Source: Deltaproteobacteria bacterium (GTDB taxonomy: Bacteria; Desulfobacterota; Desulfarculia; Adiutricales; Adiutricaceae). Taken from it: a stretch of DNA of 64,000 nt. The notes beneath the pieces were generated by a model. That model made no database searches and was not told the origin of the DNA. It saw only the letters and a list, made by a program, of their open reading frames with translations. Positions 1 through 64,000 of this stretch are shown in pieces. The stretch spans positions 1-64,000 of the forward strand of contig JAISEK010000148.1 in the NCBI GenBank assembly GCA_031264145.1, in the 5' to 3' direction. The position numbers were made by a program, and so were the translations under genes. Every line of letters starts with the position of its first letter. The first letter of the stretch is position 1.

Positions 1-35
1 TTTTGGCCAGTTTTCATGTCTTGCCAGTTCTTCCT

Positions 36-66
36 AAACCCCATGGTTTACATGGGGTTTTCGTTT
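36..66 (+). terminator. Intrinsic terminator-like hairpin
   Basis: AAACCCCATG-GTTTA-CATGGGGTTT perfect 10-bp stem followed by TCGTTTTTT. Confidence 0.75.
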
Positions 67-75
67 TTTATGTTG

Positions 76-215
76 TCATGGGTACTCATGGAGCAGTTTA
101 CAAGCTCATGAATTTAGGGCCATTTAGGGTAATGCGAAGGGTAATGGAGGCAGTCATGAGGCTATCATTACCCTTGACCGAGCTTAAGATACGGAATCTT
201 AGCCCGAAAGATAAA
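76..215 (+). repeat. Copy 1 of a diverged direct repeat (integrase 5' region)
   Basis: ATGGGTACTCATGGAGCAGTTTACAAGCTCATGAATTTAGG...GACCGAGCTTAAGATACGGAATCTTA resembles 1126-1245. Confidence 0.7.
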
Positions 216-302
216 AATTACAAGGAATTTGACGGCGGATCGCCGGGGCTCTACCTAGAAGTCTTGGCGACAGGGACCAAGAGCTGGCGAGTCAAATACT
301 AG
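156..302 (+). pseudogene. Truncated N-terminus of tyrosine integrase (DUF4102-like arm-binding domain)
   Basis: MRLSLPLTELKIRNLSPKDKNYKEFDGGSPGLYLEVLATGTKSWRVKY is the typical integrase N-terminal motif; stops right after KSWRVKY. Confidence 0.7.
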
Positions 303-394
303 GCCAATATAATCGATCGACGGGAAACGCTTGGGCATTGGCCAGAGGTCGGCCTGAAGATGGCAATTGGGCACTAACCACTTGATGATGTCTA

Positions 395-464
395 CGACTG
401 AAAAGAACAAAGTCTCCGTTTCCTTGTCATAGATGCGGCGGATTTCATTTTCTTCAAAAAGCAC
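395..464 (-). pseudogene. Bro-N/antirepressor-type N-terminal fragment
   Basis: MLFEENEIRRIYDKETETLFFSVVDII matches the start of Bro-N proteins (F-x-x-x-EIRRIYDEETETWFFSVVDII); similarity ends after DII. Confidence 0.55.
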
Positions 465-1125
465 GACGCAATTGTTCTAAAAACAACATTACTTTGGCAT
501 GTGGGTCAATAAGCGTTAAACATTATACCATACTAATATCATTTTTAGGCAGTGTTGACCTTTTGGTTTGTCTGGTTAAAGTGGTTGAATTCGGCCACTT
601 TGGGATGTCGGGCTCCTTTTCCCCTGGGCTAGGGCGGCTTCTCCTTAAAATTATACCAGAACCCTAATAACGATTAACGGGATTTTCCGTGACCAGGCCT
701 CGGCCTTGGCTGCCTGGCCCATGCCAGGGGCCGGGCTGCCAATTGCCATGAAGACGTGGGGTTGACCAAGGGGGCAACCCACAAGCATTGTGGATTGCCA
801 GGCATGTCTCGCCGCGACCCTGCTCGCCTTGACCTCGAGGCCAATGTTCCTAAAGGCCGTGCCAAGCCAGAAACCGCAGAACGTGGCCAGTGAATGCTGT
901 GCCGCCGCTTCGTCTCTTCACATTCCGTACGTAACAATCCCTCTCGATGAACAGCATGTGGTCGCAGTAGAACAACAGTGGATAATACCGCCCGCCGATT
1001 TTATGGAACAACACCGCGCGGTCAGATTCGAACCTGTCGCCTTACCGCAGGATGGTCGTGATCTCAATGGTCCCGCCATGGTTAACGCACTCTGACAACG
1101 GCTGGTTGCCGACTCCAGCACGTTT

Positions 1126-1245
1126 TATGGGTAATCATGGAACAGTTTACAAACTCATGAATTTAAGGTAATGTAAAGGGTAATGGAGCCAGGTATGAGG
1201 CTAGCATTATCCTTGACCAAGCTTAAGATACAAAATATTAATCTA
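1126..1245 (+). repeat. Copy 2 of diverged direct repeat (integrase 5' region, decayed)
   Basis: ATGGGTAATCATGGAACAGTTTACAAACTCATGAATTTAAGG...GACCAAGCTTAAGATACAAAATATTA; encodes MRLALSLTKLKIQNINL then stop. Confidence 0.7.
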
Positions 1246-1489
1246 TAAAATAACCATAACATTTTAAATTAACTAATTTTTATAAATTATTGACATAGCA
1301 GTGATTAAATCGACATCTATAAATGCAATAAATATATACATATTATATATAAAAATATAAATATTTCTAATATTTTTAATTTATAATTTCATAATAGCAA
1401 TACTTAAAAGATGTAATTTATCTTACTATTTTTGATTTTCAGTAAAAATTACTTCTAAAATGATGATAGCTTATTAATCATCAATAAAT

Positions 1490-2656
1490 TTGAATGCGAA
1501 ATGGCATATGAAAAATAAATTAAAAAATCCATTAGAGATAATCTCTATAGAAGGATTTAAATCTTTCCGTAATTTAAAAAATTTTACACTTAATCATGGA
1601 TTAAACATATTAATTGGTGCCAATGGCGCAGGAAAAAGTAATTTTGTTGATTTTTTTCGTGTCATGGAACGTATAGCCCTCAATTGTCTCATAGAATACG
1701 TTGCTCAATATGGGCAAGCGGAAACGTTCTTTTTTCAAGGCACTAAAAAGACTCCCGCAATTAAGATTGAAATTATTATTTCCAGCATGGCGTATTCTTT
1801 TTCTTTGATTCCAAAAGTTGACGGTTCAGTGATGGTCAAGGACGAAACCTTGACCATGCCAAAATCTCTTAGTTTTCACGTTGAAAATGAGTTCATCGAG
1901 TCAGATAAAGAAAATTCCAAAGGATCAATTCTTGGTTCTACCATTCACTCTAATAAAATTGTGGACGATAAAACAATAAAGAAACATATCCATGACACTA
2001 TCGCCAAATGGCGCATCTATCACTTCCACGATACATCGCCATTTTCCACATTGCGTAAAGCGGCTTCGATTTACAACCACAAAGAACTGTTTGACGATGG
2101 ATCAAATTTACCCGCTTTTTTATGGGCCTTGAAAGGCAAACGTTCACGGGCCTATGAAAAAATAACCGCCTCCATGCGCCGTATAATGCCACTCTTTGAG
2201 GATTTCGTGTTGGAACCCGAGCCAAACGGCGCGACCCCGGATCGTCTGGTGCGCCTATGCTGGCGTGAACGAGGCTCACAGTATATTTATCAGCCATGGC
2301 AGATGTCTGATGGCACTTTGCGCGCCCTCGCCCTAATGACCGTTCTCATGCAGCCTGACCCACCATCGACCATAATCATAGATGAACCGGAACTCGGCCT
2401 TCATCCAAACTCCTTGGATTTTATGGCTGGGCTGATGCATGCGGCGGCTGAGGAAACCCAACTGGTCGTGACCACTCAATCCCCCGACTTGCTACGTTCC
2501 ATGGAGCCTGAGGATGTCATGGTTGTTCACAACTTTAGGGGAGAAACTATTCTCGAACGCCTGGAACGTGCTCCCCTGGCTGCCTGGCTGGAAGAATATT
2601 CCTTGTCAGAGCTATGGTTGAAAAACGTCATTCAGGCCGGGCCTGACGATGCCTAA
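1490..2656 (+). CDS. AAA family ATPase (AAA_21/AAA_15, SMC-like)
   Basis: IEGFKSFRNLKNFTLNHGLNILIGANGAGKSNFVDFF (Walker A), SDGTLRALALMTVL signature, TIIIDEPELGLHP (Walker B), TQSPDLL. Confidence 0.9.
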   Translation: MNAKWHMKNKLKNPLEIISIEGFKSFRNLKNFTLNHGLNILIGANGAGKSNFVDFFRVMERIALNCLIEYVAQYGQAETFFFQGTKKTPAIKIEIIISSMAYSFSLIPKVDGSVMVKDETLTMPKSLSFHVENEFIESDKENSKGSILGSTIHSNKIVDDKTIKKHIHDTIAKWRIYHFHDTSPFSTLRKAASIYNHKELFDDGSNLPAFLWALKGKRSRAYEKITASMRRIMPLFEDFVLEPEPNGATPDRLVRLCWRERGSQYIYQPWQMSDGTLRALALMTVLMQPDPPSTIIIDEPELGLHPNSLDFMAGLMHAAAEETQLVVTTQSPDLLRSMEPEDVMVVHNFRGETILERLERAPLAAWLEEYSLSELWLKNVIQAGPDDA

Positions 2657-3368
2657 GCCGAATCTCGTCATTATCACCGAAGGCCAGACGGAAACACGGG
2701 CACTTCCGGAACTGTTGGCGGCACATCTGCGTAGTTTCGGCTGGGAGCCAATCTTCCCCACCATAGGCCGGCCGGGAGCAGCTAAAGGCGGCTCCAAGAA
2801 CTTTGAAATCCTGCTCGACAACATCAAGTTCTCCGCCCTGCAACACAGAGCCTGCTATATTTCAACCTTTTTTGATTATTACGGATTGAATATTGCCTGG
2901 CCTGGTGTGAGCGAGGCAAAAGCCGCAAGCAATGCCAACTATCGTCAGCGGCTAGTTTCCATTGAAGACAGACTGGCCAAAGAAGTAGAGGAGCGGATCA
3001 GCCGCAACGTGTTGTGGCATGGCCACTTCATACCCCACATACAACCGCATGAGTTTGAGGCACTATTGCTCTCACTCCCTGACGAGACTGCATTTGCTTT
3101 GAGTTCAAGCCACCCTGATGTGTCTGTGGATGACTTGGCCGGTAAACTTAAAAATATCGTCGCCAATTTCAACTCGTGTGAGGAAATCAATGACAGCTAC
3201 GACACTGCGCCGTCAAGACGCCTTGCCTCTCTTACCCCCTACCGCAAAGGAAAATCATCCGGGGCCCATGCATGGCAAATATTCCAGAGAGGAAAATTGG
3301 AATCTGTGCGGCAGGCTTGCCCTCATTTCAGCGCATGGTTGAGCAAGCTGGAGGGGCTGGAGAAGTGA
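2649..3368 (+). CDS. DUF4276 family protein, overlapping the ATPase gene
   Basis: VIITEGQTETRALPELLAAHL..., TFFDYYGLNIAWPG, FIPHIQPHEFEALLLS, EEINDSYDTAPSRRL, CPHFSAWLSKLEGL; 8-nt overlap with upstream ORF. Confidence 0.88.
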   Translation: MPKPNLVIITEGQTETRALPELLAAHLRSFGWEPIFPTIGRPGAAKGGSKNFEILLDNIKFSALQHRACYISTFFDYYGLNIAWPGVSEAKAASNANYRQRLVSIEDRLAKEVEERISRNVLWHGHFIPHIQPHEFEALLLSLPDETAFALSSSHPDVSVDDLAGKLKNIVANFNSCEEINDSYDTAPSRRLASLTPYRKGKSSGAHAWQIFQRGKLESVRQACPHFSAWLSKLEGLEK

Positions 3369-3375
3369 ATTCCCC

Positions 3376-3436
3376 TTATCAAATAATGCCATAAAACTCC
3401 TAACTTCAGTCGAAGATATAATGCGCTTCCAGATCT
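3376..3436. repeat. Dispersed ~60-bp repeat, copy 1
   Basis: CCATAAAACTCCTAACTTCAG-TCGAAGATATAATGCGCTTCCAG resembles 33464-33524. Confidence 0.55.
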
Positions 3437-3619
3437 TGTCTCGCCGTCAGTTCGGTCTACGTCAATTTCAATATCCAGCCTAAATTCACATTGGCTCTCC
3501 CTCCCCCAACTTCCGACAAACAGCCGGCGGAGAGCATTCAGATGAGCGTCGCACGAATTAACCGGCAATCCGGTCTCGGCGGCCGGCCCGTTCTTTCCTG
3601 GCCTTTCAGCCCCAGCGGC

Positions 3620-4140
3620 TCATATCTGGCCAGCATGCATCAGGAAGCCGGCAGGGAAGTGGGCGGCCTGGTGCCTCAAAGCCCGGACTGCCCGGAGGGG
3701 CTTGAGACGGTCAAGGTCGATTCCATGGATTTTTCCAAAACGGACGAGTCGGCCAAAGCTCTGGACGGGGCCGACGTTTTCTGCAACACCTAATTGGACG
3801 CGCTTCAATGACCGCCGCTTCAGCCATGATGAGGCGGCCAGGAACACCCACATTTTCTTTCAGGCCGCAAGACCAGACCGAAGTCAGACGCAAGGGGCAA
3901 GGCGGAGCTGGCCGAAAGCGGCCTGTCCCAGGCCATTATGCGCCCGGCCTTGCTTTGCGGTAAATTTTGATCAACGACATCGCCTGGGCTTTACTGACTT
4001 TTCGACCTCCTGAGTTTTCTGCAGGGGCGATTACGGCCTGAGACAGTTTGCGGATGTAGGCCGTTTTGCCGGCGTGGAGCAGATCCTGGGCGATTATCTC
4101 GCCGAATGGCACGTCGGATACGGGCAATCCCTTCAAGCCA
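3620..4140 (+). pseudogene. Decayed NAD(P)-dependent epimerase (NmrA/NDUFA9-like SDR)
   Basis: Frame-broken pieces: GLETVKVDSMDFSKTDESAKALDGADVFCNT; KAELAESGLSQAIMRPALLCGKF; (frameshift) LINDIAWALLTF; GDYGLRQFADVGRFAGVEQILGDYLAEW. Confidence 0.55.
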
Positions 4141-4214
4141 CCGTCCTGTCGGGTCTGGAAGCCGAAAGACGTTTGGGTCCCGCCCGGCCCCGGCCTGGCT
4201 GGGCGGGCCTGGGG

Positions 4215-4712
4215 TCAAAAGGTCTCGGTCCAGCCTTCCTTGGAAAATGACTGCAGCCTGGCCTTGGCGTCCCTCAGATAGAAGACCTGGGTGTTGCCGT
4301 CGTCGGCCGAGTACATGGCCTTGAGCTCGGGGTGGGCGTCCAGCAGGAACTGCTTTGCCTCGAGGCGGTCGTCCTCCACGGCCACGGCCTCGACTCGGAT
4401 CCAGGCGTCCTTGCCGTCGAAGGCGCAGATCTCTATCTTGGGGTTGGCCAGAAGCTGTCTGGAGACGTCCTTGACCTTGCCGGTCTGGAAGTAGATCCTG
4501 CCCTCGAAGATGGCCAGGCTCCCAAAGGGCCTGACCCTGGGCTGGCCGCCCTCGTCCGTGGCCAGGAAGTAGACGCCGCAGCTCCTCAGGAAGTCGAAGA
4601 CCTTCCGAGTCGCCGCCTGGCCATCGCCGTTCTGGGCGGAAAGGGACTGGGCCAGCAAAAGGACGGCCAGCAGGGCCGCGGGGACCAGAAGCGACAGGGA
4701 TGCCTTTCTCAT
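4215..4712 (-). CDS. Pyridoxamine 5'-phosphate oxidase-like (split-barrel flavin) protein with signal peptide
   Basis: MRKASLSLLVPAALLAVLLLAQSLSAQ signal; FLATDEGGQPRVRPFGSLAIFEGRIYFQTGKVKDVSRQLLANPKIEICAFDGKDAWIRVEA. Confidence 0.85.
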   Translation of the reverse strand: MRKASLSLLVPAALLAVLLLAQSLSAQNGDGQAATRKVFDFLRSCGVYFLATDEGGQPRVRPFGSLAIFEGRIYFQTGKVKDVSRQLLANPKIEICAFDGKDAWIRVEAVAVEDDRLEAKQFLLDAHPELKAMYSADDGNTQVFYLRDAKARLQSFSKEGWTETF

Positions 4713-5149
4713 TTATTCTCCTTCGTGACGCTACGGGGGGAAGGCAGGGCCTTCCGAAAGTGGCCAGGGCGGACAATTGGGGTGGCGTCTTGACGGGATC
4801 GATTTTACCAACAACGCCCGCAGACATCAATGCTTGGCCCTTTCCTGGCCTGAATATCATCATAATTTTGTATTTTTTCGTGATAAATATTATAATAAGT
4901 ATTAATTATATTAATAATTTATTATAATATTTTACTTAAAAATTATTTATATACTATAAATATTCCATATATTTAAAATAATACGCATCATATAGTTTTT
5001 TTTGCTTTGTCATTTTCTATGCATTTGGCCAAATTGCCCTCCCCTGGCTGGCATCCCTGGCGACGGCCCACTAACGTGCTGAAAACAATGATCTTTCAGT
5101 CAAACCTCAGGCCAAGCTGGAGGGGAGCTAAATTTTTTTCAAAAATGCT

Positions 5150-5176
5150 TAAGTCTTTCCGATCGGTTGCCGATAA
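5150..5176 (+). promoter_or_regulatory. Putative sigma-28 (FliA) promoter of flagellin
   Basis: TAAG-N15-GCCGATAA, ~80 bp upstream of flagellin ATG; matches TAAA-N15-GCCGATAA consensus. Confidence 0.75.
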
Positions 5177-5254
5177 GAGTCTTGAAGAAAGCTTGACGGC
5201 TATCGAGCTTCCCTCAAGACTGGGTTTCCGAACCGAAAAAAGAGAAGGTGTCCC

Positions 5255-7147
5255 ATGGGTCTCGTCATCAACCACAACATGCCGGCGATATTCTCCAGCT
5301 ACATGCTGGACAACCACTATGGCCGCCTGGCCACCAACACCGAGCGGCTGTCCTCCGGGCTGCGGATCAACTCGGCCGAGGACGACCCGGCAGGCTTCGG
5401 CATCAGGGAGTTGATGCGCTCGGAGATACAGAACATGGGGCAAGGCATCAGGAACACCGCCGACGGCATCAGCCTCTTGCAGACCGCCGAGGGGGCCCTG
5501 GCCGTCATCGACGAGAAGCTCATAAGGATGCGGGAGCTGGCCGAGCAGGCGGCCACAGGCACCTACACCACCCTCCAGAGGGAGATAATAAACTCGGAGT
5601 ACCAGGCCATGGCCGCCGAGATTGACCGGATAGCCACGGCCACCAACTTCAACGGGGTCAAACTGCTCGACGGCAGCCTGAGCTCCATGCACCACGGCCA
5701 GGGCCTGAAGATCCACTTCGGGGCCGGCGACAGCAAGGCCGAAGACTACTACTTCGTGCGGATTGACGACGTCAGGGCCACCACCTCCACCGGCCTCAGG
5801 GTCGGCGGCGACGCCAAGAACGACATCTGGAGCACCTCCAGCCTGTCCGGGACCGACGCCGCCGAGGGCTGCTGCGGCGGCGGCATCCCCAGCCTCAACC
5901 AGCCGGTCTCCGCCTGGGCCGGGGGCAGCATCTTCTCCTTCGGCTACAACTGGGACCAGCAGGAGAGCGTCGACTCCAACCTCGGCCGCGGCCGCTACGT
6001 GGCCGGGGCCTACGAGCTGGCCCCTGGCACCTCCCTGGAAAGGCTCATCGACTCAGTGAACCGGGGCAGCCAGTCCAGGGTAAGGGCCGACTTCCGGGTA
6101 GGGCTTTCCGGGACCGAGCTGGTCGGCGGCGACTCCGCCGAAAACGTGGCCCGCATCTGCCTGGCCGACGAAATATACTACCTGGGCAGCTCCGAGCTGG
6201 CCGCCAGCGCCTGCGGCTCGGCCAGCCTTTTCGTGAACCTGGCCGACTATTACGTCGACGCGGGAGAGTTTTCCGGGACGTCCTCCAACGTGGCCGTGAA
6301 CGCCAGCGTGGCCTCGGCCTTCGTGGCCGCCGTCAATACCCAAAGCCGCCAGTTCTGGGCCAAGGCCGAGACCTGGTCCTATCGCTCGGGCTACGTCTCG
6401 GTCTACGTCTTCAACCGGGAGGGTGGCGACCACGACGACCTCGCGGCCAGCGACCAGCTCCTGGGCCCCGGGGTGGCCGGCAGCGCCGGCCTGGACAGGG
6501 CCATCACCTGGTACAACGACGAGACCGGCGCCGAGGGCTACAACGGCGCGTTCTTCGGCAACGGCGGCGAGCGCTGGGGGGTCTTGCGGGCCCAGCCAAC
6601 CGGCTACGGCACCTGGGGCTTGAGCCTCCACGGGCGCGACGTGGGCCTGGAGCGGGATCTGTGGATCCTGAACACCGGGGCCAGCTCCGCCGCCGAGAAC
6701 GGCCTCGACATCAACTTCTATGGCTACTCGGTCAGTTCCGCTGACCTGGGCCTGGCCGGGTTCGGCCTGGTCGGCACAGCCGGCGGCCTGAACAGGGAGT
6801 CCTTCTTCGAGGTCCAGAACGCCTCGGACGGCGACTGGAACGGGGCCAGCCTCCGCAGCCAGTCCACAGCGCAGTTAGCCCTCGAGGCCTTAGCCGAGGC
6901 CATCGCCCGGAAGGACACCATTCGGGCCAAGCTGGGGGCGCTGGTGAACAGGCTCGAGAACACCTTGACCAACCTGGAGACCATGCACGACACCCTGCAG
7001 GGGGCCGAGAGCCGCATCTCCGACGTTGACGTCGCCACCGAGATGACCGACTTCGTGCGCAACCAGGTCCTCAGCCAGGCGGCCGTCTCCATCCTCAGCC
7101 AGGCCAACGCCCTGCCCGAGATGGCCCTATCCCTCTTGAACGGCTAA
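5255..7147 (+). CDS. fliC: Flagellin
   Basis: N-term MGLVINHNMPAIFSSYML..RLSSGLRINSAEDDPAGFGIRE; C-term RISDVDVATEMTDFVRNQVLSQAAVSILSQAN; large variable centre. Confidence 0.96.
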   Translation: MGLVINHNMPAIFSSYMLDNHYGRLATNTERLSSGLRINSAEDDPAGFGIRELMRSEIQNMGQGIRNTADGISLLQTAEGALAVIDEKLIRMRELAEQAATGTYTTLQREIINSEYQAMAAEIDRIATATNFNGVKLLDGSLSSMHHGQGLKIHFGAGDSKAEDYYFVRIDDVRATTSTGLRVGGDAKNDIWSTSSLSGTDAAEGCCGGGIPSLNQPVSAWAGGSIFSFGYNWDQQESVDSNLGRGRYVAGAYELAPGTSLERLIDSVNRGSQSRVRADFRVGLSGTELVGGDSAENVARICLADEIYYLGSSELAASACGSASLFVNLADYYVDAGEFSGTSSNVAVNASVASAFVAAVNTQSRQFWAKAETWSYRSGYVSVYVFNREGGDHDDLAASDQLLGPGVAGSAGLDRAITWYNDETGAEGYNGAFFGNGGERWGVLRAQPTGYGTWGLSLHGRDVGLERDLWILNTGASSAAENGLDINFYGYSVSSADLGLAGFGLVGTAGGLNRESFFEVQNASDGDWNGASLRSQSTAQLALEALAEAIARKDTIRAKLGALVNRLENTLTNLETMHDTLQGAESRISDVDVATEMTDFVRNQVLSQAAVSILSQANALPEMALSLLNG

Positions 7148-7189
7148 AGGCCGCGGCCTCAGCCAAAAACCGCCCCAAGGAGAACAGCC

Positions 7190-7810
7190 ATGCTAAAGAT
7201 AAGAGAGTTTGACGAGATGAGCGAAATAACCGGACTTTTGGCCCAAAGCCTCGCCGGTCCTGTGGGCGGGGACATCCCCCAGGACGTGGCCGTGACCATC
7301 AGGGCGGCCAAGAAGCAGATGGAGGGCCTGCCGGAGGTCATCGAGGATCTGAACCTGGCCTTCAGCCGCTACCTGACCCTGAACGAGTCCCTGGGCCGGA
7401 TGTGGGTACTGGCCAGCGAGTCCTCCCACATGGTCGACGGGCCGCAGGTCCTGGCCGTCCGCCAGGATATGGAGGAGGAGTTCCAGGCCCTGGCCAGGGT
7501 GGTGGCCGCGGAGGCCGGCCACAAGCGCTTCCAGGGCTCTAGCCTCACGATCATGGACGCCGGCTCGGCCCTGACGGCGGCCTCAATCCTGTCCTGCCTC
7601 AAGCCGGTCATGGAGAAGCTGGACCACGAGCTCAGGGGCCAGAAGGAACTCATCATGGAGGCCATCGCCGAGACGATGAACTTTCTGGGCATCGTGGCCA
7701 TGAGCTACCCCGAGGCCGACGGCGTGGCCGGGATCCGCGAGACCCTCAGCAGGGTCAAGCTTCCCCAGACCATCGAGGGCCCGATCGTCCATGCCCCGAC
7801 CCTCCACTGA
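7190..7810 (+). CDS. Hypothetical protein downstream of flagellin
   Basis: 206-aa ORF with GC-rich codon bias, just 3' of flagellin; RBS-like AAGGAGAA upstream. Confidence 0.75.
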   Translation: MLKIREFDEMSEITGLLAQSLAGPVGGDIPQDVAVTIRAAKKQMEGLPEVIEDLNLAFSRYLTLNESLGRMWVLASESSHMVDGPQVLAVRQDMEEEFQALARVVAAEAGHKRFQGSSLTIMDAGSALTAASILSCLKPVMEKLDHELRGQKELIMEAIAETMNFLGIVAMSYPEADGVAGIRETLSRVKLPQTIEGPIVHAPTLH

Positions 7811-7825
7811 GAAAGCCGTGGCCCC

Positions 7826-8548
7826 TCAGACGGCCGGCGGGGACAGCCTGGCCGGGGGGACCCATTTCTTGAAGATGTCCGGGGAACGGCCGTAAAGGGG
7901 GACGGCGGGACATTCGGCCTCCAGGCCCCTGGCCAGGAAAAAGGCCGCCTGGGCGGCCAGGATGGCCGGATCCGGGGGGGCCGCCGGGCCCAGGGCGAAG
8001 CCCTGGGCCAGAGGCGGCAGCAGACCAAGGGCGGGGCCGCCGATGGCGACCTCCTCCGCTGGTCCGGCCAGCTCGCGCAGGGCCGGCATGGCCAGGTCTG
8101 GCCTCAGGACCAGGATGTCGGAGACCTGCTCAGGGCAGCCCCCCCCCTGGCCCTGGCGGAAAAGGGCGGCGAACAGCTCCCCGTGCCTGGCGTCGACCAG
8201 CGGGGCTACCAGCCCTGGGCCCGGGAAGGCCCCGGCCAGCACGGCCAGCGACGGGACGCCCAGGACGGGCTTGCCGGCCCCCATGGCCAGGCCCTTGGCC
8301 AGGGCCAGGCCGGTCCTGAGGCCAGTGAAGCTGCCCGGTCCGCGGCCGGCGGCCACCAGGTCAAGGCCAGACGGCGTGAGGCCGTGGCGGCCCAGCAGCG
8401 CCTTTACCGCCGGCGGCAGGAAGGAGGAGTGGCTGCCCAGGCCGTCGCCATGGACTATCTCCAGCGCCTGGGCCCGGCCCAGACCGTCGGCCCGGCACAG
8501 GCCCAGGGAGGCCACGCCGGATGAGGTGTCCCAGGCCAGGACCAGCAT
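7826..8548 (-). CDS. tsaB: tRNA threonylcarbamoyladenosine biosynthesis protein TsaB
   Basis: MLVLAWDTSSGVASLGL..., GPGSFTGLRTGLALAKGLAMG, LVDARHGELFAALF. Confidence 0.93.
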   Translation of the reverse strand: MLVLAWDTSSGVASLGLCRADGLGRAQALEIVHGDGLGSHSSFLPPAVKALLGRHGLTPSGLDLVAAGRGPGSFTGLRTGLALAKGLAMGAGKPVLGVPSLAVLAGAFPGPGLVAPLVDARHGELFAALFRQGQGGGCPEQVSDILVLRPDLAMPALRELAGPAEEVAIGGPALGLLPPLAQGFALGPAAPPDPAILAAQAAFFLARGLEAECPAVPLYGRSPDIFKKWVPPARLSPPAV

Positions 8549-8551
8549 GGC

Positions 8552-9961
8552 CTACTCCGAGGTCTGGACCTGCTCCGACGGGGCGCCGCCCCGGCGGGTG
8601 ACGATCCTGGAGATGTCGTTGTAGAAGACCATGACCATCAGGGCCAGGAGGGCGCAGACGCCCACAATCTGGCTGACCTCCTTGAACCTGAGGCTCAGGG
8701 GCCTGCGCCTGAGGGCCTCGATGAGGAATATCAGCAGCTGCCCGCCGTCCAGGACCGGCAGGGGCACCAGGTTGAGGATGGCCAGGTTTACGCTGATTAG
8801 GGCCATCAGGGCGACGAAGTCCCCCAGGCCGTCCCGGATCTTGCTGCCGGCCGCCTCGGCGATGAGAATCGGCCCGCCCATGACCTTGGGCGATATCTTG
8901 GCCCTGATCAGCTTGTATATGGTCAGATAGGTGAGCCTCACGGCATTCCAGCTCTCCGAGAGGCTATAGCCTATGGCCCTTATCGGGCCCACCCGCTCGA
9001 TGACGAGCTCGGGCCTGTGGGCCAGGCCGACCATGGGGGTGAACAGGGTCTTCCCCTCCAGGTTCTGGCTGGCCTCGAGCCTAGGGGTGATGGTGAAGCT
9101 CAGCCTGGCCCCGTCCCTCAGCACCTCAAACTCCATGGGCCTTACCGGGGTCCCCGTCTCCGTGGCCCTGGCGCCCTCCGGGCCCTGGACGGCCTCGACC
9201 AGCTCCGACCAGTCCTCGATGGCCCGGCCATCGATGGCCGTCACCAGATCGCCCGGCTTGATGCCCGCCTCGCTGGCCGGCTTGCCGGGCAGGGCCTGGC
9301 CGATTATCGGCCTGGCGCGGGGCCTGAGGCCCAGGGACCAGTAAGGCGAGCTGTCGCCCAGTATGTCCCGGCCAGCCCTCAGCGTCGTTGCGACCTCGAA
9401 GGACAGGCTCTGGCCGGAGCGGATTGCCCCCACCACAGCGACCCTGTCGCCGCCCTGGTCCACGAGGTCCTCCAGCTGGTCGAAATACCTCACCTCCTGG
9501 CCATCGAGGCTCACTACCAGGTCCCCGGGGCGCAGGCCGGCTGCGTAGGCCGGGCCGTCCTGGGGAAGCTGGCCCAGGACGGGCGGCAGGTGCTGGAAGC
9601 CGATGGCCATTATGAGGACCCACAGGGCCAGGAAGGCGAAGGCCAGGTTGAAGAGCGGGCCGGCGAAGACGACCAGGGCCCGTACCCACAGGGGCTTGTG
9701 GGTGAAGGAGAACCTTTCCTCGCCAGGGGGGATCGTCGAGCCCGGCTCCTCCCCGAAAAGCTTGACGTAGCCCCCAAGGGGCAGCCAGCAGATCTGGTAC
9801 TCGGTCTCGCCTATCCTGCGGGAGAGGATCCGGGGCGGGAACCCCAGGGAAAAGCGCTCCACCCGGACGCCAAGCAGCTTGGCGGCCAGAAAGTGGCCAA
9901 GCTCGTGGACGAAGATGAGAATGAGGAGCAGAACGACGAAGGCGGCTAGCGTAAGGAGCAT
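8552..9961 (-). CDS. rseP: RIP metalloprotease RseP (site-2 protease, two PDZ domains)
   Basis: HELGHFLAAKLLGVRVERFSLGFPPRI; PDZ repeats GLRPGDLVVSLDGQ and GIKPGDLVTAIDGR; NLVPLPVLDGGQL. Confidence 0.96.
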   Translation of the reverse strand: MLLTLAAFVVLLLILIFVHELGHFLAAKLLGVRVERFSLGFPPRILSRRIGETEYQICWLPLGGYVKLFGEEPGSTIPPGEERFSFTHKPLWVRALVVFAGPLFNLAFAFLALWVLIMAIGFQHLPPVLGQLPQDGPAYAAGLRPGDLVVSLDGQEVRYFDQLEDLVDQGGDRVAVVGAIRSGQSLSFEVATTLRAGRDILGDSSPYWSLGLRPRARPIIGQALPGKPASEAGIKPGDLVTAIDGRAIEDWSELVEAVQGPEGARATETGTPVRPMEFEVLRDGARLSFTITPRLEASQNLEGKTLFTPMVGLAHRPELVIERVGPIRAIGYSLSESWNAVRLTYLTIYKLIRAKISPKVMGGPILIAEAAGSKIRDGLGDFVALMALISVNLAILNLVPLPVLDGGQLLIFLIEALRRRPLSLRFKEVSQIVGVCALLALMVMVFYNDISRIVTRRGGAPSEQVQTSE

Positions 9962-10747
9962 ACCTGATTACCTTGACCACCCCGGCCATTCCGGCCGGGG
10001 CCTTCCCCAAGCGTCTGTCAGGGCCAGGGCGGAAGGGCGCCCGGCCATTAGGAATAACCTTATACCATATTTGGGGCCCGGACGGGCCCAAAAATGAGCC
10101 ACCCCCTAAAGTGGCCGCCCCTGGCGGGGCGGCCGGCATGGCTTCTCACCGAGTGAGTCCTAAAAATGATCAGTCTTGCTACATATTAACTAGTTTTTAA
10201 CTTAATATAAATCAAAAAAATATTTATTATGCACATATTTTATATTTATAGATATATGAAGACTTATTTTTAAATTTTTATTGATTAAAATATTTGCAAT
10301 AATGTCTAATTAATAATATTGCAAACATATTTGATTCATATATGTTTATAATATATACACATTCCTGGTCTTTTTTGCCCCAAACTTGCCCTTGCCCGCG
10401 AAAGCCTCCCGAAAAATTGCAATAACAAGCCGCCTGGGCTCCTTCCGGGCCAGCGCCCGGGCCTGGACTGGCCATGGGGACCGCCCCGCGCCCAGGTTAT
10501 GGGCACCGGGGCCGGGACGGAAAATGGCCGACGCCCTATCTTTGCTCTTGACCCCAAAGCGGCTTTTAGGCTATCTTTCCAAAGTATCTCAAGTCAGGTC
10601 AGGCCACCCCTCGGACTTGGCGGGCCCGCTCCTGGAAGGCTGGCCGGAGGGGCCCGTTTTGGCCGGACCAGGCTTTTTGGCCTTGAAGACGTCCCTTGCC
10701 GGAAGAGGCCAGGGACGTCTCGCAAAAAACACCGGAGGCACCTTTAC

Positions 10748-11881
10748 ATGAAATCGCTAGTCAAGTTTCTGGCCACGCTGGCCCTGGCCGCCTTCCTGCC
10801 CCTGGCCCCGACGGCCCAGGCCCAGGATGGCGGGACGCTGAAGATCGGCTTTGGCGGGGCTCTTTTGGGAGACACCGCCAGCTACGGCCTTTCAAACCTC
10901 TACGGCATCGAGTACGCCGCGGCCCAGGTCAACGCCAAGGGCGGCCTCCTCGGCCGGCAGATAGAGATTGTCACCGAGGACGACAGCTGCCGTCCTGACC
11001 TGGCGCCCGAAGCAGCCCTCAAGCTGGCCAACCAGGGCCTGAAGCTTATTATGGGGCACACCTGCTCAGGGGCCACCCGTAGCGCGCTTTCCTCCTACAA
11101 CAACAGGGTCATCCTGATCTCCTCCTCGGCCACCGAGGTCGCCCTCACCGAGGACGGGGCCAGCCCCTACTTCTTCAGGACCACGCCCCGCGACGACGCC
11201 CAGGCCACTATCCAGCTGAAGTACATGAAGCAGAAGGGCTACAAGAAGGTGGCCATCCTCCACGACAAGGGCGACTACGGCATTGCCCTGGCCGAGAAGA
11301 TGCAGAACGACATCAAGGCCGATCCCGGGGACATCCAGATCGTCCTCTTCCAGGGCATCACCTCCGGCGAGGTCTCCTATGACGACGTGGTCTCCCTGCT
11401 AAGGCAGAACGAGGCCGAGGTCCTGATCTGGGGCGGCTACTACAGCGACGCCTCCAAGCTGATCATGCAGATGCGCGACAAGGGCCTGACCACGGTCGTC
11501 ATCGGCCCTGACGGCCTCTACAACCCCAGCTTCATCACGCTGGGCGGGACGGCCGTGGAGGGCTCCGTGGCCACCGGCCAGGCCGACCTTAGCAACTCCG
11601 AGGCGGCCAAGGCGGCCATCGCCGACCACAATACCCGCCACACCGAGGAAATAGGGCCCTACTTCTTCTATGCGGCCGGGGCGGCCCAGGCCCTGTTCGC
11701 GGCCGTCGAGAAGGCCGGCACGGCGGACGATCTGGACGCCATCAAGAAGCACCTGACCGAGGACACCGTCGAGACGGTCATGGGCCCGGTTCGCTTTGAC
11801 GCCAAGGGCGACGTAATCGGCGCCGCGTTCGCCCTTTACGAGATCAAGGACGGCAATTTCTCCGAGATCAAGATGGATTGA
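10748..11881 (+). CDS. livJ: Branched-chain amino-acid ABC transporter, substrate-binding protein
   Basis: Signal peptide MKSLVKFLATLALAAFLPLAPTAQAQ; Leu/Ile/Val-BP fold motifs; start after GGAGGC RBS. Confidence 0.92.
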   Translation: MKSLVKFLATLALAAFLPLAPTAQAQDGGTLKIGFGGALLGDTASYGLSNLYGIEYAAAQVNAKGGLLGRQIEIVTEDDSCRPDLAPEAALKLANQGLKLIMGHTCSGATRSALSSYNNRVILISSSATEVALTEDGASPYFFRTTPRDDAQATIQLKYMKQKGYKKVAILHDKGDYGIALAEKMQNDIKADPGDIQIVLFQGITSGEVSYDDVVSLLRQNEAEVLIWGGYYSDASKLIMQMRDKGLTTVVIGPDGLYNPSFITLGGTAVEGSVATGQADLSNSEAAKAAIADHNTRHTEEIGPYFFYAAGAAQALFAAVEKAGTADDLDAIKKHLTEDTVETVMGPVRFDAKGDVIGAAFALYEIKDGNFSEIKMD

Positions 11882-11976
11882 CGCCACCCACCTATTCCCT
11901 TCCCCTGAGGCCCCCTGGCCTTGGGGGAGGGCCGGGCCAGAGAATTTTTCCACGGACAGGACGGATTTTTGGGAAA

Positions 11977-12879
11977 ATGAACTTTTTTTTGGATCTTTTC
12001 ATGAGCGGCCTGACCAAGGGCAGCATCTACGCCCTGATTGCCCTTGGCTACACCATGGTCTATGGGATCATAGCCCTGATCAACTTCGCGCACGGCGAGA
12101 TATACATGATCGGGGCCTTCACGGCCCTTCTGGCTTCCATGGTCCTGGGGAGCCTGGGCCTCTCCGGCTGGGGCCTACTCCTGTCGGTGGCGGCCATCGC
12201 TGCCGTCTACTCGGCCATGTACGGCTGGACCGTTGAGCGGGTGGCCTACAAGCCTCTTAGGGGCTCCTCCAGGCTGGCCCCGCTGATCAGCGCCATAGGC
12301 ATGTCGATTTTCCTCCAGAACTACGTCCAGCTGGCCCAGAGCCCCAACTTTCTGGTCTTCCCCGACCTTGTCCCCCAGATAGACTTCCTCGCGCCCGTAG
12401 CCAGGTACATAAGCCGCACCCAGCTGGTCATCCTCCTGTTCACGGTCTTCTCCATGGTGGGCCTGACTGTCTTCATCAAATTCACCAAGATGGGCATGGC
12501 CATGCGGGCCGTGGCCCAGGACCAGACCATGGCCAGGCTGGCCGGGGTCAACATCGACAAGGTCATCTCGGCCACCTTCGTCATTGGCTCGATCCTGGCC
12601 GCCCTGGGCGGGGTCCTCATAGGCTGCAGCATGCGCCAGATAAGCTTCTATATCGGCTTCATCGCCGGCATGAAGGCATTCACGGCCGCCGTCCTGGGCG
12701 GCATAGGCAGCATCCCGGGGGCCGTCGTCGGGGCCCTCATCCTCGGCTTCGCCGAGAGCTTCGCCGCCGGCTACGTCTCCAGCTCCTACAAGGACGTGGT
12801 GGCCTTCATAATCCTCATAATAATCCTGATCTTCCGGCCCGAGGGGATCATGGGGCAGGCCCAGACCCAGAAGGTCTGA
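11977..12879 (+). CDS. livH: Branched-chain amino-acid ABC transporter permease LivH
   Basis: MNFFLDLFMSGLTKGSIYALIALGYTMVYGIIALINFAHGEIYMIGAF. Confidence 0.95.
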   Translation: MNFFLDLFMSGLTKGSIYALIALGYTMVYGIIALINFAHGEIYMIGAFTALLASMVLGSLGLSGWGLLLSVAAIAAVYSAMYGWTVERVAYKPLRGSSRLAPLISAIGMSIFLQNYVQLAQSPNFLVFPDLVPQIDFLAPVARYISRTQLVILLFTVFSMVGLTVFIKFTKMGMAMRAVAQDQTMARLAGVNIDKVISATFVIGSILAALGGVLIGCSMRQISFYIGFIAGMKAFTAAVLGGIGSIPGAVVGALILGFAESFAAGYVSSSYKDVVAFIILIIILIFRPEGIMGQAQTQKV

Positions 12880-12958
12880 CCACAAGGGCGGAAGGGGCCC
12901 AGGATGGCCCCTGGCCCATATCCTTATCCCCCGCAATAGGTTTCTTGGCTGCGATACT

Positions 12959-14365
12959 ATGACCAACCCCTCAAGTTCCCAAAAACCAGGCCGGGCCATC
13001 CTGGCCGAGATTAAGGCCGGCCTGCTGGCCTCGCTGTGGATCTGCCTTCTGGCCTTCCCATTGATGACGCTGGAAATCAACCCCTCCAGCCACACCATCT
13101 CCTTCTCGGCCTCGCGGCTGCCCTTCCTGGCGGGGGCCACCTTCGTCCTGGCCATCCTGTGGCGCTTCTTTCTGCGCCGCCGAGCCTTCCAGGGCGTCTC
13201 CAAGGCCGTCCTCAAGTCGGAGGGTCTCCCGGAGGGCCTGATCAAGGGGCCCAAGCCGACCTGGCTGACCGTGGTCATGGGCTCCCGCTTTCGCTACCCT
13301 GTGCTGGCCATCCTACTGGGCTTCATGGCCCTGCTGCCCTTCGTCAGCCCGCCCTACCTGGTCAACGTCATGGTCAAGGCCCTCATCTACGTGTCCCTGG
13401 GCCTGGGCCTCAACGTCGTGGTCGGGGTCTCGGGCCTCCTGAACCTGGGCTACGTGGCCTTCTACGCCATGGGGGCCTACACCTACGCCCTCCTGGGCCA
13501 GTACCTGGGGCTGGGCTTCTGGGTCTGCCTGCCCCTGGGGGCCCTGGTGGCCACGCTGATGGGCCTCTTGCTGGGCTTTCCGGTCATCCGCCTGAGCGGC
13601 GACTACCTGGCCATCGTGACCCTTTCCTTCGGCGAGATAACCCGGCTGGTCTTGACGAACCTCGACATCACCAGGGGGCCGAGGGGCATCAGCAACATCA
13701 GGCCGGCCGGTTTTTTTGGCCTCGACCTCAACGGCCCGATCAAGGATTTCCTCGTCGCCAACCTTGGCGTCGACAAGGACATGGACATCAACAAGATCCT
13801 GACCTACTTCATCATCCTGGGCCTGGTCATCCTGACGATCATCTGCGTCTTCAGGCTCGAGAACTCCCGCCTGGGCCGGGCCTGGCTGGCCATGCGCGAG
13901 GACGAGGTGGCCTGCCAGGCCATGGGCATCAACAAGACCAGGGCCAAGCTGACCGCCTTCGCCCTGGGCTCCACCTGGGCCGGCCTGGCCGGGGTCGTCT
14001 TCGCCTCCCATCTCTCCTTCATAAACCCCACCATCTTCTCGTTCATGGAATCGATCATGATCCTCTCCATCGTCGTCCTGGGCGGCATGGGCAGCATCCC
14101 AGGGGTCATCCTGGGGGCCCTGGTCCTCATCGTCCTCCCCGAGCAGCTGCGGGCCTTCTCCCAGTACCGCATGCTCATCTTCGGGGCCCTGATGGTCCTG
14201 ATGATGGTCTTCAGGCCGGGGGGCCTCATCCAGAGCGCCAGGGAGGTGTACCTGCACAAGCTGGGCGGGCAGGACGGGCCCCAGGGTGGCCCGGCGGGCG
14301 GTGCCGCCAGGATCGAGGCCCTGAACGGCGCCGGCCGCCCGGTCGAGGGGGATGGCCGTGGCTGA
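12959..14365 (+). CDS. livM: Branched-chain amino-acid ABC transporter permease LivM
   Basis: LGLGLNVVVGVSGLLNLGYVAFYAMGAYTYALL; C-terminal GGMGSIPGVILGALVLIVLPEQLR. Confidence 0.95.
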   Translation: MTNPSSSQKPGRAILAEIKAGLLASLWICLLAFPLMTLEINPSSHTISFSASRLPFLAGATFVLAILWRFFLRRRAFQGVSKAVLKSEGLPEGLIKGPKPTWLTVVMGSRFRYPVLAILLGFMALLPFVSPPYLVNVMVKALIYVSLGLGLNVVVGVSGLLNLGYVAFYAMGAYTYALLGQYLGLGFWVCLPLGALVATLMGLLLGFPVIRLSGDYLAIVTLSFGEITRLVLTNLDITRGPRGISNIRPAGFFGLDLNGPIKDFLVANLGVDKDMDINKILTYFIILGLVILTIICVFRLENSRLGRAWLAMREDEVACQAMGINKTRAKLTAFALGSTWAGLAGVVFASHLSFINPTIFSFMESIMILSIVVLGGMGSIPGVILGALVLIVLPEQLRAFSQYRMLIFGALMVLMMVFRPGGLIQSAREVYLHKLGGQDGPQGGPAGGAARIEALNGAGRPVEGDGRG

Positions 14366-15179
14366 CCTGCGGCCGGCCGCCGGCCAGGCGGGCCACGCTG
14401 GGGACCCGGTCCTCCAGACCAGGGGCCTCTCCATGGTCTTCGGGGGCCTGGAGGCCCTGAACAACGTGGACCTTGAGGTCGGCCGCGATACCATTACCGC
14501 CCTCATAGGCCCAAACGGCTCGGGCAAGACCACGTTCTTCAATTGCATAACCGGCATCTACCGTCCAACCAGGGGCCAAGTGACCCTTTTCCCGGCGGGA
14601 CTTCCGGCCATCGGCCTCAAGGGCCTGGCCCCGGACGTCATCACCCACCACGGGCTGGCCCGGACCTTCCAGAACATCAGGCTCTTCAACAACCTGACGG
14701 TCCTGGAGAACGTCCTCATAGGCCGCCACACCCGCATGAAGGCGGGCCTGTGGGGCGCCCTCTTCAGGGACCGGGCCACCAGGCGCGAGGAAAGGGAGGC
14801 CATCGGGCACAGCTTCGAGCTCCTGGTCTCCTACGGCCTTGACCACATGGCCAACGAGCTGGCCAAGAACCTGCCCTACGGCGACCAGAGGCGGCTGGAG
14901 ATAGTCCGGGCCCTGGCCACCGAGCCAAGGGTCCTCCTCCTGGACGAGCCGGCGGCCGGCCTGAACATCGGCGAGACGTCCTCCCTGAGGGATCTGATCA
15001 CCTCCATCAGGGAGCGCGAGAGGGTTTCAATTTTGCTTATAGAGCACGACATGAGTCTGGTCATGAGCGTTTCGAGGAAGATTTACGTCATCGACTACGG
15101 CCGCCTGATCGCCCAGGGACCGCCGGACGAGATCCGCCGCGACCCCAAGGTCATCAAGGCCTACCTGGGGGAGGAATGA
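14352..15179 (+). CDS. livG: Branched-chain amino-acid ABC transporter ATPase LivG
   Basis: Walker A GPNGSGKTTFFNCITG; LPYGDQRRLEIVRALATEPRVLLLDEPAAGLN. Confidence 0.95.
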   Translation: MAVADLRPAAGQAGHAGDPVLQTRGLSMVFGGLEALNNVDLEVGRDTITALIGPNGSGKTTFFNCITGIYRPTRGQVTLFPAGLPAIGLKGLAPDVITHHGLARTFQNIRLFNNLTVLENVLIGRHTRMKAGLWGALFRDRATRREEREAIGHSFELLVSYGLDHMANELAKNLPYGDQRRLEIVRALATEPRVLLLDEPAAGLNIGETSSLRDLITSIRERERVSILLIEHDMSLVMSVSRKIYVIDYGRLIAQGPPDEIRRDPKVIKAYLGEE

Positions 15180-15898
15180 TGGCCGCCCCCATGCTGGAAC
15201 TCAAGGGCGTCCGGACCGCCTACGGCAACATCGAGGCCCTGAAGGGGGTGGACCTGGACATCCGGGAAGGCGAGATCATCGCCCTTCTGGGGGCCAACGG
15301 TGCCGGCAAGACCACCACCCTCTGCTCCATCACCGGCCTGGTCCCGCCCAAGTCCGGGAGCATCGTCTTTGACGGCCAGGACATAAGGGGGGCCAGGACT
15401 GAATCGCTGGTAAGGAAGGGCCTCATCATGGTCCCTGAGGGCCGGCGCATCTTCCCTGGCCTCACGGTCCTGGAGAACCTCAAGATGGGTGCCTACCTGA
15501 TCTCCGACAAGCGGGCCATCAGCCAGGACCTGGAGTACATATTCAACCTCTTCCCCATCCTGGCCACCCGCTCCAGGCAGAGCGGCGGAACCCTCTCCGG
15601 CGGCGAGCAGCAGATGCTGGCCATCTCCAGGAGCCTGATGGGGCACCCCCGCATGCTGCTACTGGACGAGCCCAGCCTGGGCCTGGCGCCCATCGTCATC
15701 CGCAACATATTCGACATCATACGGAAGATTAACAGGGAGAACGGCACAACGATTCTATTGGTCGAGCAGAACGCCAACCTGGCCCTGATGCTGGCCCACC
15801 GGGCCTACATAATGACCACCGGCCTCATCACCCTTTCGGGCACTGCCTCCGAGTTCCTGAACGACGAGAGCGTCCGCAAGGCCTACCTGGGCGGCTAG
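15176..15898 (+). CDS. livF: Branched-chain amino-acid ABC transporter ATPase LivF
   Basis: LLGANGAGKTTTLCSITG; LSGGEQQMLAISRSLMGHPRMLLLDEPSLGLAP. Confidence 0.95.
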   Translation: MMAAPMLELKGVRTAYGNIEALKGVDLDIREGEIIALLGANGAGKTTTLCSITGLVPPKSGSIVFDGQDIRGARTESLVRKGLIMVPEGRRIFPGLTVLENLKMGAYLISDKRAISQDLEYIFNLFPILATRSRQSGGTLSGGEQQMLAISRSLMGHPRMLLLDEPSLGLAPIVIRNIFDIIRKINRENGTTILLVEQNANLALMLAHRAYIMTTGLITLSGTASEFLNDESVRKAYLGG

Positions 15899-16035
15899 CC
15901 CGCCGGGCTGCCCAAAAACGCCTTTTCGGCCTCCCTCATTCCCTTGTCCCACATAAGCCCGGCCAGCTTTCCATTCTCGCCAGTAACCAGCCCTCCCCGC
16001 CGCCAGCGGGCGGGCCAAGACCCCCGGAGCCGCCA

Positions 16036-17148
16036 TTGAAGAAAGGCCCCCGGCATAGCCCCCTGTCCCTGGATGGGGCCCAGGAGGGCCCCATCGTCCT
16101 CAGGGGGGCCCTGACCGCCCAGGTACCGGGCCCGGTCTGGGATCCCCTGCTCAGGTGGCCCAGGGACAGGCTGACCCTTGACCTGGGCTCCCTGGAGGCC
16201 CTGGATCTCAACGGGGCGGCCCAGCTGCTGTGGCTCCGGCGGAGCCTTGGCGGCAGGGGGGTGGCCCTGGACTTCACTCAGCCGCCCCCCGCCCTCCAGC
16301 CCATCTGGGACCTGGCCTCCAGGACCCTGGGCCCGCCGCCGCCCAAGCCGCCCAGGCCGACCTTCCTCGAGCTCACCGGCCGGAACCTCTCCAGGGCCTG
16401 GGCCGATTTGCTGGACCTGGTGGGCTTTCTTGGCGAGCTCCTCTCGCACCTCGCAGGCCTGGCGCCCAGGCCCTGGCGCCTGAGATGGTCGGCCACCATG
16501 CGGGTCGCCGAGACCGCCGCCATCGACGCCCTGCCGGTGACGGCCCTGGTGGCCTTCCTGGTGGGCCTCATCCTGGCCTTCCAGTCGGCCATGTTCATGC
16601 GCCTGTTCGGGGTCGACATCTTCGTGGCCGACCTGGTGGGCCTTTCCATCGTGCGGGAACTGGGGACGCTCCTGACGGCCATCGTCCTTACCGGCCGCAG
16701 CGGCTCGGCCTTCTCGGCAGAGCTGGGGGCCATGAAGGCCAACCAGGAGATCGACGCCTTCGTGACCATGGGCCTGTCACCCTCCAGGGACCTGGTCCTC
16801 CCCAGGGTCCTGGCCCTGACCATCGCCACGCCCCTTCTGACGGTCCTGGCCGACCTGGCCGGCCTTTTGGGCGGCAACCTGGTCATGGTCACCCTGGGCC
16901 ACCCGGTGGCCGTATTCTGGCACGAGCTTTCCAGCCACATCGACGCCTCGGACGTCGCCACCGGGCTCTTCAAGTCATTCGTCTTCGGCTTCACCGTGGC
17001 CGCCATCGGCTGCCAGCGGGGCCTCTCCGCCGGCTCCGGCCCCGCGGCCGTGGGCCAGGCCACAACCAGGGGCGTGGTCACCAACATCATCGTCCTGGCC
17101 ATCCTCGACAGCCTCTTCGCCGTGCTGTTCTACGTGCTAAAATGGTAG
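16036..17148 (+). CDS. MlaE-type permease with N-terminal STAS-like domain
   Basis: RDRLTLDLGSLEALDLNGAAQLLWLRRSL (STAS-like) fused to LPVTALVAFLVGLILAFQSA..RELGTLLTAIVLTGRSGSAFSAELGAMKANQEIDAFVTMG (MlaE). Confidence 0.92.
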   Translation: MKKGPRHSPLSLDGAQEGPIVLRGALTAQVPGPVWDPLLRWPRDRLTLDLGSLEALDLNGAAQLLWLRRSLGGRGVALDFTQPPPALQPIWDLASRTLGPPPPKPPRPTFLELTGRNLSRAWADLLDLVGFLGELLSHLAGLAPRPWRLRWSATMRVAETAAIDALPVTALVAFLVGLILAFQSAMFMRLFGVDIFVADLVGLSIVRELGTLLTAIVLTGRSGSAFSAELGAMKANQEIDAFVTMGLSPSRDLVLPRVLALTIATPLLTVLADLAGLLGGNLVMVTLGHPVAVFWHELSSHIDASDVATGLFKSFVFGFTVAAIGCQRGLSAGSGPAAVGQATTRGVVTNIIVLAILDSLFAVLFYVLKW

Positions 17149-17918
17149 GGTTGGGGGCCTGCCCCCTGGCGGTTTCCGGCCTTGAGGTGGCCTACCCCGG
17201 CTGCCCGCCCCTCCTGTCCGACGTCGGCTTCAGGCTGTCCAAGGGGGAGATCTTTGGCCTCCTGGGTCCCAGCGGCTGCGGCAAGACGACCCTCCTGAGG
17301 CACCTGGTGGGCCTGGAGCGGCCCAGGACGGGCAGGATAGAGTTCTTTGGCCAGGATCTGTGGGCCGCCGACGGGGCCCTTCTGGACGGGCACCGGCGAA
17401 GGTTCGGCGTCATGTTCCAGGGCGGGGCCCTTTTCGGCGACCTGAGCCTCCTGGAGAACGTGGCCCTGCCCCTCACCGAGTTCACCGACCTGAGGCCCGG
17501 GGCCATCATGGCCGCCGCCCAGCTGAAGCTGGGCCTGGTGGGCCTCTCGGGCTACGAGCACTACCTCCCGGCCAGCCTTTCGGGGGGCATGCGGAAGCGG
17601 GCGGCCATCGCCAGGGCCCTGGCCCTGGAACCGGGGCTCCTGTTCCTGGACGAGCCCTCGGCCGGCCTCGATCCGGTCACCTCGGCCGGGCTCGACGGGC
17701 TCATCGTCACCCTGGCCCGCAACCTGTCTCTCTCTTTCGTCATCGTCACCCACGAGCTGGACAGCGTCATGGCCATCATGGACCGGGCCATCCTCCTGGA
17801 CAAGCGCAGGGGGGGCATAGTGGCCAGCGGCTCACCCATGTTCCTGGCCCTGGAGTCGCCGAGCGCGGAGGCGGCCGCCTTCTTCCGGCGCGGCCAGAGG
17901 GGCGGGCCGGGGGCCTAG
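17142..17918 (+). CDS. MlaF-type ABC transporter ATPase
   Basis: FGLLGPSGCGKTTLLRHLVGLERP; LSGGMRKRAAIARALALEPGLLFLDEPSAGLDPVTSAGLD. Confidence 0.93.
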   Translation: MVGLGACPLAVSGLEVAYPGCPPLLSDVGFRLSKGEIFGLLGPSGCGKTTLLRHLVGLERPRTGRIEFFGQDLWAADGALLDGHRRRFGVMFQGGALFGDLSLLENVALPLTEFTDLRPGAIMAAAQLKLGLVGLSGYEHYLPASLSGGMRKRAAIARALALEPGLLFLDEPSAGLDPVTSAGLDGLIVTLARNLSLSFVIVTHELDSVMAIMDRAILLDKRRGGIVASGSPMFLALESPSAEAAAFFRRGQRGGPGA

Positions 17919-18173
17919 TGCCTTGTTTCCCCTGGGGCTACGGCCAGGCGCGGCCGCATTTCGCCGGCGAGCGGCGGCCCACCAAGATTCGTCCGGGATG
18001 TCATCGCCATTCAGATCATTTCTAGAAAGACGGGGGCCGGGGGACCGGCCCCGCTGGCCTTTCCGGTGGGCCAGAAACCGGCGGCCTTGGATTGCCAGGG
18101 GCCAGATCAATATTGTTCTTATGATTTATTACATATAATATAAGTTTTTATCTTAAATTAAGAGAAAACAATA

Positions 18174-19124
18174 ATGGCAGTCAAAGCAAATTATGTAAAA
18201 ATAGGTATTTTTACCATATCGGCCCTGGCCATTCTGACCGCCGCCGTGCTATACTTCGGTCTCAGCAGCGCCTTCAAGCCCTCCCTGGACTGCCAGACCT
18301 ACTTCAACCACACGGTCCAGGGCCTGGCCCCGGGGTCGTCGGTCAACTTCAGGGGCTTCAAGGTCGGCCAGGTGTCCAACATCGCCCTGCCGATCCTTCC
18401 TGGGTCCTCGGGCCAGCTCATGGTCAGGGTCGAGTTCACGGTGGAGCCGTCCCTCCTGATCGGCCGGGAGGGAGTCAGCGTGGGCGACGCCAGGGGCCTC
18501 CTGGAGCGGGAGATCGCCAACAAGCTCAGGTGCTTCCTCTCCTACCAGGGCGTTTCCGGACTGAGCTACCTGAACCTGGACTACCTCGACGGCGACAGCG
18601 CCGACGAGCCCGTCCCCAGGGAGGACACGGACAAGCTGGTCATCCCCAGCGCCAGGGGGGCCGTCCTGGCCATCGGCGACTCGCTCTCCAAGGTCCTCCG
18701 GTCACTCTCGGGGGTGGACTTCGAGAAATTGAACGATTCCCTGGCCGCGACCCTCGGTTCGGTCAAGGACCTCTCGGAGACCGTCAACTCCGATCTCCAC
18801 GTCCTCTCCCTGACCATGGGCCAGGCCCTCGCCAGCCTGGAGGAGGCCTCGGGCGATTTCTCCAGGCTGGCCAACAGGCTTTCCCGCGACCTGGAGGCCC
18901 TGGATCTGGCCACCAAGTCGTCCGAGCTGGCCTCCTCGCTCAGGCGCCTGGCCGGCGTCCTCAAGGAGGCCGAGTCCCTGACCAGGTCCACCAGGGCCAG
19001 CCTCCCGGCGACGCTGGAAAACATGCGGGTCATGTCCGAAAACCTCCGGGAGGTATCCGAGATGGCCAGGCGCTACCCAAGCCAGATACTCTTCGGGCAA
19101 CCTCCGCTGGAGATGAACAAATGA
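18174..19124 (+). CDS. MlaD/MCE family substrate-binding protein
   Basis: MAVKANYVKIGIFTISALAILTAAVLYFGLSS; VQGLAPGSSVNFRGFKVGQVSNIAL; coiled-coil C-terminus. Confidence 0.93.
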   Translation: MAVKANYVKIGIFTISALAILTAAVLYFGLSSAFKPSLDCQTYFNHTVQGLAPGSSVNFRGFKVGQVSNIALPILPGSSGQLMVRVEFTVEPSLLIGREGVSVGDARGLLEREIANKLRCFLSYQGVSGLSYLNLDYLDGDSADEPVPREDTDKLVIPSARGAVLAIGDSLSKVLRSLSGVDFEKLNDSLAATLGSVKDLSETVNSDLHVLSLTMGQALASLEEASGDFSRLANRLSRDLEALDLATKSSELASSLRRLAGVLKEAESLTRSTRASLPATLENMRVMSENLREVSEMARRYPSQILFGQPPLEMNK

Positions 19125-19783
19125 GCCTTCCTCCGCAGCGGGCCAGGATCCTGGCCAGGCCTCTTGGGGTGGCCGCCGTCCTGGGGCTCCTTCTCCTCTC
19201 GGCCTGCGGCCTCTCCAGGCCCTACCCGGCCATCCGCTCCTTCACCCTTGAGCCGCCGGCCCCAGACCCCGCCCCGGCCGCGGCCAAGAACCGCCGGCCC
19301 CTCCTCGTCCAGGTCTCCCCTGGCGGGGCTGCCCCCCAGTACGAGACGGCCAAGCTGATCTACCGGATAGGCCCCAACGAGTTCCGGGGGGACTTCTACA
19401 ACGAGCTGGTGGGCCTGCCCGCCCGCCTGGTGGCGGATCGGCTGGCCGCCTTCCTGGACCGGCGGAGCCCCCTGGTCCAGGCCAGCCAGGGGATTGGCGC
19501 CCGCGCCCCCGACCTTTCCCTGGACGTGTACCTCCTGGCCTTCCACGGCGACTACACCCAGAGCCCCCCCCTGGCCGTGGTCGAGGCCAAGATCTCCCTG
19601 ACCGATCTGAGGCGCGGCCGATCGAAGGGCCTGTTTTCCAAGACCTATTCGGGCCTGGCGGTCCTCCCGGCCGACCCGCCAGACCGTCCGGCCGACCAGG
19701 CCAGGGGCCTGGCCGAGGCCCTGGCCCCGATCCTGGCCGAGGTCCTTGCCGACCTGGAGCGAAGCCTCCGTGGCCAGCCCTGA
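19121..19783 (+). CDS. ABC-type transport auxiliary lipoprotein (PqiC/DUF330-like)
   Basis: Lipobox LLLLSACGLSRPYPAIRSFTLEPP; RPLLVQVSPGGAAPQYETAKLIYRIGPNEFRGDFYNELV; overlaps MCE stop. Confidence 0.85.
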   Translation: MSLPPQRARILARPLGVAAVLGLLLLSACGLSRPYPAIRSFTLEPPAPDPAPAAAKNRRPLLVQVSPGGAAPQYETAKLIYRIGPNEFRGDFYNELVGLPARLVADRLAAFLDRRSPLVQASQGIGARAPDLSLDVYLLAFHGDYTQSPPLAVVEAKISLTDLRRGRSKGLFSKTYSGLAVLPADPPDRPADQARGLAEALAPILAEVLADLERSLRGQP

Positions 19784-19814
19784 GCCCCCGCAGGGCCGCG
19801 AAGGTAAGCCGCCC

Positions 19815-21425
19815 ATGACCGCCCCATCCGGCGGCGGGCCCTGGGGCCCAGTCCCACTCCTGCTGGTCCTCGGGGCCCTCCTGGGCCTGGCCGTGGCCCC
19901 GGAATACCCCGGCTTCTGGGTCATCCCCCTGGCCGCGGCCCTGGCCGTCCGGCTGGCCAGTGGCCCCCGGGCCCTCCTGGGGGATCTGGCCAGCCTGGCC
20001 GGCCACCGGAAAAAGGCCGTCCCGAGGCTGGCCCTGTTCCTGGCCCTGGCCCTCCTGGCCGGGAGCCTGAGGACCCTGCCTGTCCTTCCCCTGGGGGCCC
20101 CACCAGAGGCCACCCTGCCCCCGGAGACCCTGGCCCTCCTGGGCCGCCTCAGGGTGCCGGTCGCGCTCGAGGCCCGCCTGGGCCGCCGGACGGCCCGCGG
20201 GCCGGCCGGCCACCTAATGGATCTCTACGCCCGGGCCTCGGGGCTGGTGACGGCCACCGTCTCCCTGGCCGAGGGGCAGGCCGACGACATGGAGGGCGGT
20301 CTGAGGGTGGCCAGGCCGGACACCCTCTCCATCAGGGCCGAGGGCTTCTCCGAGACCGTGAGCCCAATCAGCCGGGAAGCCATCGACGCCAGCCTCAGAC
20401 GGATGCTGGCCCCCAACCGCCTGGTCTACAACCTCATGGGTGACGGCGAGAAGTCCGTGCTGGACGAGAGCTTCCAGGGGCTGAGCCTGTGGGCCGGGGC
20501 CCTGGAGGAGGCCCGGATCTTCGTCCAGGACCTGGCCTGGCCCGGCCCCGGCCTCCCGCCAGTGGCCCAGGCGGCGGACGCCCTGGTCCTGGCCGGGCCC
20601 CGGATGCCCCTGGGGCGGGAGCGGGAGACGGCCCTGGTCGATTTCGTCGCCGCCGGCGGCCGGCTGCTGGTCCTCCAGGATCCCCTGGTCTCGGGCCTCG
20701 ACCCCGGCGCGCTGGCCAGCTTCGGCCTGGACATGCCCAGGGGCCTGGTGGTCGACCCGGAGGCCGCCTGGGCCGGGACCGACGACCGCTTCATAGTCTG
20801 CCGCGACTTCCCGGCCCACCCCATCACCCTGGGCCTAGAGCAGCCCGTGGTCTGGCCACTGGCCGGGTCCCTGGCCCTGTCGGGCCAGGAGGGCCAGGAG
20901 GGCGGGGCACAGGAGGACATTCCGGTCCTGAGGCTTTCCGGGGACACGGCGGCCCAGGCCGGCCCGGAAACGCCAGAGCCGGCCCGCCTGGGGCCAGAAA
21001 TCCTCTTCCACACCTGGGCCGTGGCCCTGTCCTCCCAGGCCTCCTGGCTGGAGACCGACACGGCCTCCATCGCCAGGGGCGGCCACCGCTTCCAGTCCGG
21101 CCAGGACCAGGCCGGTCCCCTGGTCCTGGCCACGGCCACGACGGTGGCCGGCGGGGGGCGCCTGGCCCTTCTGGCCGACGCCGACCTGGCCGCCAACGGC
21201 TTCATCGCGCATGGCGGCAACCTGGCCTTCCTGAACAACGCCCTCCATTGGCTCCTGGGCGCGGAGGACGATCTGGGACCGGCCGCCAGGGGGGGCATGG
21301 CCCTGGACATCGACGGCCGGCGGGCCAGGCTCCTCTTCTGGCTGCCCACGGTCTTCTGGCCCCTCCTGGCCCTCACGGCCTGGTACGCCCTCCACCGCCG
21401 ACGCCAAAGGGCGACGTCCCTCTGA
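19815..21425 (+). CDS. GldG-like ABC-transport auxiliary membrane protein
   Basis: N-terminal TM segments; NRLVYNLMGDGEKSVLDES..GLSLWAGALEEARIFVQDLAW..AADALVLAGPRMPLGRERETALVDFVAAGGRLLVLQDP; C-terminal TM. Confidence 0.72.
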   Translation: MTAPSGGGPWGPVPLLLVLGALLGLAVAPEYPGFWVIPLAAALAVRLASGPRALLGDLASLAGHRKKAVPRLALFLALALLAGSLRTLPVLPLGAPPEATLPPETLALLGRLRVPVALEARLGRRTARGPAGHLMDLYARASGLVTATVSLAEGQADDMEGGLRVARPDTLSIRAEGFSETVSPISREAIDASLRRMLAPNRLVYNLMGDGEKSVLDESFQGLSLWAGALEEARIFVQDLAWPGPGLPPVAQAADALVLAGPRMPLGRERETALVDFVAAGGRLLVLQDPLVSGLDPGALASFGLDMPRGLVVDPEAAWAGTDDRFIVCRDFPAHPITLGLEQPVVWPLAGSLALSGQEGQEGGAQEDIPVLRLSGDTAAQAGPETPEPARLGPEILFHTWAVALSSQASWLETDTASIARGGHRFQSGQDQAGPLVLATATTVAGGGRLALLADADLAANGFIAHGGNLAFLNNALHWLLGAEDDLGPAARGGMALDIDGRRARLLFWLPTVFWPLLALTAWYALHRRRQRATSL

Positions 21426-21839
21426 CCATGGCGCCGGCGGCAGGGCCGGACCCCATCCCCGAAGGCCGGCCCGTCGCCCGGCAAGGCGCCGGCGCCCAGG
21501 GGCGTCGCCCGCCAGATCCCGGCCAGCGGGGGCCGGCGGGACGGTCGGTCTCCCAGCTAAGAGGCTTGACGGGCGCGGCCCAACGGACTCGGGCAACTCT
21601 CCCGGGAGCCTCACCTGGCAGGCCGCACGGACGCCGCCGGGGAGGATGGAACCAAGTCGCCAAGAGACAGTCAGGCTCGGCGCAATAATCTGTAGTCCCC
21701 GAGAGATTTCCTGCCAGCCCAACCGCATGGCGTCCCAACATGCTTGCCAGAGCTTGAAATAGGTCGTTTTTCGAAAAGCCTCTGGCATTTTGCCTCCGAA
21801 TGTTCTGTATTTGTTGGTAGATTAATTATACCAACAAAC

Positions 21840-22325
21840 GGGGGCCGCCATGAATATCGCCCACGAAAGGAGGCGCGGCGGCGGTTCGGACGCAACTACT
21901 TCTACGGGCTGCTCGAAGGGATACGTGAAATCCGGGCAAACGAACGCAGCGCCTACCAGAAAATAGCCGACGTGTCCGAGCAGTGCGGCTATGGCTACGA
22001 CAAGGACAGCGAGACGACCAGGGCATTCCACGCATTCGCACAGAACAAGCCCCACTTAGCCGTGGCGGGCAAGACCGCTGCAGAGCTTATCCCCGAGCGT
22101 GCCAGCATAGGCCAGCCGACGATGGGCTTGACCACCCGGAAATAGACGCGCCGCTGGGGAAGATACTCAAACGAGACATCGGCATTGCGGAGAACTATCT
22201 GAACGAAAAGGAAATGATGCGGCTCGACCGCCTTGTGGCCATGTTCATCGACCACGCCGAGCTGAGGACGGCGTAGCCATCCATGGGTACGCAGGACTGG
22301 TTGAACTGGACGGGTAACCTTGCGG
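21840..22325 (+). pseudogene. Frameshifted RhuM-family protein
   Basis: YFYGLLEGIREIRANERSAYQKIADVSEQCGYGYDKDSETTRAFHAFAQNKPHLAVAGKTAAELIPERASIGQPTMGLT; other frame DAPLGKILKRDIGIAENYLNEKEMMRLDRLVAMFIDHAELRTA; then PMGTQDWLNWTGNL. Confidence 0.75.
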
Positions 22326-22615
22326 CAACATCGTCAGGCCGCCGGGCAGGGCGCTGCCGGCACCCAGCTGGTCCAGCCTGGAGTCCATTTAGCCATAAAT
22401 ACTTAAAAGGGAACAGGCCGTATTGCTAAACGTATGGTCAGGAGAAACATGACCGGAGAAGGGTACTACAACGAAAATTTATCACAAGCAAAACACTAGC
22501 CATAAAAAGATAACTAAATTTATTAAAATCATAATGTTGATAAGAAAAGCTGCGGCGTTGAAAGTCAAAATCCCAGTCAAAAACCCCGCTGACTGGTTTG
22601 AGGAGGTATATAAAA

Positions 22616-22834
22616 ATGGGTTTTCTGACCAGCGATGACATCCACGATCCCGAGGTCGTGCGCGCGAAAGGGATTGACTCCCTGACCCAGGTGCTTGGCC
22701 CTGTAGGCATGGTGGCCTTCATGCGCCTTTACGAGCCTGGCGAGGGTGACTATACGGAGTCAAGACACATATACCAGGACGGCGTGCGTTGCGAGACCTA
22801 CGAGGAGCTGAGGGCACTGTTGGATAAGGACTAG
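22616..22834 (+). CDS. Small conserved hypothetical protein (72 aa)
   Basis: RBS GAGGAGG before ATG; MGFLTSDDIHDPEVVRAKGIDSLTQVLGPVGMVAFMRLYEPGEGDYTESRH. Confidence 0.65.
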   Translation: MGFLTSDDIHDPEVVRAKGIDSLTQVLGPVGMVAFMRLYEPGEGDYTESRHIYQDGVRCETYEELRALLDKD

Positions 22835-22858
22835 GAGGCCTGATTTGGCGGCAAGACA

Positions 22859-22920
22859 TCAGAAACAATGAAGGACCCCACTGGAAACACAGATCCCGTG
22901 GGGTCCTTCATTGTTTCTGA
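22859..22920. repeat. Perfect 22-bp inverted repeat, 18-nt loop
   Basis: TCAGAAACAATGAAGGACCCCA / TGGGGTCCTTCATTGTTTCTGA. Confidence 0.9.
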
Positions 22921-23546
22921 GTTTCTCAAAAATGAAAAGCCACCACGGGGGCTTCGATGTCTATCAGGTTATCAGGAACTCAATCGCAAGGCCGACACAA
23001 GGACTATAGCGCAACCCAAGCCATTCGGCGTCGTTCTCATACCTATCTCTGATCCATATGGCGAAGATCCAGGACGTGGCGGTGAAAAAAGAATGCCTGG
23101 CTTGCATGAAAAATGCTGCGATCATGCTTATGACGAGAAGCGTCACACCCACTGTCATCGATCACCATACCTAAAAAGCTACTTTCCGAACAAACCGGTA
23201 ATTATCCATGCGATAGTGTAAGCAGCGGCAGATGCTATTACAGGAGTTGTAGTATACGCTAAGCCATCATCTTTACGCAAGAATAATACAACACTACGCC
23301 CCCGGCCATCAACGACTCCACGGAGCCCTTTCCACCCTCAGCCCAGTTCCCCTGGCCAATCTTACCTGGCCCAGCCAAGGGCGGCACCATGGCCTGACGG
23401 CCTCCCGTTCACCAATGCCGCGCCATCTCTTCCCTGGCATCCAGGGACAATCTGGGAAATCACGGCGATGGCGCACGGTATTGACGCCGCGCACGGGGAA
23501 GGCGACGTGTTTTTCCCCACAGGGTGGAGGGACCTGGCGCCTGGTC

Positions 23547-24848
23547 CTAGTCATCCTCGGGGAAGCGCTCCCTGATCTTCCGGAGTATCGGCCGGATGGC
23601 CAGGAAGGACTCGATGACCGCTGGGTCGAAATGGTGGCCGCTTTCCTGCTCCATGATCTGGACGGCCAGGGACTCGTCGAATGGTTCCTTGTACGTCTTG
23701 CGGCTGCTCAGGGCGTCAAAGACATCGGCCACCGCCAGAATCCTGCCGTAGATGGATATATCCTCCCCCTTCTTGCCCTGGGCCGGCCGGCCATGGCCGG
23801 CCGGCCCGCCGTCGGTCTTGGGCCCGGGGTAGCCCAGGCCGTCCCAGCGCTCGTGGTGGTCGATGATGATGCTGTGGGCCAGCCGGTCGAGAGGGGAGCG
23901 GTTCGCGGCGTACAGCTTGGCTCCCACCAGGACGTGCCCCTCCATGACCTCGCGCTCGAGCCTGTCGAGACGGCCGGGCTTGTTGAGGATGTGGCTGGGG
24001 ATCCAGGCCTTGCCCACGTCGTGGAGCATGGCCGCCAGCGGGAGGATGTTGAGGACGTGCTCGCGCTCCTTGGACGGCACCCTGTTCCTCTGGGACCAGT
24101 TCCTGTAGATGGCCGTGGTCAGCGAGGCCACCCTCTGGACATGGGCGGAGGTCTCCGTGTAGTCGTGGATCTCGACCAGCCTGAGGCTGTTCAGGACCGA
24201 GGCGTGGAGCATGAGGGCCTTTTCCAGGGCCATGGCCGCATGCCGGGCCAGGAGCGTTAGGCTCAGCTCCTCGCCCTTGCCGAACTCGGTCACCTGACCG
24301 GCCGGGTCCATCGGGTTTATGACCTGCAGGACCCCCAAGAGGTCATCGAGGGGGGTGACCAGTGGCAGGGACATGACGGTCTGGCAGACGTAGTTGTTGG
24401 AGCTGTCGATGTTCTTCTGGTGCTGGAAGGGGGCGTCGAGGTCGATGTTGTCGGTATTGTTGACCGTGAGGACGGTCCTGTTGGCGGCGGCGTAGCCGGC
24501 CAGGGTCGTGGGGCCTATATCTATGGACGTGCCCATGAACGGGAGATCCCCTGACTCGGGGACCAGGCGCTCGAGATAGTCGTTCTGGACTGAGGCAAAC
24601 CTGAGCCGCCCACCGGAGACCATGTAGATGGTCCCTGCCTCGGCCATGACCATCTTGCGGGCACTGGCCAGGATCCTGGCGAGGAGAAGGTCGACGTCCA
24701 CCAGCCCGTTGAAGCCCGCCGCCAGATGCGCGGCCTGTCTGTCCTGTCCTTCCAGTTCTTCATGGATCAAGGGGCTTCCTCCTTGGCCTATGCCCCACGG
24801 CGTCTCAGGGGGCCTCGGGGTGGAGGGCCTTGAAGACGGCCCCGGCAA
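23547..24848 (-). CDS. GAF + HD-GYP domain protein (putative c-di-GMP phosphodiesterase)
   Basis: MLHDVGKAWIPSHILNKPG; IIDHHERWDGLGYPG; ILAVADVFDALSSRKTYKEPF. Confidence 0.92.
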   Translation of the reverse strand: MPGPSSRPSTPRPPETPWGIGQGGSPLIHEELEGQDRQAAHLAAGFNGLVDVDLLLARILASARKMVMAEAGTIYMVSGGRLRFASVQNDYLERLVPESGDLPFMGTSIDIGPTTLAGYAAANRTVLTVNNTDNIDLDAPFQHQKNIDSSNNYVCQTVMSLPLVTPLDDLLGVLQVINPMDPAGQVTEFGKGEELSLTLLARHAAMALEKALMLHASVLNSLRLVEIHDYTETSAHVQRVASLTTAIYRNWSQRNRVPSKEREHVLNILPLAAMLHDVGKAWIPSHILNKPGRLDRLEREVMEGHVLVGAKLYAANRSPLDRLAHSIIIDHHERWDGLGYPGPKTDGGPAGHGRPAQGKKGEDISIYGRILAVADVFDALSSRKTYKEPFDESLAVQIMEQESGHHFDPAVIESFLAIRPILRKIRERFPEDD

Positions 24849-27660
24849 TGTCGTCGATGGTATACGGCTTGCTAACGAAATAGCTTGCCCCCAGGGCCTG
24901 GGCCTTCTCCACCTCGTCGGTCTCGGCCATGCCGCTGGCGATGATGGCCTTCTGGTCCGGCTTTATGGCCAGGATGGCCTCGTAGGTCTGCCGGCCGTTG
25001 ATGCCGGGATCCATGATCATGTCCAGGATGACCAGATCGGCCTCGCTCTTCTTGAGATACTCGACCGCCTCCTCCCCAGAGGAGACCGAGTGGGGATCGT
25101 AGCCCAGGGTCCTGAGCATTTTCTGGGCCAGCTTGCGCTGGATGTCCATGTCATCGACCACCAGGATCTTCTGGCCCTGGCCCTTTAGCTCATCGGGGAC
25201 CGGCAGGCCCTTGCCCTTGGCCGACTTCTCCAGCGCCTTGAAAAAGAGGTTGAAGGTCGTGCCGCCGGTGCCCGTGTTGACCTCTATGGCCCCCCCGTGC
25301 TCCCGCACGATCAGATCCACGACCGCCAGGCCCAGGCCGCGGCCGGCGTCGCCCTTCTTGGAGTAGAAGGGCTCGAAGATGGTCGAGACCTCGTCCTGGG
25401 GGATGCCCGGGCCGTCGTCGGCGATGGAGAGCCGGACGAGGTTCCCTGGGCCAAAGTCGCGCAGCCCCCCCGTGTCGGTCCCGGGCCTCACCGTCTCCAG
25501 GCCGATCTCCACCCGGCCGGCTCCGCCCTTGAGGTCCACGGCCTCGATGGCGTTGACGACGAGGTGCTGGATGGCCTTGACCAGGTGCCTGGGCGAGGCC
25601 TTGATTGTCGCGTCCTTGGCCGGAGGGGCGAAGGAAAGGCCGATCGGCCCCTTGGCCGCGGCCAGGGCCATCCGGACAGGGGGCGAGGCCAGGCTCTTTT
25701 CGACCAGTTCCGAGAGGCTGGCGTCCACCTTGGCCTTGGCCACCCCCCGGGACAGCGTCATCATGTCGCCGACCACGTCCGCGGCCCTCTGGCCCGCGTC
25801 CAGGATCTCGGCCACCGTGGCCCTGTGGGCTGGGCCAAGGGTCTCGTCCCGGAGAAGGAGCTCGGGGTAGCCGATGAGGCCGGAGAGGATGTTGTTGAGC
25901 TCATGGGCCACGGCGGCGGCCATCAGGCCCATGGCCTCCATCCTCTGCGAACGGGAGAGCTTTTCCTTGAGTTCCAGCTTCTCCGTCTCGGCCAGCCTTA
26001 GGTCGGTAATGTCGACGCTTACCCCCAGGACGAACTGCTGGTCCATGTAGGTCATGAGCTTGCCGAAAAGGAGAAGGAACACTTCCCGGCCCCCGTGGTC
26101 CCTGAGAACAAGCTCCGTGCCGCTGACCATGTCCTGGTGGGTGAGATCGTCCATGAACTGGGCCCAGGTGCCCTTGGGGATGTCCAGGATGTCGGCCAGG
26201 CAGCGACCCCGGGCCTGCTCGAAGGAGCACCCCGCGTACCTCTCGAACTGGCCGTTGGCCTCAAGAAGCCTCCCGAGGCTGTCCATGATGGTTATTATCT
26301 GGGGCGAGACCTCGAAGACCGTCCTGAACTTGGCCTCGCTCTCGGCCAGCCTCCGGGCGGCCTCCCTGCGCTGCTCGATCATGCTGTTGGCGGCCTTGGC
26401 CAGCCTGGCCAGCTCGGTGAATGGTTGGGATCTGGGATCGATCTCGACCGAGCCGGTGGCCGCCTCGCCGAAAAAGCGGGTAAAGGCCGAGACGCTGGAG
26501 CCGAGCTTTCTGGAGACCACGACCGAGATGATGGCCACCATGGCCAGCATGCCCAGAGATATGGCCAGGACCCTGTTGGTCTGGTGCCTGAGGTTCCTCT
26601 CGAGGTCACTCTGGAGAACGGCCAGGGACTCGTCCAGGACCGAGGAGCTGACCAGGCTTACCACCACCCACTTCCAGCCGCCCAGGTTACGGTAATAGGC
26701 CACGCAGTCGATGGGCTGGCCGGTATACGAGTCGGGGAGGGAGAAACGGGCCAGCCCCTTGCCCTTTTCCCTGGCCTCGGTGATTACCAGGGCCAGGGTT
26801 TCCGACATGGCCTGGTCGAAGTCCTCCTCGAAGATGTTCCGGCCCACCAAGGCTGGGTCGCCGTAGGACAGGATGTCGCCGTCGTGGTTGATGATTATCA
26901 GGCTCTCCTCAGGTGGCAGGGGCACGTTGTCGGCCCAGCGCAAGAGCTCGGCACCCAGGCTCCCCTCGAAGTCCGAGTAGTAGCCGCTGGCTCCCAGAAT
27001 CCAGTCAAACTTGGGATAGTGCCTGAGGAAGGTCGTAGGGGTCTCGGCGCGGCCCTCCTGCAGGCCGATGCGGTAAAAGCCCTCCCCGATGGCCTTGACC
27101 GACTCGATGGCTTTGGCCAGGGACTCTGGCTCCAGATGAAGCTCCCTGGACGCCTCGCCCTGGGCCCCACCTGGTCCAGGCCCAACAGCCCTGTCGGCGT
27201 GGAAGCCCGGCTCACGGCCGTGCCAGCCCAAGAGCACCTCGCCCTCGGAGGTGGTGCAGAAGTAGCCGCCATGTTCCCCGGAAAAGGAGAGGTGGTCAAG
27301 CATGGCCAGGACGATGTCCTTGGTCGCCCGCTGCCCGAGCGCGGCCAGCCTGGGATCCTCCTCCAGTCCGGAAAGCATGTTCCCAATATCCAGGACCTTA
27401 TTTTTGATGTTTATGTAGAACTTGACCTGGCTGGCGGAAGTCTGGGCGTCGATGTACTCGCATATCCTGTTGGTCTCCATGCTCAGCGAGCTCTCCGCCT
27501 GCTCGTAGTACTCTGAGGCGATCCTCTGGCTCTCCTGGCGGGACCTTGTGATCTCGTAGTTTATCCAGATAACGGCCATGAGGATGATGGAAGCCAGCGA
27601 CACGGCAGTCAAAAGCAACGGGATGACCTTGGCAAGGGCGTGCTTGGGCTCCTTGAGCAT
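24805..27660 (-). CDS. Hybrid sensor histidine kinase (CACHE-like sensor, PAS, HisKA/HATPase, REC)
   Basis: AAAVAHELNNILSGLIGYPELLL; FEPFYSKKGDAGRGLGLAVVDLIVREHGG; KILVVDDMDIQRKLAQKMLRTLGY...VILDMIMDPGINGRQTYE. Confidence 0.94.
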   Translation of the reverse strand: MLKEPKHALAKVIPLLLTAVSLASIILMAVIWINYEITRSRQESQRIASEYYEQAESSLSMETNRICEYIDAQTSASQVKFYINIKNKVLDIGNMLSGLEEDPRLAALGQRATKDIVLAMLDHLSFSGEHGGYFCTTSEGEVLLGWHGREPGFHADRAVGPGPGGAQGEASRELHLEPESLAKAIESVKAIGEGFYRIGLQEGRAETPTTFLRHYPKFDWILGASGYYSDFEGSLGAELLRWADNVPLPPEESLIIINHDGDILSYGDPALVGRNIFEEDFDQAMSETLALVITEAREKGKGLARFSLPDSYTGQPIDCVAYYRNLGGWKWVVVSLVSSSVLDESLAVLQSDLERNLRHQTNRVLAISLGMLAMVAIISVVVSRKLGSSVSAFTRFFGEAATGSVEIDPRSQPFTELARLAKAANSMIEQRREAARRLAESEAKFRTVFEVSPQIITIMDSLGRLLEANGQFERYAGCSFEQARGRCLADILDIPKGTWAQFMDDLTHQDMVSGTELVLRDHGGREVFLLLFGKLMTYMDQQFVLGVSVDITDLRLAETEKLELKEKLSRSQRMEAMGLMAAAVAHELNNILSGLIGYPELLLRDETLGPAHRATVAEILDAGQRAADVVGDMMTLSRGVAKAKVDASLSELVEKSLASPPVRMALAAAKGPIGLSFAPPAKDATIKASPRHLVKAIQHLVVNAIEAVDLKGGAGRVEIGLETVRPGTDTGGLRDFGPGNLVRLSIADDGPGIPQDEVSTIFEPFYSKKGDAGRGLGLAVVDLIVREHGGAIEVNTGTGGTTFNLFFKALEKSAKGKGLPVPDELKGQGQKILVVDDMDIQRKLAQKMLRTLGYDPHSVSSGEEAVEYLKKSEADLVILDMIMDPGINGRQTYEAILAIKPDQKAIIASGMAETDEVEKAQALGASYFVSKPYTIDDIAGAVFKALHPEAP

Positions 27661-29267
27661 ACGAAAAACCTAAAAAAACGTCTACGCTTCGTCGATGACG
27701 TCCTGGCATCGCTGGGGACGGGCACATGGGGCGGAAAAGGGTCCCTGGCCATCACCAAAAGGAAAACTCCCGGCCACAGGAGGAATTATTCAAAAGCCAA
27801 TCGGCCCTGGAACGGACCTTGACCACAAGGACCGAGCCTTTCCACGCTAAGACCGGCAAGACCACCACCGGCCCCAAATCATCGGGTATTATCGGTAGTG
27901 GTTAATCTTAGTGGACTTTGACAAAAAAAGCAACAGCAGCCCTTGACCGACCCGGCCTGGCGGCCCGGGGCAACCAGTCACCCATACGCATATTTCTTGT
28001 CGGCGCTCCGGCATGATTGGTAAAATCTGGCACCGCGGAATCCCGGCTTGATAATTATTCCAGGACAGGCCCATTTGTCTAATTGTCGCGGAAAGGCTTC
28101 AGGTGTCAGGGTATTTGGCTTGATTGAAATATCCTGTTTCCACGTTTCTCTTCCTGGAGGGGACTCCAGGCCGGTGAAAGGACGCCCCAGGCTTGGCGGG
28201 TAACCCCATCGGAGATGAAGAGTGGGCCCCTTCTCCTCTCCTGGCGTAATTATTGCCATCAGCTTAACTGCCTCGTGGCCTGTTTTGCCCTGATTGCCAT
28301 GAATGACCGTATACGGGCCATGGAGTCTTGCGTTAATGCGTCCATAATGCAATTTTTAAGCAAGGTCTTTATTACGCCTCAGCGCAGCAATATAAGCTCT
28401 ATGGCGGATAAAACAAAGAATATGCCCGATCCACCGGCAGACTTTTCGCCAGTCCGTTCATGCCAGCCAGGTCAAATATGCCCAGAAATACAGAATTTTG
28501 ACGTGAGCCAGCACCAGGCATGCTGGCAGCTTGGGCGATGGCTTGAAGCGTGGTCTTGACCTAGCCAGAAACCCCAAATGTCCTTTAGCGCATTGCGCGC
28601 ATATTTGTGGCTGACAATGGTTTTGATTCTGTTGGATGATGTAGCAAGAACATGCAAGGCTATTGAAATAAGGCCAATACTGAAAAGCAATTTTGCTGAT
28701 GACATTAAAACATAAAAAACTTTGGCTTGGAAAGGGCCAGGAACAACGATAGGACTTGATAAATTCTTTGATTGTTCTGAGGGATGGCCAAAACCATGAC
28801 GACACTGAAAATACCCTGAACTCCGTACGCCCCAGCCAGATGCGCTCTTCTGGCCAGCCCGCCGACTCCGCCAGCAATGACGACTGGCAGACGATTTTGG
28901 GACGCAACGCTTATTTTATTGGAGAACACGGGTCTGATATCGACCGTGTCAGCCTTAAGCTGTCCGTTGCCCAGGCTGACTTTGACGGGCATCAACCCGA
29001 CATGGCCAAACTTGAAGACAGGATTATATTATCCATCAATGAATTTCAAAATAGCCTTTACTAGTTTAATATAATTATCATAATCACAAATATTTAATTA
29101 TATAAAAAATGACTAAATAGTTCAAAAATACTTTATAGTATTTTTTATAAACAATATTTTATTACTATATAAAAATATACACTCAATATAGACTGAAATA
29201 AATTTTTAGATCATAGAAAAGCCAAAAGCTACAAATTATGAACCAAAAGTCTCGGCACGGCATGGCC

Positions 29268-30230
29268 TCAGTTTGCCACCGTCGCTTTGGCCCCTGGTTC
29301 CTCCGGGGCCCTAAAGCCGGCCCAGCCGCCCGAGTCCCCATCGGCCGGGAAATTGCCCATGATGGCCTGGGCATACAGGTTCTGGTTGGGGTAGAAGTCC
29401 ATGTGTCCCCCAGCCAGCTCGATGAATTCCTTCGGTCCGCCCAGGTAGGCCTCGTATAGCTCCCGGCCCAGGGCATAGGGGACCACGTCGTCATCCTGGC
29501 TGTGTAAGACCAGGAGCCGGGAGGGGCTTATGTCCCCAAGCCTTCCCACCGAGTCATAGGTCTTCCCGACGACCGCCCTGGCGGCCACCCCAAGGATGGG
29601 CATGTGGCTCTCGGCCACGTCGGCCAGGCTGGTGAAGGTCCCGTCCAGGATCAGGGGGTTGCGGTACCCCTTCTTGGCCCGGGCCAGCTCGACGGCCACG
29701 GCGCCTCCCAGGGAGAAGCCGTGGATGATGATGTTGCCTGGCGGGATCCCGTGGTCCTCAAGATAACGCCAGGCGGCCTCAGCGTCGGCGTAGGTCGCCT
29801 CCTCGCCCGGGCTGCCCTGGGACAGCCCGAACCCCTCGTAGTCGATGGCCATGACCCCGTAGCCCATTTTGTGGTAGAGTATAATCCTGCCGGTCATCGT
29901 CTCCAGGTTGCCGGCATTGCCGTGCAGGAGGAGGACCACGGCCGAGCCAGGTGGGCCCGGCAGGAACCAGGCGTTGAAGAGGTTTCCGTCCAGCCCCTGG
30001 AGCATCAGGTCCTCGAACTCCCAGCCGATGATGCCTATTCCTCGCTCGATGCCCCTGGTCGGGGCGAAGATGAGACGGTTCTTGAAGACCATGGCCAGCG
30101 CCATTATGGCCACGACCAGAAAGGCCAGTATCCCCAGGCCCCTGAGGGCCACCTGGCCTGGCGTCATCCGGCGGACGTTGACTCCCCTGGAGCCGATGAA
30201 GAATCCTTTGGTCAGCCAACCCAAACCCAT
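29268..30230 (-). CDS. Alpha/beta hydrolase
   Basis: VVLLLHGNAGNLETMTGRI; IIIHGFSLGGAVAVELA; LVLHSQDDDVVPYALGRELYEA. Confidence 0.9.
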   Translation of the reverse strand: MGLGWLTKGFFIGSRGVNVRRMTPGQVALRGLGILAFLVVAIMALAMVFKNRLIFAPTRGIERGIGIIGWEFEDLMLQGLDGNLFNAWFLPGPPGSAVVLLLHGNAGNLETMTGRIILYHKMGYGVMAIDYEGFGLSQGSPGEEATYADAEAAWRYLEDHGIPPGNIIIHGFSLGGAVAVELARAKKGYRNPLILDGTFTSLADVAESHMPILGVAARAVVGKTYDSVGRLGDISPSRLLVLHSQDDDVVPYALGRELYEAYLGGPKEFIELAGGHMDFYPNQNLYAQAIMGNFPADGDSGGWAGFRAPEEPGAKATVAN

Positions 30231-30371
30231 GGTCCGGCCTCCTGGGGCGTTTTTCCCGGCGACAGTCCCCTCCCAGGGCCTTTGGGGACCCGCCCCCCGT
30301 TTTTCCGGGAAACCGGCCCATGATAGCTCTTCGGGCCCGACCCCACAACCCCCTGCCCCAGGCTGGAACGC

Positions 30372-31082
30372 ATGCCCATCCTAAACCAAGCACCGGCGGC
30401 CGGCGGCCGGCGCCTGATCGTCTGGCCGGACATCTGCCCCGAGGGACTTTCCCCTCCCGGGCCCTGCTTTTACCTGACCTGGCCGGCCTGGGAGGCCTTC
30501 AGGCGGTCAGATCTGGGCCAGGAAGTGGCCGCCGCCGGCCTGTCCCCCCTCGAGCTGGCCGATCCCCCGGCCTTCGCTGCCTCGCTGAGGACCCTCCTGG
30601 GGGCGGCCAGTTCGCATGAGGGCCACGGGGCCCTCTCCTACCTGGCCGCCCCCCCCTGGCAGCCGCTGCCCCCGGAATCTCCCCTGAGCCTGGCCAGGTC
30701 CATCAGGGGCGACCCAGCCCCCCCCAGGGGCCAGCTGGCCGGCACCGCCTTCCTGAGCCTGGCCCTGTGGGCCTGCGCCAGACTCCTGGCCCGCGAAGCC
30801 GACGGCCTCCTGGCCAAGGCCATGGACCGGCGGCGGGAGCTCATGTCAGGCCTCAGGGGCCAGGACGACGACGACCAAACGCCGGTGGCGGCCTGGGGCC
30901 CGCCTGGCCCCCCGGCCGCCACCGGCGTCTTTTCGGCCTGGCTCAAGCTGGCCGGGCCAATCCTGGGACCAGAGGACCGGCTCTGGACCCCAGACCCCGG
31001 CCACCGGGAGGAAGCGGCCCTGGCCCTGGCCAAGGCAGGGTCCCCGGCCCATGTCTGGCCCCCGCCGGACGGATCCGCCTAG
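30372..31082 (+). CDS. Hypothetical protein
   Basis: 236-aa ORF between convincing genes, consistent codon bias; no recognised domain. Confidence 0.6.
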   Translation: MPILNQAPAAGGRRLIVWPDICPEGLSPPGPCFYLTWPAWEAFRRSDLGQEVAAAGLSPLELADPPAFAASLRTLLGAASSHEGHGALSYLAAPPWQPLPPESPLSLARSIRGDPAPPRGQLAGTAFLSLALWACARLLAREADGLLAKAMDRRRELMSGLRGQDDDDQTPVAAWGPPGPPAATGVFSAWLKLAGPILGPEDRLWTPDPGHREEAALALAKAGSPAHVWPPPDGSA

Positions 31083-31312
31083 GTAGGCACCGGCATCCGG
31101 GCCCGTCCCGGTCCCCCTGGCCGTTTTTTGCCCCCGCGGCCCGGCCTGGTGGGTTTATCCATCGCCGGCTTCGGGTTATAATGGCCCCAGTCATCTCGAT
31201 ACCAGACGCGGCCCCCTGGCCGGCAGGCAGGCCCTGGGCCGGCCCCCCAGCGGGCGATTTCATACGGCATGGACCAGGATGGGGCCCCCTTGCCCCGTCC
31301 GGGAGACGAAAG

Positions 31313-33361
31313 ATGCAGGCATCACCGGCCAGCCTGATCCTGGCACTGGACACCGGCGGCACCAACACCGACGCCGTTCTCTACGATCCCGACAGCGGGG
31401 CCGTCCTGGCCGAGGCCAAGGCCACTACCACCCACCACGACCTGGCCATCGGCATAGTCGGGGCCTTGTCCGCCTTGGCCGGCAAAACCGACTTCGCGTC
31501 CATCAAGGGCAAGATCCGATCGGTCAACCTCTCGACCACCCTGGCCACCAACGCCATCGCCGAGGGCTACGGACACAGGGTGGGCCTGGTCATGGTCGGC
31601 CTCGACAGCGGCCAGGACCTGGTCAGGGACCTTCTTTCCAGGCTCCCGGCGGTCACCCCGATTTTCGTCGATGGCGGCCACGACTATTACGGCCGCGAGG
31701 AGACGCCCCTGGACGAGGCGGACCTCCTCCGGAAGGTATCAGGGGTCGCCTCCTCCGTATCGGCCTGGGCCGTGTCAAGTTTTTTCAGCGTCAAGAACCC
31801 GGCCCACGAGCTCAAGGCCCTGGAGCTCATAAAGTCCCTCAGTGACAGGCCCGTCACGCTGGGCCGACACCTGACCGGGGAGCTGGGGGCCATGCGCCGG
31901 GCGGCCACGGCGGCCCTGAACGCCGGCCTGGTGGTCATCGTCAACAGGCTCCTCGACGCCGTGGCCTCGGGCCTCTCGGAGATAGGCCTCTCGGCCCCGG
32001 TCATGGTGGTCAAGGGCGACGGCGGCCTGGTCGGCGAGGCCTGGGCCCGGACCCGGCCCATCGAGACGGTGGTCTCTGGGCCGGCGGCCGGCCTGGTCGG
32101 GGCCATGCGCCTGGCCCGCGGCTTCCTGGAGGCCGGCCAGGGAAACATGTGGGTCCTGGACATCGGCGGCACGACCTCGGATCTGGCCTACCTTGACGGG
32201 GGGCGCCCGGCCGTCAGCGGCGATGGGGCCATGGTCGGCCAGTGGCACACCATGGTCGAGGCCGTGGACATCCGCACCCGCGGCCTGGGCGGCGACAGCC
32301 TGGTCGAGCTTACCCCGTCTGGGGAACTGCTGATCGGACCCCGGAGGGTCCTGCCCTTGTGCCGGCTCGAGGAACTCCATCCCGGTTCGGTCACCTCCTC
32401 CGGCGTCGGCGCCAGCCCCTACCGGGAGGCCCAGCTGACCTTCCTGATCCCCAACCTGCCCCCTGGCCCAGAGATGGGCGAGGACGAGACCGAGATCCTC
32501 GCCATCCTCGGCAAAAACCACGGTCTGCCCCTGAAGCTGTCCGACTACCAGGCCAGCTGCCTGGCCAGGGGGCGGATCTTCCCTGGCCTGAGCGTCCTCC
32601 GCCACCCGGCCATCCTGGCCTCGGCCCTCACCCCGACCGACTGCATGAACGTCCTGGGCCTTTACGGATGCGGGTCCCTTGAGGCATCACACCTGGGGGC
32701 CGGCCTCATGGCCAGCCGGATGGACGTAGGGGTGGAGGAATTCTGCCGCCGGGTCCTCGACCGCATGGGCCTGATCCTGGCCGGCGACATCCTGGGCATG
32801 GCCCTGGAAAGAGAGAATATCAGGCATGCGGCCGAGGACATGGGGCCGGACCATGTCCTCGGCCGCATGCTGTCGGGCCAAAAAGGCGGCCTGGTAGAGC
32901 TATCCCTCAACCTGAGGGATCCGCTCATCCTCCTGGGCGCCCCGGCCGGGGTCATGGCCCCCTTCGTCGCCAGACACTCCATGGCCGCGGTCGTGGCCCC
33001 GCCAGGCTGCCAGGTGGCCAGCGCGGTCGGTGCAGCCGCCTCCACCGTGTCTCTGGTCCGAAAGGTCGACGTGGTCACCATGCCGGACTTCAGCGGCTTC
33101 AGGGCCTTCCTGCCTGACGGCCTCATGGATGGCCTCAGACTCGATGAGGTCGTGAGCCGGGCCTCGGCCTTCATGTCCAGGCACATGGGCGAGCTGGCCG
33201 CCCTGGCCGGCCTGGCCGGCGAGCCCCTGGTAACCGTGGAAAGGCAGGACCGCGAGGCCAGGCTCAACGATGGCACCCGCATGGTCATGGGGGCCACCCT
33301 TGTCTTCAGGGTTTCCGAGGCCACCCTCGTCCAGGCCCTGGGGGCCGTATCGGCCGCCTAA
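31313..33361 (+). CDS. Hydantoinase/oxoprolinase family protein
   Basis: LILALDTGGTNTDAVLYDPDSGAVLAEAKATTTHHDLAIGI; SGPAAGLVGAMRLA; VLDIGGTTSDLAYLDGGRP. Confidence 0.93.
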   Translation: MQASPASLILALDTGGTNTDAVLYDPDSGAVLAEAKATTTHHDLAIGIVGALSALAGKTDFASIKGKIRSVNLSTTLATNAIAEGYGHRVGLVMVGLDSGQDLVRDLLSRLPAVTPIFVDGGHDYYGREETPLDEADLLRKVSGVASSVSAWAVSSFFSVKNPAHELKALELIKSLSDRPVTLGRHLTGELGAMRRAATAALNAGLVVIVNRLLDAVASGLSEIGLSAPVMVVKGDGGLVGEAWARTRPIETVVSGPAAGLVGAMRLARGFLEAGQGNMWVLDIGGTTSDLAYLDGGRPAVSGDGAMVGQWHTMVEAVDIRTRGLGGDSLVELTPSGELLIGPRRVLPLCRLEELHPGSVTSSGVGASPYREAQLTFLIPNLPPGPEMGEDETEILAILGKNHGLPLKLSDYQASCLARGRIFPGLSVLRHPAILASALTPTDCMNVLGLYGCGSLEASHLGAGLMASRMDVGVEEFCRRVLDRMGLILAGDILGMALERENIRHAAEDMGPDHVLGRMLSGQKGGLVELSLNLRDPLILLGAPAGVMAPFVARHSMAAVVAPPGCQVASAVGAAASTVSLVRKVDVVTMPDFSGFRAFLPDGLMDGLRLDEVVSRASAFMSRHMGELAALAGLAGEPLVTVERQDREARLNDGTRMVMGATLVFRVSEATLVQALGAVSAA

Positions 33362-33463
33362 ACCAGTGTCCGTGGAGGATGTTTTGGCATACTCCCCCAT
33401 AAAGACGAAATGATTCCAGCAAAACCAGAAACATCGCCGCTGATCTCCTTGATGGATTGCTGT

Positions 33464-33524
33464 TTTATCCAAAGATGACGTAAAACTCCGAACTTCAGGC
33501 CGAAGACATGAGGCGCACTGGCAA
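33464..33524. repeat. Dispersed ~60-bp repeat, copy 2
   Basis: ACGTAAAACTCCGAACTTCAGGCCGAAGACATGAGGCGCACTGGCAAG; compare 3376-3436. Confidence 0.55.
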
Positions 33525-33701
33525 GTTCAACCATAACGTGGGTTGCGCTACATTATAACAAAAATTACGGAAACTATGGGAAATCTATAGATAATCTTTA
33601 TGCGTTGCACTTGTCCGTATTTTCGGAAGATGATTGGGATTCTTTCCTATTTGCGTTCAAGGTAAGATTTGTCTATAGCGTGCCATGGTGGAGGTGCGGC
33701 C

Positions 33702-34200
33702 ATGGCCAGGGTTACTACAATTGATGATACCACCAGACGATATGCCCAAAAGATCTGCATAGCTCCAAGTTCTGTCGGTCAGATGAAAATAGCTCTCTGT
33801 GTCACTTTAGCTGCTACCTTTTGTGCTGATGCTGGAGCGATAGCAAATCTGCTTGGAATTGACAGAAGCACGGTCTTTCGATACCGCGATGAGTTAAAAA
33901 AGGAGGCAAGTGGATTAACAAAACGCACCGCTATTCGATGGGGTGGCCGGCGGAATTGCTTGATGACTGAAGATGACGAGATGGCATTTCTGGAAAAATG
34001 GAAAGAAGCCGCTCTCTCAGACGAAACAGTAAATCTAAAAGCCTTGCACATCGCGCATGAAGAGGCCATAGGGAAGGCCATATCTCTCTCGTCTACTTAT
34101 CGAATGCTAGAAAGAAATGGATGGAGAAAGATTTAACCTGATACTGCGCATCTAAAAAGAAACCATGAAACCCAGGAAGAATTTAAAAAGAAAACTTTGA
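33702..34200 (+). pseudogene. IS630-family transposase N-terminal fragment (HTH), in-frame TAA at 34134
   Basis: DAGAIANLLGIDRSTVFRYRDELKKEA...SSTYRMLERNGWRKI* PDTAHLKRNHETQEEFKKKTLK. Confidence 0.65.
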
Positions 34201-36206
34201 AAATATGCTTACCACCCTTGCAAAATACTTAATTAGCCTCAATTATTTGTTGGTGTTTAAGTGTGAAGCAGTGTTTGGGCGTATGAGCTATAAATCACCA
34301 TACTGGGCCCAGGGCCCTAAAAGGCCGATGAACCAATTAGCTTTGGCAAGAGAATTTCGATACATATATGCTACAGTGAGTCCATGGGACGGTAGCCTGC
34401 ATATAGCGTAGCTTAAAAGGCAAATACTATTTAAACGCAATACCTGAGACATTTGCCGACATGCTGCCATTTCTTCAGACCCATCGTTGACAAATATGCC
34501 GAATCATTTAGCGTCACAACGTGAAAGATATTTCGCAATTAAAATAAGACTGAACATAACCCCAGAAATCTCCTATTGAAGAGAAAGAGGGCCGACATTT
34601 CTTGAGGAAAGGAGTGAAGCGATTGACGTCGGGGATATCAAGCGTTGACTGCCATGGCATCGCGTTATTCTCTTCCGTCCAATCGCATGACGGCTTCCTC
34701 AAGGCCATGAGCCGCAACGTCACCCGCAATCCCACCAATAGGAGATGGACCAAGGTGCTGTCGTGGATTTTAGTCCCAATCTTCCGAAATTAGCAGGAAT
34801 TTCAGCCCCTGTCCCGGAATTGGCCAGCCGCGGCAGGAAGCCCCGGAGACGGCTGGCCGACCTGAAGCCCGCCAGGGCGTCCAAAATCATCGGGAATGAC
34901 GATGTCCCCCGAGAAGCGCCCGGCAACTGGATCGGCTCCAAGGATCAATATAGGGAAGGACAAGCGGATGAGGGTCTGGGAGCAAGGGACGGGTTGCCGG
35001 GAAACCAGGTCTGGGCCGTACGCAGGAAAGATGGCCACCGCCGGCATCAGGAATGCGAATGGCGAAGCCACCGAGGGCACCCCGCATGAGAAATCCAGGG
35101 AACTGCCGCCCAGGCGCTGGTCAATCTGGCAGTGCCACGAGGAATGCCGGCCGAATCTCGGGCTGGATCATTTTGAGGGAAGATCCTGGAAAGGCCGGCC
35201 CCGGCATGTCATGATCGTCTTCGTTCCGCACCTGTTTTATGGCCGGCAAGGAGTAAGTTCATGGATGATGTCGGCCAGTTGTCTGGACAGGCCCAAGTGA
35301 TTTGCCAGGAGACGGGGGGCGGACCCTAGCCATCCGGGCAAGGCGTGGTATTTGCCTGGAGACGGGGCTGCCCCGAATTAAGAATCCAATAACTGACGTC
35401 GCGACAAATCCGTCGAGTCATGAACCAGCATTGACTGGAGACGAATAAAAGTTCAAAATGACGATCGAAAAGGGCTCATATTACGAAAAAATAATTATTC
35501 ATTTTTTGCGTATTAAAGGAAGTCAAATTTTTATCATCAATAATTCGCCTATAGGACCTCGGGATAATTTTTTGCGGATGATAATCATGCACGCTGTATT
35601 GTCAGTGCGTCAGCGTTTTCTGGACATGGATGTTTCCAAGGCAGCCAGCGTAACCGGTGGGACCAGAGATCAGGGGAAAACTCCATATCCGGTTCCATCA
35701 CGCCAGACAGCCATGCGGTTCAGCTAGTCGCCAAAAAAAAGCCAACTGCTGGGCTGCCTATCGGCGGAGGTATCCTCCAAATAGGATCGGCCTGGGCCGG
35801 AAAGGCCAACTTGGACCAGGTTCCGGCATACACATTAACTTGTTGCCATGCTTCTCGGATCCGAACCAGGGAAACTAACTGAATAACTCAAAGGAGCTGG
35901 CATAGCCCTGAACGCCATAATATAAGGAATGATTATTATACGGCTGGATGTCCTGGCGGGCTCCCAGCTTGCTATTGGGGTTACGGCGTACAAAGGTTGT
36001 GACCTTGAGCTACAGCCATCAGCGAACCTCAGAGGACATCTGATGAGCTCTTGGCGCAGGAAAAAATAAAAATAGGATTAAAAATTGGATATATTGTCCC
36101 TAGATAAGATCATTAAACATGAAAATATAGCTTTCAGTCACAATATTTAGCACTAATTTTAGAGCAATAACTTATTTTGCAAAGACCAGAGATCTTCGAC
36201 AAAGGG

Positions 36207-37433
36207 TCAGGCCCACTTTTCCTGGAAGGCCCTCACAGCAGCGGCGCACTCGCTGCGACCCAGCGTGTCCTCGACCTGGCCCATCAGGGCCAGGGTCTGG
36301 GGCCGCATGAAGCCGTGGTCGAGCTCGCCGGACAAAAGCTCCAGGACCAGGTCCCTGGCCTCGTCTGGGTCGGTTCCCACTAGATCCCAAAAACGAGCGA
36401 CGAGGGCGGTCTCCCTTTGGTCCAGGTCCGGCAGTTGGACCGCCGAGTCCCTTGGCCCCCTTGGCGCCTTCTTGGGCACGTGGAACACGTTGGCCTTGGC
36501 CCTGCCCTTCTGGACGGCCTTGCGGCCGTAGACCACCCCGGAGCGCTCCTCCAGGCCCAGGCCGGGCACCTCCGGCCAAATCTCGCCGGGAGCGGTGAAG
36601 AGGAGCCCATCCGGGGCCAGCATGGCCACTATCTTGCTGGCCATGAGGGGGACCTGGTGGTCGGGGCAGTCAAAGGCCTGGCCCCGGCAGAAGACGACGT
36701 CGTAGGCCCCTTCCAGCGATTCCAGCTCCGTCTCGGCCAGGTTGAGCTTGAAGAACTCTACGCGGGGACCGAGCTCGGATCTGAAGTGCCAGCCGGCCGC
36801 CCTTGGGGTGAACCAGCGTCTGGCCGCCTCCGGGCCCAGCCAGTCCAGATCGGCCTGGGAAAAATTGCCGGCCATGGCCCTGGCGACGAGTGGCCGGCTC
36901 AGGTCGAAGGCCCTGACGGACAGATCCCAGCCTTTGCCGGCCAGACGGGTGGCGGACAGGGACATGGCCAGTGAATAGGGCTCGTAGCCTGGCCCGCAGC
37001 CTGCCGACAAGACCCGCAACCTGCGGTCGGCCGCCGTCACGGCCCTTTCCTGGAGGAGTTTTCCCAGGAGTTCGAACTGGGCGGGGAAGCGAAAAAAGGA
37101 ATCTCCTCGATCCGAGTCGGCCAGATTCCAGAGCTCGTCCCACTCTGAAGAGTCTTTCCTCAGGATGGCCAGATAGTCGCTCTCGGTGGCCGAGCACCTC
37201 CTCCTCCTGGCCGCAGCCGCGGCCAGGAGCCTCCTCCGTCCCCTTGGGCTGGCCGCCCGGCCAAAGAAGAGACCGGCCTGGCGGATGAGCTCAATCTCCG
37301 ATGGATGCCCCTTTGGTTCCCAAAGTGGCCCGGGGTCATCCTTGGCGTTCTGCCCCAAGGTCTCACAGGGGCCTTCCCCTGGACTGACGGCCGGGCCTCC
37401 CGGCGTCTCCAAATCTTCCGGGGCCATGCTCAC
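36207..37433 (-). CDS. cheR: CheR-type methyltransferase
   Basis: GDSFFRFPAQFELL; RLRVLSAGCGPGYEPYSLAMSL; YDVVFCRGQAFDCPD; 4-nt overlap with merR stop. Confidence 0.85.
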   Translation of the reverse strand: MSMAPEDLETPGGPAVSPGEGPCETLGQNAKDDPGPLWEPKGHPSEIELIRQAGLFFGRAASPRGRRRLLAAAAARRRRCSATESDYLAILRKDSSEWDELWNLADSDRGDSFFRFPAQFELLGKLLQERAVTAADRRLRVLSAGCGPGYEPYSLAMSLSATRLAGKGWDLSVRAFDLSRPLVARAMAGNFSQADLDWLGPEAARRWFTPRAAGWHFRSELGPRVEFFKLNLAETELESLEGAYDVVFCRGQAFDCPDHQVPLMASKIVAMLAPDGLLFTAPGEIWPEVPGLGLEERSGVVYGRKAVQKGRAKANVFHVPKKAPRGPRDSAVQLPDLDQRETALVARFWDLVGTDPDEARDLVLELLSGELDHGFMRPQTLALMGQVEDTLGRSECAAAVRAFQEKWA

Positions 37434-38152
37434 CGCCTGTCCACTGGCCGGGCCAAAATCTCCCGGATGGCCCGCAGCTCCCTTATCAGTCCCTCAAGGC
37501 CGTCTTTCCCATCGGCACCGCCGGGCTCTTTGGCCGGCTGGGGTACGTTGGGGCTTTGGGACAGCCTATCGATGAATTTTATGGAGTCCGGCTCCAGGCC
37601 GGCTACAAGCCCAACGTTACTGAAGGGGGCCTGGGCGTCAAGGCCTGGTGACGGCCTATCCTGCCCTACACCCCCTGGACAATGATCGCTTTGGGAAACT
37701 TCTCCCGGCTGTCCGCCTGGCCAGGTGGCTTGCGGGAAGCCGTCTTGTGGCGGCCGTTCCCCGCCCCTGACGTCGGGCCCGCACGCCAGGCCGCCATCGC
37801 CTGACGGGGGTTGGGCGAGATCGCCAGACGGCTCTGCGCCATCCGAAAAGGCGTCCTGGTTTCCGCCATCCTCCTGGACCAGGCCAGGATCCTCCGGCGC
37901 AGGCTCGGAAAGACGCTGCCGGGCCCCGGCCACTGTGTAGCGCTCATCGTAGAGAAGGCGCTTTATCTCCTTGAAGATATCCACGTGCCCCTGGGTGTAG
38001 AGGTTGCGCCTCTGGCCGATCCTGATGGGCTCTATCTGGGGAAACTCCTTCTCCCAGTATCGCAGGACATGCTTTCCAACGTCCAGGATGTCCGAGACGT
38101 CCTTCAGCTTTAGGAAGACCTGCCGGCCCCTTGGTTCGCTATCAGAGCTCAT
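37430..38152 (-). CDS. MerR family transcriptional regulator
   Basis: FLKLKDVSDILDVGKHVLRYWEKEFPQIEPIRIGQRRNLYTQGHVDIFKEIKRLLYDERYTVAGARQRL. Confidence 0.92.
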   Translation of the reverse strand: MSSDSEPRGRQVFLKLKDVSDILDVGKHVLRYWEKEFPQIEPIRIGQRRNLYTQGHVDIFKEIKRLLYDERYTVAGARQRLSEPAPEDPGLVQEDGGNQDAFSDGAEPSGDLAQPPSGDGGLACGPDVRGGERPPQDGFPQATWPGGQPGEVSQSDHCPGGVGQDRPSPGLDAQAPFSNVGLVAGLEPDSIKFIDRLSQSPNVPQPAKEPGGADGKDGLEGLIRELRAIREILARPVDRR

Positions 38153-38266
38153 GTGGGTCCCGCCCGGAAGGCCCCTGGCCTCCCGCCCTCTGGCCGAAGG
38201 GGCAGTTTCCCGTTTGGCCGGCCATGGCCGCCTGGGCGCCGGCGGCCGGGAAGTCCGCACGGCCGG

Positions 38267-38641
38267 TCACCGCTCCTCTCCTGGCCCTTCCCCCGGCCCC
38301 GGCGCTTCGTCCGCCTGGGGCCCGGCGTACCGCTCGGCCATGGCCGTCCTCAGTTCCCGGCTCATGCTGAATGATGGGCGGTTTTTCGCCGGAACCTTGG
38401 CTGGGTGGCCTGTCTTGGGGTTGCGCCCAGGCCGGGACGGGGTTTGCCTGGCCTGGAAGGTGCCCAGGCCTGAAAGCGAGACCTTGGCACCGCCCTCCAG
38501 GCCATGGCAGATGACCTCAAGAAAACCCTCCAGGATATTCTGGGCATCCCGCCCGGAAATGGACAGGCTCTCCCTGAGGATCTGGACGATCTCGGCCCTG
38601 GTCAGGCCTACGGATTCGATAGGGGTCACTTTTCCCGCCAT
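38267..38641 (-). CDS. ihfA: Integration host factor alpha subunit (HU family)
   Basis: LTRAEIVQILRESLSISGRDAQNILEGFLEVICHGLEGGAKVSLSGLGTFQARQTPSRPGRNPKTG; adjacent to pheT. Confidence 0.92.
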   Translation of the reverse strand: MAGKVTPIESVGLTRAEIVQILRESLSISGRDAQNILEGFLEVICHGLEGGAKVSLSGLGTFQARQTPSRPGRNPKTGHPAKVPAKNRPSFSMSRELRTAMAERYAGPQADEAPGPGEGPGEER

Positions 38642-38780
38642 TGGGATGGCCCCTGGCGGGCAAGCCGCCCGTTCTGGGGCCAAGAAAATCCGGCCCGGCT
38701 CGAAGGCCGGCGCCTAGTGCCCGACGCGGCGCCTGGCGAGGGACTATCGGCCCGCCACCAGGGCATCCCCAGGCAGGCCC

Positions 38781-41201
38781 CTAGCTCCGGAGCTCGGCCT
38801 GGAAGAGGTTCTTGAGACATGAGACTATGTCGTTAAAATACCCGTTTACCAACTCGTCCGTCAAGGTCCTGTCCGGTTCCTGGAAGAAAAGCCTCAGGGC
38901 CAGGCTTTTCTTGTCAGCCGGGATCTTGTCGCCCTGGTAGAGGTCAAACACGGCCACATCCGCCAGGGGCCAGGACGGATCCGACCTCATGGCGGCCAGG
39001 ACCTCGGCCGCCGGGACCTTCTGGTCCAGGAGGATGGCCATGTCGCGGGTCACCCCTGGGTAGTTGGACCAGATCCTGAAGGCCTGCCTTGACTCCGGCG
39101 GCAGACCGTCGGCCTCCAGCTCAAAGACGAAGACCTGCCCCCCGGCCTCCTTGAGGCCCAGCCGGCCGGCGACCTGGGCGGAGAGGAGACCAAGGTGGCC
39201 GACCTCCGCACCGTCCCTCAGGATCAGGCATGACTGAGAACGCTCGTAGAAGGGCGGAATCTGGCCAGGGTGCCTGGTGAAGGACAATTCCACCCCCAGG
39301 GACTGGGCCAGAAACTCAATCAGTCCCTTCGCATCCCAAAAATCGACCGGGCGCCGAGGATCGTTCCATTGGCCGTTGCCGGAGGCCCCGGCGAGAAGCC
39401 CGCCCAGCATCTGGGTCTCCACCGGCTTAGGCCCGTCTGGATTGGCCCAAAAAACCGTCCCCACCTCGAAGAGGGCAGCGTCCCACTGGCCGTGGTACTG
39501 GTTCAGCCTGAGGGCGGACAAAAGACCGGGAATGACGCTGGGCCGCAGGACCCCGTGGTCCTCGGACAGTGGATTTAGGACCGGGACCAAACGGGCCCGC
39601 CAGGGGTGGTCCGGGCCAAGCCCCATCTTGTCGGCGAAGTTCCGGTTTATGAATGAAAAGGTCAGCAACTCTGAGAGGCCGGCCCCGCAAAGGACGGAGC
39701 GGACCTTTTCCCGCAGGCGGTAAGCGGCAGGGGGCTCAGAGGCCGGGGCCTTGGGCTTGGGGAGGGTGGCCGGCAAGGCCTCGAAGTCGAGGAGCCGGCT
39801 GACCTCCTCGAAAAGGTCCACTTCCCTGGACAAATCGGGCCTCCAGGTCGGCAGGGAGGCCTGATAGACGCCTGGTTCCTGGCCGGAAAGGACCACGCCG
39901 ATGGCCCCCAGGACCCTCTCCATGTCCTTGGGTTTGTGGGCCGTGCCCAGAAGGGCATTGCATTTTTCGGGGGAGAAACTTACCGTCTTGCGCCCTATGA
40001 GCCTCGGGTAGGAGTCCAGCCTGCCGCTGGCCACCTGGCCGCCGGTCAGCTCGGCTATCAGGGCCGCGGCCCGGTCAACGGCCAAATGGCAGGCGTTGGG
40101 ATCCAGGCCGCGCTCAAAGCGGAAGGAGGCATCGGTCGACAGGCCCAGGGAGCGTGAGGTCCTGCGTATGGTGGCCTGGTTGAAGCAGGCCCCCTCCAGG
40201 AACACGTCCGTGGTCGAGTCGTCGACCTCAGTGTTCTGGCCGCCCATGACCCCGCCTATGGCCACCGGCCTCATGGCATCGCAAATCATGACGTTGCGCT
40301 CGGCCCTGAGGGTCCTCTCCTGGCCGTCGAGGGTGGTGAAGACCTCGCCGGCCGGGAACACCCTGACCACGATTTGCGGGCCGGCTATCTTGGCCAGATC
40401 GAAGGCATGCAGCGGGAGCCCGATCTCCAGCATGACATAGTTGGTCACGTCGACAATGTTGTTGATGGGCCGCAGGCCGGCGGACAGGAGCCTTTCGGCC
40501 ATCCAGGCCGGGCCAGGGCCGGTCGAGACGCCGTTGATGACCCGGCCGGCGTAGCGGAAACAGTGGTCCGGGTCCTCTATACCAACGCCAATCTGGTCAA
40601 AGGCCGAGCGGCCGGACTCCCTGAGGGAGGCCCGAGGCTCCTTGAGGGGCCTGTCCAGCAGGGCCGAGAGGTCCCTGGCGATGCCGACCATGGACAAGGC
40701 GTCTGCCCTGTTGGGGGTCACGCCAATCTCCATTACCAGATCGGACTTCCCCAGGAAGTCCGAGAGCCTGGTTCCAGGGGCGGCGGCCTCCAGGAGCATG
40801 ACCCGGCTGGCCTCGGCCGAGAGGCCCAGCTCCAGCTCCGAGCACAGAAAGCCCTTGGAGCATATCCCCGAGATGTTCCTTTCCTTGACCTGGCCAGCCG
40901 GCAGCTCCGTGCCGACCAGGGCCAGTGGGTAGACCAGGCCCAGATCGACCTGGGGGTCGCCGCACAGGACCTGTATCTCGCCGTGCTCACCGGCGGCAAG
41001 CTCCAAAAGCCTAAGGGCACCGCCGACGTCCCTGATCCTGGTCACCTTGGCGGCCACCACCGTCTGGAGGAAGGAGTAGCGGTCGCGGAGGTCCTCCACC
41101 TCCAACCCAGCCATGGTCAGCCGGTTGGCCACCTCCCGGGGCCCCAATCCTCCCAGGTCAACGTAATCCCCGAGCCAGGCTATCGATGCCAGCATAAACA
41201 C
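38781..41201 (-). CDS. pheT: Phenylalanyl-tRNA synthetase beta subunit
   Basis: ~800 aa full-length PheT: tRBD, B3/B4 and B5 regions, FDX-ACB C-terminus. Confidence 0.97.
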   Translation of the reverse strand: MFMLASIAWLGDYVDLGGLGPREVANRLTMAGLEVEDLRDRYSFLQTVVAAKVTRIRDVGGALRLLELAAGEHGEIQVLCGDPQVDLGLVYPLALVGTELPAGQVKERNISGICSKGFLCSELELGLSAEASRVMLLEAAAPGTRLSDFLGKSDLVMEIGVTPNRADALSMVGIARDLSALLDRPLKEPRASLRESGRSAFDQIGVGIEDPDHCFRYAGRVINGVSTGPGPAWMAERLLSAGLRPINNIVDVTNYVMLEIGLPLHAFDLAKIAGPQIVVRVFPAGEVFTTLDGQERTLRAERNVMICDAMRPVAIGGVMGGQNTEVDDSTTDVFLEGACFNQATIRRTSRSLGLSTDASFRFERGLDPNACHLAVDRAAALIAELTGGQVASGRLDSYPRLIGRKTVSFSPEKCNALLGTAHKPKDMERVLGAIGVVLSGQEPGVYQASLPTWRPDLSREVDLFEEVSRLLDFEALPATLPKPKAPASEPPAAYRLREKVRSVLCGAGLSELLTFSFINRNFADKMGLGPDHPWRARLVPVLNPLSEDHGVLRPSVIPGLLSALRLNQYHGQWDAALFEVGTVFWANPDGPKPVETQMLGGLLAGASGNGQWNDPRRPVDFWDAKGLIEFLAQSLGVELSFTRHPGQIPPFYERSQSCLILRDGAEVGHLGLLSAQVAGRLGLKEAGGQVFVFELEADGLPPESRQAFRIWSNYPGVTRDMAILLDQKVPAAEVLAAMRSDPSWPLADVAVFDLYQGDKIPADKKSLALRLFFQEPDRTLTDELVNGYFNDIVSCLKNLFQAELRS

Positions 41202-41389
41202 GTCCTCGCGGCCAGGCCCAGCCGGCGGCCGTCATTCACCGCGGCCTCATCGGGGCCGAAAGCGTTTCCCGGAGGCCCGGCCTTGGCGCAGGCCCTATGG
41301 GCCGGCACCAATTTCCATCAGTCTTTGGCCGCCTTTGGGCCACGGGCCCGGCCATTGTAGCACCCGCCGGCCAAAGAGGCAAACCGCCC

Positions 41390-41412
41390 AGGGGCCCCGC
41401 CCCGGGGCCCCT
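41390..41412 (-). terminator. Hairpin between leuA and pheT (no clear U-run)
   Basis: AGGGGCCCCG-CCC-CGGGGCCCCT. Confidence 0.4.
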
Positions 41413-41476
41413 CAGGAAGGCCGGCGGGCGCGCCTGGCGGCCGCCAGGGCACCCCTGGATCGATCCCCTGGCTGCC

Positions 41477-43051
41477 CTAGGCCCCGGCCGGGGCCCCGCC
41501 GCCGTTGCCGTTGCCGAGCTTGACCTCCTTGACAGCGGCCACGCTGTAGAGGCGGTTGACGGCGTTGACGTAGGCCCTCACGCTGGCCTTGATGACGTCG
41601 GTCGAGGCCCCGTTCCCTTGGGCCCTCAGGCCGTTTAGGGACAAGACCACCTGCGCCTCGCCCATGGCGTTGGAGCGCTCCGAGGTGGCGGCTATCCTGA
41701 ACGAGTCGAGCTTGGGATCGAGCCCGATTATGCGCTTGACTGCCGAGTAGGCCGCATCGACCGGGCCATTACCGGTGGCGGCGTCCTTGAGCTCGGCCCC
41801 GTCCCTGGCAAGGACTATGGTGGCCGTGGTCAGCCCGGGGCCGACGAAGACGGTGTAGTCCTTGAGCTCGTAGTGGCACTCGGGCCTGACGGAGAAGATC
41901 TCGTCGGCTATGATGGCCTCGATGTCGCCATCAGTGGCCTCCTTCTTTTCATCGCAGAGCTTCTTGAAGCTCTCGAAGGCCCTGGTAATCTGGATGTCGT
42001 CGAGGTTGTAGCCCAGAGACTCAAGCCTGTCCTTGAAGGCGTGGCGACCTGAGTGTTTGCCCAGGACCATGACCGCTGGGGTGCAACCAACGTCCTCGGC
42101 CCTCATGATCTCGTAGGTCTCCCTCTTGGCCAGTACCCCGTGCTGGTGGACGCCGGCCTCGTGAGCGAAGGCGTTGGCCCCGACCACGGCTTTGTTGGGA
42201 GGCACGAAGACGCCCGAGAGCCTTGAGACCAGACGGCTGACCGGGTACAGGCGCTTGGTCTCGATGCTGGTGGAGAGCCCGAAGAAGTCGGACCGGGTCT
42301 TGAGGCCCATGACCACCTCCTCGATGGCCGAGTTACCGCCGCGCTCCCCCATGCCGTTGATGGTGCCCTCGACCTGCCTCACCCCGGCCCGGATCGCGGC
42401 CAGCGAATTGGCGGTGGCCAGGCCCAGGTCATTGTGGGCATGTACGGAATAGATGACGTTCCCCGGGGCCCCGACCCCATCGATTATGGCCCCGCAGAGC
42501 CTCAGGAACTCCTCGGGCATGGCGTAGCCCACGGTATCCGGGATATTCAGGATGGTGGCCCCGGAATCAACGGCTATCTTGAAGGCGCGTATCAAGAACT
42601 CGACGTCCGAGCGGCTGGCGTCCTCGGCCGAGAACTCCACCTCGGCCATGAGAGAGCGGGCCAGGCTGACACCCGAGCGAATCTCGGCCAGGACCTCCTC
42701 CTGGCTCATCTTGAGCTTGTACTCCATATGGATGGGGCTGGTGGCCAGAAAGACGTGGAGCCTCGCATTCTCCGCCGGGGCCAGGGCCTGGGCGGCCGCC
42801 CTGATGTCCCCCTCCTTGGTCCTGGCCAGGCCGCAGACCGTGGTCTTCTTGAGCTCCCTGGAGATGGACTGGACGCAGTTGAAGTCGCCCGGGCTGGCGG
42901 CCGGGAAGCCGGCCTCGATGACGTCGACGCGCATTTTCTCCAGCTGCTTGGCGATCTGCAGCTTCTCGGCCACGTTCAGGTTGACGCCGGCTGCCTGCTC
43001 GCCGTCGCGCAGCGTGGTGTCGAAAAAATACACCCTGTTGGGATCAAACAT
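41477..43051 (-). CDS. leuA: 2-isopropylmalate synthase
   Basis: MFDPNRVYFFDTTLRDGEQAAGVNLNVAEKLQIAKQLEKMRVDVIEAGFP; HAHNDLGLATANSLAAI; C-terminal allosteric domain. Confidence 0.96.
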   Translation of the reverse strand: MFDPNRVYFFDTTLRDGEQAAGVNLNVAEKLQIAKQLEKMRVDVIEAGFPAASPGDFNCVQSISRELKKTTVCGLARTKEGDIRAAAQALAPAENARLHVFLATSPIHMEYKLKMSQEEVLAEIRSGVSLARSLMAEVEFSAEDASRSDVEFLIRAFKIAVDSGATILNIPDTVGYAMPEEFLRLCGAIIDGVGAPGNVIYSVHAHNDLGLATANSLAAIRAGVRQVEGTINGMGERGGNSAIEEVVMGLKTRSDFFGLSTSIETKRLYPVSRLVSRLSGVFVPPNKAVVGANAFAHEAGVHQHGVLAKRETYEIMRAEDVGCTPAVMVLGKHSGRHAFKDRLESLGYNLDDIQITRAFESFKKLCDEKKEATDGDIEAIIADEIFSVRPECHYELKDYTVFVGPGLTTATIVLARDGAELKDAATGNGPVDAAYSAVKRIIGLDPKLDSFRIAATSERSNAMGEAQVVLSLNGLRAQGNGASTDVIKASVRAYVNAVNRLYSVAAVKEVKLGNGNGGGAPAGA

Positions 43052-43228
43052 AAAAGCCTCCAAAAAAAGGATCAGGCCCTGGGAAAGGACGCTCCCCGGC
43101 TGGAACGGCCCCCGTCCGGCCAAGGCGGCCGGGCATGGCATACGAGCCCCGCCAAAAAGAAAGATTTATCCGCAAATGCCGAAAAAAACGCCGACAAACC
43201 CAAGGTCGGCCACCGGGGGCCCAGAAAC

Positions 43229-43252
43229 AAAAAAAGCCGGGGAGCCCCGGCC
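43229..43252 (-). terminator. Intrinsic terminator in leuA leader (attenuator)
   Basis: Minus strand GGCCGGGGCTCCCCGGC-TTTTTTTG, ~180 nt upstream of leuA ATG. Confidence 0.8.
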
Positions 43253-43283
43253 TGGATTGAGTCGCCTATGCCTTACCTCGGCG

Positions 43284-43406
43284 TTAGGCGGTACACCCAT
43301 GGCCGGACGACCGGTCAAGGCTAAGCAACAGGCTAAGGAGGAGCGGATCCTTCCCTGCCCCGATGGGGCCGGCCAGGACCTGGCTCTTTGGCAATGGATG
43401 GAACAT
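43284..43406 (-). CDS. leuL: Putative Leu-rich leader peptide (40 aa) of leuA
   Basis: MFHPLPKSQVLAGPIGAGKDPLLLSLLLSLDRSSGHGCTA*; codons CTC CTC CTT AGC CTG TTG CTT AGC CTT; RBS-like GGGAAGA; just upstream of terminator. Confidence 0.78.
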   Translation of the reverse strand: MFHPLPKSQVLAGPIGAGKDPLLLSLLLSLDRSSGHGCTA

Positions 43407-43770
43407 GGCTCTTCCCAAACAATCTTGAATACTTAGTCCGCCCAAAAGGCCTTGGGCAAAAACGGCCTCATGGCAAATTGACTAGAAATGTTTACCAAAG
43501 ACGGACAAAAAAATCAAGCATAAAAACGACCCTCCCTGTCCACGATATCTGACGCCCCTCGCACCCCTTTTCCCTGGCCCAGGCCGGCCCCCCGCTGACC
43601 ATGGCCGGCAAGCCTTCCAGCGCTGGCCGGCGTTGCCCCCGGAATACCAGCCCAAAGGCATCCCCCCTGGAGGCGCATGCCCCAGAATTGACAGCCAGCC
43701 GGCGCGCTGGATGACCAGGCGCCTATACTTCACCGCCGGGCCTTGTGCCGTCCATGTTGGGTACATTCGC

Positions 43771-44223
43771 CTAGCCAGAGAAGCCATCGAGGGCCTTTTT
43801 GAGACTTTTTGGGGGCATTGGCCGCCCAAGGTCCCCAAAGGCTGACAGAAAGGACTGATAGTCCCAGCCAGCCAGGGCGGGGCAGGTGCCCTGGGCCTCC
43901 GCGAAGGCTCCCTCATTTTTGAATAAGGTCCAGTAGAAGGGCCACGCGCCGCAGGCAAGTGGCTTGGCCTGGTGAATCAGGCAGGCCTTGTCCCTTGGAT
44001 CATAGAAGAGGCAGAAACCGTCTTGGCCGGACTTGACTCCCCAGAGCCGGCCCTCCGGCCAGAGATATCGCGTCTTGAGGAGGCCCGGGCCAACGCCAAT
44101 CAATGAGGCCGCCTCCAGAATCTGGCCCTGGCCCAGCCACACGCCCCCGCGGCCCTGGCAGCACTGGCCGCACCTTCGGCAGACGAAGGCACCGCCCGCC
44201 ACAGCTCCGCCATTTTCGGTCAC
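43771..44223 (-). CDS. YkgJ-family cysteine cluster protein
   Basis: CRRCGQCCQGRGGVWL; CLFYDPRDKACLIHQAKPLACGAWPF; 4-nt overlap with pfk. Confidence 0.88.
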   Translation of the reverse strand: MTENGGAVAGGAFVCRRCGQCCQGRGGVWLGQGQILEAASLIGVGPGLLKTRYLWPEGRLWGVKSGQDGFCLFYDPRDKACLIHQAKPLACGAWPFYWTLFKNEGAFAEAQGTCPALAGWDYQSFLSAFGDLGRPMPPKSLKKALDGFSG

Positions 44224-45350
44224 TCGGACTGCCTGGACCAGGGGAGCATTGAGGAGCGCCGGCCATTGTAGCGGGCCGGATCGTAGTACTTGTCCACCTC
44301 GACCAGGTTAAGGCGCTCGATGGCCTGCTTGAGGGAGACGGAGGTGATGTGTCCTTCCCGGTAGGCGACCATGCGCCCGAAATCCTGCTCCAGGATCAAA
44401 TCCACGGCCGCAATCCCAAAGTAGCGGCCCATTAGCCTGTCCCTGGCCGAGGGGTTGCCGCCCCTCTGGATATGGCTCAGGACCACGTGCCGGGTCTCAA
44501 ACCCGGTCAACTCCTCCAGCTTCTTGGCCAGGGTCTCGCCAATGCCTCCCAAGACCTTATGGCCGAAGCTATCGACCTTGTCCGAGATATAGACCTCTTC
44601 TTGGCCCTTTATCTTGGCCCCCTCCGAGACGACCACGATGTCGTAGCGGACCCCGGCCGCGCGGCGCTTTTCCAGAAGCGCGGCCACCTTCTCAACCTCA
44701 AAGGCATACTCGGGGATGAGGATGACGTGGGCCCCGGAGGCCTGGCCGCCCTCAAGGGCCAGCCAGCCGGCATGGCGGCCCATGACCTCGACCACGAACA
44801 GGCGGTTATGGCTTCCGGCCGTGGTCCTCAGGCGATCGACCTCCTCAATGATGACGTTGAGGGCCGTGTCGTAGCCCAGGGTGTAGTCGGTCCCGTTGAG
44901 ATCCCGGTCGATGGTCTTGGGTATGCCGACCACCTTCTGGCCCAGGTCATGGTAGAGCTTGTAGGCCACCGAAAGGGTGTCCTCCCCGCCTATGGCCACC
45001 ACCGCATCCAAGCCAAGGGCCTGGATGTTCTCCACGCACTTTTGGCTCTTGTTTATCGTCTGGTTGAAGGGGTTGGTCCTGGAACTCCCCAGGATCGTGC
45101 CGCCCTGGCGATCCCAGGTCCTGACGACCAGCTCGTCAAGCGCGGTCGTCCACTTTGCCAGGGAATCAGAATCATTGGGCTCTACCTCTATCAGGCCACG
45201 CCATCCCTCGCGGATGCCGATTACCTCCAGGCTCTGGCCGCTATGGACGGCCAGATTCGGATCGGTGGCCGTTTTCGTCACCCACTTGATGGCACTGTTT
45301 AGGCCGGCACAGTCGCCTCCGCCGGTTAGAACGCCAATCCTTCGCACCAT
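44220..45350 (-). CDS. pfkA: 6-phosphofructokinase
   Basis: MVRRIGVLTGGGDCAGLNSAIKW; GIPKTIDRDLNGTDYTLGYDTAL; EVMGRHAGWLAL. Confidence 0.95.
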   Translation of the reverse strand: MVRRIGVLTGGGDCAGLNSAIKWVTKTATDPNLAVHSGQSLEVIGIREGWRGLIEVEPNDSDSLAKWTTALDELVVRTWDRQGGTILGSSRTNPFNQTINKSQKCVENIQALGLDAVVAIGGEDTLSVAYKLYHDLGQKVVGIPKTIDRDLNGTDYTLGYDTALNVIIEEVDRLRTTAGSHNRLFVVEVMGRHAGWLALEGGQASGAHVILIPEYAFEVEKVAALLEKRRAAGVRYDIVVVSEGAKIKGQEEVYISDKVDSFGHKVLGGIGETLAKKLEELTGFETRHVVLSHIQRGGNPSARDRLMGRYFGIAAVDLILEQDFGRMVAYREGHITSVSLKQAIERLNLVEVDKYYDPARYNGRRSSMLPWSRQSE

Positions 45351-46069
45351 GATGGAAATCTCCCTGCCCATGTGGCCATAGGCCAATATTATTCGCAAGT
45401 TGGTGCCTGGGGACAAAGTGCCTAGGCCCTCAACCGTCCAACATGATAGCACATTTTCCGTTGATATTGATAGATTCGCTCTTAGTGAGCCCTTAATTGA
45501 CTTTAGCTAACTATATAACAAAAAGCAATGTTTTTACCGCACCCATAGGCCCTCCAGGGAAGGCGACGATCTTTAGTGGCGACCCCACGGGACCACCCAG
45601 GACCCGGATCTCCTGGGCCACGGCGGGGCAGCCACAGGCCGTGAAAGGAAACCGCATCCGTATTTTCCCGAGAAATGATCCTGATAGTCCAGGCCATTTC
45701 GGGTGGCCTGGACCTAGGGCCAGGGGAGGGCTAGAAAAAACTGGCCCAAGGTCTCCGAGCTAGTCTTGGAGGCTTTTAAATTTCATTAGAAAAATCAGAT
45801 AGTTCTTTAAACCATTTTACAATATACTGACAGTAACTATATCAAACTAATATAAATTATTGGCAAATAAATATTGGAACAAAACATAATTTTTATAAGA
45901 CTAAAGCTCTTGTTTGCACTTTACCATCCTCTGGAACACCAAAAGCCGAGCTATTTTTTTGCCTTATCCCTACGTTGACATTTTAGCTAATTTTATGTAC
46001 TCTTTGATATCCTTATTTAGGATAACCCGACTTCGAAGCGGGTTCAAACTCCAAGAAAGGGGCTTGAAA

Positions 46070-46507
46070 ATGGAACTATTGCGTCGAAAGACAAGCAGAC
46101 GCAGCCTGGCAGACTCTCGATGCCGCCAATGGCGTCTGGGCGGCCTGCAAGCAGACCTTGTGCCTAGGCCAAAACGGGGGCCTTTATGGGAAATAGAGGA
46201 GCTGCTGCCTTACTTGGCCCAATCAGAGGGACTGGATTTCGCCTCGGATGGTACTGTCTTTTTGCCTCCATCCAGGTCAGCCCGAAAGACCCGCCCGACA
46301 AAATCGTCGAGACTGGCCAAGCCACGCCCCCGTGATCCCCGAACACGATTTTGTTGGGCTGCCTTTTTCGGCTCCTCGTCAGGCCTCAAAAAGAAAAAGC
46401 CATATCTGACGATAGGTCCGGGGAACCAATATAGCGCGGCTTATCCCCGCCAAGCCCGGGCCAGGGTCTTCGGCCAGGTCCAGGGAAAGGGGGGCGACGT
46501 AATATGA
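46070..46507 (+). CDS. Hypothetical basic protein (145 aa), coupled to next gene
   Basis: AAGAAAGGGG RBS 5' of ATG; stop overlaps next start (ATGA at 46504). Confidence 0.6.
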   Translation: MELLRRKTSRRSLADSRCRQWRLGGLQADLVPRPKRGPLWEIEELLPYLAQSEGLDFASDGTVFLPPSRSARKTRPTKSSRLAKPRPRDPRTRFCWAAFFGSSSGLKKKKPYLTIGPGNQYSAAYPRQARARVFGQVQGKGGDVI

Positions 46508-48903
46508 AAACCATAAGCCGTCCCCAAATCGACCTGCAGGGCCGCCTTCTGGCCGCCAAATTACTGCAACTCGGCGACAACTTGACCTTTGACCAGAGAG
46601 CCGACCTGTTGTATGGGTTCCTCAAGGATCGCAGGGCCCATGTCCTGGTTAGCTATGCCGAGATGATTAATAATAACTTATTGCCAAATAACAATTTATA
46701 TTCCATGCCGATTGACGACAGTATTTTTGAGAACGCCTATTTCGATGATTATGAAGAAGAAGACGAAACCGATGAAGATGATGGCGATATCTGGGACAAT
46801 GATGATGACTTCTCTGAGGAAAATGAGGCCACTGCGAACATATTTTTCACGAATATCAATTTGGGCTGGATCAATCCCCTCTTCTCAAGATCCATGACCA
46901 ACGCCAAATCGGTGTTCCTGATGCCTGCCCCAGGCTTGGTGCTTCTGGACATCACCTCCCGCCAAGGAAGGGGTTTAATCTACAATTACCAAGCCGTCAA
47001 CTCCGAGATCAAATTTAGCCCGAACCTAGTCAAAAGGGCGGCTCAATTGCTTGGCAAAGATTTGGCCGCTGAATCGTCAAGCCTGGCCAGGCGCCCCCCT
47101 AGGCTCGACAAGCGGTTGGTCCCCATTGGCCTCGACACGGTCCTGGACGACCCCGAGATCCATGATCCGGCCCCCTCCATTGTCCTTGACGAGATTGATC
47201 CCTACCAGGCCTTCCGGCTAATCAACTGGTGGGCCAGGCCAGACCAAGATCAATCCAAGAGGCCAGCCTGGGCCAACGTGTTTTTCAGGGTGAAAATTGA
47301 CCAGAACATGTATTCATATCATCCCACCTCGAGCGTCTTCCACCAGGTTAAGCTGAGATCGTTCTTTCCCGGCTCGCTTGACTTGTCCGCCCTGCCCCCT
47401 GGCCTTGCCGCTTTGGCCAGAGGAATAGGCCCTTTGGGGGACATTGGTCTACCACAAATCGTCAATTCCGAGCTGAATGCAGAGTTTGACATAAATATTG
47501 ATGATCAGGAACTAGATTTATTTGGTGATGACGATGACGATCTTGACTTTGATGATGATGATGATGATGATGTCGACGACTTCGGGGGTGATGACTTCGA
47601 TGATGACCAGGATAATGTCACTGAAGTTAAGGAGAATTATCCGGGTTCCGTTGGCGAAAAATGTCCGGCCAATGTTCTGGACAGGGATACCGAAGAGGAT
47701 CCTGGCGATGACTTTCCTGCATCGCCGGAAGAGTCACGTGATCAGCTACCAGGCGTCACCGGCGAGACGAGTGATGCCAGCCTGACCAATGTCACCAGCG
47801 ATGCTAATGGCAATAACAGCAACGAAAGAAAAAATGTCTTAAAAAAAGAAAAAACTGTGATATCTCCCTTCGATCTAACCTCACAACTACAAAAATCACT
47901 AATTCGCAATAGAGAATATTATTCTAAATACTATAAAACTCGTAAAAAAAATAAAAAATTGACCTTTAGGCTTAATGAATCTGAAGAGCAACTTAAAACT
48001 AGCCGAATACAACTCAAGGCTGTCGTGGCTGAACGAAACGGCATTCAAGAGGCCCTCCAAAAGACACAGGACGAGAACCTCGAACTTAGGCTGCGTCTAG
48101 ATAAACATGCGGAAAACGCAAAGCCATTCGCAGAAGAAATACAAAGCCTCAAGAACGAGAATGCGGAATTAAAGACAAAATACGATTCTACCCTTCGAGA
48201 ACTTGAAGCCGCCGACAAGAAAAATGAGGAGCTTTCCAAAGATCCCGACGAAGTGGCCATCGAAAACCTGGAGCTAATGTCTTCCCTCGATGAGGCCTTG
48301 AGCAAGATTAAGGAGCTTGAAAGTCTTTCCGCCAGCCAAGCCCTGGCCATAAACGATGCCAACCAAGAAAAACAGGAGTCCAATAAGGTCATAGCCAGCC
48401 TCAAGCTGGATCTGGAAAACTCTGGCCAGTGGATAGTGCCGGAATCCCTTTCCGATGTAGTGATAGCCGGCAAGCAATACTACAGCTCCAAGTTGATCTT
48501 CCATGACCGCCTGGCCCAGACCATTGCCGCCTTTCCCCAGGCCGAGTCGGACAAAAAGCACCGCATTGTCATGGAAGCGGTCAAAATAGTCAAGGCTTTG
48601 GCCGATACCATGTACACCATGAAGTTCGTGGACAACAACCTTTCCCAGGAACTGTTCCAGAGCATAACCGGCATCCGTTTCTCCATGACCGAGCGCCGGG
48701 CCACCAAACGGGAGAGGGCCTTGGAACTGGCCAGGACCTGCACCTACAATGGCAAGAAAGTCCAGTTTTTCCCCCACATAAAGTCGTCGATCCAGGGAAC
48801 TGAGTTCAGGGTGCACTTCCAATTCCTTGACGAGGAACGCAAAATTCTAATCTGCCACATGGGGGACCACCTGCCTACTGCCTATACCAAGTTCATAAAC
48901 TAA
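46504..48903 (+). CDS. Large hypothetical protein: acidic tracts, coiled coil, conserved-looking C-terminal domain
   Basis: 799 aa; DYEEEDETDEDDGD and DDDDDLDFDDDDDDDVDD tracts; heptad-like region; C-term CTYNGKKVQFFPHIKSSIQGTEFRVHFQFLDEERKILICHMGDHLPT. Confidence 0.85.
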   Translation: MKTISRPQIDLQGRLLAAKLLQLGDNLTFDQRADLLYGFLKDRRAHVLVSYAEMINNNLLPNNNLYSMPIDDSIFENAYFDDYEEEDETDEDDGDIWDNDDDFSEENEATANIFFTNINLGWINPLFSRSMTNAKSVFLMPAPGLVLLDITSRQGRGLIYNYQAVNSEIKFSPNLVKRAAQLLGKDLAAESSSLARRPPRLDKRLVPIGLDTVLDDPEIHDPAPSIVLDEIDPYQAFRLINWWARPDQDQSKRPAWANVFFRVKIDQNMYSYHPTSSVFHQVKLRSFFPGSLDLSALPPGLAALARGIGPLGDIGLPQIVNSELNAEFDINIDDQELDLFGDDDDDLDFDDDDDDDVDDFGGDDFDDDQDNVTEVKENYPGSVGEKCPANVLDRDTEEDPGDDFPASPEESRDQLPGVTGETSDASLTNVTSDANGNNSNERKNVLKKEKTVISPFDLTSQLQKSLIRNREYYSKYYKTRKKNKKLTFRLNESEEQLKTSRIQLKAVVAERNGIQEALQKTQDENLELRLRLDKHAENAKPFAEEIQSLKNENAELKTKYDSTLRELEAADKKNEELSKDPDEVAIENLELMSSLDEALSKIKELESLSASQALAINDANQEKQESNKVIASLKLDLENSGQWIVPESLSDVVIAGKQYYSSKLIFHDRLAQTIAAFPQAESDKKHRIVMEAVKIVKALADTMYTMKFVDNNLSQELFQSITGIRFSMTERRATKRERALELARTCTYNGKKVQFFPHIKSSIQGTEFRVHFQFLDEERKILICHMGDHLPTAYTKFIN

Positions 48904-49145
48904 ACAGATATCACCATGCATATCAATACTCATCATTTGATATATATTTATGATATTTATAAATAAAAATGACCCTTTATAGCCAATTATATTGATTTTG
49001 GATTTGATTTAGTACCATAAATATAGATTTAACAATGTCCATGGACATCAAAAAAAATATGAAAACACAAAAACCCAATAGTGACCAAGCTGGTCGTGTC
49101 TAGCCCCATTAACAGACCCCTAGCGGTCAACTACTCGTTGACGCC

Positions 49146-49287
49146 AATGTCAACAACTTAAGCCAGTTTCACCACCAAGTCTCGGTACCCAGAACAAAAA
49201 ATCGATCGTCGTGCCCCTAGTTAACGATCCATGGACGAGTACCATTTTTGCATATCTGAGGATGGAAGGCATTAAGTTGTTGACATT
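49146..49287. repeat. MITE-like element copy A with 16-bp terminal inverted repeats
   Basis: AATGTCAACAACTTAA (49146-49161) / TTAAGTTGTTGACATT (49272-49287). Confidence 0.65.
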
Positions 49288-49405
49288 GTGTGCCAAACCA
49301 AAGCCTTGACAGCCTTATGTCCTTGGGGTAGGATTAGCAGCCTGGCAAACCCCATGGGGCGTAAAACCATGGCCTTTTGAAGATATCTTGAATGTGACTC
49401 ATTTT

Positions 49406-49481
49406 GCCAACTTAGCTCAGCTGGTAGAGCAGCTGATTCGTAATCTGCTGGTCGAGAGTTCGAGTCTCTCAGTTGGCTCCA
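49406..49481 (+). tRNA. tRNA-Thr (anticodon CGT), CCA encoded
   Basis: Acceptor GCCAACT/AGTTGGC, D-loop AGCTCAGCTGGTAGAGC, anticodon loop TTCGTAA, T-loop GTTCGAGTC, TCCA end. Confidence 0.96.
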
Positions 49482-49672
49482 GTAAATCCGCTTAGTTATG
49501 ACATAATCAAGACCTCTGATAAGCCGTTTGCCTACGAATTGCCGGGTGCATCTATTTTTTTGATGTAATTTGAACTCATCTATGGTAATATGCTAAAGTA
49601 GGCTAGCTAGCCTGTAAATTGTATTGACTGAAGAAATAGGCTACAAAACGAATCTGACATTGAGGCTATCCC

Positions 49673-49948
49673 GTGCCAAAGGAAAAATCAATTCCAGAAC
49701 CTAATTTTGGTAAAAATTTTGATAGAAATACTATAGAATATTTTTTAAAGAACGATTTATTAAACGGAGATCTTTATAATAATATTAAAGAGATTGAAAA
49801 TGAATATATAAATAATATTATACAGTTCTTAGAAGATAAAAAGTTAAATTCTTTTATGTCTTTAGATACAATTTTATTAGATACTAATCATAAATTAGAC
49901 ACTTTATTTAGTAAGTTTCTTGCTGAAATCAAAAAAATAATGAAATAA
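49673..49948 (+). CDS. Passenger ORF (91 aa) inside the IS, convergent to the transposase
   Basis: GTG start; ORF ends 2 bp before the transposase 3' end; inside TIRs; no recognised domain. Confidence 0.5.
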   Translation: MPKEKSIPEPNFGKNFDRNTIEYFLKNDLLNGDLYNNIKEIENEYINNIIQFLEDKKLNSFMSLDTILLDTNHKLDTLFSKFLAEIKKIMK

Positions 49949-49950
49949 TG

Positions 49951-51504
49951 TCATTTTATTAATCCATAATACTCTCTAGTTGGTATTATAACATCTTGGA
50001 ACCATAAACCACTTTCGTATTTTGATCTCAAAGTTACTAATGACTGAACAGAAGTCTTATTCCACCGCATACCAGATTGTTTCATTCTCTTTTCTAGGAT
50101 ATTTTTATTGGCACCTTCTATAGCTCCACTACCAATAAAGTATCCTTTTTCTCTATATGTTTTATAATCTATAATATTTTTGTTATTAACAAGATAAGAT
50201 AGTAAATTAAGATATTTGTCTAGCTTAGTTACTTTCTTTTGCATTTTTTCAATTTCTTCTATGGTATTTTGGTATTGACTTACCCGTAATTGGCCACAAA
50301 TTTTTTCACACCAAGGAGTATATCTTTTTTTATTATTTGAAAAGAATAACTTTCCAAAGTTATATATTTTTTCTTTTAAGTGAAAAAAATCAAGGATATG
50401 TTGTGCATCTGGAAAAAGTTCATCTTTAATGGTTTTAATCCATCCTGCACCATCACTTATTAAAACTGATTCTTTATATAGACCATAATTATTTCTTAAA
50501 GCACAAGAAAATAAAAATTTTTTAAATTCAGATGATTTACCAACATAAGAAGTATATTCTTTTTTCAGTATTCGATTTTTATATTCACCAGTTTTTATAT
50601 CTTTTATGACTTTTATATTGTCACTTGTAAATATCATCCCTAGTTTATTTTCCGACCAAATAGAGCCTTCATCGTCTTTTTCTCGAGTTCGAAACATTGC
50701 GCCATCTGTTTCTATATATAAAACTCCTTTCTTCTTTTCTTTCGAGAACATTAATTTACCGCTATTTAAAAGCTCAAATGCTTTTTCAGCTTTTTCCTGT
50801 TCATTTTTAAAAGCAATTCCACCTACAATATTTGTGACATTCATGATAGTAGTTGGACAAATATTAATTCCAAGGTCCTCGTCGATAGTTTCTTTGGTCA
50901 ATTTATAAGATGTGAGTTTTTGAGCATGTTTAGCTGTTAACAACATTGCTTCTACTGATAACTTTGTTGGCAAGGCAGAAATACCTAAAAATTCATCTTT
51001 TGGAACTATAGTTGTAACCCCTTCTAATTTTTGTAACTTTTCATAGTCTGAAATAGTTTTAGGCCGTAACACATATCTTTCTATTGTTATTTCGCCATTT
51101 AATGTGATAATTGTAATATTACATTTCCTATTTGTCCTTAATATTATACCATTATCTCTATATAATTTTTTAAAATATTTAATTAATTCTGCTTCATCAA
51201 ATGAATTAATTATTTCTGATGCTATAACATTGTTTTTCAATTTAATAATCTTGTTATACTCTTTTGTAATATGTTCAACGCCATCTAATCCTTTAAATTT
51301 TGATTCATTATTTAATATTTGCTTAATTATATCTTCAAATTCAATGTATTTATTTGCTATTTCACTATTATTTAATTCTAATTTTTCATCTAATGAACAT
51401 AAAAATGACATAATTTCCTGCCTCATCTTGCTGTGCTTTTTCCAAAAACATAACCCAAAATGGGTAATGACAAAATCGTGTAGGGCAGGACTAGTGTAAC
51501 ACAA
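49951..51504 (-). CDS. IS transposase; start more likely ~51411 after AGGAAATT RBS
   Basis: VLYIETDGAMFRTREKD..KLGMIFT; LISDGAGWIKTIKDELFPDAQHILDFFHLKEKIY; YFIGSGAIEGANKNILEKRMKQSGMRWN. Confidence 0.88.
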   Translation of the reverse strand: MCYTSPALHDFVITHFGLCFWKKHSKMRQEIMSFLCSLDEKLELNNSEIANKYIEFEDIIKQILNNESKFKGLDGVEHITKEYNKIIKLKNNVIASEIINSFDEAELIKYFKKLYRDNGIILRTNRKCNITIITLNGEITIERYVLRPKTISDYEKLQKLEGVTTIVPKDEFLGISALPTKLSVEAMLLTAKHAQKLTSYKLTKETIDEDLGINICPTTIMNVTNIVGGIAFKNEQEKAEKAFELLNSGKLMFSKEKKKGVLYIETDGAMFRTREKDDEGSIWSENKLGMIFTSDNIKVIKDIKTGEYKNRILKKEYTSYVGKSSEFKKFLFSCALRNNYGLYKESVLISDGAGWIKTIKDELFPDAQHILDFFHLKEKIYNFGKLFFSNNKKRYTPWCEKICGQLRVSQYQNTIEEIEKMQKKVTKLDKYLNLLSYLVNNKNIIDYKTYREKGYFIGSGAIEGANKNILEKRMKQSGMRWNKTSVQSLVTLRSKYESGLWFQDVIIPTREYYGLIK

Positions 51505-52389
51505 TTTTAAAATTACATCAAAATTTTAGATGCACCCCGAATTGCCTACGGTCTTGACTTTCACATTCGCTGTTTCCCCTGTTTTTTCCTCGCTTTTTTC
51601 TACTCATAAATTCACCAAACTGACAACTTTATTCCCTAAAGGTCCGTTTAAGGCCCTTTTTAGAGAACGGCCATGTTGCATTCTGCCTCCATAGTTCAAG
51701 AGGCTGTTTGCTCTGGCCGTTTTGTCTTTTGGTCAACACTGCGAAAACACAGGGTTTTTTCGCCTGGCTTCGAGTTCCTGACGGCTAGGATTGGGAAAAT
51801 GGTCCATAGTCTATAGTCTATAGAAAAGGAAAATTAGATGTTAAATTCAATTATAAGTTCTATTATCGTATTATTTATTGGTATTTCAACTATAGTATTC
51901 ATCAGAATACTAAAAATGCCATCAGACTTCAGAAATATACGTTCTCGTGGGTATTCCCCTGCTTATCATCCTGACTACGATGGACGCCTGACTCTACCCC
52001 CTCCCCCTCCCATCAGTGGTTCCAGTGTCTCGAGATCTCGGCGGCCTCCTGCCCCATTGGGGGCAATAGCGGTGACCTCCTGCCCCAGGATGGCCGCCAT
52101 TTCAGGCAAAAACAGCCGTCATTTGGTTTGGCGATGGTTGCCAGAAAAGCGCACGTGGTCTTTAAGGGAAAACAAGGCCATGGCCAATGGCCATGCCACC
52201 AATGAAAGCGAGGCAAGATAATGATCATGAAACTGGGGGCCAGTAGGTTCGCCCATTGGAGCCGGACATCCTAGGCATGCCGCATCCACGCATGCCTTGC
52301 TTCCCGGATGGTCGGGTTGTAGCATACATGCGGGCCAGGCGAGCAGCGGCCGTTCGCTCTTTGGTGAGCAAGCCTTCGGCGAATACTCC

Positions 52390-52817
52390 CGTAAATAAGT
52401 GCAAGACCAAATGCACTGAGCCGACCATGGTCATACGGCGGCGGAATTGATCCATCAACGGACAGATGCGGAGCGGCAGCCCATGGGGGTCACAAACTTT
52501 CCAGGCTCCAGGCTGCTGAAACATGATGCAGAAGTGGCCAAAACTATCTGTCCGAAGAAGAACTGGACATTTTGTACCGCCTGGTCACAACCAATCTGGA
52601 GGTGGCCAAAATTCAGGCCCTAAACCGCCAGCCCATGACCATGCGTGACTGGGTCGAACGACTGCACCAGTTTTTGGACATGACCGGCCGGAAGCTTCTG
52701 GACCACGCTGGAACCATTAGCCACAGCCAGGCCCTTAGCAAGGCCCACGACGAATTTGAGAGACACAGAGAAAAGCTTCTGGCTGAACCAACCATCGGGG
52801 AAAAACATTTCGTTTAG
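52390..52817 (+). pseudogene. Second decayed RhuM-family gene
   Basis: VQDQMH*ADHGHTAAELIHQRTDAERQPMGVTNFPGSRLLKHDAEVAKT then frameshift to NYLSEEELDILYRLVTTNLEVAKIQALNRQPMTMRDWVERLHQFLDMTGRKLLDHAGTISHSQALSKAH. Confidence 0.78.
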
Positions 52818-52964
52818 GCCGAACAGGGAATGAAAAAAGTCGAGGCTGCCTAAAAAACGGGCCAAACGAAATGCCAGCCGATCAAAAAAAATAAATCCTT
52901 GCTTAATCATGAATGTGCGTCCCCCGAAGTCCTCGCCGGGGTTTTTGTCTGGGCTTGAGACAGA

Positions 52965-53783
52965 TCACATCTCAGTTGTTCGGCATGGCCTTGTCGTGTC
53001 GCCGCAACCAGACGCATCGGGATCGTCTCCGATGGCAGGTTGGCTGGTGGCTTCAGGGGCGGTTCCAACCGGCTGCGCCGCGGTGCCGATTGGAGTCCCG
53101 GAAGTCTCATCTCCTGTGTCTGCTTCCTGGCCGGCCTGTTGGACGTCAGTCTCGGCCACGGCAGACTCCGCAGCCGTAGCCACGTCAGGGGCATGGTCGG
53201 CAGGAGCTTCCTCAGGAGCAGTCGCAGTGCCCTGCGCGGGGATGGGGCCGCCTGCGGCCTCGGCCGTGGGCTCCGCAGGGTCAAGGCCAGTGGCTGCCGG
53301 GAGTTCCGGGCCGTCTGCCTGATCGTCTGATGCGGCTGCCGGCTGGATCTGGGGGGCCTGAAAGTGGGCCGCAGGGAACTCCGTTTTGGAATCAGAAACT
53401 GGAACGGTATACGTTCCCAGGTACTTTTCGCAGACTGGCCGAATCAGGCTTTCATTGGCCATGTAGAGATCATACTCGGCCCGCGTCACGGCGCTGGCCT
53501 CCCCCAATGCCGCCAGCTTCGCCAGCAAGGCCGCCTCGTCGTCCAGCTGACCCTTCAGGATGTAGATTGCGCTCACGCGCCTGACGACCACGGATTGGCG
53601 GTTTAGGTCGACGCCAGCCGCAACGGCCGGCGGATTCTCGTTCCCATACAATCTGACGAAGGAGGCAATGTCGTCCTGGGCCATCGGGGCGTTCGATGCC
53701 GGCTGTGCCAGGGCCGGGGTGGCCGAGATGAGCAGGCCCAAGAGACCAAAATATGTTAGGTTTTCAAGAAAATTTTTAAACAT
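52965..53783 (-). CDS. Exported hypothetical protein with Ala/Pro/Glu-rich tail (paralogue of 54807-55193)
   Basis: Signal peptide MFKNFLENLTYFGLLGLLISATPALAQ; GAGGAG RBS; DDIASFVRLYG and SAIYILKGQLDDEAALLAKLAAL. Confidence 0.78.
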   Translation of the reverse strand: MFKNFLENLTYFGLLGLLISATPALAQPASNAPMAQDDIASFVRLYGNENPPAVAAGVDLNRQSVVVRRVSAIYILKGQLDDEAALLAKLAALGEASAVTRAEYDLYMANESLIRPVCEKYLGTYTVPVSDSKTEFPAAHFQAPQIQPAAASDDQADGPELPAATGLDPAEPTAEAAGGPIPAQGTATAPEEAPADHAPDVATAAESAVAETDVQQAGQEADTGDETSGTPIGTAAQPVGTAPEATSQPAIGDDPDASGCGDTTRPCRTTEM

Positions 53784-54747
53784 ATTTGCTCCTCTCTATT
53801 TCATAAAGTTAAAAGAAAAATTCTGAGAAAAAGACATAGGTATCAAGATTATATTTATTGCTTTTATGGCTTAACATATTTCAGTAAAACGTAATTATTT
53901 AATAAATTATTTAAAATCAATAATTACTGTTACTACATAAGCTTTCTCTTAAAAAAGACATAACTTACTCAACGGTTACCCAAGCCATCACCAGACGGTA
54001 AAAGACGAAGACCTCGAGAATCCCACGACATGGGGCCGACCCCATGAGTCCGATTGGTCCCTAGCCGCGGCCAAAGAGGACAGCCGTGGGACCTTCCACT
54101 GCCCTGGGATGGCCGGCGAGACACCTTTTCTTCTCCTGGCCAGCTTTAAAAGAAGGCCCTCTGGTGACTGGGTTCCCTGAAGCGATGAAAACGACCCTCG
54201 TCGTGAGTACAGCAAATTATAACAGAAAAAATCCCCGCTTGAAATATTTTTTTTAAACAAAAGTTCCAAAATAAAGAGTGCAAAACATCAACAACAAAAG
54301 AAAATAAGAAAAATAAATAATATTTACAAATATTATTTATTTTAAAAATATAAAAAATACTCTATATTATCTATTTAAAAGATTTATCAATAAAACAAGG
54401 CTTATAAACGGAAAGTCCACCACCCGTACTAGGGCCCAGATCCTAGTCTTTCTCTTGGATCCTTTTTGACGGCATCATTCAGACACAAAACAATGCGGCC
54501 CAGGCTAGGGCCATGTCCAAAGGTCTTCCGGCTGTCGGCCGTGGGCCCGGCTTGGCTGGGAGTCCTGTACGCCAAAAATGTAGGTCCTTGCCAGCCATAT
54601 AATCAATCAAATCTAGCTATTCACCATAAAAAGATAAAATTACTTGCCGTGTCGGTCTAGGCAACAAACGGCGACTCCCCATCGACGTCCCCAGGCCAGT
54701 AGGCCAATGTGCCTGTATTCCATCTGAACCACCTCAGGGCAAGAAAA

Positions 54748-54786
54748 AAGGCCCAGCCCGCTACAAAAATAGTCGGGCTGGGCCTT
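54748..54786 (-). terminator. Intrinsic terminator of the exported protein gene
   Basis: AAGGCCCAGCCCG ... CGGGCTGGGCCTT with T-run on the minus strand. Confidence 0.88.
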
Positions 54787-54806
54787 CTGGGAGGCTGGCC
54801 AAAGGC

Positions 54807-55193
54807 CTACTTGGGCATGTTGGCTTCGGAGAACTTGTCGAGGGCATCCTTGATCTGGGCCTCGTTGGCATCATAGATGGCAATCTCTTCGGCGGTCACG
54901 GTGGCTGGGGCAGGCTGGGCGGCCAGCTGGGTCGCCAGCGCATCGCCGCTGAGGCCGCTCTGCTTGGCACCGTAGATGGAAAGAATCTTGACGTTGGCGA
55001 TTGCAAAGCGTTGGGCGTCGGCACCCAGGCCGGCAATGGCCGTGGAAACGGCGGCAGCCGAGGGATCGGCGTAGACCTTCAGGAAGACGGGAATGTCGGC
55101 CTCGGTAATGGTCACGTCCTGGGCGAAGACGGCGGTGGAGGCGATGGCCAAGATGAACATGGCGGCGACGGTAAGAGTGAGCTTTTTCAGCAT
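54807..55193 (-). CDS. Small exported hypothetical protein (paralogue of 52965-53783)
   Basis: MLKKLTLTVAAMFILAIASTAVFAQ signal peptide; AAGGAGAGG RBS; ADIPVFLKVYAD; VKILSIYGAKQSGLSGDALATQLAAQP. Confidence 0.85.
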   Translation of the reverse strand: MLKKLTLTVAAMFILAIASTAVFAQDVTITEADIPVFLKVYADPSAAAVSTAIAGLGADAQRFAIANVKILSIYGAKQSGLSGDALATQLAAQPAPATVTAEEIAIYDANEAQIKDALDKFSEANMPK

Positions 55194-56293
55194 GATTTTC
55201 CTCTCCTTATAGAAGGAATGACAATATTTGGCAACCAAAAAGGTTAACCAAAGCGTGGTAAAGACCACTAAAGCAAAGCCAAAACGATAGTTTGAAAAAA
55301 CAAAATCGACTATATTGTCTCAGGCCAAATATGTGAATTAATCATCATCGGCTCTGGAGAAAAATAATTTAAACAAATAAAAACAATCATTTATCAGGTA
55401 TTATTATATATATTTTGCCAATAAATAGACTCCCAACTCCTAAAAATAGGATCGGAGTATTTTTATTAGCTAAAATATTTAAATCAAATGGAGTTATATA
55501 CAGTAGGAAGGAGCTGGGTTTCTTGAGATCTATAGACGCTTAGTTCAGCCTCTCTATAGACCGAGGTATGGCGGCTAGGGGACCAGGCATGGACATCGGC
55601 CCGGACGGGAGCCAGGTGCTTGGAGACATATGGGGAAACGAGTCTCTTTCCCCGCACAGGCCGGCGGGCAAGGCCAGGGAATCTCTGGGCGGTGACATCA
55701 TCGGAAGAGTCGGCAAGGTCAGGACCGAGAAACGGGGAGACTGACCTTTGGGGACCATCCCCTTCAGGACCCCAAAAATCCTGGCATTCCAGGCTTCCCA
55801 CCATGCAGGTCGCCAGGGACAGTGAAACCAGGACCGTGAAAGCGCTAAGTAGCTTTAAGATCAAATTCGTTGCCCAATTACCGACAGCCGGGTAATAACT
55901 TGAATAGGCGTCCCGCCTGTCCTGGAGTACGTCCCCAAAGCAGCGGGTTTGTGGGCCCTGGACAGGGACGACCAAAACGTCATGCCTTTGGCATGGCCCG
56001 GTTCGGAATTCCGCCGTCAGAACCGTCCTGCCCCGAGGCCAGATGCCACTTTGCAGGACAAAAGGCCTGCCCAGGCGAGAACGTTGGAAAGCATACACAA
56101 AAGGTCAACACAATGTCAAATTTTTTTTTGGGTTTGTTCATTGACAAATTTAATAACCAAAACGAAAAACATAAGACATAGATATGCATTGATTATTTTT
56201 ATTTTATTTAAATATGATAAAAGTAACAAAATATAGCCATAAGCAACTATCTTAAATCAGGACAAATAAAGGCCTTGCCCTGCGCTCCAGGCT

Positions 56294-56411
56294 ATGTCAA
56301 CGACTTAAGGAGCCCCACCATCAGAGGCCCGTTAACTGAGGAGCAAGTCGTCTGATATTTTGTACTGGGTACCGCGACTGGCTGCCAAGATTGGTTTAAG
56401 TTGTTGACATT
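56294..56411. repeat. MITE-like element copy B (inverted relative to copy A)
   Basis: ATGTCAACGACTTAA (56294-56308) / TTAAGTTGTTGACATT (56396-56411); internal GCGGTACCCAGTACAAAA and AGTTAACG shared with copy A. Confidence 0.65.
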
Positions 56412-56874
56412 GGCGTTCCAGGCCAAAATGGCACCTTTCAGGATGGGCTGGTCCCCCGATTGCCCGGTCCTCTGGGCCAGATCCCTATATCTTTTATGGC
56501 TGTGGTGCTCCCTGTGACAGAGTTTTTGAGGCTGCGCTTCCAGGGAACCATCTGGTTGCCGGCCCACGGCTCGCACCGATATGGGTATACATGGCACCAG
56601 GGGCCAATTTTGAGGCGACGCCCCAAAAGCACAGCCGATCCCGGTGGCCCCAGGGTCCGGAAGGAACATGGACCAAGACGGCCATTCTCTTGCGGACGGC
56701 CGCCCTCCCGGTGATGCCAGTGTGGGGTGCCCTGGCCCGGTGAATCTTGAAAACAAGGACCCGCTGTGTTATTTTTTAGCCCGATGATGGTCGCCCACCT
56801 GGCCGTCATTCCCCCAATACCCATCCTAGGCCAAGATCCCTCCAGGAAGGCCTACCCCCGATAATGGCCCAACC

Positions 56875-57504
56875 ATGCTGAGCGCGCTTATCTTCGATCT
56901 GGACATGACCCTGATCGACTCCCTGGAGGCCTGCACCGTAGGAGCCAACCTCCTGGCCAGGAAGTTCGGCCTCCCGGAAAAGACCGAATCCGACGTCATC
57001 AAGGCCATAACGCTGCCAACAAAGGAATTCTGGGCCGAACTGTGGGGCGACTTCAGGGAGGAGTGGCAGATTTTCTTCAGAGACACGGTCCTGGCCGAGG
57101 TCTTCCACTACACGAGGCTATTCCCTGAGGCTGAGGACATCCTGAGATCGGCCAAAAGCAAAGGCCTGTTGCTGGCCTCGGCCACGAACCGCTCCAACCC
57201 CTGGCACGATTTGGCCGCGCTCGACATCGCCAAGTACTTCGACACCGTGGTCGGGGCCAGCGACGTCCCCAGGCCAAAGCCCGAGCCGGACATGATCATG
57301 GCCGTCCTGAGGCAGCTTGGGGTCGAGGCCCAGTCGGCCATATACGTGGGCGACTCGCCCATCGACATGGCCTGCGCCGCCGGTGCCGGCGTCAGGGCCC
57401 TTGGCCTGGCCCAGGGCGGATCCAGCCCCGAGTCCCTCCACCAGGCCGGGGCGGCCGTGGTCCGGCCTTCCCTGGCCGATAGCCGGGACGTCCTTGGCTG
57501 CTAG
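56875..57504 (+). CDS. HAD family hydrolase (phosphoglycolate phosphatase-like)
   Basis: MLSALIFDLDMTLIDSLEA; RLFPEAEDILRSAKSKGLLLASATNR; AIYVGDSPIDMACAAGAGVRALGLAQG. Confidence 0.92.
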   Translation: MLSALIFDLDMTLIDSLEACTVGANLLARKFGLPEKTESDVIKAITLPTKEFWAELWGDFREEWQIFFRDTVLAEVFHYTRLFPEAEDILRSAKSKGLLLASATNRSNPWHDLAALDIAKYFDTVVGASDVPRPKPEPDMIMAVLRQLGVEAQSAIYVGDSPIDMACAAGAGVRALGLAQGGSSPESLHQAGAAVVRPSLADSRDVLGC

Positions 57505-57561
57505 GCCGGGCAATCCCCCAGCGGGGAAAGGCACCCCAGGGCCTTCCCCGGAAATGGCAAG

Positions 57562-58320
57562 ATGACCACAGCAGCCAATGCCCCTGGCAGACGGGCACCA
57601 GACAAGATAAGCTCCATGTTCGCCGAGATATCGCCACGCTATGACCTCCTGAACCGGGTCATGAGCCTGGGCCGCGATATTTCTTGGCGCCACGCCCTGA
57701 GCCGCCGGATCCTGGTCCTCCAGCCGCCGGGGAACCTTTTGGATCTGGCCACCGGGACCGGCGATCAGATTGTCTCCATCAAGAGATTTTGGCCCGAGGC
57801 CGAGATTACCGGCCTCGACTTCGCAGCTCCCATGCTGCGGCTGGCCAAGGAAAAGCTCAGGCTGGCCATGGAGGGGCACCGGATCGCGGGCCCCCTGCCC
57901 GGGCTGGTCAAGGGGGACGCCGTGCGCCCCGATCTTCCCTCAGGCTCGTTCGACTCGGTCTCCATATCATTTGGCCTACGGAACATCGCCGACAGGAAAG
58001 GGCTCTATGGGTCGGCCCTAGACCTCCTCCGGCCAGGGGGGCGGTTCCTGGTCCTGGAGATTTTCTTCGACCCCCGCGGACTCTTCGCCCCCCTCTATCG
58101 CCGGCACCTGATGACGGTCATCCCCTTCCTGGCCGCGCGCGTCTTCGGGTGCCCGGCGGAAGCCTACCGCTACCTGGGGGCCTCCATCATGAAGTTTCCC
58201 CACCCCGAGCTCCTGGTGGACGAGCTGGAAAGGGCCGGTTTCGTCGACCTGGGCTTCCACACCTACACCTTTGGCGTGGCCATGGTGGTCTGGGGCCACA
58301 AGCCACCGCGAAACCACTAG
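57562..58320 (+). CDS. ubiE: UbiE/MenG-type methyltransferase
   Basis: ISSMFAEISPRYDLLNRVMSLGRDISWR; LLDLATGTGDQIV; SFDSVSISFGLRNIADRK. Confidence 0.92.
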   Translation: MTTAANAPGRRAPDKISSMFAEISPRYDLLNRVMSLGRDISWRHALSRRILVLQPPGNLLDLATGTGDQIVSIKRFWPEAEITGLDFAAPMLRLAKEKLRLAMEGHRIAGPLPGLVKGDAVRPDLPSGSFDSVSISFGLRNIADRKGLYGSALDLLRPGGRFLVLEIFFDPRGLFAPLYRRHLMTVIPFLAARVFGCPAEAYRYLGASIMKFPHPELLVDELERAGFVDLGFHTYTFGVAMVVWGHKPPRNH

Positions 58321-58462
58321 CTTCCGCCGGCCAGGGCTGGGGCCGTTTGGTCCACCCCAGGCCGGGTGCCTTCCGATATCCCCCCATCACCAACTGCCAG
58401 GTACGATCCCCCGGCCCCAATAAGCGGTGCCGGGAATAACCAAGCCCCAAGAGGAGAATGCC

Positions 58463-59011
58463 ATGAAAACAGTCGGCGACAAACTCGACAGCTTCGTCGT
58501 GACAGGCGTCAAGCCCGGCTTCAACGAGCCCACCGAGAAGGACGAGTCGGCCTTTGAGACCATCACGGAAAACTCCTTCCCCGGCAAGTGGAAGGTCATT
58601 TACTTCTATCCCAAGGACTTCACCTTCGTCTGCCCGACCGAGATCGTCGGCTACGACAAGCTTGCCAAGGACTTTGGGGATCGAGACGCCGTCCTGATGG
58701 GCGGCTCGCTCGACAACGAGTTCGTCAAACTGGCCTGGCGTCGGGACAACAAGGACCTGAGCCGCCTGTCACATTGGTCCTTCGCCGACTCCAGGGGCTC
58801 CCTGGTTGACCAGCTGGGAATCAGGGACAGACAGGCCGGCGTGGCCTTCCGGGCCACCTTCATCGTGGACCCCGACAACGTCATCAGACACGTCACGGCC
58901 AATCCCCTGTCCGTTGGCCGCAATCCCGAGGAGACCCTGAGGATCCTCGACGCCCTCCAGACCGGTTTCCTCTGCGCCTGCGACCGGCCCATCGGCGGCC
59001 CTACCCTCTAG
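58463..59011 (+). CDS. AhpC/2-Cys-type peroxiredoxin
   Basis: WKVIYFYPKDFTFVCPTEIVGYDKL; HWSFADSRGSLVDQLGI; ILDALQTGFLCACDR. Confidence 0.92.
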   Translation: MKTVGDKLDSFVVTGVKPGFNEPTEKDESAFETITENSFPGKWKVIYFYPKDFTFVCPTEIVGYDKLAKDFGDRDAVLMGGSLDNEFVKLAWRRDNKDLSRLSHWSFADSRGSLVDQLGIRDRQAGVAFRATFIVDPDNVIRHVTANPLSVGRNPEETLRILDALQTGFLCACDRPIGGPTL

Positions 59012-59741
59012 CCCGCCGTCCCTGGGGGCCGTGGCGGGCCAGCCCGCCACGGCCCAGCGGAAGAGGGCCTTTCGTCGTCCTTGTGGCCGGAACCTGGCGG
59101 ACCTCTAAGTCATAAATTTATTTTTATATGTTTTTTACTTATTTTTTGACTATTTTTAAATAAATAACTCATTTTTCTTGTCTTTCACACGACCTAGGCT
59201 GGCCAGCCATAATCACGGCCCAGGCCAAGCGACCGATATGAAGGCCTAATCGCCAAGGGCGCCAGGGGCCTTCAAAACGCTGGACTTTGCCGCCCAAGTG
59301 GGCTAAACTGGAATAACTTCCAAAATAGGAAGTTTGGTGGGGCCCGCCGGCGCCAGGCTTTTTGACAAGGGCCAACGAAAGCGGGGGGCCGGCCTGGTTT
59401 TGACACAATATTTTGGCCTGACGGCACTGACAATCACCTCAGTGGTTGCCTTTTACCCTGTCTGGCCACCCAAAGTTCTTAACGCGACCAATATCCTTGG
59501 CCGCCGCCCTGGACGCATGACCGAAAGACTCTGGACTGGCTGGGCCAGCGGGCGCGTCGGGATGGCTTTCCTGGCCGGCCAGGCCCCTGGCCGTCGGTCA
59601 CGGCGCCGAGGACGGAAATGGGCTTTCAGGGGCACCTCCCGACCTCACGCGATAGGCGGCCGCCAGCACTCAAGGGTTTGAGGAATCAAACCCCCATCCG
59701 TCCCCCGACTTTTGGTCGCGGGCTTGATTCGGGTCAATCCT

Positions 59742-60263
59742 ATGAGCAACGCCACTTCAGCAAGAACCCAGCCGGAACCAAGCAAGGGCCGCGCGGCCGG
59801 TCAGGAGGGCAAGTTCCTGACCTTCTCCCTGGCCAACGAGGAATACGGCATCGGCATTCTCAAGGTCCGCGAAATCATCGGCATGATGCCCATACGCTCG
59901 GTGCCGCAGACCCCCGGCTTCGTCAAGGGGGTCATCAACCTGCGCGGCAAGGTCATCCCCGTGGTGGACCTGAGGCTCAAGTTCGCCATGAGCGAGGCCG
60001 AATACACCGAGCGGACCAGCATCATCGTGGTCGACGTGGCCGTCAACCCAGAGAAATTCATCCACATAGGCATCGTCGTGGACTACGTCTCCGAGGTGGT
60101 CAACATAAAGGCCGACGAGATAGAGGCCGCCCCGGCCTTCGGCTCCAGGCTCAATACCGAGTACATTCTGGGCATGGCCAAGATTGGCAAGGGCGTCAAG
60201 ATCCTCCTGGACATCGACCGAATCCTGGCCGGCGAGGAACTGTCTGGTCTGGGCATCTTCTAG
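59742..60263 (+). CDS. cheW: Chemotaxis protein CheW
   Basis: FLTFSLANEEYGIGILKVREIIGMMPIRSVPQTPGFVKGVINLRGKVIPVVDLRLKF. Confidence 0.96.
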   Translation: MSNATSARTQPEPSKGRAAGQEGKFLTFSLANEEYGIGILKVREIIGMMPIRSVPQTPGFVKGVINLRGKVIPVVDLRLKFAMSEAEYTERTSIIVVDVAVNPEKFIHIGIVVDYVSEVVNIKADEIEAAPAFGSRLNTEYILGMAKIGKGVKILLDIDRILAGEELSGLGIF

Positions 60264-60269
60264 CCTGAC

Positions 60270-60300
60270 CGCCGCCGGGCCAGGGTTTGGCCCGGCGGCG
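60270..60300 (+). terminator. GC-rich hairpin downstream of cheW
   Basis: CGCCGCCGGGCC-AGGGTTT-GGCCCGGCGGCG; no immediate U-run. Confidence 0.55.
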
Positions 60301-60976
60301 GGGCTGCCGACACCACGAGGGGCCATTCTTGGTCCCCGTTTTTTTTTCTTGAGGCTGCGGTCGCCTGTTCCTGTCCCGTTTTCCCGAACCGTTCCCCTGG
60401 CCTCCCGTTTACTGGCCCACAGGTCAGATTAGATCCATGCGAGGCCGGGTCCGTCCAGGACTTTCTTGGGCTGGCCATCTGACGTGGTAGGCACCCGCTT
60501 CCCAAATGTCGACATCCAATCCCAACCCGACTCTTGCCCAAGCCATTCCCCAGTAGCCCATATCCAGCAAGGATCGTCCGGCTCGTTTCTTCGGGAACAC
60601 CAGGTGGCCAGACGGGATTCTTTTGGAAATCTTGGCCTTCGTGGACGCTCGATTTCATGAGTGAAATTTTATCATAGATTTCCGTTAGATATATTGCCAA
60701 TCCAAGATAATAATATTAAACTAATTATTATAATGATTTTATTAATATTGTAATTTATCATATATAGCTTCAATAAAATAATTATTTATAAAAATTTAAT
60801 ATTAAAATAATATATAGGCTTGTTTGCCGCCAATTTCGGCGGATTGAACTTGAAACAGTATCTATCTAAGGGCAAAGGAAGGCCTATCAAAGGAATGTCA
60901 GGCCAAAAACGAGGCCGGGCCGGGGGCCGCCAGGGAAAACCTGGAGGCCTTCTTCTTGGGCGGGGGATGGGCCGGT

Positions 60977-61798
60977 TCACTTGAGGATGGCGACCAGGGG
61001 CCGGTGGAGGGACTTGCCGGTGGCCAGGAGGCTCTCGCTGCGCTCCAGGACGAATGGCTGCCCGAAAACGTCGCTCAGCACGCCCCCGGCCTCGGACACC
61101 AGGAGACAGCCGGCGGCCACGTCCCAGGGCTTGATGCCGTACTCCCAGTAGCCGTCGGCCCGCCCGGCCGCCAGGTAGGCCAAATCCAAGGAGGCCGATC
61201 CGGCCCGCCTGACGGCCCTGACCATTGGCAGGACCCGGCCCAAGGGCCCAAGGATCTCCTCTGGGCGGTTGGCCACGTCATAGGGAAAGCCGGTGTTGAT
61301 GAGGGCCTCGCCGGGATTGGAGATGTCGGTGACCCTCATCTTTTCCTCTACCACGCCCCGTCCGGGCAGTTCCTGGCTGCGGAAGGCCCCGCCGCCCTCG
61401 AAGGCCCAGAAGGTCTCCCGCAGGACCGGGGCCACTATGGCGGCGGCCAGGGGCCTGGGAGGGCGGCCGGGGACAAGCAGGCAGCAGCCCACAGAGACCG
61501 AGAAGAAGGGGTGGCTGCGGGTGAAGTTGGTGGTCCCGTCAAGTGGATCGACGTACCAGCGGTAGGGCGAGTTGTTGCCGGAGAAGCCCGTTTCCTCGGC
61601 CAGGACTGAGTGGCCGGGAAAACTGCGGGCGATTACTCCCCGGACGATCTTTTCCGAGCCCAGATCGTACTTGGTGACCAGGTCTATGGCGCCCTTGAGG
61701 TTGACCTCCACGGTCCGGCCATAGCCTTCCAGCAGGTGCGTGGCCCCGGCCCTGGCAGCCTCGACGGCCACGTTCAAGAGATTTTCCGGCCTTTCCAT
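60977..61798 (-). CDS. suhB: Inositol monophosphatase family protein (SuhB-like)
   Basis: HSVLAEETGFSGN; RWYVDPLDGTTNFTRSHPFFSVSVG; IKPWDVAAGCLLVSEAGG. Confidence 0.93.
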   Translation of the reverse strand: MERPENLLNVAVEAARAGATHLLEGYGRTVEVNLKGAIDLVTKYDLGSEKIVRGVIARSFPGHSVLAEETGFSGNNSPYRWYVDPLDGTTNFTRSHPFFSVSVGCCLLVPGRPPRPLAAAIVAPVLRETFWAFEGGGAFRSQELPGRGVVEEKMRVTDISNPGEALINTGFPYDVANRPEEILGPLGRVLPMVRAVRRAGSASLDLAYLAAGRADGYWEYGIKPWDVAAGCLLVSEAGGVLSDVFGQPFVLERSESLLATGKSLHRPLVAILK

Positions 61799-62219
61799 CC
61801 AAACGGCTCCTTTCCAGGTCCCAACCGACTTCTTTCAGGCGGCCTATTGGTCACGGCCTCCCCAAAGGGCAGCGACGCCTTGAGGGTTACGGGGGAACAT
61901 GCAGCATGGCCCCGGAACGGCGCGGGGCCACTGGCTGGCCAGGCCTGGAAGGTCTGGTCAAGAATGGGCGATAGGCGATAATACCACCATCTGACGGGAA
62001 AATTCAAGAGTTTCTGTTATCTATATAGATAAAAGGGCACCATAATAATCTAGGCATAAAATCTGGCATATGGAAATCTGTTAACTACGGTTTATGCTCC
62101 CCCAGAGCCTATATATTATTGTTCATTACCAGCGTTCGTTTTTTTGGCAAAAAATAACTTACGGCTCGTTTCTTACTGAAAATGCCGTTAATTGCCCAGG
62201 CCCAAAAATACTCAAATAG

Positions 62220-62560
62220 CTAAAAAAATCTGATCTTGATCATACAAAAATATACTAAATTAAGATATTAAATACTTAATAGAAAGTAAAAAGTTATTTT
62301 ATTATTTATATACAATTAAATATACTCAACATAGTAAATTATACTATTTAAATATATAATTATATTTAAATAGTATTTTCTGATACTGTAATAGCCCATT
62401 ATATATTTATAACAATATTAGATCTATTATATAGTATAAATTTAATTTTCTATAATTTATATTATTATTTATAACTTTAACTCAATTTTAATATATATTT
62501 TGCTATTTATATATCTAATAAATACATATAACTATATAATTATTTGCTATTATCTAGTGA
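62220..62560. other. Extreme AT-rich intergenic tract
   Basis: Almost only A/T, between GC-rich genes. Confidence 0.9.
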
Positions 62561-62897
62561 ACGGCTTCTTTCCATAGATTGGCCAAGTGGAAAAAAACTA
62601 ACACAAAAAAAACACCTAAAGGCCTCCCGGCGGGGGCCATTCCCGTCAACAGGGGGGGCATGGACGGGAAAAACCGACGGAAAACCCAAAAAGACCCCAA
62701 AAGCCATCTTTGCCCCTGGCCGAGATCTTGTGGTAAGATGTCCGATGGACAACAGTTTGGGCCCTGTGGCCTCTTTGCCGGCCGCGGCCCTCGGCATCGA
62801 CGCGAAAAAACAATATCGAATCCCCGGTCCAGGTCCCGGCCCCGCAAGGCCAGGGACCGCCGCCGGTCAGAACCAACGGCGCCATATAGAGGGGTCA

Positions 62898-64000
62898 ATG
62901 GCCAGAGCCAACCAAGGCAAGTTCACGCTTGAATACCTCCTTAACCTGCTTCTCAACGCCGGTCTCATCGGCCAACAGCAGACGGAGAGCATCGCCTCCG
63001 ACTATCGGACGGCCATAAAGAGCATCCGCCCAAGGGGCGGGGGGACCACGGAGGGCCAGATCCCCACCGATCCCCTGGACTACATCGTCAGCCTCAAGCT
63101 TCCCCTGGCCGGTGCGGTCGAGGGCCGTCTCATCGACGACGACGTCCTGGCCCATCTGATGGCCAGCGACAGCGGCCTTAAGTATCTCAGGGTCGAGCAG
63201 CGGGAGCTGAACATTGAGTACATCACCCGCCTCCTGCCCCGCTCGTTCGCCTTCAAGCACCTGGTCCTGCCCCTGGGCGTGGAGGGGGCCGTCCTCAACG
63301 TGGCCGTCCGCCACCCCTTCTACCAGGCCGTGCTGGAGGACGTCAGGAGGGTGGCCAACCTCAACACCCAGCCGGTCATCCTGAGCCAAGGGAATATCAG
63401 AAAGCTCATCGGCGACATCTACGCCTTCAACATCTCGGTCAAGGGGGCCACGGGCCAGTACGAGGGTGGCTCGACCACCGGCCTGGACGTGACCAACCTC
63501 GAGCAGTACGTAAAGCTCAAAAACGCATCGGAGATCTCTGACGACGACCAGCACATCAAGAACCTCATCGACCTCCTTTTCGCCGAGGCCTTCGAGGGAC
63601 ACGCCTCGGACATCCACCTGGAGCCCAAAAGGGAACACCTCCTGGTCCGGATGCGCTTCGACGGCATCCTCCACGACATGTACAGCCTGCCGGGGGTCAT
63701 CCACTCGGCCATGGTCTCCCGCATCAAGACCATCTCCAGGCTGGACATCGCCGAGCGCCGGCGTCCCCAGGACGGCCGCATAAAGATTGCCCACAAGGAC
63801 AGCGAGGCCGAAATCCGCGTCTCCACGGTGCCCGTCGCCTTCGGGGAAAAGGTGGTCCTTAGGATCCTGAACCCGGAGGCCCTGTTCCTGGATCTCAAGA
63901 CCATGTTCTTCAACCCCGCCGACTACGAGAAGTGGTCCGGATTCGCGGCCACCCCCCACGGCATCATCCTGGTCTCGGGGCCGACCGGCAGCGGCAAGAC
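62898..64000 (+). CDS. GspE/PilB-type secretion/pilus ATPase, truncated by window end (missing from ORF track)
   Basis: MARANQGKFTLEYLLNLLLNAGLIGQQQ...HASDIHLEPKREHLLVRMRFDGILHDM...SRIKTISRLDIAERRRPQDGRIKI...GIILVSGPTGSGKT; open to 64000. Confidence 0.93.
   Translation, partial: MARANQGKFTLEYLLNLLLNAGLIGQQQTESIASDYRTAIKSIRPRGGGTTEGQIPTDPLDYIVSLKLPLAGAVEGRLIDDDVLAHLMASDSGLKYLRVEQRELNIEYITRLLPRSFAFKHLVLPLGVEGAVLNVAVRHPFYQAVLEDVRRVANLNTQPVILSQGNIRKLIGDIYAFNISVKGATGQYEGGSTTGLDVTNLEQYVKLKNASEISDDDQHIKNLIDLLFAEAFEGHASDIHLEPKREHLLVRMRFDGILHDMYSLPGVIHSAMVSRIKTISRLDIAERRRPQDGRIKIAHKDSEAEIRVSTVPVAFGEKVVLRILNPEALFLDLKTMFFNPADYEKWSGFAATPHGIILVSGPTGSGK

Follow-up and report, generated by a model that had tools for sequence, protein, structure and literature searches.

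Is the short leucine-rich open reading frame (ORF) that precedes leuA in a deltaproteobacterial genome the leader of a transcription attenuator? The control of leucine synthesis by leader-peptide attenuation is textbook knowledge for enteric bacteria, and a sequence-only reading of the whole 64,000-nucleotide stretch analysed here (the window) had proposed such an attenuator, as a new instance in one genome. Considering the sequence of the locus and its counterparts in other genomes, we conclude that the element is very probably a transcription attenuator of leuA, specific for leucine and mediated by the ribosome via leucyl-tRNA.

Leader, terminator and leuA in the window

The locus lies on contig C41 of the host genome (4.0 Mb, 198 contigs), and its features are summarized in Table 1. 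The 40-codon ORF with seven Leu in nine codons was confirmed to the base, and it is indeed followed by a terminator and then leuA. The leuA product matched TIGR00973 (671.7 bits against a cut-off of 598.7) and contains the LeuA allosteric domain PF08502; it is thus a genuine 2-isopropylmalate synthase. Only one terminator-like site, that of the leader, was found on the minus strand between 41000 and 43800. The leader ORF had no match in Pfam, no strong ribosome-binding site was seen ahead of its ATG, and no sigma-70-like promoter was found 5' of it. Within about 450 nt upstream of the two ilvB genes and leuC of the window genome there was no Leu-, Ile- or Val-rich leader, and the switch therefore looks specific to leuA in this genome.

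Table 1. Features of the probable leuA attenuator locus in the window
Feature	Position	Strand	Details
Leader peptide ORF	43284..43406	-	40 codons, MFHPLPKSQVLAGPIGAGKDPLLLSLLLSLDRSSGHGCTA, ATG start, TAA stop
Leader ORF ends	ATG 43406-43404; TAA 43286-43284	-	minus-strand reading
Control codons	43317..43343	-	CTC CTC CTT AGC CTG TTG CTT AGC CTT, 7 Leu/9
R2, putative antiterminator 5' arm	43295..43307	-	core TCCGGCC 43307-43301, within last leader codons
CCGGCC in leader	43306-43301	-	
R3, putative antiterminator 3' arm and terminator 5' arm	43246..43257	-	AGGCCGGG 43253-43246; to 43257 in antiterminator fold
Predicted intrinsic terminator (region 3:4)	43229..43253	-	AGGCCGGG-GCTC-CCCGGCTT hairpin 43253-43234, T7 run 43235-43229
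leuA, 2-isopropylmalate synthase, putative regulated gene	41477..43051	-	ATG 43051, GGAGG site just 5'

Some neighbouring features were also recorded. The gene directly downstream of leuA is pheT (38781-41201, minus strand), in the place usual for pheS, and the pheS gene of this genome is on a separate contig, C166. At least 16 relatives in the family also have leuA next to pheT, and an extended -10 promoter-like site lies between the two genes (41382-41354, minus strand). On the other strand, an ORF at 46504-48903 encodes 799 amino acids, including a strongly acidic segment rich in D/E and a long region resembling a coiled coil.

Conservation of the leader and the terminator

The relatives in the family, identified by LeuA, are metagenome assemblies named 'Deltaproteobacteria bacterium', whose isolate names we take to be a termite-gut series. 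Termite-gut Adiutricaceae have been published (PMC9137090), and the order of the host is probably Adiutricales. Conservation of the Leu codons and the terminator in relatives, set beforehand as the test of the attenuator reading, did not refute it: a leader ORF containing a Leu run was present in 31 of the 33 leuA upstream regions of the family that were long enough to read, and a GC-rich terminator followed by a T tract in 32. The leader peptide outside the Leu run varies freely among the family members. Two sister families within the order, f2 and f3, yielded three readable genomes (L051, L132 and L133), all of which have the element, with leaders such as MKRGLKLSLLLLLGLTGCQGRGGL and a terminator that differs from that of the family; no such element was seen in the further families of the class and phylum whose regions were read. 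Together with six Planctomycetota genomes, described below, the leader has counterparts in 39 other genomes from two phyla (30 from the family and three from the order), and leader, terminator and antiterminator pairing are kept in the family, its two sister families and one Planctomycetota family.

Four members of the family look weakened in the element or seem to have lost it. L005 has three consecutive Leu only, and in L027 the leader frame extends into the terminator. L035, with a genome of 2.1 Mb, keeps the terminator with a broken leader frame, and L016 has lost the element entirely, pheT also not being found downstream at its leuA site; these last two are apparent cases of attenuator decay.

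Nine Leu-rich ORFs that precede leuA in further classes and phyla (L037, L047, L105, L113, L122, L135, L137, L143 and L145) were not counted, since they resembled the ends of membrane proteins, overlapped neighbouring genes or had no terminator seen.

Co-variation of the pairing arms

The proposed pairing of CCGGCC in the leader with the 5' arm of the terminator turned out to be conserved. In most loci, R2 follows the Leu run, precedes the stop codon and mimics the 3' arm of the terminator, and for this reason it can pair with R3. R2, R3 and R4 change jointly: GCCGGG/CCCGGC terminators occur with R2 CCGGC, the GCCAGG/CCTGGC terminator of genus g6 with R2 CCTGGC, and those of f2 and f3 (ACCCCGCC or GCCCCGCC, CCCCGCC/GGCGGGG) with R2 GGCGGGG. 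R2 also matches bases of the terminator loop (GACCCGGC with GCCGGGTC, TACCCGGC with GCCGGGTA, and CTCCCGGCC with GGCCGGGAG). Since the terminator stem leaves the loop bases unconstrained, this match points to an antiterminator, which alone would explain it.

We tested the co-variation by swapping R3 among 13 clades, which lowered the mean pairing score from the observed 22.0 to 18.7 (permutation P = 0.0002; P = 0.0012 within the family alone; both values are approximate because the clades are not fully independent). R2 outscored an equal-length control stretch 5' of the Leu run in 34 of the 40 loci, and the R2:R3 pairing was weakest in genus g7 and three Planctomycetota loci. The distance from the last Leu codon to R2 is mostly 1-13 nt, that from R2 to the stop codon mostly 5-25 nt, and that from the leader stop to R3 and the terminator 31 nt in the median. 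The loci thus have the geometry of leader-peptide attenuators, with the control codons just 5' of R2 and the stop codon near enough that a terminating ribosome would cover R2.

These results bear on the alternative that the leader is translated and coupled to leuA, with control being translational, Rho-dependent or exerted by an RNA-binding protein, and with an incidental terminator. Such control has a precedent in the LEU element of actinobacterial leuA, also an upstream ORF with a Leu run, in which the run pairs with the ribosome site of leuA in a pseudoknot, the mutants did not behave as in classical attenuation and a protein binding the RNA was proposed (PMC1262725). However, the loci studied here have an antiterminator and an intrinsic terminator, the latter being outside the description of the LEU element (PMC1262725), and the strong intrinsic terminator stands a median of 31 bases past the leader stop, is kept in 32 of the 33 family members and has a 5' arm that co-varies with R2. 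We therefore regard this alternative as very improbable.

Leucine codons of the leaders

Across the 40 leaders, the run contains mostly 4-9 Leu in 10 codons and draws on every one of the six Leu codons; what is kept is thus the amino acid rather than one DNA word. The description of the run as mixed synonymous codons was accurate in this respect, but it missed a strong enrichment of CTT, a codon seldom used in the host genes. In the runs of genus 1, 53% of the Leu codons are CTT against 7% in leuA (P = 4e-11), and in those of Planctomycetota 60% are CTT against 7% (P = 2e-14); CTT is also the final Leu codon of the run in 27 of the 40 leaders. Host-rare codons are typical among control codons. 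Between pairs within a genus, 188 of the 495 codon comparisons placed Leu opposite a different residue, which is an upper estimate because the runs were anchored without gaps; single Leu positions thus appear to be free, with the cluster being kept. In genus g8, the leaders of L021, L023, L024, L026 and L028 have alternating Val and Leu (such as VLVLVLTVGLVG), suggesting a broader input with joint sensing of valine and leucine.

T-boxes regulate leu operons in many Firmicutes, and a T-box or another known riboswitch might sense tRNA-Leu or leucine directly beside a spurious ORF. We consider this very unlikely. The program cmscan, applied to the window at the gathering threshold and to 43000-43650 at E values up to 5, gave tRNA or sub-gathering chance matches only, and the loci of 18 relatives likewise had no Rfam leader or T-box family. 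Furthermore, a codon-independent RNA sensor would not explain the conservation of Leu at the amino acid level through synonymous changes or the CTT bias. The remaining alternative, a chance Leu-rich ORF beside the ordinary terminator of an upstream gene, draws on the GC-richness of the window and its many spurious ORFs, but is scarcely credible and was ruled out by the comparison across genomes, given the counterparts in two phyla with co-varying pairing and given that only the leader among 714 ORFs of 15-80 amino acids in the window, and one ORF in 38,542 across 30 Markov-simulated windows, had at least seven Leu in nine codons.

Folding and the proposed mechanism

The folding of alternative structures in the window gave the two states expected from the attenuator reading: with a ribosome in the middle of the Leu run, a 12-pair antiterminator and zero terminator pairs were formed, and with a ribosome at the stop codon the full terminator was folded. 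The naked leader RNA of the window was folded without the terminator. Across the 40 loci, the terminator was the equilibrium fold in 38 with the ribosome at the stop codon and persisted in 21 with the ribosome in the middle of the run, which suggests that the switch depends on the co-transcriptional order. Note that the equilibrium calculation ignores the formation of R2:R3 ahead of the synthesis of R4, and it therefore decides neither for nor against the switch. A possible 1:2 anti-antiterminator hairpin (GTCGGCC...GGCCGAC) was seen by eye in one genus, g8.

With the ORF, the Leu run, the terminator, the alternative pairing, the geometry and their conservation established by sequence and comparison, we infer translation of the leader, ribosome stalling, read-through and a response to leucine, as follows. 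RNA polymerase would transcribe the leader with a ribosome following through the 40-codon ORF. When charged leucyl-tRNA is plentiful, the ribosome would reach the stop codon and mask R2, 14 bases upstream of it; R3 would then pair with R4, the terminator would form and leuA would be left untranscribed. When charged leucyl-tRNA is scarce, probably chiefly the isoacceptor reading CUU/CUC, the ribosome would stall within the Leu run, some 10 to 35 bases short of R2, and the free R2 would pair with R3 as the antiterminator, allowing the polymerase to continue into leuA.

Comparison with known attenuators

The closest parallel is the leuL-leuABCD system of Escherichia coli and Salmonella, which has a short Leu-rich leader with host-rare Leu codons, and a terminator and an antiterminator as alternative structures before leuA. 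Unlike that system, the element described here occurs in a deltaproteobacterial order and Planctomycetota, favours CTT in a run of mostly 4-9 Leu in 10 codons, and shows a possible 1:2 hairpin in a single genus, g8. The absence of an Rfam match indicates no detectable sequence relation to leuL/leuABCD. In Staphylococcus aureus, leucine represses ilv-leu by attenuation, as supported by mutants, and the attenuator also consists of a Leu-rich leader peptide and a terminator (PMC5794164). However, that attenuator governs the entire ilv-leu operon and has an extra Ile input, and the antiterminator proposed for it base-pairs to the poly-U tail, leaving the terminator stem intact, whereas R2 and R3 exchange partners here (PMC5794164).

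A search of the literature on leucine attenuation in Deltaproteobacteria, Geobacter and Planctomycetota, covering mostly open-access papers and hence weak evidence, gave nothing relevant. The mechanism is known and the host lineages appear to be new. The hosts are apparently unreported, and the element is conserved across a whole lineage, not confined to a single genome. An attenuator conserved in a deltaproteobacterial order and one Planctomycetota family, lineages for which no such report was found, provides about 40 natural variants with co-varying arms, decayed copies and a rare-codon bias, in which the evolution and loss of attenuators and their movement with genes can be studied.

Planctomycetota counterparts and the history of leuA

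The closest LeuA from outside the family, with 65% identity, belongs to the Planctomycetota assembly L063, whose leuA has its own Leu leader and a GGCCGGG...CCCGGCC terminator. The element was found in six of the nine genomes with a readable leuA upstream region in the gut Planctomycetota family of L063, and it was absent from the remaining three (G099-G101), which are all on one branch. The label Planctomycetota was taken from L063 and L069-L071, and the other genomes were grouped into the same family.

In the phylogenetic tree of 82 LeuA proteins, the family LeuA formed one clade (95/95), sister to a Planctomycetota clade (94/95), and both were placed within a group with Synergistaceae and one Oscillospiraceae sequence (100/99). 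LeuA from the two sister families f2 and f3 grouped with other Desulfobacterota. Because the family leuA is sister to Planctomycetota copies and apart from that of its own order, it is probably a xenolog, a replacement from outside. The Synergistaceae leuA copies that were read had no such leader. The switch arms of the family are more like those of Planctomycetota than those found elsewhere in its order, making co-transfer with leuA the simpler reading, although a native leader may have been retained before the incoming leuA. It is conceivable, if somewhat doubtful, that a complete attenuator crossed phyla with the leuA xenolog and that Planctomycetota use attenuation with the rare CUU codon and its tRNA as the signal.

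If this is true, leader-peptide attenuation would extend to Planctomycetota, where it would also involve Ile-rich leaders. Such leaders were observed upstream of ilvB in two genomes, L232 (G111) and L261 (G110) (MFSVVASISIIIEPIAIGDAMHGPA and MFATLAIISVIIEPIAIGDAMHGPA), and that of L232 is followed by a GCCCCGGGCTCATGCCCGGGGC-T6 terminator. The Ile-rich leader before Planctomycetota ilvB is likely to be a second attenuator.
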